Virus record (IMG/VR): IMGVR_UViG_3300047377_000344
Span: 1 to 30,194 of that record
Source of the DNA: a virus
Direction: 5' to 3' (one strand)
DNA: 30,194 nt
The translations under genes and the position numbers were made by a program. The notes under the pieces were generated by a model, which saw only the letters and a program-made list of their open reading frames with translations, did not search any database and was not told the DNA's origin. Each line of letters opens with the position of its first letter. The stretch's first letter is position 1. Shown here piece after piece: positions 1 to 30,194 of this stretch.

Positions 1-2
1 AA

Positions 3-275
3 ATGGAATCACTAACACTCAAAGAGCTGATCGCAGCGCAAAAGCTTTTGAAATTTGAGATATCACAAACAAAGAAGGCGAAAGAATTAGCAGCGATTGA
101 AATTGTGATTGCTGCGGAAATGGCGCCGGCAAAAGATCGCGCCAAAAAGATCGCGGCGCGCACTGGTCGCAATGAAGGCAAGATGAAGATTGCGGGCGAG
201 ATTGCCAAGTACAAAGTCACACTTGCGCAGGTCAAGGCCCACGAACGCACCAGCGTTCGCATCGATATGATCTAG
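3..275 (+). CDS. small Lys/Ala-rich phage protein, possibly 5'-truncated
   Basis: The frame encodes 90 residues, strongly helical, with alternating Lys/Glu/Ala (rich in KK and AKE runs) and no cysteine or hydrophobic segment. Only two bases precede the first ATG, so no ribosome-binding site can be judged and the true start may lie outside the window. I do not recognise the family. It is followed at once by a 10-bp hairpin and then by another small gene on the same strand, so it belongs to the small-gene early cluster. A coiled-coil or nucleic-acid-associated role is possible from the charge pattern, but this is only inference. Confidence 0.6.
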   Translation: MESLTLKELIAAQKLLKFEISQTKKAKELAAIEIVIAAEMAPAKDRAKKIAARTGRNEGKMKIAGEIAKYKVTLAQVKAHERTSVRIDMI

Positions 276-286
276 GAACCAACGTG

Positions 287-309
287 ATAGCCATCCATTG
301 GGTGGCTAT
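287..309 (+). terminator. hairpin after the first gene, no U-tract
   Basis: ATAGCCATCC and GGGTGGCTAT form a 10-bp stem (one T-G wobble) around a 3-base loop, 11 bases after the stop codon at 273-275. No T-run follows, so it may be a weak terminator or an mRNA 3'-end protector rather than a strong intrinsic terminator. Confidence 0.5.
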
Positions 310-370
310 TGCGATGCGGCCTCGCATCAATTAAACTGTAACGGCAAAGCAAAGTTAAGGAGACAAAGCT

Positions 371-655
371 ATGACCGATGTGAATGTTTACGGAACCAGT
401 CTGCGCGGGCATTTCAGTATGCCATACGCCAAACTTGTGGAGCTCATAGGCGAGCCCAACGCTGCGAGTGACGGCTACAAGACAGATGTGGAGTGGGCCT
501 TCGAGCGCGATGGCGTAGTGGCCACAATCTACAATTGGAAAAACGGTCCAAACTATACCGGCGGCGGCACCATCGAGGACATCGATGAATGGAACGTCGG
601 CGGCCTTAGTAGCGACGCAATGGACGTGGTAAGCACGCTATTGATGCAGCGATAA
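371..655 (+). CDS. small conserved phage protein (GTSLRG...YNWKNG family)
   Basis: A 94-residue acidic protein. A good ribosome-binding site, AAGGAG at 357-362, sits 8 bases before the ATG. The pattern GTSLRG near the N-terminus, a GEP motif near residue 28, a DVEWAF segment and a VATIYNWKNG strand, then a WNVGG segment, matches a small protein I have seen repeatedly in unrelated phage genomes, with no assigned function. It is monocistronic-looking, bounded by a hairpin on each side. The recurring pattern suggests a small alpha/beta fold that takes part in early takeover or DNA metabolism, but that role is inference. Confidence 0.75.
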   Translation: MTDVNVYGTSLRGHFSMPYAKLVELIGEPNAASDGYKTDVEWAFERDGVVATIYNWKNGPNYTGGGTIEDIDEWNVGGLSSDAMDVVSTLLMQR

Positions 656-661
656 CCAATC

Positions 662-677
662 GGGGGCTCCGGCCCCC
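662..677 (+). terminator. GGGGGC/GCCCCC hairpin with TCCG loop
   Basis: A perfect 6-bp G/C stem with a 4-base loop starts 6 bases after the stop codon at 653-655. No T-run follows. The same stem recurs at 1027-1042 with loop TGCG and a T-run, so this copy is probably a degenerate or weaker version of the same terminator. Confidence 0.6.
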
Positions 678-688
678 ACTCTCAACCT

Positions 689-700
689 GATCCGCGGATC
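689..700. repeat. 12-bp palindrome GATCCGCGGATC, copy 1
   Basis: A perfect palindrome located just after the 662-677 hairpin and 22 bases before the next start codon. An identical copy lies at 2506-2517 and a half copy (CGCGGATC) at 1052-1059. Each of the three follows a G/C hairpin, which argues against chance. It could bind a dimeric regulator; it also contains two GATC (Dam-type) sites. Confidence 0.6.
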
Positions 701-722
701 AAATCAAAAGGAAAACAAACCA

Positions 723-1019
723 ATGGCAAAACCATTTGGAAAGACGCGCGATGTTGAAGAACCATATGCAACTTATGTGGGCTATCACCATGAGATAGGG
801 CCAATCGAAATTCGCATACTGAAACGATACAAGGGCTCGGTAGAGGCCGAGAAAAAGAACCAGTACTCGCGATGGTTCACTGCAGCCAAATCAGACGCGA
901 CCTTCGGAAGCTGGGAATACGGCGACCAATACGCCGGGATGATTCAATCATGCTATCGGCTGTCCGATGCTGAGCCTGAATGGCTAAAGCAATATCGCGA
1001 TGCCGAAGGCCTAGTCTAA
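723..1019 (+). CDS. small conserved phage protein (AAKSDATFGSWEYGD motif)
   Basis: A 98-residue protein starting at ATG 723, with AAGGAAAA about 10 bases upstream as ribosome-binding site. The central segment RWFTAAKSDATFGSWEYGD (near residues 50-68) resembles a small conserved protein I associate with phage early regions; no function is known to me. No cysteine cluster or membrane segment is present. It lies alone between the 689-700 palindrome and a strong terminator at 1027-1050, so its mRNA probably ends there. Confidence 0.72.
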   Translation: MAKPFGKTRDVEEPYATYVGYHHEIGPIEIRILKRYKGSVEAEKKNQYSRWFTAAKSDATFGSWEYGDQYAGMIQSCYRLSDAEPEWLKQYRDAEGLV

Positions 1020-1026
1020 TCAACCT

Positions 1027-1050
1027 GGGGGCTGCGGCCCCCATTTTTTT
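1027..1050 (+). terminator. strong rho-independent terminator
   Basis: GGGGGC, loop TGCG, GCCCCC, then A and seven T residues, 7 bases after the stop at 1017-1019. This is a textbook intrinsic terminator and ends the transcript of the preceding gene. Confidence 0.88.
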
Positions 1051-1100
1051 GCGCGGATCAAAGCCCGGAGCCTGGCCTCGAGCATGAGCCCGGCGCAGTC

Positions 1101-1128
1101 ATATATAAATGCAAAGAGGCCGCAAGCC
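1101..1128 (+). repeat. TATA-N8-AGGCCGCAAGCC element, copy 1
   Basis: ATATATAA (1101-1108), eight bases, then AGGCCGCAAGCC (1117-1128). The same two boxes with the same 8-base spacing occur at 1157-1184, and a near copy at 2540-2567. GGC and GCC inside the second box can pair as a mini-hairpin. Confidence 0.7.
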
Positions 1129-1156
1129 TGGCAGGCCGCAGGCTTTGCCAGCAGAC

Positions 1157-1184
1157 ATATATAAAACACTCAAGGCCGCAAGCC
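1157..1184 (+). repeat. TATA-N8-AGGCCGCAAGCC element, copy 2
   Basis: ATATATAA (1157-1164), eight bases unrelated to those of copy 1, then AGGCCGCAAGCC (1173-1184). The start-to-start distance to copy 1 is 56 bases. Conserved boxes with a non-conserved spacer of fixed length look like a protein-binding site or promoter-like element rather than a simple duplication. Confidence 0.7.
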
Positions 1185-1265
1185 TAACGGCTCGCAAGCC
1201 GAGCTCATGACGGGCTCTAAGCAAATGCCAGGCACCAAAAAAATGTGCAAATGACTGGCAGAATT

Positions 1266-1274
1266 TGCTAAAAT
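1266..1274 (+). promoter_or_regulatory. candidate extended -10 promoter
   Basis: TGC followed by TAAAAT (1269-1274) matches the extended -10 form TGnTATAAT at five of six core bases. The -35 region (around 1246-1251) is poor. A transcript would begin near 1281, about 40 bases before the ATG at 1321. Confidence 0.4.
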
Positions 1275-1320
1275 AAACGCAACGGTCAAGCAATTGGCTG
1301 GCAACAAAAGGGAAAAAATT

Positions 1321-2055
1321 ATGGTTAAGAAACTATTGGATACCGCCAAGGTTAGCGGTAACACAAAGGTCGCTAAGACCGGCAAGAAAGGCATGCCATT
1401 CGGTGGCAATGTACGGATGGCGCAGCTATCTATGATGCCAGACAACATACTGTGCGCCGGTAGCAAGGCAGCCGGTTGCATGGATTTATGTCTGAAAGAT
1501 GCGGGCCTAGCCGCAGTCTATCGCAGCGTGAACCAAGCACGCCAAGCGCGCACAGATTACTGGCACAAAGACCGCGAAGGTTTTCTGTCACAGCTGCGCC
1601 GCGAACTATCAAACTTCGCCAAGCTTTGCGAAAAGCAAAACGTGAAGGGCGTGGTGCGGCTTAACGTGCTCTCCGATATCGCATGGGAGGAGCACAACAT
1701 ACCCCAAGATTTTCCGACGCTGTACTTCTACGACTACACCAAACGCGCCAAGCGCCTAGGCAAAGACAAGACGCCCGCCAACTATGATCTTATGTTTTCA
1801 TACAGCGCGCGGCACCAGTATCGCAAGCAAGTATTGATGGCAGTGTGCCACGACAACCCGATAGCCGTAGTATTCAAAAGCAAGATGCCCGACACATTCC
1901 TAGGGCGTGACGTTATCGACGGCGACCAGTCAGATCTAACCAACGTTTACGCTGGCAAGGTAGTTATCGGACTAAAGGCCAAAGGCCCAGCAAAGCACGA
2001 CACGAGCGGATTCGTGGTCGATGCCAACGTCATTCCATCATTCACAGTGGCGTAG
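1321..2055 (+). CDS. GP88-domain phage protein
   Basis: A 244-residue protein resembling the GP88 domain (named after mycobacteriophage gp88). Typical features are a Cys-rich N-terminal part (C45, C53, C57; CAGSKAAGC and DLC), a VNQARQAR helix followed by DREGF (residues 70-88), a VVRLNVLSDIAWE segment (111-123) and TLYFYDYTKR (133-142). The biochemical role of GP88 is unknown to me; the conserved Cys and aromatic/acidic residues suggest metal binding. I chose ATG 1321 over a TTG at 1294 because AAAAGGG lies about 8 bases upstream of it. The next gene follows after 13 bases and is probably cotranscribed. Confidence 0.82.
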   Translation: MVKKLLDTAKVSGNTKVAKTGKKGMPFGGNVRMAQLSMMPDNILCAGSKAAGCMDLCLKDAGLAAVYRSVNQARQARTDYWHKDREGFLSQLRRELSNFAKLCEKQNVKGVVRLNVLSDIAWEEHNIPQDFPTLYFYDYTKRAKRLGKDKTPANYDLMFSYSARHQYRKQVLMAVCHDNPIAVVFKSKMPDTFLGRDVIDGDQSDLTNVYAGKVVIGLKAKGPAKHDTSGFVVDANVIPSFTVA

Positions 2056-2068
2056 GGAGACAATCGCA

Positions 2069-2458
2069 ATGGCTATCTGCTGGAAAAACTACATACATGC
2101 GGAAGCAATTTTTACTTTCGCAAACTATCCTCAAGAGATGGGAGAGCAAAATTTCAAACTTGACGTGACCGAGTCAGAAGACCGAGTAATCTACAACGTA
2201 ATCAAATCGATGTTTGACACCGACAACGAAGACGAGCGAGAACTGATGAGCGATATCGTCAAGGTATCGTTCTGCCTTTCCAACCTCCAACACCCTCACA
2301 AGATGACCGACAAAGAGGCCGAGCAACTGTGGAAGCTTCCTGTAATGAAAGCCTTTCTTGCCCGCAACGGTAAGTACTACTTTGATGAGGAGCAACGCGA
2401 CGAGGTCGAGTCATCAATCAAAGAATTGTTGGACTGCTGGAAGGAAGAGATATGCTGA
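2069..2458 (+). CDS. acidic protein of unknown function
   Basis: A 129-residue acidic protein starting MAICWKNYIHAEA, with GGGAG about 9 bases upstream of ATG 2069; an upstream in-frame ATG at 2021 lies within the preceding gene and has no ribosome-binding site, so it was not used. The middle and C-terminal parts are predicted helical (DEQRDEVESSIKELLDCW). No motif I recognise. It probably shares the transcript of the GP88-like gene and ends at the hairpin 2467-2482. Confidence 0.72.
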   Translation: MAICWKNYIHAEAIFTFANYPQEMGEQNFKLDVTESEDRVIYNVIKSMFDTDNEDERELMSDIVKVSFCLSNLQHPHKMTDKEAEQLWKLPVMKAFLARNGKYYFDEEQRDEVESSIKELLDCWKEEIC

Positions 2459-2466
2459 GCAGGGAA

Positions 2467-2482
2467 GGGGGAGTAATCCCCC
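2467..2482 (+). terminator. GGGGGA/TCCCCC hairpin with GTAA tetraloop
   Basis: A 6-bp stem closed by GTAA, a GNRA-type tetraloop, 8 bases after the stop at 2456-2458. No T-run follows, so termination may be partial or the hairpin may protect the mRNA 3' end. Confidence 0.55.
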
Positions 2483-2505
2483 AAGCCCTTTAGGCCCGAC
2501 GCCTT

Positions 2506-2517
2506 GATCCGCGGATC
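2506..2517. repeat. 12-bp palindrome GATCCGCGGATC, copy 2
   Basis: Identical to 689-700 and again positioned just downstream of a G/C hairpin. It opens the second repeat-rich intergenic block. Confidence 0.6.
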
Positions 2518-2523
2518 GCCGAA

Positions 2524-2653
2524 AGCCGCAAGCCGCAAGTATATATATTCGATCAAGGCCGCAAGCCCGCAAGCAAGCCCAATAAAAAACGAAAAAGGCC
2601 GCAAGCCCTCAGGCGCACGCACGGCCCCGCACAAGGCCGCAAGGCCGCAAGCG
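2524..2653 (+). repeat. cluster of GGCCGCAAGCC units (with TATA block copy 3)
   Basis: AGCCGCAAG units at 2524-2539, TATATATA (2540-2547) plus 8 bases plus AGGCCGCAAGCC (2556-2567), AAGGCCGCAAGCC at 2595-2607, and a tandem AAGGCCGC/AAGGCCGCAAGCG at 2633-2653. These match the elements at 1101-1128 and 1157-1184, about 1.4 kb away, so the same element family occupies both intergenic regions. Confidence 0.7.
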
Positions 2654-2787
2654 CACCCCAACCCCTAGTCGGGCGAGAAAACGCCTCAAATCAAACGCTA
2701 GACACCTTGCGGGAGGGGTGGGGAGCGAATCAACCCCCACAAACCCCCACATTTTGGAACATTTTTGTCGATACTCATAATTCTCTA

Positions 2788-2815
2788 TTGACATAGAACA
2801 CCAAAGCATTATTAT
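2788..2815 (+). promoter_or_regulatory. near-consensus sigma70 promoter
   Basis: TTGACA (2788-2793, perfect -35), a 16-base spacer, and TATTAT (2810-2815, five of six -10 bases). A start near 2822 would give a leader of about 27 bases containing the AAAAGGAG ribosome-binding site of the gene at 2849. It probably drives the five or six genes up to 4684. Confidence 0.8.
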
Positions 2816-2848
2816 CGAACGCGCATAGCAAACAAAAGGAGTAAGCAA

Positions 2849-3013
2849 ATGCAATTAAAAGAATGGCCAGCAACAGAAAACTCACTGACTCAAGCAGTGA
2901 GAGAAATGATTACCCACGAGATCGACATCATTCACGAGAGTGATTGGTGGAAAGAGATGATTGATGAAGCCGTAGATCGCAGGCTTGCTGAGCGCAAACA
3001 GGAGGCTAAGTAA
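2849..3013 (+). CDS. 54-residue acidic phage peptide
   Basis: A short gene directly under the 2788-2815 promoter. AAAAGGAG (2834-2841) lies 7 bases before ATG 2849, the best ribosome-binding site in this part of the window. The product begins MQLKEWPATENSL and is mostly helical, rich in Glu/Asp, with a WW pair (residues 32-33) and a basic/Ala C-terminus ending RKQEAK. The stop at 3011-3013 is two bases from the next start. No family recognised. Promoter, ribosome-binding site and tight spacing all support it despite its length. Confidence 0.78.
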   Translation: MQLKEWPATENSLTQAVREMITHEIDIIHESDWWKEMIDEAVDRRLAERKQEAK

Positions 3014-3015
3014 TC

Positions 3016-3645
3016 ATGGCACCACGCAACAAGAAACCATTCCAGCCCAAAGACCTTGACCCTACGCTTGCGGCGATAGAGCCACGCTCTGCGATGGAAC
3101 TCAAGAACCTCAGTCACAACGTCACCTTCTCTGAAGAGACGCATTGTTTCCGAGCATCTGTCTACATCAACGGCAAGCGCATGTTCTCTGCCTCCAACGG
3201 TGGCAACGGTGGCCCGAACTTCTACTCACCATCTGATTTCGGCAAAGGCAAAGAAGATTTTGAGGAGGCCATGTCTCTGGCCCGCGAAGAAGCCAAGCAA
3301 TACACACTCAAGAAGATTGAGTTAGGCGAAGACCTGCAATGGGCGATAGATGCATTCGGTGATGGAAAGAGTGACGAACTAATCGATTGGCTGATCGCGG
3401 ATCTGATCAACGAACAACTGACGCTGAAAGAGATGCGCAAGACGTTGAAAAAGAAAGTCGCGGTTTATGACCCCAAGAGCAACGACATCTTGCACCTTGG
3501 CAGAGACAAGCCCACCGATGAGATCTTAGAAAAATACAAGGCTCACTTCATCCTACAGCGCAACGACAAGAACGCCAAAGATTGGGTATGGCTCAACATG
3601 ATCCCAGAAGCAGAAGCATACAAATACTGGAGGACTGCATCATGA
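3016..3645 (+). CDS. phage protein of unknown function, 209 residues
   Basis: A soluble, charged protein with a basic N-terminus (PRNKKPFQPKDLDP), a beta-rich segment around residues 33-70 (FRASVYINGKRMF, then a Gly/Asn loop NGGNGGPNFYSP), and a helical middle and C-terminus. No catalytic motif is visible. The ATG follows the previous stop by two bases, with GGAGG (3001-3004 region) as a distant ribosome-binding site. Its stop TGA overlaps the ATG of the next gene (ATGA), so both are translated together. I do not recognise the family. Confidence 0.75.
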   Translation: MAPRNKKPFQPKDLDPTLAAIEPRSAMELKNLSHNVTFSEETHCFRASVYINGKRMFSASNGGNGGPNFYSPSDFGKGKEDFEEAMSLAREEAKQYTLKKIELGEDLQWAIDAFGDGKSDELIDWLIADLINEQLTLKEMRKTLKKKVAVYDPKSNDILHLGRDKPTDEILEKYKAHFILQRNDKNAKDWVWLNMIPEAEAYKYWRTAS

Positions 3646-4181
3646 GTTCAATCGACGGCAAGATTTCCTGTGACCGCTGTGGTGAATACAACCATGAACG
3701 TAGCATGGTGTTTCACGGCACCACCTCCATGTGCGTCGGATGCAATGACGAGGTCGAAGAGTTGGAAGAGATGTACGGCCTGACCAAAGAGCAAAGGCTT
3801 AGCCATCTTGACACATCAACTCCTAACACCACTGTTTCTGACACCACCGTTGCTGACGAAGACATCTTCTTCGCATGCGACGAGTGCGGCACGATGACTG
3901 CTGAGCACATGCTTGCAAAAGTTCCAACCAACGCAGGCACACTCAACTGCTGCCCGATGTGCTACAGCGAGTGCTATGAAGACCCCCGTGGCATCTCAAC
4001 GGAATACACCATCAACTACCTTGAGGTAATCAAGCACGAAGTGAAGGTCACGGCCATGAGCCGTGCCCAAGCGGAGCGCATCACATTGTCTGGGAACAAA
4101 GAGTTTGCTTTACGCACAACCCGACTGCCTCAGACCATTGGGAAATCAATAATTAAGGAGACTAATGATGACAAACCTTAA
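3642..4181 (+). CDS. double zinc-ribbon protein
   Basis: A 179-residue protein with two Cys4 modules: C10-x2-C13 with C31-x2-C34, and C79-x2-C82 with C104-x2-C107 (extra cysteines at 103 and 111). Such modules bind zinc and are common in phage proteins that interact with RNA polymerase or nucleic acids; the target here is unknown. A Thr/Asp-rich linker (residues 57-73) separates the modules and a mixed alpha/beta tail follows. ATG 3642 was chosen because it forms an ATGA overlap with the upstream stop and immediately precedes the first ribbon; an in-frame ATG at 3582 lies inside the preceding gene. It overlaps the next gene by 17 bases. Confidence 0.8.
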   Translation: MSSIDGKISCDRCGEYNHERSMVFHGTTSMCVGCNDEVEELEEMYGLTKEQRLSHLDTSTPNTTVSDTTVADEDIFFACDECGTMTAEHMLAKVPTNAGTLNCCPMCYSECYEDPRGISTEYTINYLEVIKHEVKVTAMSRAQAERITLSGNKEFALRTTRLPQTIGKSIIKETNDDKP

Positions 4182-4362
4182 AATTATTTTTGTGGACGGC
4201 AGGGAAGACTTAATTGTCCCATACCCAACTAGCTACTCTCTAGGCCACTACTGGAGCATGTTCCAGTATCTATCTGAGTTGTTACGCACCAGATGCATTC
4301 ATGAGGATGAGATCAAAGACGTAACCGCTACTGAGCTTCCAGAGTATCCAAGCCATGGATGA
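4165..4362 (+). CDS. small protein of unknown function, 65 residues
   Basis: The ATG pair at 4165/4168 is preceded by AAGGAG (4155-4160); the second ATG has the better 7-base spacing, so the product may be one residue shorter. The N-terminus reads as a beta-hairpin (LKIIFVDGREDLIVPY), the rest as helix. No family recognised. It begins within the last codons of the double zinc-ribbon gene and its end overlaps the next frame by 8 bases, consistent with a compact operon. Confidence 0.65.
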   Translation: MMTNLKIIFVDGREDLIVPYPTSYSLGHYWSMFQYLSELLRTRCIHEDEIKDVTATELPEYPSHG

Positions 4363-4684
4363 CCTCATTTCGTCAACAGACCCCTACGAGAAAGAAACTC
4401 GTGGGGGCATGAGAGATAACTCATCCACCATGCACCAACACAAAGTTGAGCGCGAGTTCACTTGCTTGTGGTGTGGTGTGAAGTTCAAGAGCACGCAATC
4501 ATCGGCCAAGTACTGCTGTCAGGCGCATCGAAGCAAAGCCTTTCGAGCAGTGAGACGCATTGATAAGCCAAAGCGGATCACTCAACTGAGGCGTAGAGGC
4601 AAGGGTTTCAGACCACCGATTGCATTGGTTTGTTACCATGCGTCCTCTTCACCACCATCAGATGGCTCTTCGTCCGATTCGTAA
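4355..4684 (+). CDS. zinc-finger protein (CxWC...YCCxxH type)
   Basis: The core C37-LW-C40, C54/C55 and H58 with a following basic helix (KAFRAVRRIDKPKR) is the small treble-clef-like finger common in phages and bacteria (form CxxCGxxF...AKYCxxxCRxxxxR). It probably binds DNA or RNA. The start is uncertain: ATG 4355 overlaps the previous gene but has no ribosome-binding site; ATG 4409, just after the 4381-4407 hairpin, would remove 18 residues and keep the finger. The last 52 bases run antisense to the end of the terminase small-subunit gene, giving a Ser/Pro/Asp tail. Confidence 0.7.
   Translation: MDDLISSTDPYEKETRGGMRDNSSTMHQHKVEREFTCLWCGVKFKSTQSSAKYCCQAHRSKAFRAVRRIDKPKRITQLRRRGKGFRPPIALVCYHASSSPPSDGSSSDS
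4381..4407 (+). other. 10-bp hairpin near the zinc-finger start
   Basis: CCCCTACGAG, loop AAAGAAA, CTCGTGGGGG form a 10-bp stem with one T-G wobble, directly before an in-frame ATG at 4409. No T-run follows. It could modulate initiation at 4409 or act as an attenuator. Confidence 0.5.
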
Positions 4685-5301
4685 TCATACTCTTCCTCGC
4701 CATCTAGGGGCCCCGCTGCGGGCTCCTCATCTTCGGGCTCCTCGAACTGCGCATCCTCGAACTGTGCATCCTCAACATCCATCACGCTGTCATCCACCAC
4801 TGCAGCGCGCAAGCCGGGCATCAACTGATTTTTGTCGAGCAGAGCATTCAGCCTGGCCTCAACTTCTGATCGATCCATCTGGTCGATACGACCAAGCTTG
4901 ATCTCCTTCTTTTCAATCATCAAACCCGCAAGCTTTGCTCTGCCCAACTCTGCTGTGACTGCTGCACCATACGATCCATCTTCAACGGCCCTGTCTCTGA
5001 TCATCTGCAAGTCACGCGCAACCTTCTCAAACGTGATCTCATACTTCTTCTGCTGCGCTTCTTGGAGCTCACGAATCTTCATCTGCAGGTTCATGTATCT
5101 GGGATCATGCAAAAGCACATACGCAATCTGTCTTGGGTTTGAGTAGCCCGCTCGATGTGCAGCTTCGGTATTAGTCAAATCGTGATATACATAGTGCTGA
5201 ATGAACGCCTGCTGCTTCTTCGTGAACGGCTTCTCCTTGTGCCTCTCAGGCAGACTTCGCTTTGGGTTATTCAACATATCCACCGCTTGATTTTTCGCCA
5301 T
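4633..5301 (-). CDS. terS: terminase small subunit
   Basis: A 222-residue protein matching the phage terminase small subunit (Terminase_2 type), which recognises the packaging site and brings DNA to the large subunit. Residues 26-60 carry the signature FTKKQQAFIQHYV, then TNTEAAHRAGYSNP, a helix-turn-helix; residues 70-160 are helical for oligomerisation. The C-terminal 50 residues are extremely acidic and include a direct EDAQF/EDAQF repeat (177-186), as expected for a tail contacting the large subunit. The large subunit is not in the window. ATG 5301 is preceded by AGAAGAG within a 23-bp tandem repeat. Its 3' end overlaps the + strand zinc-finger gene by 52 bases. Confidence 0.88.
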   Translation of the reverse strand: MAKNQAVDMLNNPKRSLPERHKEKPFTKKQQAFIQHYVYHDLTNTEAAHRAGYSNPRQIAYVLLHDPRYMNLQMKIRELQEAQQKKYEITFEKVARDLQMIRDRAVEDGSYGAAVTAELGRAKLAGLMIEKKEIKLGRIDQMDRSEVEARLNALLDKNQLMPGLRAAVVDDSVMDVEDAQFEDAQFEEPEDEEPAAGPLDGEEEYDYESDEEPSDGGEEDAW

Positions 5302-5302
5302 A

Positions 5303-5349
5303 CTAAAATCTCTTCTATACGCCTTCTAAAATCTCTTCTATGCGCCCTT
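5303..5349. repeat. 23-bp tandem repeat in the terS leader
   Basis: CTAAAATCTCTTCTA plus a short G/C tail occurs twice in tandem (5303-5325 and 5326-5349, differing at one or two bases near the end). On the - strand it duplicates the purine-rich AGAAGAGATTTTAG that ends at the terS ATG, so the ribosome-binding segment is present twice. Confidence 0.75.
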
Positions 5350-5426
5350 GCTTCTCATCCTACAAAAAAAATTTTTTCTTTTCTTCCCCCCCCTATTCTA
5401 AGAAGGGAGTAAGGGTGTATCCCGTA

Positions 5427-5452
5427 GGGGAGATATGTATATCTCTCTCCCC
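5427..5452. other. inverted repeat GGGGAGATAT...ATATCTCTCTCCCC
   Basis: The core AGATAT-GT-ATATCT is a perfect 6-bp inverted repeat, extended by GGGG and CCCC arms with a small offset. An outer pair, AGAAGGGAG (5401-5409) and CTCCCCTTCT (5447-5456), gives a competing fold. It may be an operator or terminator associated with the iteron region. Confidence 0.5.
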
Positions 5453-5595
5453 TTCTTTAGAAGTGCACCTCGTGCACCTTGCAGTGCCCTTTAAAATCAA
5501 TGACTTAGGTAGGGGTAGGTGCAAGGTGCACGGCACTGCACGCTGCACCTCGTGCACCTACCTCGACTTCCTTATAAATCAATGACTTAGCACAC

Positions 5596-5604
5596 TTATC
5601 CACA
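5596..5604 (+). promoter_or_regulatory. perfect DnaA box TTATCCACA
   Basis: The nine bases are identical to the strong E. coli DnaA box. It lies inside the iteron array, 1 base before a GGGTAGGTGCAA iteron arm. One exact 9-mer is not proof of DnaA binding, but its placement is suggestive. Confidence 0.6.
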
Positions 5605-5685
5605 GGGGTAGGTGCAAAACAAAAAACACCCCTTGCACCTACCTCTTTTGGGTAAACCGGCTGTTCCGCGAACCTCGAAACCACT

Positions 5686-5922
5686 TTAACTTTCACTTGT
5701 AAGTTCACTCCTTATGATCTTCTTAGGCGCCCCATGATCTACCCTATGATCTGTGATCAGCAGGGCATCTCGACCACAGTTTCTGCACCCTTTTCTAGGG
5801 TAGTCTACGAGGTAATATTGTGCCCCGCAGACAAGGCATTCGATGTACCATTCATATACCTGCAATACGTTTTCTTGTAATCCGCTTACACTCAATCCGC
5901 TTGTTTCTTTCTCTTTAATCAC
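5686..5922 (-). CDS. small zinc-ribbon protein
   Basis: A 78-residue protein with C29-x2-C32 and C46-x2-C49, a typical zinc ribbon, flanked by aromatic residues (YEWYIECLVCGAQYYLVDY). The start is a GTG at 5922 that overlaps the stop of an upstream open stretch (GTGA); no clear ribosome-binding site is seen, which fits coupling, but the true start could be internal. It lies between the PP-loop protein and the iteron region on the strand of terS. Function unknown; nucleic-acid binding is likely from the fold. Confidence 0.58.
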   Translation of the reverse strand: MIKEKETSGLSVSGLQENVLQVYEWYIECLVCGAQYYLVDYPRKGCRNCGRDALLITDHRVDHGAPKKIIRSELTSES

Positions 5923-6056
5923 GCTATTCGATGCTTTACTTTATCAATTCTCTGCCGTATCTTCCGCCTAACACTATGTCTCCTTAACAAAGTGTTAGCC
6001 CCGCTTGGCGTCTTTATCCTTTTGTTCGTCTTGCGGGGCTTTTTTATGCCTGCTCG
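5919..6056 (-). other. Arg/Lys-rich open stretch without a canonical start
   Basis: Forty-five sense codons run directly from the UGA stop of the PP-loop gene (same frame) to a TGA that overlaps the GTG start of the zinc-ribbon gene. The conceptual product is very basic (ending RRKIRQRIDKVKHRIA) and looks protein-like, but the only standard start in frame is a TTG, without a ribosome-binding site before it. Options are an unusual start (an ATA lies at codon 4), stop-codon readthrough (the context is UGA-C), or no translation. A 20-codon GTG-initiated frame with a GTGA overlap also begins here at 6060. Confidence 0.35.
5997..6046 (+). terminator. + strand hairpin with T6 tail between two - strand genes
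   Basis: AGCCCCGC (5997-6004) pairs with GCGGGGCT (6033-6040) over a 28-base loop, followed by six T residues. A second inverted repeat, CTAACACT/AGTGTTAG (5968-5975, 5991-5998), lies just before it and overlaps it by two bases. The T-run orientation would stop + strand transcripts, although the flanking genes are on the - strand; it may terminate antisense reading from the early + strand operon. Confidence 0.45.
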
Positions 6057-6860
6057 TCACACCCCACACATCCCGTCGCATTCGTCACCAAAGTCCATCA
6101 CAATCTGATCCGCTGCTGGGTCAGCCAAGTCTGCCTCATCAAGCGGCACAAGTGATCGGTGTATGTAGATCTTGCTTGTTGTGCCACGAAAGTCATCGCG
6201 TATGTGTTTGTCCACAGCCACGGCTTGCTCCCATGACTTGGGGTCATTGGCCTTCATCTCACGCCAGGTTGCGTTGTCATGATAGGGGCAGAAGGTACAT
6301 GCGCTTTTGCGCGGCAGTTCGTTGTAGCCGTTGTCACGCATCCAGCGCAGGCAATGCCACCGTGACATGCGGGTTTCGATCAACGGCCAGCGGTTGTTGC
6401 ACCACTTCTCTGGCGCATCTTTCATTCGCTGTATCTCGTCGGTGCTGATGCCTATCCACTGCTCGACTGTGTCTGCCGGGATACGTTGGCGCGGCTTGTA
6501 GCCTGCCAGTTCGCGTAGTTTTCGTTGGATCGGTGTGACCTTGTAGTCGCGGGTACATTGACGCATCAAGATACCCTCGCCCACCCCACTTGGTGATGCG
6601 GTAAAGAACGGCGGTGATGCGCTTCGATCTTCTGGGTTCATGATGTCATCGAGCAGACTGCCTCGTGTGACGCGCAGCACCGGGAACGGCAGCTGGCTTT
6701 CTAGCCAATCAAGCCACTCGTAGATGTGATCAGGTTCCGCCTGTGTGTCTGCAAAGATCGCATAATCAGGCATGGGTGTGATCTCACCCTTCGCTGCCAT
6801 CAACGCCATCACGCTTGACTGTACACCTGCGCCCAGGCTGATAACCGTGAGTTTACTCAT
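6057..6860 (-). CDS. PP-loop / PAPS-reductase-like ATP pyrophosphatase family protein
   Basis: A 267-residue member of the adenine-nucleotide alpha-hydrolase-like superfamily, usually annotated in phages as PAPS reductase-like. The N-terminal strand and loop VISLGAGVQSS (residues 6-16) is a variant PP-loop; ADTQAEPDHIYEWL (37-50) follows as in PAPS/ATP sulfurylase folds. Cysteines at 102, 154, 170, 188, 191 (CTFC), 261 and 265 could hold an Fe-S or zinc cluster. Family members do sulfur transfer, adenylation chemistry or base/tRNA modification; the phage substrate is unknown and sulfate reduction is not implied. The ATG is one base after the stop of the primase gene (TGATATG), so the two are coupled. 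Confidence 0.82.
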   Translation of the reverse strand: MSKLTVISLGAGVQSSVMALMAAKGEITPMPDYAIFADTQAEPDHIYEWLDWLESQLPFPVLRVTRGSLLDDIMNPEDRSASPPFFTASPSGVGEGILMRQCTRDYKVTPIQRKLRELAGYKPRQRIPADTVEQWIGISTDEIQRMKDAPEKWCNNRWPLIETRMSRWHCLRWMRDNGYNELPRKSACTFCPYHDNATWREMKANDPKSWEQAVAVDKHIRDDFRGTTSKIYIHRSLVPLDEADLADPAADQIVMDFGDECDGMCGV

Positions 6861-6861
6861 A

Positions 6862-8898
6862 TCATTCCCAAGGCTTTGTCATTTCATTCGATTCCAAATA
6901 GTGCCACACAGCCATGCCTGGCTTGGCATACGTTTTGACCACTGCGCCTTTGTACTTCTGCACATACGACACCGCTCTCATCGCTGCTCTTTCACCACTG
7001 TTCATGCCAGCTTCACTGAGGGCTTCTCTTGCTAACACCTCAAGCTCTTTGCGCATGTAAAACTTTGTGCTGCTCATGGCATTGACGATCACACTGGCTA
7101 TCTTGACCTCATCCTCCTCACTGAGTTGAGGCTTGACGTTGCGCGGTGTGAAGTCGTTGACTTTCCACAGGCCATCATTGAAGTCGAAACTGGCCAGATG
7201 TTCTTTGGGTTCCATGGCGTTGCGCGCTTCGTAGAAGACAGACACATCAGGTTTTTCGCCACTGAGTTTCACGCCGCTATCGAACCAACCGGCGAATACA
7301 CTGCCGCCTCGTGCAGACATGAATGACTTATCATCTGCACGTTCTTTTCCTGTATGGTGAGCGATGATCACGCTGATACCGTGCATCTCAATGAGCATAT
7401 CGACACGATCAAGGAGTTTGCGTATCTCTGTGTTGGAGTTCTCCTCGCCATCAAAGAAGTTGATGATAGGGTCTATCAGCACGATGTCGGGCTTGTGAAA
7501 CGCTATCTCATCCGAGAACGCCTGTATGTCTTGGTCTTTCATCAGGTTCTTGCGTAGCCTGCCGCTGATGATCAGGTTGTTGTGCCCCATCGATATCAGA
7601 TCTTGGTCAAACTCAAAGCGCCTGAAGTAAGTGTCGATCCTGCGCTTCAAGAACTCTGCGATGATCTCTGCTTGGAACCACATCACCTTCAATGGTTTGC
7701 TGAATTCTTCGCCCATGAAGTCTGTGCCAGTGGTCGCCCCTGCTGCGAAGGCGCCAAGCCAGTTTGACTTACCTATCTTTGGTTTGCCGAGGAGCAGCAC
7801 TCGGCTCTTCTGGAAGATGAATGCATCGCCCCAGAACTGTTCGATGCCATCGTCGGTCATGTCAGACCATGTGTCTGCACTGAACGGCTGCAGTCCTAGC
7901 GGCCCTGACTGTGCCTCTTCATCCCCATCGCGCTTGAGTTCATCAAGCGGGTCTTCTTGTGACTGTATCTCTTTGAGATCTTCGTTGATCTCTGTCTGCC
8001 ACTTCGATGTCTGCCATGCCATGATGCCTGCATCGACATCATCGGGGTGCCGTTTGATGTGCCCGTTGACGATGCTGATGGTGGTACGAGTGACCTCGAT
8101 CAAGTCCATGGGTGGCACACAGGATTGATTCCAGTCTTGTGCCTTGATCAGCACCTCGCGCATACCCCAGCCTTCCTTGACCCACTTGCCGACTAGACGT
8201 GCTAGTGTGTCGTTGCGACTGCCTTGTTCTTTGGGTTCCTCTGTCAGCTTCTCGCGTATGTTTTCGACTTTGCTGCCGGTGTTGAACACATGTACTTGTT
8301 GTATGTCGGCTTCGCCTAGCAGTGGCAGGTCATCCAGACCAGACACGCCGTATGACTGGTCGCACTTCATGTGGTATCCCACGCTGGGTGACACCATGAT
8401 GTATCCGCCATCGCCACGGACATCCAGTTTGTTCTGGCCTACGCTGTTGCGGATCAGCGGGTTGGCACCACCGATAGAATAGAAGTAGTGCTTCCCGCCT
8501 TTGGGCGAAGTTTGTGTTAGTGGTGTTCGCGTGATGCCGCCTGCATCGATCCAGTTCACGGCATCGTCTGAGTCTGCATCGACCACAGCGAAGGATATGC
8601 CTGTGATTGCTGCCCAGTTAGCGGTGGGGTACTGAGCATGCCACTGGGTGATCTCATCTTGTGACGGCTGAATTTTTTGGTAGTGCTGCCATTTGACTCG
8701 TGGCGTCTTGGCCCACTTGGCCTTGAGATCTTCCTCGGTATCAAACGGATGACGTTGTCTGAAGTATTGTGGCACCACCTCGCTGGGTGAACCGCATGGG
8801 ATGATGTGCATCCCGTGTTCCCACATGGTGTGCAGGAGTTCTTCTTTTGCTTCGGGTGACATGGGCCCGTCTGAATCGGAAGATAAGAACGGCATCAT
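6862..8898 (-). CDS. bifunctional prim-pol primase and RepA-like helicase
   Basis: A 678-residue replication protein. Residues about 25-195 form an archaeo-eukaryotic prim-pol domain with the catalytic DAD (107-109), a GGKHYFY histidine motif (134-140) and DVRGDGGYIMVSPS (159-172). A short PriCT-like helical segment follows (GSRNDTLARLVGKWVKEG region). The C-terminal half is a RecA-fold hexameric helicase: Walker A GKPKIGKS (371-378), Walker B DIVLIDP (471-477) and a sensor-like IIAHHTGK (511-518). It would prime and unwind at the phage fork. I chose ATG 8898, which overlaps the upstream stop as TGATG; a TTG seven codons earlier is less likely. No DNA polymerase gene is nearby. Confidence 0.88.
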   Translation of the reverse strand: MMPFLSSDSDGPMSPEAKEELLHTMWEHGMHIIPCGSPSEVVPQYFRQRHPFDTEEDLKAKWAKTPRVKWQHYQKIQPSQDEITQWHAQYPTANWAAITGISFAVVDADSDDAVNWIDAGGITRTPLTQTSPKGGKHYFYSIGGANPLIRNSVGQNKLDVRGDGGYIMVSPSVGYHMKCDQSYGVSGLDDLPLLGEADIQQVHVFNTGSKVENIREKLTEEPKEQGSRNDTLARLVGKWVKEGWGMREVLIKAQDWNQSCVPPMDLIEVTRTTISIVNGHIKRHPDDVDAGIMAWQTSKWQTEINEDLKEIQSQEDPLDELKRDGDEEAQSGPLGLQPFSADTWSDMTDDGIEQFWGDAFIFQKSRVLLLGKPKIGKSNWLGAFAAGATTGTDFMGEEFSKPLKVMWFQAEIIAEFLKRRIDTYFRRFEFDQDLISMGHNNLIISGRLRKNLMKDQDIQAFSDEIAFHKPDIVLIDPIINFFDGEENSNTEIRKLLDRVDMLIEMHGISVIIAHHTGKERADDKSFMSARGGSVFAGWFDSGVKLSGEKPDVSVFYEARNAMEPKEHLASFDFNDGLWKVNDFTPRNVKPQLSEEDEVKIASVIVNAMSSTKFYMRKELEVLAREALSEAGMNSGERAAMRAVSYVQKYKGAVVKTYAKPGMAVWHYLESNEMTKPWE

Positions 8899-9119
8899 CA
8901 CTGTACCCTTTTCACCCAATACACACCGTCATCGATGCGCCTTGACTTGATCTTCATACCCAGGCCGTAACCCGCAGTTCTGATCCCCCTAACTTCTTCT
9001 TCGGTTTTCACCGTTACTGCATCACCTACAGACATTTCGCTCAAAAGCTTTTGCCATTTGCCTGACCCTTTTGTAGGGTGTGGCGGCAAGGGTGAGTTCT
9101 TCTCGATCACATATTCCAT
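8898..9119 (-). CDS. small conserved phage protein (EKNSPLPP...VGDAVTV)
   Basis: A 73-residue basic protein with the order IEKNxPLPP, a short helix (WQKLLSEM), SVGDAVTV, then a helix and KIKSRRIDDGVYWVKRV. This small domain is found widely beside phage replication genes and its pattern suggests DNA binding; the function is not established to my knowledge. ATG 9119 has AAAGGAG about 7 bases upstream. It is the first gene of the leftward replication operon and its stop overlaps the primase ATG. Confidence 0.78.
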   Translation of the reverse strand: MEYVIEKNSPLPPHPTKGSGKWQKLLSEMSVGDAVTVKTEEEVRGIRTAGYGLGMKIKSRRIDDGVYWVKRVQ

Positions 9120-9262
9120 GTCTGGCTCCTTTACCAGTTGCCGATACTATCCTGCCAAATAAATTAATACAATTTTTTTTCAAAAAGGTATTGCACTTTT
9201 CTTTTGCCTGAGTCATTCTCCGTTTCGTAGAGAGATGAGTTGAGTTAGAAAAGGAAAAGGAT
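9120..9262. promoter_or_regulatory. divergent promoter region
   Basis: The 143-bp A/T-rich gap separates the leftward operon (start 9119) from the rightward one (start 9263), so both promoters should lie here. TTGAAA on the - strand (9178-9183) is a good -35 match but its -10 is unclear; on the + strand TTGCAC (9191-9196) precedes CATTCT by 17 bases, a weak pair. An A/T homopolymer tract (9171-9180) lies in the centre. Confidence 0.5.
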
Positions 9263-9682
9263 ATGCAAGACGCTAAGTGTTTGGCGCACCAGATTGTCGG
9301 CGCAAAAAACAAAAAGGCAGAGCTTGATAAGCTGATCAAAAAGCTAGAACGCGACCTGCTCGATACCAAGTTAGTCAGTGCTCTATTGACTACAATCCAT
9401 AACGAAGGCGGCGAAACCACAGACGGCCCTTATACCGTCGAGATTCCAAAGACTCACATTTGGGATCAGTCCATGGTCGATGAAATCCTTGAGGCTATGC
9501 CCCCAAGCGATTGGCCCTCCTTTGTTACCCAGCAGACCACCTACAAGATCGATATGCGTAAGTTCAAGGACTATGCGGTCAACCATCCTAGTGAGGCTGG
9601 CCCATGGCACGCTGCGCATTCGATCAAGCTAGGTGATTCTAAAATCAAAAAAATCAACGCTGATAAACTAGAGGAGGACTAA
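9263..9682 (+). CDS. unknown protein heading the recombination operon
   Basis: A 139-residue protein whose first 40 residues form a charged coiled coil (AKNKKAELDKLIKKLERDLLDTK); the remainder is mixed alpha/beta with WDQSMVDEIL and a basic tail (DSKIKKINADKLEED). GGAAAAGGAT lies just before ATG 9263. The stop overlaps the start of the Sak4-like gene (TAATG), so it is translationally coupled to a recombination ATPase. The coiled coil plus context recalls small nuclease-inhibitor or recombination-mediator proteins, but I cannot assign it to one. Confidence 0.72.
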   Translation: MQDAKCLAHQIVGAKNKKAELDKLIKKLERDLLDTKLVSALLTTIHNEGGETTDGPYTVEIPKTHIWDQSMVDEILEAMPPSDWPSFVTQQTTYKIDMRKFKDYAVNHPSEAGPWHAAHSIKLGDSKIKKINADKLEED

Positions 9683-10455
9683 TGTCTTTACTTCAGCAAA
9701 TCACGAGCACCCGGCCTTCGGGTGGTTTGATACCTCCAGTGCGGATGAACATCCAAGGCACAGACGGTATCGGCAAAAGCACCTTTGGTGCAGGGGCTGA
9801 CACCCCTATCTTCATACAGGCGGAAGACGGATTGTCTTTCATCAACGCACCACGTTTTCCACAAGCGGATACTTGGGCTGAGATGTTGGAGCAAGTCAAA
9901 AGCTTGGTGACTGAAGAGCACCAGTACAAGACAGTTGTGCTGGATACCACAGACGCTGCAGCCAAGCTTGGCGAGGCATATGTCTGTGAGAAGAACGGCT
10001 GGTCATCAGCAGCTGATCCCAAGGCAGGCTACGGCGCGTTTTACGTTGCCGAAGAGAATGCATGGGGCCATCTGTTGTCTGGGCTCAATGTTCTGCACAC
10101 ACAGAAGGGCATGAACGTCATTCTGCTCAGCCACGTTGCTTCCAAGGCATACAAAGATCCTGAACTGGAGCCGTATGACCGCTGGGAGATGCGCTGCAAC
10201 AAGAAGGTCAACTCACTCATCAAGGACTGGGTGGACTTTAACTTGTTTGCGAACTACGAAACGCAGTTGATCAAGGATGGCCAGAAGGCCAGAGGTGTCA
10301 GCTACGGCAACCGTGGTTTGTACACTCGGTTCGCGGCGGCATATGACGCTAAGTCTCGTTTGGAACTACCAAACAAGCTTGAGTTTTCATGGAACCATTT
10401 CATGGAAGCCTACACCGCAGCACTGTCTGCAACCACTAACACTGAAGCAGCTTGA
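9682..10455 (+). CDS. Sak4-like RecA-fold ATPase (AAA_24 family)
   Basis: A 257-residue RecA-core nucleotide-binding protein of the type annotated as Sak4 or phage nucleotide-binding protein. Walker A is GTDGIGKST (residues 26-34); the Walker B strand is YKTVVLDT (82-89, D88); a further strand NVILLSH (145-151 region) is typical. Sak4 proteins promote single-strand annealing together with a phage ssDNA-binding protein, and the next gene here is exactly that partner type. Start ATG 9682 overlaps the upstream stop. Confidence 0.86.
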   Translation: MSLLQQITSTRPSGGLIPPVRMNIQGTDGIGKSTFGAGADTPIFIQAEDGLSFINAPRFPQADTWAEMLEQVKSLVTEEHQYKTVVLDTTDAAAKLGEAYVCEKNGWSSAADPKAGYGAFYVAEENAWGHLLSGLNVLHTQKGMNVILLSHVASKAYKDPELEPYDRWEMRCNKKVNSLIKDWVDFNLFANYETQLIKDGQKARGVSYGNRGLYTRFAAAYDAKSRLELPNKLEFSWNHFMEAYTAALSATTNTEAA

Positions 10456-10468
10456 GGAGTAATCAGCT

Positions 10469-10969
10469 ATGTCTTTAGACAGTCTTAACATCAATCTTGA
10501 CGATGTACAGGAAACTTCGGGGGGTTCTACACCGTTCCCTGCAGGTGAGTACACGCTCTCCGCAGCGTTGTACGAGCACAAGGTATCGGCGGCAGGTAAC
10601 AACATGTTGGAGTTTGAATTCAACGTGGTAGGCCCAACTCACGCAGGCCGTAAGGTCTGGGATCGGTTTGTACTCAACAACCAAGTGGCGATGGGGCGCC
10701 TGAAGTCTTGGATGAGTGCAACAGGTGGTGACCCATCTGGAAACCTCAGTGATGACATGGTGCGTAGCTGCATGGGCAAGCCCTTCTTAGCGAACATCGT
10801 GATCGAAGAAGGTGACGCTAGACCCGGCGGTGGGAAGTATGCAGACAAGAACAAGATCTCTTCGTTCAAGTCTGGTGCTGGCCCAGCACAACCACACGCT
10901 CAGACTGAGCAGCCACAACAGGCACCGGCACAACCTGCCGCTGGCCTGAATACGGCAAGCTGGTCGTAG
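10469..10969 (+). CDS. DUF669-type ssDNA-binding protein
   Basis: A 166-residue protein with an N-terminal TPFPAGEYTL segment, a beta-rich core NMLEFEFNVV...GRKVWDRFVL, a WMSATGG helix-loop and a Pro/Gln/Ala-rich flexible tail (about residues 137-158), ending NTASWS. This is the DUF669 pattern, which accompanies Sak4-type ATPases and acts as a phage SSB-like protein. The flexible tail resembles the protein-recruiting tail of SSBs. A 13-base gap separates it from the Sak4-like gene; GAGGAG lies in that gap. Confidence 0.82.
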   Translation: MSLDSLNINLDDVQETSGGSTPFPAGEYTLSAALYEHKVSAAGNNMLEFEFNVVGPTHAGRKVWDRFVLNNQVAMGRLKSWMSATGGDPSGNLSDDMVRSCMGKPFLANIVIEEGDARPGGGKYADKNKISSFKSGAGPAQPHAQTEQPQQAPAQPAAGLNTASWS

Positions 10970-10978
10970 CGGCGCTAG

Positions 10979-11068
10979 ATGGATGACGATACGAAGACGG
11001 GCATCATCATGGGTGTGTGCATCGCTGCATCGATCTACGGTGCTGCCTATCTTCTATCGTTACTTTGA
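10979..11068 (+). CDS. 29-residue single-TM peptide (putative)
   Basis: ATG 10979 to TGA 11066-11068 encodes MDDDTKTGIIMGVCIAASIY and nine further residues: a short acidic N-terminus, then one continuous hydrophobic stretch, as in many small phage membrane peptides. The evidence against is the lack of a ribosome-binding site upstream. It exactly fills the otherwise empty gap between the DUF669 gene and the HTH gene. Role unknown. Confidence 0.4.
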   Translation: MDDDTKTGIIMGVCIAASIYGAAYLLSLL

Positions 11069-11094
11069 TAGTCAAAAACACAAAAGGAATTGAT

Positions 11095-11820
11095 ATGAAT
11101 TTACAGACAGAAAAAACGTTACGGTTTGCAAAGAAAGCACTGGAGTCACACCTAGTAGCCATGGCTGCTGACAAAGGCATCAAGATATCTGCGGCCCGTG
11201 CGCAGATTGCTGCTGACATTGGCGTTGATCCCAGTTCAATCAGACAGTTTCTCAATGGTGAGATTGTCAAGCCTGCACCAAAGACCATGCAGAAGTATGT
11301 CGATTGGCTTGGAGTTAACCCTGAAAAGGGTGAAAAGTCAGAGTCTAAGCCTGAAGAAGACCGGCGAGACAAAGAGATCGCTGAGTTGAAGAACATAATC
11401 AGGATCGTAGAAGAAGATCGTGAGAATTTAAGGCTGAAGTATGTTGAAGCCAAGAGACAGCTTGAGGCCATCGAGAGTGTAGACCCCGCTCACGCTGAGA
11501 GGTATCAAGCGGTTCATCCTGAAAACTCGTACTGGATGCAGAACTCTGAAGCCTACATCAAGGTCTACACACACGACGATCTCAACGAAGAGAACAAGCG
11601 GCTGTTCACGATGCCCATACCAGACCTCTTAGAATTTATTCCGCGCGTTGAGAGTGAGTCGCACGAGGAATGGAAACTGCGTACAAAAAAGCTCACCGAA
11701 GAGCGTAAGCAATTGGTGATGAAGTTGTCAGAGCAGATCGCAAATGTGTATCTGAATTGCGGATTCCCAGAGCAATACGTTGGTGTGGATCTTGTTACAT
11801 CTCGACGCCACATAGGTTGA
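11095..11820 (+). CDS. HTH protein with coiled coil, probable regulator
   Basis: A 241-residue protein. Residues about 33-60 (SAARAQIAADIGVDPSSIRQFLNGEI) read as an XRE-like helix-turn-helix; residues 86-128 are a highly charged coiled coil (dimerisation); the C-terminal half is a helical domain of unknown type. It is probably a DNA-binding regulator or replication accessory factor. ATG 11095 was chosen because AAAAGGA lies 7-8 bases upstream; an in-frame ATG at 11017 falls inside the small membrane peptide frame and would add an unlikely Cys-rich leader. Confidence 0.74.
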   Translation: MNLQTEKTLRFAKKALESHLVAMAADKGIKISAARAQIAADIGVDPSSIRQFLNGEIVKPAPKTMQKYVDWLGVNPEKGEKSESKPEEDRRDKEIAELKNIIRIVEEDRENLRLKYVEAKRQLEAIESVDPAHAERYQAVHPENSYWMQNSEAYIKVYTHDDLNEENKRLFTMPIPDLLEFIPRVESESHEEWKLRTKKLTEERKQLVMKLSEQIANVYLNCGFPEQYVGVDLVTSRRHIG

Positions 11821-11852
11821 TGTCAAGACTAACAACATAGAGAACATTTGAG

Positions 11853-12332
11853 ATGACAGATTCAAAGGCCGACTTACTCAAGCGCATTGAAGTGCTTGAG
11901 AAGGAGAACAATGAACTTGCAAACGCTAACTCGCGTTACAAAACAGATAACCACAATCTTCGAGACTTCAACAAAGAAGAAAGGCTTCGATTGGATCGTG
12001 ATTATCTTGGGCCTAGCGCGGACAATTTTTTCTTCATAGAAAATATGGGAGCAGGCATTCATGGGTTCACGCATAACGAGGATGGTGAGGAGCGAAAGAA
12101 TCTATTCATCATACCTTTTGTAGGTTTTTCCGAGGATGACCGTCATTTGTTGTTTGAACTGATGGATGCCCTTGCAAAATGTTATGAATCTATGCCTTGG
12201 TGGGAAGATGGCGAAGGAAGATCTTTAGGCTTGAAAGCTGTATTCACAGACACCCACTTGGGCGAGTGGCATCCCACTAAATCTCTTCCTAAACCAGCAC
12301 CAGAACCAGCGCCAAAGGATAAAGATCAATGA
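11853..12332 (+). CDS. coiled-coil protein of unknown function
   Basis: A 159-residue acidic protein. The first 50 residues are a coiled coil (LLKRIEVLEKENNELANANSR); residues 58-105 form a compact segment with FFFIENMGAGIHGF and NLFIIPFVGF; the end is a Pro/Lys tail (KPAPEPAPKDKD). No catalytic motif recognised. The stop overlaps the start of the next gene (ATGA). The ribosome-binding region upstream of 11853 is weak. Confidence 0.68.
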   Translation: MTDSKADLLKRIEVLEKENNELANANSRYKTDNHNLRDFNKEERLRLDRDYLGPSADNFFFIENMGAGIHGFTHNEDGEERKNLFIIPFVGFSEDDRHLLFELMDALAKCYESMPWWEDGEGRSLGLKAVFTDTHLGEWHPTKSLPKPAPEPAPKDKDQ

Positions 12333-12604
12333 AAGAAGATGACTTTGAAATGGAAATGGAAGGCGGCAGTGAGGATCACGAATACGCCATGGACTTGATC
12401 AGAAACTTGGTGAAGGTCAGCAAAGAAGAGCTAGAGCCACGCATCCTGTTTGAGGTGATGATGGTCTATTCACTTGGCTGGAACCTAGCTCATGGTGATC
12501 ATGAGCTCATGACTCAGTTGTTGCCACAAGTTGTTGAAAGCATTGAAGATGGTTCTTACGCGAATGTGGCAGAAATCATGGAGGATGAAAGGATATGTCA
12601 TTAG
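12329..12604 (+). CDS. small acidic helical protein, unknown
   Basis: A 91-residue, strongly acidic (DDFEMEMEGGSEDHE), all-helical protein, coupled by ATGA to the preceding gene. Its end overlaps by 10 bases the start of the 58-residue gene at 12595. Acidic mini-proteins next to helicases are often DNA mimics or adaptor proteins, but nothing here specifically identifies one. Confidence 0.65.
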   Translation: MKEDDFEMEMEGGSEDHEYAMDLIRNLVKVSKEELEPRILFEVMMVYSLGWNLAHGDHELMTQLLPQVVESIEDGSYANVAEIMEDERICH

Positions 12605-12771
12605 CAACAGAAGACTTATCTAAGTTCAAAGAACGTAAGCGTGCCGTGCTGCGGTGCATCTACAAATCACCAGAGGACAGTTGGGCCAAGGAATATTGGC
12701 GCAACACCTATCGCAAACTCATGGAAGAAAGAAGAAATGGAGCTCAGGTACTATCAGCGCGAAGCCGTTGA
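12595..12771 (+). CDS. 58-residue basic protein overlapping the helicase start
   Basis: ATG 12595 is preceded by GAAAGGAT and the frame runs 58 codons to TGA at 12769-12771. The product is basic and aromatic (FKERKRAVLRCIYKSPEDSW, then AKEYWRNTYRKLMEERRNG) with protein-like composition. It starts inside the previous gene and ends 35 bases inside the helicase gene, so the three genes are tightly coupled. This frame also explains why the helicase should start at 12737 rather than further upstream. Family unknown. Confidence 0.72.
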   Translation: MSLATEDLSKFKERKRAVLRCIYKSPEDSWAKEYWRNTYRKLMEERRNGAQVLSARSR

Positions 12772-14413
12772 TGCGGCAGTCCATTGGTTCAACACCCAAG
12801 ACACGCATCCGCTTATTGTTCTACCCACCGGGGCTGGCAAGACTGTTGTCTTCGCCACCCTAATCAAGGAGATCTTTGAGCGAGAGCCTGACTGCAGGAT
12901 TCTGATCCTAGCTCACCGGCAAGAACTGGTCAGCCAGGCAGAAGATAAACTCAAGAAGGTATGGCCATGTGCACCATCAGGCATTCTGGCTGCGGGGTTG
13001 AATCAATACGAAGTCGATGGGCGTATCGTCATTGCTAGTCGGGATACCTTGGCAACACCAAGCAGGCTTGATACCTCTGGTGACTTTGACTACATCATCG
13101 TGGATGAAGCGCACCATGTGGCGCCAGACCCAAACACCCGGTATCGCAAGATCTTCGATCACTTTGAGTCCTCTATCTGGAGAACGCCACGCATACTGGG
13201 CGTGACTGCTACACCCTATCGCATGGGCCAAGGCTTCATATACGGCCTTGAGGAGCACTTCTTTGCAGGGGTTGCCTACCGTGTAGGTATACCTGAAATG
13301 ATCCAACAGGGCTTCCTGTGCCGTCTGTCAGCCTTCAAGGTAAACGATGAGGCTGTAATTGATGCGTCAACTGCGCGGGTCAAGTTCAAGGGTGGTGACT
13401 ATCGTGAGTCAGATATTGAGAAGCTGGCCATGCAGGATCAGACCATGCTGGCCATCATCGATGACTGGATTGAGAAGGCGTACACTAAAGGCCGACTGAG
13501 CACTGTGTTCTTCTGTATCACCGTGGCTCATGCCGAGAAGATGTGTTTGTACCTGCGCCAAGCTGGTGTAGAGGCTGCGGTTGTGACCGGCGAAACACCA
13601 AAGGCTAGACGCGAGGATGTGCTAGAACGCTTTGAGAATGGTCAGATTAACGCACTATGCAACGTGTCTGTTTTGACTGAAGGCTGGGATGCTCCACGCA
13701 CAGACTGCATCGCACTGCTACGCCCCACCAAGTCGCTGGGCTTGTATGTTCAGATCTGTGGGCGAGGCATGCGCACTTGGGGCGACAAGAAAGACTGCAT
13801 GCTGCTGGACTATGGCGAGAACATGGATCGGCACGGCTGCATAGACACCGCCCGTCCATCGGTTCCAAGCAAAGAAGACAAAGAGAAAGAGCAGCAAACT
13901 AAGATCTGGATATGCGACTCATGCGTGGCGGTCAACGACATAGATCGTGACACATGCATTGAGTGCGGTGCCTTGAAGCCAGCGCCCGTTGAGCAGCCTA
14001 AGCTGTTTGAAGAAGAAGAGAAGGATGCTGCCGCCACTAGGCAGGCGGCTCAAGGTTCTGTGTTATCAGATGAACTCGAAGACCCAGTAGAGAAACACGA
14101 GCGCATCAAGAACATCGAGTACGTTTCAGCTGAATCAAAGACATCAAAGAACGGTAATGAGTATCTCAATGTCATGTTCTCAAGTCCCGGCGATTACTGG
14201 CCACAAAACATGCCAATCATGATCGGCATGAAAGGGAAGGCTGGCATGATGGCACAGAAGAAATGGCGGTCACTGACCAACAACCATTGGTGCCCCAGCA
14301 CCATTGAGCAGGCTTTGGTTGAGGTCAACCACAACGGGGCCATGCAACACATCAAACAAATCACTGTAAGAAAAGAGGGTAAGTACTGGAATGTCGTTAG
14401 CGTCCATTTTTGA
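12737..14413 (+). CDS. SF2 DEAH-box helicase with C-terminal zinc ribbon
   Basis: A 558-residue superfamily 2 helicase. Motifs in order: Q-motif-like LRYYQREAV (3-11), Walker A PTGAGKT (30-36), DEAH (123-126), VTATP (156-160) and motif VI Q339-x2-GRGMR (342-346). A Cys4 zinc ribbon follows (C393, C396, C407, C410), then an acidic linker and a C-terminal domain (about 455-558) resembling an accessory DNA-binding module. It should remodel duplexes or D-loops in phage replication or recombination. The start ATG 12737 gives MELRYYQREA, the usual beginning of this family. The gene overlaps the nuclease gene by 23 bases. Confidence 0.87.
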   Translation: MELRYYQREAVDAAVHWFNTQDTHPLIVLPTGAGKTVVFATLIKEIFEREPDCRILILAHRQELVSQAEDKLKKVWPCAPSGILAAGLNQYEVDGRIVIASRDTLATPSRLDTSGDFDYIIVDEAHHVAPDPNTRYRKIFDHFESSIWRTPRILGVTATPYRMGQGFIYGLEEHFFAGVAYRVGIPEMIQQGFLCRLSAFKVNDEAVIDASTARVKFKGGDYRESDIEKLAMQDQTMLAIIDDWIEKAYTKGRLSTVFFCITVAHAEKMCLYLRQAGVEAAVVTGETPKARREDVLERFENGQINALCNVSVLTEGWDAPRTDCIALLRPTKSLGLYVQICGRGMRTWGDKKDCMLLDYGENMDRHGCIDTARPSVPSKEDKEKEQQTKIWICDSCVAVNDIDRDTCIECGALKPAPVEQPKLFEEEEKDAAATRQAAQGSVLSDELEDPVEKHERIKNIEYVSAESKTSKNGNEYLNVMFSSPGDYWPQNMPIMIGMKGKAGMMAQKKWRSLTNNHWCPSTIEQALVEVNHNGAMQHIKQITVRKEGKYWNVVSVHF

Positions 14414-15482
14414 TCGGATCGATGAGCAACTAGCGGAGAAAGACAACCGCTTTCGTGGGCACCTTGGCTTCAGCGGGATAGGTTATGACGATGAATACAA
14501 GCAGTGGATGGGATTCCGTTGGTGCTTACCGTCTACCTTCGGCGGCAGGATGCTGCGCTTGTTTGACTTAGGCAACCGCATCGAGGATCAGGTGGTTGAG
14601 AACATACGCGATACCGACGTGATATCTATCGCCTCGCATGACAAAGACGGCAATCAGTTTCGCGCATCCTTCTTTGGCGGTCACTTTGCAGGCTCTTGTG
14701 ACGGCCTCCTCAAAGGCGTATTTCCACCCCCTAGTGAAGAGGTGATCCTACTGTTGGAAGTCAAGAGCGCCAACGACAAGCGGTTCAAAGAGCTCGTGAA
14801 GCTTCAAAGCTATGAGGAATGGAGCGAAACCTATCGATGGCAGATTCATGCTTACATGGGCGCGCTTGCCCTAGAGATGTGTATGGTTGTTGTGGTCAAC
14901 AAGAACACTAACGAGGTGTACGAAGAGATCATCGATTACAACCCAGACATGTGGGATAAGGCTCAAGCTAGGGCTTGGCGCATCATCACCAGTGACGCCC
15001 CCGACAAGAGCACGCGCATGTCTGAGAAGGACTGGCGCATGAAGAATGAGTCGGAGTTGTATCGCAACATCTACTTTGGTCGCCGCTTGCCGGAATCGGT
15101 CAACTGCAGGAACTGCAAGAACGTGAAGCCACTGACTGAATCAAACGGCGCCGTGTGGTTCTGCAAGCGCAAACAGAAATCCCTGACTCTTGATGAGCAG
15201 CGAGAGGGGTGCAATGACCACTTGTGGATACCAGAGCTTGTGAACGCCAACCATCTGCCGGGCAAGAGCACAGAGGATTCTGTGGCCTATCAGGTTGGGA
15301 TCATGGAGTTCTACAACTCAACGGCTGAGGTGACGGGTGAGTATCACTACAGCAGCGTGGAGATGCGTGAGTTATCTAAGGCAGACTTTGAAGCTGGCTT
15401 GATGATGACCGGCGAAAGCGTGAGGCGTGAGTTCCCTGGTAGCTACCTTGAGAACGTTGATGAACGCAAGATGCCTTTTTAG
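14391..15482 (+). CDS. PD-(D/E)XK exonuclease with Cys4 cluster
   Basis: A 363-residue nuclease of the RecB/YqaJ-like PD-(D/E)XK group. Candidate active-site residues are E65, D104 (GSCDG), E123 and K125 (LLEVKS), and Q151 (WQIHAYMG). Four cysteines downstream (C239, C242, C258, C274) form a probable metal centre, zinc or Fe-S. A 5'-3' exonuclease role, making ssDNA for the Sak4/DUF669 pair, fits. Its start overlaps the helicase end by 23 bases, so helicase and nuclease are coupled, recalling RecB/AddAB-type pairs as separate polypeptides. Its last 4 bases overlap the convergent - strand gene. Confidence 0.82.
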   Translation: MSLASIFDRIDEQLAEKDNRFRGHLGFSGIGYDDEYKQWMGFRWCLPSTFGGRMLRLFDLGNRIEDQVVENIRDTDVISIASHDKDGNQFRASFFGGHFAGSCDGLLKGVFPPPSEEVILLLEVKSANDKRFKELVKLQSYEEWSETYRWQIHAYMGALALEMCMVVVVNKNTNEVYEEIIDYNPDMWDKAQARAWRIITSDAPDKSTRMSEKDWRMKNESELYRNIYFGRRLPESVNCRNCKNVKPLTESNGAVWFCKRKQKSLTLDEQREGCNDHLWIPELVNANHLPGKSTEDSVAYQVGIMEFYNSTAEVTGEYHYSSVEMRELSKADFEAGLMMTGESVRREFPGSYLENVDERKMPF

Positions 15483-15862
15483 GCCCACTCTCGTGGGTCT
15501 TTGACGATCAGTATCTTGAGGCCGGGGTAGAGGGCTTCGACAAGCTTCTTCTTGAGGGTGAACACTTGGGTGATGATGCCCTTGGTGTCCTCTACCACTA
15601 CCTCGCCATCGCGCTTGTAACGAAAGTCCGCAACGTATGAGCAGATCTTTTTGTCTTCACCCTCGACGGTGATCACGCACGGGAAGTCTACCTGCACCTC
15701 AAGGTCAGTGATCTCACCAGCTTTTTGGTAACGTTTGAGTATCTTGTACCGGGCTGCTTCGAGCTTGGAGTCAAAGACAATACCATCGTACTCAGTCTTC
15801 TTTGCGAAGTACTTGCTCTTGCCTTTCTTTGGTGCCCGTCGTGGGATCACATCAACTACCAC
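15479..15862 (-). CDS. DUF1064-type endonuclease-like protein
   Basis: A 127-residue protein matching the DUF1064 pattern: SKYFAKKTEYDGIVFDSKLEAARY (N-terminal), ITDLEVQVDFP, YVADFRYKRDGEVVVEDTKG and FTLKKKLVEALYPG. These contain the conserved D, E and K residues of a PD-(D/E)XK-like fold (DSKLEA; VADF; VEDTKG), and the family is viewed as probable phage Holliday-junction resolvase. It is the last gene of the late operon, overlapping the giant virion protein gene by 11 bases. The start is a GTG (15862); a second GTG four codons later, directly after the upstream stop, is an alternative. Confidence 0.8.
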   Translation of the reverse strand: MVVDVIPRRAPKKGKSKYFAKKTEYDGIVFDSKLEAARYKILKRYQKAGEITDLEVQVDFPCVITVEGEDKKICSYVADFRYKRDGEVVVEDTKGIITQVFTLKKKLVEALYPGLKILIVKDPREWA

Positions 15863-18800
15863 CCATCAGTTTTTCTTCTTCCTGCTGGCGCAGGAATTGT
15901 GATGCACGATTAAACAAGGATGGTATCTGAGGTGCAACAGGTGGCGTAGGCGCTGTGCCAGGCTGTGTAGGAGCCGTTTGAGATGCAGGCTGTGTTGCAA
16001 AGGCTTGTTGCAAAGCCTCTATTCTGGCGGCTTGTTCTTCGGCCTGAGCTTGTGGCCTGAATGGAGCACCTTGGAACTGAGCAAGCTGCTCCCCAATCGC
16101 AGACATATCTAGTGGATTAGAAAGCTTGTTTTCTCTCCCACGCATAGCAATCTTTATAGTCTCGGAGCTTGGGAAGAATGCTTTAAATCGGCCTGACATA
16201 ACCATGCCCAAGTTTGGTGTTTTTGCTTCGCGCAGCGGCTTGACTATTTCAGCAGTAGAAAGCCCAAGCGTCTTGGCGTCTTCAATCGCCATGTTCAGAT
16301 CGCGTAGCGCCTTGAAACGCTGCTCGTTTGCAGTGATGAAAGCCTGAGTTGTGGATTCAGCATCAACATTGCCACGAGTCTTTGCCACTTGGTTAAAGAT
16401 ACCGGCAGCATCACGGACGTTTCTTGCTGCTTCAAGAGCGCGATAGTACAACACGCGCTCAGTGCGAGGCTTGATGCTTTTGACGCCAGTCAAAGCCTCT
16501 GTAAATTCTTGCACTGGGTCTAATCGATAACCTTGTTTGCTAACGCCAAGTTCTGCGTCTCTTGTAGCAACAGAGGCAACAGCCCGTGGAAAGTCTCTAA
16601 GAGTGAAAGATAAAGATCCGGGCGCAATCGATGTTGGGCTGGTGGTAAAGTCTACTGGGCTGAACCCCGGCATTAAGCCATCTGCAAAATGCGCAAATCC
16701 TTTGCCAACTTTTGTTCCAAGCGTATCTGTTTCTCGCCAAATTGGTCTGTTAAACGTTGTGTTGTTTCTTATGATGTCTAAAGCTTTTTCTGAAACAATC
16801 GCTTCGCTCATGAATGGCGAAAAAAACTCTGCGCCTGCATCTAACGACGCATCAAAAGCTATTTTACTTAGATCTTCTTCCTTCGTAATACCGTTGTTCA
16901 CCGCATTGAACACAGCGGCGGCAGGCCTGCCAACATAGTCATACGGATTGGTATACGAGAAGTTATAGAAGTCTGTGACTTTGCCATTTTTATCTGTGGC
17001 GACAGGTATTAATGTTGAGTTTCTATCCCAGTCAGCAGCCATAGATCGCTTGTATGCATCAATCTGCTCTTGATCCGCACCAGTGAGAAGCGTTCCTGCC
17101 TTCACCAGTGAAGCCGGTATCGCTGCATTGACTGATATGATGCCAGTCAGTCGCTTCATGCCTATTTCACGAAGCTCCGGCGACTCGCTTGCTAGTTCCT
17201 TAATGCTTCTACCAAGAATGTTGCCACTAGTCCTGATCATTTCAGCAGGAAAGGCAACGAAGTTTCCAAACGGCATTTGGCGCAAACGCTTGATGAATTC
17301 TGGAACACGCGCATAGTTTGGCACAGTGTCTTTAACTATCTCCGCAGCCTCACGCTTCATGGCAATTTTAAGTTGCTCTGGCGTTAATTCAGACGGCCTT
17401 ATTACTGAACCAAACTCAGTAAAGTTTCTGGGATCAGACACAGGCAGCGCAGTGTTTGGGTTCTTGGCAAATATTCTTTCAAGACGGCCAAGCTCCATTT
17501 CGTAACTGTATGTCTTCCACACATCATCAGATGCTTGATAGAGCTTAGCCGCAAAGCCGTTCTGCATTCCTTGAGCTTTTTTGAACAACTTACGAGTCGC
17601 GCCTGAGCCAAGACCTGTGCCTTCAGCGGCATCGTTGAGCAGCGACTCAAACTCACCAATCTTTGCGTTAGTGTTGATCACGCCTAGGTCAACAAGCTCA
17701 TTGTAATATTTTTGCCTTTCAGCAAGCGTCATGTTTGCCTTGCCTGGCCCAGTCAACCGTTGATTCAAATTGCTGAATACTGTTGATACAGAGTTAGCCA
17801 AAGACTTTGAATTGCCAACGTTTCCATTGGCAAGCGCAAAGAAGCCTGCAGTGGTTGCGTTTCGTATTTGAGTAATCGGGCTGTAGACAGTCTTGGCTAT
17901 TTGAGACATGCCCTTCAGACCTAAGAAGGTTGAGTACAGTGGTATGCTTCCTTTGGACAAATCAAACACATCGCTACCACCCTCAAGTGCAGTTTTGTAT
18001 TCATTCTTCATATACTTACCGGCAAGCGGTCCAAACCTAGCTTTTTGAGAAGCTGTAATTTCTCCAAGTGGGTTACCAGATTCAGCACCCACTCTTGAGT
18101 ATTCTCCAAGCCGTGCGTTTGGTGGGATTGTATCGAATATAAACTTTGCACCTTCTGGAAGCTTGGCATTGTATTGAATTAAGTTGTTGTAATACTGAGA
18201 CTTTGCGATGTGCTTCGACATAATATCAACAGTCTCAACCATCTTAGTGCGCAAACCAGCTTCTTGTTCACCGATGTCCCTAGCTCTGATACGTTCTGGA
18301 CGAAAACGCATCATGACGTCTTTTGCGCCTGTGTATTCGCCAAGAAAGTCCCTTACTGCAGGCAGATCATCTAGCTTTCTACCTTTCAACATTCCTTGAG
18401 ACACACCTTTCAGTGTTGCTGAGTCAACAACATCTCTTGGTTGCATCTTAGCGTTGTTGAAGTTGCCTTGAATCATACTGTTCAACAACTCTCTGGCTTG
18501 ATTTTGATCAAGCTGAGCAGCCTCATCTAAGCCACGGCTTGATTTAACAAGCTCTTCAACGGCAAGTTCTGCTTGCTCTGCTGTAGGTGAGTAGTTGGTA
18601 TCTTTCAATGCGCGATAAAGACGCATGCCATAGAAGGTTTCGTTGTTTCCTATGGTTTCAATCAAAGCATTTTTTGCTTCATCACTTTGAAGACCATCTT
18701 CTAATATGTCTTTTACAGACAAGCTCAAGCCATCGATCTGTTGCCTAAGATCACTGGCACCTTGAAACAGGCTTAGGTCTTTCCTGTTACCAAACAAGCT

Positions 18801-19895
18801 CTTCGGCGTGTTCTGAGCAATGATTTGATCTATTTCTTTTAGCTTTTTTTCTGCGCCAAGTTTTACAACGTCACGGCCTACACCAGGCTTCATGCCGGTA
18901 GTCTCTGCAAACAAAAAATCGTTTAACGTATCAAGCACTTGTGACTTATCTTGATCGTTGAAAAGTCCTTCGTTCTTGTTCACAAAAGACAAAGCGTTTT
19001 CCATCTTCTCAACAGCTTGTCTAGCTGCTGAGTTTTGGGCAGCTATTTGTGTTACACGCATGGCATCGTATTGAGCGGTAAACCTATCTGGCAGTTCTCC
19101 CTGCTGAGTTAGGTACTTGCGCCCAACTTTCTTGAGACGCTCCACTTGTCTTTGCATAAACGTAGGGTCTTCAAGATCTGGCCTCACACCAACGGCACTA
19201 AATGGCGTCTCTGGATCTTTAATGGCTTGCGCAGCAGCTTTTGCAAAATCTGTGCGGCCAAGAGCGCCAAGGCCTGCGCCAACAGTCTTTGCCCCTAAAG
19301 ATGCGATAGCAGGTACACCAAGCACTACAGCAGCACCCTCTGCACCTACACGCAGGCGATTGGAAAGATTTGCTGCTGAAAGCTCAGCGCCATCGAGGTC
19401 AGAAGTATCTATCCGCTTGGTAGGCCCAGCCTCGAAGAAGTCACCGAGCGTCTCAACATCTGGTGTGGTAGCAGCTATGTCTGCGCCGACTGTTGCGCCA
19501 AGCTTGCCCACTGACCCCAAACCTTTTGCCGCTTTGGCAGCAATTCCACCAGGAGCCGCGAACTGAGCAATGAAACGAGCGGCCTTGCCCACCTCGGTCT
19601 GTGTGTCTGGCTTGTACTTATCAAAGAAGTTTCTTACGGTCTGAATGCTTTCTTCATCAGAGCCAAGAAGCTCCATAGGCAAGGTGGTGATGCCCTCTGT
19701 TGCGCTGACAAGACCTGCGCCAATACCCCTGCCGATATCTCCTATGGCAGATATGTCTTCTTCGCCCAGCTGAGCGCCACGTTCAACGATTGGGTTTTCG
19801 GCGCCCCATTCAGCGGCTCTGCGTGCAGCGTACTCAGGATCATCGGTGCGAACATCTATAGTTCTACCACTTCCGTCAGGAACGGCTACTATCAT
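15852..19895 (-). CDS. giant virion protein, probable internal/ejection protein (1347 residues)
   Basis: The largest gene of the window. The N-terminal 40 residues (VPDGSGRTIDVRTDDPEYAA) resemble leader segments of large podovirus internal proteins. An Ala/Gly-rich, moderately hydrophobic region follows (about 50-260), then a long helical body, and a Pro/Thr/Gln-rich tail (last 60 residues). Length is close to T7 gp16 (about 1318 residues), but no lytic transglycosylase motif is evident. Position at the end of the virion module behind three other large proteins supports an ejection (DNA-injection channel) role; it could instead be a polyvalent protein with undetected domains. Start is coupled to the upstream stop (TAATG). 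Confidence 0.7.
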   Translation of the reverse strand: MIVAVPDGSGRTIDVRTDDPEYAARRAAEWGAENPIVERGAQLGEEDISAIGDIGRGIGAGLVSATEGITTLPMELLGSDEESIQTVRNFFDKYKPDTQTEVGKAARFIAQFAAPGGIAAKAAKGLGSVGKLGATVGADIAATTPDVETLGDFFEAGPTKRIDTSDLDGAELSAANLSNRLRVGAEGAAVVLGVPAIASLGAKTVGAGLGALGRTDFAKAAAQAIKDPETPFSAVGVRPDLEDPTFMQRQVERLKKVGRKYLTQQGELPDRFTAQYDAMRVTQIAAQNSAARQAVEKMENALSFVNKNEGLFNDQDKSQVLDTLNDFLFAETTGMKPGVGRDVVKLGAEKKLKEIDQIIAQNTPKSLFGNRKDLSLFQGASDLRQQIDGLSLSVKDILEDGLQSDEAKNALIETIGNNETFYGMRLYRALKDTNYSPTAEQAELAVEELVKSSRGLDEAAQLDQNQARELLNSMIQGNFNNAKMQPRDVVDSATLKGVSQGMLKGRKLDDLPAVRDFLGEYTGAKDVMMRFRPERIRARDIGEQEAGLRTKMVETVDIMSKHIAKSQYYNNLIQYNAKLPEGAKFIFDTIPPNARLGEYSRVGAESGNPLGEITASQKARFGPLAGKYMKNEYKTALEGGSDVFDLSKGSIPLYSTFLGLKGMSQIAKTVYSPITQIRNATTAGFFALANGNVGNSKSLANSVSTVFSNLNQRLTGPGKANMTLAERQKYYNELVDLGVINTNAKIGEFESLLNDAAEGTGLGSGATRKLFKKAQGMQNGFAAKLYQASDDVWKTYSYEMELGRLERIFAKNPNTALPVSDPRNFTEFGSVIRPSELTPEQLKIAMKREAAEIVKDTVPNYARVPEFIKRLRQMPFGNFVAFPAEMIRTSGNILGRSIKELASESPELREIGMKRLTGIISVNAAIPASLVKAGTLLTGADQEQIDAYKRSMAADWDRNSTLIPVATDKNGKVTDFYNFSYTNPYDYVGRPAAAVFNAVNNGITKEEDLSKIAFDASLDAGAEFFSPFMSEAIVSEKALDIIRNNTTFNRPIWRETDTLGTKVGKGFAHFADGLMPGFSPVDFTTSPTSIAPGSLSFTLRDFPRAVASVATRDAELGVSKQGYRLDPVQEFTEALTGVKSIKPRTERVLYYRALEAARNVRDAAGIFNQVAKTRGNVDAESTTQAFITANEQRFKALRDLNMAIEDAKTLGLSTAEIVKPLREAKTPNLGMVMSGRFKAFFPSSETIKIAMRGRENKLSNPLDMSAIGEQLAQFQGAPFRPQAQAEEQAARIEALQQAFATQPASQTAPTQPGTAPTPPVAPQIPSLFNRASQFLRQQEEEKLMGGS

Positions 19896-21316
19896 TATTC
19901 AACGACGGCAGAAGGTGGGGCGGCAACACCAAGGCGGACTCTTGCTTCTTCAGGCAATGTGTAGCCAGTTATTGCTTCAAACTGTGCAATTTGTTCTGGA
20001 GTAACGCTACCAGCAGTATCAACAGTTTCTGAAAACAAGGTTAAGAACTCGTCTCTAGCTGTCGCCTCATTTGAAAGCCTAGAAACAATTTCTTTGTCAG
20101 AGAGATCTGTTGTTTCTTTCAAGAACTGATAGTTACGCATCAGCGCAGTATCATTTTCTCTCTGCGCCTCAAGCTGCCTGTATTCTTCTTTGCCTAAAGC
20201 GAAGTCACTTGCAAAGTTTCTAGGCGCTATGCCTTCGCTCGCCTGCCCAGCCTTGGCAAAAGCATATTGGTTTGCTGGGTCTTGCAAGAAATCTTTGAAC
20301 TGGGTACCAGCACCCTTCAACATATCAAGGAATGTTGGATCTGGTGGTGGAGCTTTTGGCTGTTCAGGAAAGCCTTCTTTTCTAGCCGTTGCTACATCAG
20401 GAAGTCTTGATTGAGCGTAATCAGTAAGAAGTTCTTCTTGTCTTTTTTCTGCATAATCATCCATATCAGGGCCCAACAAAGCTCTGATCTCAGGCATTTC
20501 CATCAGTTCATCAATGCCGAAGCCTTGATTTATGAGGTCTTGAACAATTGGCATTTGTAATAAATAAGCAGTAGCGCCTGTGAGTGCCCCTATCCCAACA
20601 CCTTTCCTAAGAGCCCCTCCAATTCCCGTTGCCGCTCTTTGGCCTAATGACTTTATTCCACCTTCAGTTTCAGGAGCATCAGCTTTTTTAGGTGCAGCAG
20701 TTTTTGGCACCACTCTAGGCTGAGACAAGCCTTCAGCCTGCTCTGTAGCGGTCATAGGCGTTTTGCTTTTTGGATCAGCAAAGCCTTCAGCTTGTTCTTG
20801 GGTAGACATGCCTCGTCTAGGATCAGGCTTCGCCTTTGGCTTGAAACCTTTCATCCTTCTTAATGCTGGGTGAAGCTGCATCAGTGCAGTTAGTGCAGCA
20901 GTGCCAAGAGTGCCAGCACCGGCAGCAGTGAACGCTTCTTCTGTAGTCATTGTTTTAAGTGCTTCATAAAGCTCTGGCGATATGGAATCTTCAGGGTTTC
21001 TAAGAAAGTCTCCAAAGCCTCTAATTGATTCGGCCAAGTCATCAGCAAAACCACCTTCCGCATACTCACGAATCGGCGCGATACCTGCCATTATGCCGCC
21101 ACCCTCACGCATCTGCGGTGTTTGGAACATGGGTCTGTTCATGATTTCGTTGTACATCATGCCACCTTGATTCATCGCGTTTGCTTCTGACAGCGCAATC
21201 GCTATCGCCTGCTTTGGATTTGTTACTTTTCTACCCGAACCGCCAGACTTGAGAGTTCCTTCCTTGAACTCCCCCATGACCTTGCCGATCTTTCTCTCAC
21301 GCTTGCTTTTGGCCAC
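19895..21316 (-). CDS. virion protein with N-terminal DUF6496-like domain
   Basis: A 473-residue protein. The first 45 residues (KIGKVMGEFKEGTLKSG, then NPKQAIAIALSEA) match a small domain known as DUF6496, common in phage and bacterial proteins. Gly-rich MREGGGI and YAEGGFADDL motifs follow, a hydrophobic Ala-rich segment near residue 125-150, Lys/Pro-rich linkers and two possible membrane-like segments. It lies between the repeat-rich protein and the giant virion protein, suggesting a second ejection or virion-core protein. I take the GTG at 21316 as start (AAAGG about 6 bases upstream), rather than TTG 21322; it lies inside the end of the previous gene. Confidence 0.7.
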   Translation of the reverse strand: MAKSKRERKIGKVMGEFKEGTLKSGGSGRKVTNPKQAIAIALSEANAMNQGGMMYNEIMNRPMFQTPQMREGGGIMAGIAPIREYAEGGFADDLAESIRGFGDFLRNPEDSISPELYEALKTMTTEEAFTAAGAGTLGTAALTALMQLHPALRRMKGFKPKAKPDPRRGMSTQEQAEGFADPKSKTPMTATEQAEGLSQPRVVPKTAAPKKADAPETEGGIKSLGQRAATGIGGALRKGVGIGALTGATAYLLQMPIVQDLINQGFGIDELMEMPEIRALLGPDMDDYAEKRQEELLTDYAQSRLPDVATARKEGFPEQPKAPPPDPTFLDMLKGAGTQFKDFLQDPANQYAFAKAGQASEGIAPRNFASDFALGKEEYRQLEAQRENDTALMRNYQFLKETTDLSDKEIVSRLSNEATARDEFLTLFSETVDTAGSVTPEQIAQFEAITGYTLPEEARVRLGVAAPPSAVVE

Positions 21317-23771
21317 GGTCAACCTTTGAGTAATCTACACGGTAGTAGCCGTCTTCACCTATGAGTACGGCTGAAGGATCAACCTTAATTAATTCTTGAG
21401 CCATGACACCTTCAGTTGGTGCATCAACGCCCATGGCTTTCGCGGTGTCATTCCAATCCCATGTGTACCAACCAACACCCGGTTGAACATCATCAACCTT
21501 CATGACGTTTTCTTTCAAGCGAACATCTGACGGCATGAAGTTTGAGCCAAAGGATAACGCGCTCATGACTCGACCGGCGGTGCTAGGCTGTTGATAAGTT
21601 CCAACCTGGCTCTGTCCAGAGCCGAACCCAGTGGTATAGCCAGGCATAAACTGAGCGCCTTGGCCAAGGACATTGAATCCACGCTGTAGTCTCATGAACG
21701 GCTCATCAGCCATTTGAGTAGCGGCTTTGTACTGAGCATCAAGTCCGCGCTGCTGTATGCCTCTGCCCGCCGCGCCTAGCCCACCAAGTGTTCCTATCTG
21801 TCCGGTCAGCATGTCAAAGCCTTGTTGGCCTAGACCCGCAATACCTTGAGCCCCTGCGCGAGCTCCTTGTTGGCCAGCTTGGAATGCACTCAACGCATCG
21901 CCAAATGCACCACGAGTTGATCGATCAAGACCACCTGCTGCGCCAGCGATCCTGCCCATTCTGTCGCTGAATATGCCAGAGCCAAGTTGCTGGCCAGACT
22001 GGAAGTCTCTTGCCAAGCCAGAGGCGATATCTGCACGTTGACCAGCTAGGCCACCAATCCCTTGCTGTGCCTGCAATCCAAGAGCGCCACCTTGCTGTGC
22101 AAGTCTACCTGCCAACTCTTGAGTGGATATGCCTAGCTGTGCAGCACGTTGAGCAAGATCTCCTTGAGCTTGACCTGCTTGCAAACCTAATTGACCTTGT
22201 TGTTGAGCAAGTCTGCCTTGCAATTCTTGAGTAGATATACCTAGCTGTGCAGCACGTTGAGCAATGTCTGCCTGAGAAGTCAGGCCACTGAGCCCAAGCT
22301 GTCCACCTTCAAGCGCGCCACGTTGAGCTAACTGCTCTGCACTCAATCCAAGGTTGGCTGCTTGCTGTGCGGCACTAATGCCTGTCTGAGCGCCTGCTTG
22401 GCCCAGTGACCCGGTCAATTGTGCGGCTTGTTGTCTACGCCCTTGTGCCTGCTCAAACGCTTGCTGTGCAGCCTGTTGAGCTTGCTGGAAGCCTTGTGAG
22501 CGCAACTCAGCGCCTGTTTTAGCTTGTTGTTGCAGGACATTACGACCAATCTCTGCTTGTGCTATGGCACCACGAGAGCCGCCAAACGCGCCAGAGCGCA
22601 CCGCTTGATCACGGGCAGCAATCTTTTGTTGTTCACCCAGCCGTGCAATCTCAGCTTGCTGTGCATCAATAACTTGTTGTGTGAACGGGTCTTGGAATCT
22701 AGATACGGCTGATGGATCAAACTGATCACCTGTGCCTGCAAGACCAGCGATACCTTGAAGTGCAGTAGCTCTACCCATCTCACCGGCAGAACGGAGGTCT
22801 TGTCCTGCCATTTGTGTCTGCATTCTTGCTCGTTGTGCTGCATCTAATGCACCAGCTTGAGCACCGCCAACTTGGCCCATAATTCCTGAACCAGCGCGAC
22901 GCATAGCTCTTTGGCCAATACGAGATTCTCTGCCTGCACCGACTCCAGCCCCGCGCATACTACTCATTGCAGAGGCAACATCTCTGCGAATATCACGACC
23001 TGCAGCGCCCAGTCCCGCTTGGCCAATATCAGCCTCTCGTCCTGCGCCCCTAGCTGCATCCATCAATCCTCTTTGAGCAATCGCGGCCTCTCTGCCCATA
23101 CCTAGCTCAGCACCACGGATATCACCGGCAGCGCCTCTCATCATGGCTCTGGCACCTTGATCCATAAACTGCTGACCCATGCGTGGGTCATATGCACCTA
23201 TGCTTTGTTCATACAACTGACGAGCGCGAGGGTCTGCAAAAGCACCTGCAGAACGTGGGTCAAAACCACGAGCAGATTGTCTGAATAAGTTTTGAGCTTC
23301 TGTTAACTGTTGACCAAAGCCACCAAGGCCACCAGCGAGGTTACGAGCTTGTACTTCTAATGGCGAAAGACCAGCCACCTGCTGAACAGGTATCGGTATT
23401 TGCTGGCCAATCATCCCGTATTGAGGGTTGAAGTAAGCGTCTAGCAACTGACGGGAAGTTAACTCAACTCCGGGGGCAGCGTACTGTTGAGATGCCGAAG
23501 GTTGAACTACAGGAGTGCTTTCGTCTGTCTGCTGTTGTTTAGACTTGCCACCGGCAAAAGCGCCCACAGTCGCAAGAGCGGCAGGGATGAATTGAACAAA
23601 AGCTTCTGGCTGACCAGTCTTAGGGTTGATGGTCAGATCACCAATTGGCGAAGTCTTTCTTAAAATATCAACTTCTGCTGGGTTCATGTGAACCAGCATG
23701 GAGTCTCCGTAACGGCCTTGTTTGGCTAACTTCTGAGCCTGACCCTTCATTGGGTATTTGTTTTTAGCCAT
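21297..23771 (-). CDS. Gln/Ala/Gly-rich repeat virion protein with S74-like C-terminus
   Basis: An 824-residue structural protein. The N-terminus (GDSMLVHMNPAEVDIL, then TINPKTGQPEAF) is like a segment seen in many podovirus tail/internal proteins. Residues about 120-640 are a long Ala/Gln/Gly helical region with heptad-like and 36-residue repeats, probably fibrous or trimeric. The last 77 residues begin SDVRLKENV (748-756) and contain GVMAQELIKVDPSAV and DGYYRVDYSKV, the pattern of the S74/endosialidase chaperone domain that folds fibre trimers and cleaves itself before the Ser. The domain is shorter than in large tail fibres. Start coupled by TAATG to the preceding gene. Confidence 0.78.
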   Translation of the reverse strand: MAKNKYPMKGQAQKLAKQGRYGDSMLVHMNPAEVDILRKTSPIGDLTINPKTGQPEAFVQFIPAALATVGAFAGGKSKQQQTDESTPVVQPSASQQYAAPGVELTSRQLLDAYFNPQYGMIGQQIPIPVQQVAGLSPLEVQARNLAGGLGGFGQQLTEAQNLFRQSARGFDPRSAGAFADPRARQLYEQSIGAYDPRMGQQFMDQGARAMMRGAAGDIRGAELGMGREAAIAQRGLMDAARGAGREADIGQAGLGAAGRDIRRDVASAMSSMRGAGVGAGRESRIGQRAMRRAGSGIMGQVGGAQAGALDAAQRARMQTQMAGQDLRSAGEMGRATALQGIAGLAGTGDQFDPSAVSRFQDPFTQQVIDAQQAEIARLGEQQKIAARDQAVRSGAFGGSRGAIAQAEIGRNVLQQQAKTGAELRSQGFQQAQQAAQQAFEQAQGRRQQAAQLTGSLGQAGAQTGISAAQQAANLGLSAEQLAQRGALEGGQLGLSGLTSQADIAQRAAQLGISTQELQGRLAQQQGQLGLQAGQAQGDLAQRAAQLGISTQELAGRLAQQGGALGLQAQQGIGGLAGQRADIASGLARDFQSGQQLGSGIFSDRMGRIAGAAGGLDRSTRGAFGDALSAFQAGQQGARAGAQGIAGLGQQGFDMLTGQIGTLGGLGAAGRGIQQRGLDAQYKAATQMADEPFMRLQRGFNVLGQGAQFMPGYTTGFGSGQSQVGTYQQPSTAGRVMSALSFGSNFMPSDVRLKENVMKVDDVQPGVGWYTWDWNDTAKAMGVDAPTEGVMAQELIKVDPSAVLIGEDGYYRVDYSKVDRGQKQA
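22029..22352 (-). repeat. three tandem 108-bp repeats (36 residues each)
   Basis: In the 824-residue protein, residues about 474-581 comprise three units beginning LGLSAEQLAQ, LGISTQELQG and LGISTQELAG, each 36 residues. DNA copies are well matched between units 2 and 3 (for example + strand bases from 22117 and 22225, exactly 108 apart) and more diverged in unit 1. Confidence 0.85.
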
Positions 23772-24952
23772 TACGCTTTCCTCATTGCCTTTTCACCGGC
23801 ACGCTGTAGCGCATACATCATGCGAGCGCCTTCTCTGCGCTGTTCTTCTTTAGACTTGCCAGCACCCTCTAGCCGTCCAATACCTCTAACAGCCTTGGCG
23901 TTTACAACAAACTCACCGTCGCTAAGCATGGCCGGTATGTCATCAGATGTTTCTGTCCCTGGGCCAGAGATCGGGCCGTTCATGCGAGGAAAGTCAACAT
24001 CGCCGCCACCAGAAAAAGTCATTGCGTTGATTGGAGGCGTGGCATTTTCCATGGGATCATTACCACCCATTGAAAATAAATTTCTAATACCTTCAACATT
24101 AAAACCGCTTGCGGAAGACTTCTTTCCTCCACTTCTGATGTATTCAAGAAGCTCTTCACGAGTCATGTCTTCAAGGCGTTTTTCTTGAATCCCAGATTTT
24201 CTTTGATTTGCTTGATAGTTCTCAAGGCCTTGTTGAGCTAAACCACCTAATGCCTCAATGCCTCTGCCAATACCACCACCGATATCGCCAAGAGCATTAC
24301 CAATAGCACCACCAGCGCCAGTAAGAGCGCCTCCTATGCCGCTGCCAAGGCTGCTGAGAGCGCCCATGATCCCACCGGCAGACATATACATTGGCTCAAG
24401 CGATGCAATGCCGCCTTCAGCCATGCCTATGTAACCAATTCCTATATCGCCAATTTGATCAGCAACGTATTCTTGAATTGTGTTAAAAGGAGCAAGACCT
24501 TTAGATTCTCTTTCTCGGTTTATGTCATCCAAGAAACTTTGAGCATTAGCAAGCGGGTCTGATGGATCGAAAGTATCAACCTCTTCTTCATCTCCAACAG
24601 GTGTGCCGTCAGGATAAACTCGAATGGTTTCTGGCTGAGTTCCTGCAGGTACAAATCCAGCAGGCACTTGTGGGGCTTGAAGTGGCCCGCCAATATTAGG
24701 CGCCATTCTTTCGTAGTTCGCGTATTGAGCGCCAGGCATGCGTTGTAGTTGAAAAGAGCCCGCAAGAGGGTTGGCCATATTCCCAAGAAACGCTGATTGC
24801 GCCGTGGCGGGATTAACCCTTAGGGAGGCATTTAGTGTTTCTAAAGGACTAGCAGGAAACCTACCAAAGTCTGCTTGTGTGTAAGCTTTTTCTACGCCTT
24901 GACCAACCAACTGTTGGCCACGATCTATCCTTGCTGTATCACTTCTACTCAT
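23771..24952 (-). CDS. virion protein with LSDGEFVV motif
   Basis: A 393-residue protein. Near its C-terminus it has a GPGT-type segment followed by DDIPAMLSDGEFVVNAKAVRGIG, a motif characteristic of podovirus tail or internal proteins, then a basic helix (EEQRREGARMMYALQRAGEKAMRKA). The middle is a Gly/Ile zipper (SLGSGIGGALTGAGGAIGNA) that could span or perturb membranes, consistent with an ejection protein. Gln/Pro-rich N-terminus. The start ATG 24952 directly follows the preceding stop (TAAATG). Exact role unproven; I infer a virion-core/ejection component from context. Confidence 0.72.
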   Translation of the reverse strand: MSRSDTARIDRGQQLVGQGVEKAYTQADFGRFPASPLETLNASLRVNPATAQSAFLGNMANPLAGSFQLQRMPGAQYANYERMAPNIGGPLQAPQVPAGFVPAGTQPETIRVYPDGTPVGDEEEVDTFDPSDPLANAQSFLDDINRERESKGLAPFNTIQEYVADQIGDIGIGYIGMAEGGIASLEPMYMSAGGIMGALSSLGSGIGGALTGAGGAIGNALGDIGGGIGRGIEALGGLAQQGLENYQANQRKSGIQEKRLEDMTREELLEYIRSGGKKSSASGFNVEGIRNLFSMGGNDPMENATPPINAMTFSGGGDVDFPRMNGPISGPGTETSDDIPAMLSDGEFVVNAKAVRGIGRLEGAGKSKEEQRREGARMMYALQRAGEKAMRKA

Positions 24953-25279
24953 TTAACACTTCCACCTGCGTCTAGCTTGCCGTAGCCTTGAGTTAGGATC
25001 TTTCGCTGCTTTAGGAAACTTCTTCATTTGCCCAGCAGATCGAGCGCAGAAAGACTTCCTGCGCTTCGCACGTTTACCTGTGGGCTTGTCCTCCGTTACC
25101 GCCGTCTGGAGTTTACTACCAGGATTGGCCTTACGATACGCTTTTACACCCGCTTCTGTCATCCCCGCGCCTTCTTTTGTAGGGCGAAAATTCTTCTTAT
25201 TACGCTTTGGCATATTGTCGCGCTTGCGTTTACGCACTGCGCCGCCGTTTGAAAACTCTTCAGCGTAACGTCTAAACAT
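24953..25279 (-). CDS. small basic Cys-containing protein (DUF6321-like)
   Basis: A 108-residue, extremely basic protein. The core reads GMTEAGVKAYRKANPGSKLQTAVT, then KRAKRRKSFCARSAGQM and RRRWKC, which I associate with the DUF6321 family frequent in marine phage virion modules. The two conserved cysteines and the charge suggest DNA packaging or a virion DNA-binding role, but no function is established. The N-terminal FSNGGAVRKR shares the xxGGxV signature with neighbouring proteins. Start ATG overlaps the preceding stop (TGATG). Confidence 0.74.
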   Translation of the reverse strand: MFRRYAEEFSNGGAVRKRKRDNMPKRNKKNFRPTKEGAGMTEAGVKAYRKANPGSKLQTAVTEDKPTGKRAKRRKSFCARSAGQMKKFPKAAKDPNSRLRQARRRWKC

Positions 25280-25653
25280 CAGGAGTACTTAGTCTTCTTG
25301 CGACGGTCAGACATAATCGCGCCACAACCTCTATTGTTACGCCGCACTTCACCGCCGTTGGCTTTCTTTACCACTCTACGTCCTCTCGCAGAAGCAGGCG
25401 AAGTAAATGTCTTCACATTGGTAGGCTTACCGCCCACGCCTTGAGGCTTGGCTCGCTTTCGCTTTACTGCACTACGGCGCTCACCCTCAGTCATGGCTTT
25501 CGCTTTTGACCTAGGCACGCACTTTGGGTACTTACGCTTTGATCCTTTGGTCTTGGCACGCCCGCAGGCTTGAAACTTACCGTCTTTCTTCGGTGCTCCA
25601 ATATCTACCCAGTCGCCTTTCGGGCCTTTGCCAAACCAATCTTGTAGGCTCAT
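25279..25653 (-). CDS. basic protein, DUF5872-like
   Basis: A 124-residue basic protein with WVDIGAPKKDGKFQACGRAK, SKRKYPKCVPRSKAKAMTEGERRSAV and KPTNVKTF segments, which match the pattern I know as DUF5872, a family also seen in large eukaryotic viruses. Conserved Cys residues (C30, C45) could bind metal. The C-terminal 40 residues contain TSPASARGRRVV, identical to the next upstream protein, then ANGGEV and RGCGAIM. Stop overlaps the next start (TGATG). Role in the virion is inferred from position. Confidence 0.76.
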   Translation of the reverse strand: MSLQDWFGKGPKGDWVDIGAPKKDGKFQACGRAKTKGSKRKYPKCVPRSKAKAMTEGERRSAVKRKRAKPQGVGGKPTNVKTFTSPASARGRRVVKKANGGEVRRNNRGCGAIMSDRRKKTKYS

Positions 25654-25937
25654 GTCACGCCTGCCATCCTAGCTCTCTTGGCAACAAAGCCACCGGCATT
25701 CTTGCGCACCACTCGCCTACCTCTTGCAGATGCAGGAGATGTGCGGACTCTCTTGGCAGCTGCAGATGTCCCGCTACTCTTAGGCTTTGGCCCTTTGAAG
25801 TCTTTACGCTTTTTACCAGACGGGTCTTTTATCTTGCCCGCACAAATCTTGCTGGCATAGGCATTTGCGTAAGCTGATGGATAAACATCAAACTTACGCT
25901 TGGCTGCTGCTTTACCCCTTGGGCATAGTTTTGTCAT
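25650..25937 (-). CDS. small basic protein (KLCPRGKAAAKRKF family)
   Basis: A 95-residue protein beginning KLCPRGKAAAKRKFDVYPSA, then YANAYASKICAGKIKDPSG and KKRKDFKGPKP. The pattern recurs in marine phage contigs beside the DUF5872-like protein. The last third carries TSPASARGRRVV and NAGGFV, showing that it shares a C-terminal module with its neighbour. Coupled on both sides by ATGA overlaps. Function unknown; strong positive charge suggests a nucleic-acid-associated virion protein. Confidence 0.74.
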   Translation of the reverse strand: MTKLCPRGKAAAKRKFDVYPSAYANAYASKICAGKIKDPSGKKRKDFKGPKPKSSGTSAAAKRVRTSPASARGRRVVRKNAGGFVAKRARMAGVT

Positions 25938-26278
25938 GAACCTACACTCACTACTATATTGCCGTTAGTTATCACTTGAACCGAGCCCACAAGTGCTGTC
26001 GCTTCAAGCGGATCAGTGGTGTACGGTAACTCCTGAGATAAACTTATCCAGTTGTCACCATCGTACACCTGCAACACATTGATTGATGTGTTCCAAATAA
26101 TATCGCCTCTGTTGAACTTTAGCTCATCTCGCTGCGTTCTGTTAAACAAAGGCGTTGCGTCTGGATCAAGAGAGTCCAAACTCAATTCTAATAAGCGCAC
26201 AGTTCGATTGAACGTCCCGCCATCGACCATCTGGCCATTTTGAACAAAGGGCAAACGACCTTGTAATACTTTGCTCAT
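25934..26278 (-). CDS. small virion-module protein, unknown
   Basis: A 114-residue, neutral to acidic, mainly beta protein (QGRLPFVQNGQMVDGG; RGDIIWNTSINVLQVYDGDNWISL). Unlike its three downstream neighbours it is not basic. The segment WNTSINVLQVYDGDNW resembles short beta strands found in phage fibre or connector-tip proteins. It sits between the tail nozzle-like gene and the basic proteins, with ATGA overlaps on both sides. I do not recognise a named family. Confidence 0.7.
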   Translation of the reverse strand: MSKVLQGRLPFVQNGQMVDGGTFNRTVRLLELSLDSLDPDATPLFNRTQRDELKFNRGDIIWNTSINVLQVYDGDNWISLSQELPYTTDPLEATALVGSVQVITNGNIVVSVGS

Positions 26279-28170
26279 CGCCTGCCGTTTGGTTGCACAT
26301 CTAGTCGAGTGCCGCCAATCCTGAACCCAAGGCCAAGCCTCACATCTGTTGTTCCGTCATCATCAGACTCAAATCGTACAACCGCCTGCCTGCCACGAGC
26401 TCTTGCATCAATCTTTGTGGTGCTGTTGGTAAAAGCTGTGGTTTGATCAGTGGTCAATGAGTCGCCGGGGAAGTTGCGCGCTTTAATGACAAAGTTCATC
26501 GTCTGATCAGAACCGCCGTCACCTGTGAACTTAACGTCTGGTATGCACCTGCGAATAAACTGAAACTCTTCGCCATCACCTAAGTCAAAATCTGCGCTTT
26601 CAATGAAGACGTTGTCCATGGGAGAGCCGTCGTTATCAAAGCCAGTCTCGTGCGAGTAAACATAGTTACTAGTACCATCGCTTCCTGCTGCACGAGGAAA
26701 GCTTTCAAGACCTTCATCAAGCCATGCTGTCCTAGATAGGTTGCCTATGGCCCAAGTTTGCTCAACGTAGTTGTAGGTAACATATCGGTCAATTACCGTA
26801 TTCGTGCCAGAGCAGTAGAACCAACCTACCTCATCAAACTGCTTGTTCACGAAAGCAAACACCTGAAACGCTTGGCCCTCATTGAAGTCATCAAATACAT
26901 AAGACCTGACACTGCATGGCACAGACTGAACGGCGCCTTGGTATGAGTAGAACCCTTTCTTGTCCATCCAAAACACACCAGCAGGCGTGTTGATTGGAGC
27001 ATTCGGGCCAATAAGACTGACGCCCTCGTTGATTAGATTCAGACCAAAGGTGAGAGGCGCGCCGATAAACTGCAAGCTATAGAGCGCAACATCAGTCCAT
27101 ACAAGTGTCTCTTGTCTAGCTCGCAAGCCACCAATAATCTGTGATCCTGCTGAACAGCGCAGGGAGCCTGCGGTATTAGTCGCCGTAGGAAACCACTCTG
27201 CTGGGTTTTCTTGGTCAGAGAAAGCAATCAGCAAAGGGTCTATTGACCCGGTTCTTGCCGTTGCAGAATCATTGATTGGGTCTGCGCCAAGCGCAATAAC
27301 ATGCCTATCTACGTCGGATACCAGTACTTGCAAGGCGGCGGTGGGTGTGAAGTTAGCCCCCGACAAAGTTGAGATGTTGACAGCCCTATCTGTACCGAGC
27401 GTCTTTGCGCTGGTATCCCAGTAATAGATACCACCTGCTCGCACATTTGATATCAAGTCTTCGCCAAAGCTGTCCATAGACCAGAGTCGCAGCTGGTTCA
27501 AAGCACTCAGTGAGCTTGCAGAACCCCAGCCACCAGCGCCCCATGTTCCTGCGCCCCAACCAGAGCCAGCAACAAACACATCAAGGCCTACGTTGATCTG
27601 GTATGCACCCACTGTTGAGCTACCGCCATTACCACTATCGCTGCTGTTAGCAGTTACCGTTGCACCAGAGGTATCTTTAGCTGTAATGACATACACGCTA
27701 GTGCTGGTAATAGAATCGATCTCATACTCTTGATTCAATACGGCAGCAACTACATTACCGCCAAGTGATGCGGCATCAGAAAAAGTTACAAAGTCGCCTT
27801 TGGCTGCACCATGAGCAGTGTCAGTCACGTTGATTGAACTTGACCCATCCGTTGCACCAAACGTCACATCGCCTGCAGATGTAGTAGATCGTATAGGTGT
27901 GATGTCGTTGTAGTTTGCGCCTGATTGTATGTAGAGCTTGGTGCGAGTGCCTAAGCCCAGAAGCTTGGTGCCAGCCAGAGAAGTCCATCCAAACAGCTTT
28001 CTGCCTGTGCCATTGAATGAAGCGGTAACAAACTTAACCCAGCCGCCTATCTTTTCAGGCAAACCTTTGCGGAATCGAACAAGATTACCGTCAAACCATC
28101 CGCCTTCAGCGGTGTAGTCGGTGCCCTCTTTGTTGATGCCAGGGTTAAATATGTACTTCTGCAGAGGCAT
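26275..28170 (-). CDS. tail nozzle/hub-like structural protein (P22 gp10-like architecture)
   Basis: A 631-residue beta-rich protein. The N-terminus FNPGINKEGTDYTAEGGWFDGNLVRFRKGLPEKIGGW is a pattern I associate with tail hub proteins of marine podoviruses. The middle holds WGAGTWGAGGWG and, further on, VSDVDRHVIALGADP, LVWTDVALYSLQFIG and VFWMDKKGFYSYQG, which fit the blade repeats of the P22 gp10 tail-stabilisation (nozzle) beta-propeller; a C-terminal beta domain carries IRRCIPDVKF. It would seal the portal and attach to the tail tip. A Ser/Asp/Gly-rich insert (about residues 95-190) resembles a surface domain. The remote gp10 relation is inferred, not demonstrated. Confidence 0.68.
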   Translation of the reverse strand: MPLQKYIFNPGINKEGTDYTAEGGWFDGNLVRFRKGLPEKIGGWVKFVTASFNGTGRKLFGWTSLAGTKLLGLGTRTKLYIQSGANYNDITPIRSTTSAGDVTFGATDGSSSINVTDTAHGAAKGDFVTFSDAASLGGNVVAAVLNQEYEIDSITSTSVYVITAKDTSGATVTANSSDSGNGGSSTVGAYQINVGLDVFVAGSGWGAGTWGAGGWGSASSLSALNQLRLWSMDSFGEDLISNVRAGGIYYWDTSAKTLGTDRAVNISTLSGANFTPTAALQVLVSDVDRHVIALGADPINDSATARTGSIDPLLIAFSDQENPAEWFPTATNTAGSLRCSAGSQIIGGLRARQETLVWTDVALYSLQFIGAPLTFGLNLINEGVSLIGPNAPINTPAGVFWMDKKGFYSYQGAVQSVPCSVRSYVFDDFNEGQAFQVFAFVNKQFDEVGWFYCSGTNTVIDRYVTYNYVEQTWAIGNLSRTAWLDEGLESFPRAAGSDGTSNYVYSHETGFDNDGSPMDNVFIESADFDLGDGEEFQFIRRCIPDVKFTGDGGSDQTMNFVIKARNFPGDSLTTDQTTAFTNSTTKIDARARGRQAVVRFESDDDGTTDVRLGLGFRIGGTRLDVQPNGRR

Positions 28171-28172
28171 TA

Positions 28173-28604
28173 CTAATATTCACCTGTGCGTATAAGCTCA
28201 GTGACTTCTATTGCACGATCACCCACCTGACTTGCCCATCTGCTATCCATAAACTCATCAGCAGCTACATCGTACTGCTCACGGGACATAGCTTCTAGGG
28301 CTTTGACAAACCCACGCAGCCTGGTCAGACCAAGGTTGAAGCACAGGTTTATCATGGCGTCTCGTCTGGGTTGAGTAAGATCTTCATACCAGTCATATGC
28401 AGCAGCCAGTTCTTCATCACAACGCTTTATATCGTTTGACAGCAGATATTCGATCTCATCGTCAGACAAACCGATACCACCATCTTCGTCAATGCAGCGC
28501 CCGACACCAATCGTGGTCTTGTCGGCTGTACACTGATAGGCGAAAGCCTTTACACCCTCATGCCGCTTCAATGTATCTACTAACTGGCCCATAAACGTCA
28601 CCAT
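28173..28604 (-). CDS. GH24 T4-type lysozyme (endolysin) with Cys in the catalytic triad
   Basis: A 143-residue muramidase that cuts peptidoglycan for host lysis. The signature KRHEG, eight residues, then C and T in TTIGVGR aligns with T4 lysozyme E11, D20 and T26 as E16, C25 and T31. A Cys at the Asp20 position is known to support activity in T4 lysozyme variants and occurs in some natural endolysins. Further landmarks are LTQPRRDAMINLCFNLG and the C-terminal SRWASQVGDRA. No signal peptide is present, so it needs the adjacent holin. An in-frame ATG four codons in (28592) with GGTGA upstream is an alternative start. Confidence 0.88.
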   Translation of the reverse strand: MVTFMGQLVDTLKRHEGVKAFAYQCTADKTTIGVGRCIDEDGGIGLSDDEIEYLLSNDIKRCDEELAAAYDWYEDLTQPRRDAMINLCFNLGLTRLRGFVKALEAMSREQYDVAADEFMDSRWASQVGDRAIEVTELIRTGEY

Positions 28605-28988
28605 CTACTTTTCCCGTGCTACTTGGTTGACCTTCTCGTAGCTTCTCATTGCTCCGAGACCTAACATCCCCATCATAACGGGCACAAGAAGTGTTGTATC
28701 TACCTCTGGCACATCTACCCAGATGCCTAATATGTTTACGATGATGGTGTTGTAGAGCAGACCAAACGCAGAGATCCATCCAATGCAAGGACGCCACCCA
28801 GCTACAAATAACGACTTATGTGCAGCTTCCATCTTATTGATTTCAAGCTGGCCCTTGAGTGCTTCCTGCGCGTGGCGCTCTGACATAGTTGCGATCTCGT
28901 GTGCCAGCGCATTCTTCTGATCCTTGTCCTCGATGAACTTATCCAACAGCCCTGTAACCGGCCCGATCAGTTGTCCTACCAAACTCAT
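28605..28988 (-). CDS. holin of the GTA 3-TM type
   Basis: A 127-residue protein. Residues 17-58 are a charged helix (FIEDKDQKNALAHEIATMSERHAQEALKG), followed by SLFVAGWRPCIGW (59-71), a hydrophobic segment (72-90) and a second one (98-114), ending in a basic tail. The FVAGWRPxIGW signature is typical of the holin_3TM family found in gene-transfer agents and phages of alphaproteobacteria. It would permeabilise the inner membrane for the lysozyme encoded directly downstream. Confidence 0.85.
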   Translation of the reverse strand: MSLVGQLIGPVTGLLDKFIEDKDQKNALAHEIATMSERHAQEALKGQLEINKMEAAHKSLFVAGWRPCIGWISAFGLLYNTIIVNILGIWVDVPEVDTTLLVPVMMGMLGLGAMRSYEKVNQVAREK

Positions 28989-28991
28989 AAT

Positions 28992-29318
28992 CTATTTCCT
29001 ATTTGACCATGCTTGTGCGCCAAAAAACGCAGCTAGGATGCCTGCAACACTCACAAAATAAACTGCTGCCATATCACCCAAGATGCTAGCGGCTTGATTC
29101 ATCCCAAAGAACTCACTAACAACCACAAGGCTTGGGTAGAGCAACATTCCCCATAGCGCAAACCAACTCATGGCACGTTGAGCATCTGCTCGTTCATGCT
29201 GTAGCCGCAGTTCCTGCAACTCCTTGCTCGTCTGTAACTCTTCATCGGTGACGATGCCATCACCATCTGCGTCGTATTCGGCGTACTCACTGCCGTCTTC
29301 TAAGCGTTTTGCTGCCAT
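28992..29318 (-). CDS. EF-hand membrane protein in the lysis cassette
   Basis: A 108-residue protein with a canonical EF-hand loop DADGDGIVTDEE (residues 16-27: D16, D18, D20, I22, E27), a charged helix (28-49) and two membrane spans (about 50-70 and 84-103). It probably senses or binds calcium near the inner membrane. ATG 29318 was chosen since it lies one base after the preceding stop (TGATATG); starting further upstream at 29363 would add 15 residues that overlap that gene. The position between holin and other small membrane proteins suggests a lysis accessory or antiholin role (inference). Confidence 0.76.
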   Translation of the reverse strand: MAAKRLEDGSEYAEYDADGDGIVTDEELQTSKELQELRLQHERADAQRAMSWFALWGMLLYPSLVVVSEFFGMNQAASILGDMAAVYFVSVAGILAAFFGAQAWSNRK

Positions 29319-29319
29319 A

Positions 29320-29535
29320 TCAATCCCAGAACTTCGCATTAGGGTTTGCATACTTAGGCACACAGTACGCCGTCACGTTTTGCTGTGATGATATTCGATT
29401 GTTTTGCACCATTTTGTACTGACCAGATTCGATCATGTGGGCAAAGAAGTTACAGCGATCAATCGTGCGAAAGAAAAACCGCTCTTCGATTGGTGCGTTA
29501 TCGACCACAACAACGAGCAAAAACGCCATAATCAT
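29320..29535 (-). CDS. small secreted or membrane-anchored protein
   Basis: A 71-residue protein whose first 12 residues (MIMAFLLVVVVD) form a short hydrophobic segment without an obvious cleavage site or lipobox, followed by a soluble part with RFFFRTIDRCNFFAHMIE and NVTAYCVPKYANPNAKF containing two cysteines. The pattern of an N-terminal hydrophobic anchor plus conserved Cys in small marine phage lysis-region proteins looks familiar. The start overlaps the upstream stop (ATGA) and the stop is one base from the next start. A spanin-like role is possible but not shown. Confidence 0.66.
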   Translation of the reverse strand: MIMAFLLVVVVDNAPIEERFFFRTIDRCNFFAHMIESGQYKMVQNNRISSQQNVTAYCVPKYANPNAKFWD

Positions 29536-29996
29536 CCGAAGGCTTTAAGGATCAGCACGAAGATAAAAATTGCTAGGCCACCTCCAACAATCAAAGTCGT
29601 GCCGCCGACAAGGACTTGTTGAATCAATATTTGTCTTTCACGTTTTCTTTTTGCCACGAGCTTTGCGTGTGCCCTCCTGTCATGTTCCTGTTGCCTAATG
29701 GCGCGGTCATAATCCTCTAACAGCTTAGGGTCTGCGACAAGGAGCAAATCTCTCAAATCTTTTTGGTATCGCTCTTGGCTCCTGCGAAGCATTTGCAGCT
29801 TGAGGATGTCATTCTTAGAGAGAGCATTGAAAGCAGAGCTTTTGCGTTCTACCTCAAAACTGTTTAGAGCCTCTCCAAAGTCAGATACTAAAGCCATTGC
29901 CTGTTGGACGTTGGCTTTACCCTCATTGACGTTTTGGATCACCGTATTGATCTGCTGAAGGAGCATGCCAGCGGCTGCAACAGATTCAATTATCAT
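29532..29996 (-). CDS. coiled-coil protein with C-terminal TM
   Basis: A 154-residue protein. Residues 1-115 are helical and charged, with an ALNSFEVERKS segment and a long arginine/lysine-rich helix (RQQEHDRRAHAKLVAKRKRERQ); residues 126-152 form a strongly hydrophobic tail (LVGGTTLIVGGGLAIFIFVLIL). The architecture, a long cytoplasmic coiled coil anchored by a C-terminal membrane span, suits a membrane-associated phage accessory protein, possibly lysis timing. It is coupled to the downstream gene by ATGA. Confidence 0.7.
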   Translation of the reverse strand: MIIESVAAAGMLLQQINTVIQNVNEGKANVQQAMALVSDFGEALNSFEVERKSSAFNALSKNDILKLQMLRRSQERYQKDLRDLLLVADPKLLEDYDRAIRQQEHDRRAHAKLVAKRKRERQILIQQVLVGGTTLIVGGGLAIFIFVLILKAFG

Positions 29997-29999
29997 GGC

Positions 30000-30188
30000 T
30001 TACCCCATAAAAAACTGCGGCAACGCTGCTGCTGCAATCAATGCGTAGAGTCCGTAAATAAGGTGTTCTAGGTGCTTAAACTTGGCGCTACCTTCTGCAA
30101 GACGCTCTTCGATGCGCTCGTAACGCAAAGCACACTCACGCTCATGCGCGTTAACCTCAATCAATGCTTTTTCGCCTGCGTCGCTCAT
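30000..30188 (-). CDS. small XhlA-like coiled-coil/TM protein
   Basis: A 62-residue protein: charged coiled coil (residues 4-40, ECALRYERIEERLAEGSAKF and HLEHLIY) followed by a short hydrophobic end (IYGLYALIAAAALPQFF). The layout matches small hemolysin-XhlA-like or holin-partner proteins. It is the first late gene visible in the window; its upstream context is cut off 6 bases after the start, so the operon continues beyond the end. Confidence 0.66.
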   Translation of the reverse strand: MSDAGEKALIEVNAHERECALRYERIEERLAEGSAKFKHLEHLIYGLYALIAAAALPQFFMG

Positions 30189-30194
30189 ACCGAT

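Follow-up and report, generated by a model that had tools for sequence, protein, structure and literature searches.

What purpose is served by a cluster of short repeats that lies beside a terminase gene in an environmental phage? The window analysed here, a virus record of 30,194 bases that is a linear fragment, contains such a cluster in the noncoding stretch between terS and a small Zn-ribbon ORF (5686–5922), the array starting 162 bp upstream of the terS start codon. A first-pass annotation of this DNA had read the cluster as the iterons of a theta-type replication origin, with a cos/pac packaging site as the rival explanation.

A heptamer array upstream of terS

All eight AGGTGCA/TGCACCT heptamers described in that annotation, in two orientations, were recovered (Table 1), and a duplicated 16-mer (5464–5479 and 5544–5559) and a duplicated 13-mer, ATCAATGACTTAG, were both found where they had been placed. 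The clustering of the heptamer is well above chance: 16 copies are observed across the window against an expectation of 6.0 ± 2.1, a number reached in none of 100 shuffles, and the largest 7-mer cluster per 182 bp contains eight copies, as compared with three or four in 59 of 60 first-order Markov sequences and six in the remaining one. The array is not, as had been supposed, the only repeat cluster of this kind, as eight copies of CCGCAAG are found within 182 bp from position 2526. Noncoding clusters at 1117–1190 and 2526–2650 are made up of AGGCCGCAAGCC-type units, which are GGCC-GCAA-GGCC tetraloop hairpins. An Rfam search with the array as RNA gave no match. GC skew, which had been proposed as a check on the origin, does not inflect at the array but tracks transcription strand and gene direction; it was dropped as origin evidence.

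Table 1 Features of the array region and of the proposed initiator gene in the window
Feature	Position	Strand	Remarks
terS (Terminase_2, PF03592)	4633–5301	-	Array neighbour, not specificity partner
A/T homopolymer and pyrimidine tract	5362–5391		Adjoins terS
Second inverted repeat, GGGGAGATAT...ATCTCTCTCCCC	5427–5452		Terminator-like on + strand
Small hairpin/palindrome, CTTC-TTTA-GAAG	5452–5463		Abuts last iteron
Iteron array, AGGTGCA units	5463–5640	both	Three groups, split by two IHF-like sites; positions conserved in ~90 distinct related arrays
AGGTGCA units	5517–5523, 5524–5530, 5610–5616	+	
AGGTGCA units	5464–5470, 5473–5479, 5544–5550, 5553–5559, 5634–5640	-	
IHF-consensus match AATCAATGACTTA (WATCAANNNNTTR), copy 1	5495–5507	+	In array
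IHF-consensus match AATCAATGACTTA, copy 2	5577–5589	+	In array
Perfect DnaA box, TTATCCACA	5596–5604	+	Single copy in window
Noncoding block, GAAAGTTAAAGT.GTTTCGAGG	5673–5694	-	Far edge of array; conserved across 90-array alignment
Primase-helicase, 685 aa: prim-pol, PriCT-1 and AAA_25 (RepA-like RecA-fold)	6862–8919	-	Proposed initiator; Pfam PF09250, PF08708, PF13481
C-terminal winged-helix domain, residues 601–680	6880–7119	-	AlphaFold2 prediction, residues 590–685, mean pLDDT 86.8
Helix 3, residues 643–656	6952–6993	-	Proposed recognition helix; covariation with dialect
Candidate specificity residues	E643, 6991–6993; M647, 6979–6981	-	Helix 3, first two turns

Dialects of the heptamer

Relatives were collected by two protein scans of viral contigs, which gave 49 TerS-centred and 80 primase-helicase loci, and further scans added a clade at 60–66% identity; the evidence base is one of sequence comparison among metagenomic contigs, some of them short. 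Searching these relatives for the exact string AGGTGCA upstream of terS gave several copies or, often, none, while the DnaA box stays, and the region contains no copy at all in many relatives whose TerS is 87–98% identical. What the relatives without AGGTGCA possess is the array itself, position for position, in another spelling of the heptamer. We refer to these spellings as dialects: AGGTGCA, AGGGGCA, AGGGTCA and AGGTACA, with AGGTATG and AGGTATA rarer. All heptamer copies of an array switch together, 90 distinct arrays containing 865 units in their own dialect and 11 in a foreign one, with two or more foreign units in one array only. Of the heptamer conservation that was looked for in close relatives, therefore, the layout of the array is kept in other dialects while the exact AGGTGCA is absent in many. 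Since dialects explain that absence, exact conservation was abandoned as a criterion; it would have led to the proposed origin being wrongly rejected, which serves as a warning.

Sequence-wide drift would not produce concerted change of this kind, which would instead be expected of a trans-acting reader obliged to fit every site. A 67-aa ORF (5505–5708) that overlaps the array was taken as spurious because the iterons within it change wholesale.

The likely reader of the array

The gene for the primase-helicase is found 1.2 kb from the array, upstream on the terS strand and with two genes between. AlphaFold2 predicts a C-terminal winged helix (residues 601–675) comprising helices 601–614, 623–636 and 643–656 and a two-stranded wing, the full-length model being poor outside this domain (pLDDT 61). 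Structure searches with the winged helix returned generic winged helices only, with a best Z of 8.2 and no family assignment.

Column-by-column association with dialect across 58 distinct primase-helicases singled out residue 647, at which there is no exception: glutamine is found with GGGTCA (28 sequences), methionine with GGTGCA (18), arginine with GGGGCA (11) and lysine with GGTACA (1). Residue 643 ranks next, among few other columns, with asparagine or aspartate accompanying GGGTCA, glutamate or glutamine accompanying GGTGCA and likewise GGGGCA, and valine accompanying GGTACA. When more distant members are included, 82 of the 84 distinct combinations fit an assignment of each 643/647 pair to a single dialect; in the clade at 60–66% identity, NR and NK are found with GTCA, LK with TATA and VQ with TATG. 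The two misfits are L170 (EM with GGCA) and L237 (NQ with GGCA), and the pairing is also broken in L020, where a GTCA array lies next to a different helicase. All three are metagenome contigs that start inside the helicase gene, and they are possibly assembly chimeras. A rule drawn from residue 647 alone in 45 training sequences was right for 20 of the 26 cases held out, the six misses being two unseen dialects, two unseen pairs (NK and NR) and the two misfits.

No other protein tested behaves in this way. In a repeat of the analysis with eleven proteins, the excess MI/H was 0.86 at residue 647 and 0.65 at residue 643, compared with 0.31 or less in nine other proteins and 0.52 in an HTH protein for which only 12 sequences were available. 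TerS, a 73-aa protein, the Zn-ribbon protein, a PAPS-like protein, Sak4, SSB and three other ORFs were rejected as readers, as they have no column that tracks dialect, and the HTH protein was rejected likewise on the basis of its 12 sequences. TerS, the Zn-ribbon protein and the PAPS-like protein are encoded nearer to the array than the primase-helicase is, yet give no comparable signal.

These results bear directly on the possibility that the array is a cos/pac recognition site, with TerS binding the heptamers and packaging starting there. The array lies 162 bp upstream of terS, in a neighbourhood that the relatives keep, and in a second helicase family (see below) the array again precedes a terS, here a different, Sf6-like one, with two genes in between. 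Whatever protein reads the heptamers must, however, change with the dialect, and TerS is near-constant across dialects: that of a relative with a GGCA array (L019) is 98% identical to the window protein over residues 1–174, and among 90 TerS sequences no column tracks dialect, the best excess MI/H being 0.29. As the primase-helicase does change with dialect and TerS does not, the packaging-site explanation is disfavoured and we consider it very unlikely.

How often the dialect has switched was estimated from a tree built on primase-helicase columns 186–595, with the C-terminal domain left out. This tree requires 26 or more changes of dialect, and residue 647 also changes 26 times, with agreement in independent pairs of 8 of 8 for M-TGCA, 9 of 9 for R-GGCA and 11–12 of 13 for Q-GTCA; the switches may be module exchanges as well as new mutations. 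In one pair of sister phages (L117 and L118) there are no differences at 497 positions in the body of the protein and seven at the C-terminus (635–652), including E643N and R647Q, and every iteron changes from GGCA to GTCA. In another (L094 and L152), M647R with E643 kept is accompanied by a change from TGCA to GGCA, that is, in the first variable base only, and in a third (L301 and L304) R647Q is one of four C-terminal changes. The pairing would also make chemical sense, with E facing G:C, N or D facing T:A and V facing A:T at the fifth base, and M or K going with T and R or Q with G at the fourth. That dialect follows one or two residues of the primase-helicase suggests that this is the likely reader protein and that its recognition of the heptamers may obey a simple natural code.

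Arrays without a primase-helicase, which might belong to satellites, were represented by 20 loci that looked like truncated contigs or incomplete loci, none of them convincing. The C-terminal domain of the window primase-helicase had no match among cultured relatives, and in Rhizobium phage RHph_X2_26 a related helicase is present with no array seen. One relative of the primase-helicase (L152, JAAXIF010000089.1) comes from a contig of a Sphingobacteriales MAG, although the host link is uncertain and this may be a binned phage contig.

Accessory features and the proposed origin

The IHF consensus used here is WATCAANNNNTTR, and the duplicated 13-mer fits it, a match that, like the switching of dialects and the likely reader protein, had not been foreseen. 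At least one such match is found in all 90 distinct related 400-bp arrays and two are found in 72 of them, an enrichment of ~20-fold over these loci's background of 0.085 per 400 bp, with some of the N positions varying among relatives. A perfect DnaA box inside the array, also reported previously, is indeed present; as 0.14 copies are expected in the window and 13 of 100 shuffles contain one, the box by itself is weak evidence there.

Could DnaA nevertheless lead initiation, with the heptamers secondary? A perfect box is retained in 58 of the 90 distinct related arrays, but is missing or degenerate in the other 32, whereas iterons are present in all and switch with the phage protein. The window has this one perfect box and no DnaA-box cluster of the oriC type, and an origin led by DnaA seems to us scarcely credible.

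The A/T homopolymer and pyrimidine tract noted earlier on the terS side is also in place, with its A-tract retained in relatives, and is a candidate unwinding region. The small hairpin abutting the last iteron shows compensatory changes in relatives, where one arm reads CCTC (39), CTTC (26), CTCTC (18) or CTCCC (7) and the other arm always matches. The conserved block GAAAGTTAAAGT.GTTTCGAGG, which borders the array on its far side, is retained even in distant members.

On this evidence we propose, with a probability of about 0.83, that the region ~5360–5700 is the phage replication origin and that the heptamers are iterons read by the winged helix of the phage's own primase-helicase through residues 643 and 647. 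The earlier suggestion of an iteron-type theta origin thus gains support from repeats that are clustered beyond chance, conserved as an array and covarying in dialect with the recognition helix of the putative initiator; at the level of sequence, the two IHF-consensus matches, DnaA box and A/T tract also fit such an origin. The C-terminal winged helix would bind the heptamers, with helix-3 residues 643 and 647 facing the variable NN of AGG-NN-CA. Bending of the DNA, and help with melting beside the A/T-rich tract, would probably come from IHF bound to both 13-mers and DnaA bound to its box, after which the helicase may load itself, the fused prim-pol may prime and the region would fire as an origin. 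The missing skew inflection, the two misfits among 84 combinations together with L020, the 1.2 kb between array and helicase gene and the arrays lacking a perfect DnaA box count against this proposal.

The main remaining rival keeps this protein as the reader of the array but gives the binding another role, at an operator or a site of copy control or incompatibility, with replication starting elsewhere. Plasmid iterons serve copy control too, and the array has no skew inflection to mark a start; moreover, covariation reports co-adaptation with a DNA-binding domain only and leaves unspecified the step that is served. Against this, the iterons come together with IHF-like sites, an A/T tract and a DnaA box, a search of the array and its flanks found no sigma-70-like promoter, and arrays of this sort serve comparable helicases as origins (PMC7581432, PMC6092414). 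We therefore regard an operator or copy-control role as improbable.

A second helicase family

The exceptional contig L020 (1–3700) carries a window-type terS and a GTCA array joined to a different AAA_25 helicase of 26% identity, and is possibly a recombinant or a chimeric assembly. A scan with its helicase identified many phages with arrays of their own near the helicase gene (L333–L411), again with IHF-like sites and in dialects that include TGCGACAGT, TGCGTCAGT, TGCGCCAGT, TGCTCCAGT, TTCTCCAGT and TGCATCAGT. Among 33 distinct members the strongest dialect signals fall at residues 365–371, by position a predicted wing segment, with S369 in both TTC arrays and R370 in all but one of the six arrays that have T at position 4; in this small set, with phylogeny uncontrolled, these residues seem to carry specificity. 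Between the two families, the helicase C-terminal domains have no detectable sequence similarity.

In the second family the array is followed by DUF559-like and NrdR-like ORFs and then by the Sf6-like terS. Nearness to terS is therefore common to both families, although no signal in the terminase accounts for the dialects. The DUF559-like gene, a possible endonuclease, follows the array in several members (6543–6932 in L335, and equivalents). A cultured example of an AAA_25 helicase followed by an array is Rhodoferax phage P26218 (NC_029061.1, L413), in which TGCTACAAC/GTTGTAGCA units are found at 2663–3000, between gp43 and gp42 and upstream of terL; the available text of its genome paper does not mention an origin.

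Comparison with known systems

That a helicase or initiator reads cognate iterons is already known. The SaPI, PICI and Cch2 helicases are SF3/MCM- or D5-like, whereas the window protein matches the RecA-fold AAA_25 (RepA/KaiC-like) and Prim-Pol families. Common to both are a helicase, in some cases joined to a primase, with a C-terminal domain that reads short iterons near its gene, A/T-rich DNA and allelic variants; for the window protein, covariation and the predicted winged helix point to such a domain. The C-terminal domain of SaPI Rep and SCCmec Cch2 reads iterons near the helicase gene (PMC7581432), and for PICI Pri-Rep there are allelic variants, with iterons on either side of A/T-rich DNA (PMC6092414). 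The SaPI/PICI origin lies directly 3' of the helicase gene, in contrast to the separation seen in the window, though array and gene are adjacent in some members of the second family, L335 among them. The window is, moreover, a tailed-phage genome, and for SaPI/PICI the available text describes no counterparts of its DnaA box or IHF-like sites. The window system resembles SaPI/PICI Rep–ori in how it would work, without being classed as a member.

Another parallel is plasmid RSF1010 (RepA/RepB'/RepC and oriV), which has a RepA-type RecA-fold helicase, a primase and an iteron origin with hairpins. There the separate RepC protein binds the iterons, whereas in the window the reader seems to be fused to the helicase. 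P4 alpha is a primase-helicase that, like the window protein in our proposal, recognises its own origin iterons (ori/crr), and as far as known it belongs to a different helicase superfamily; at annotation level, no Pfam or PHROG assignment in the window points to P4 alpha. P4 alpha and its cognate ori are also mentioned in PMC6092414.

Covariation of initiator and origin has precedents. In PLE satellites, the RepA_N domain and origin iterons covary and are exchanged as modules, and the nuclease Odn of phage ICP1 targets the origin (PMC8263062). The window group resembles PLE in that an initiator DNA-binding domain covaries with origin iterons between relatives. For PLE, an origin-directed nuclease can select for change, and an origin-linked nuclease in the second helicase family would be of interest in view of Odn. 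The window group differs in that the whole RepA_N domain varies in PLE, in two classes, as against one or two helix-3 residues, at least four dialects and many switches, and in that the reader would be the primase-helicase itself. Iterons of closely related geminiviruses differ and match residues of the initiator Rep in the available text of PMC12548392, but these are ssDNA plant viruses with a rolling-circle Rep, an unrelated protein and mechanism.

What is distinct here is the type of helicase, its occurrence in a tailed phage, how many switches there have been and the reduction of specificity to two residues of one helix. Among open-licence papers, a two-residue code in a RecA-fold prim-pol/helicase appears to be new, although there may be a precedent that we have not seen.

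Implications

The proposed origin would link a set of environmental phages, so far uncharacterised, to a particular initiator and a particular site. The group also provides a natural data set in which a DNA-binding protein and some ten sites change specificity jointly, with at least 26 switches, a near-complete correspondence of residue to base and sister phages that are a handful of residues apart.

Why should the dialect switch so often? Tentatively, and as a possibility that we would not rate highly, tailed-phage origins may be split into exclusive dialects that have been switched repeatedly since exploiters or cutters of matching origins penalise whichever dialect is common. Each switch would then comprise one or two helix-3 residues and all of the iterons jointly, and the selection would come from satellites, from relatives that co-infect the cell or from nucleases directed at the origin. 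Two questions have become open to test: do dialects behave as incompatibility groups, and are parasites or competitors behind the switching?
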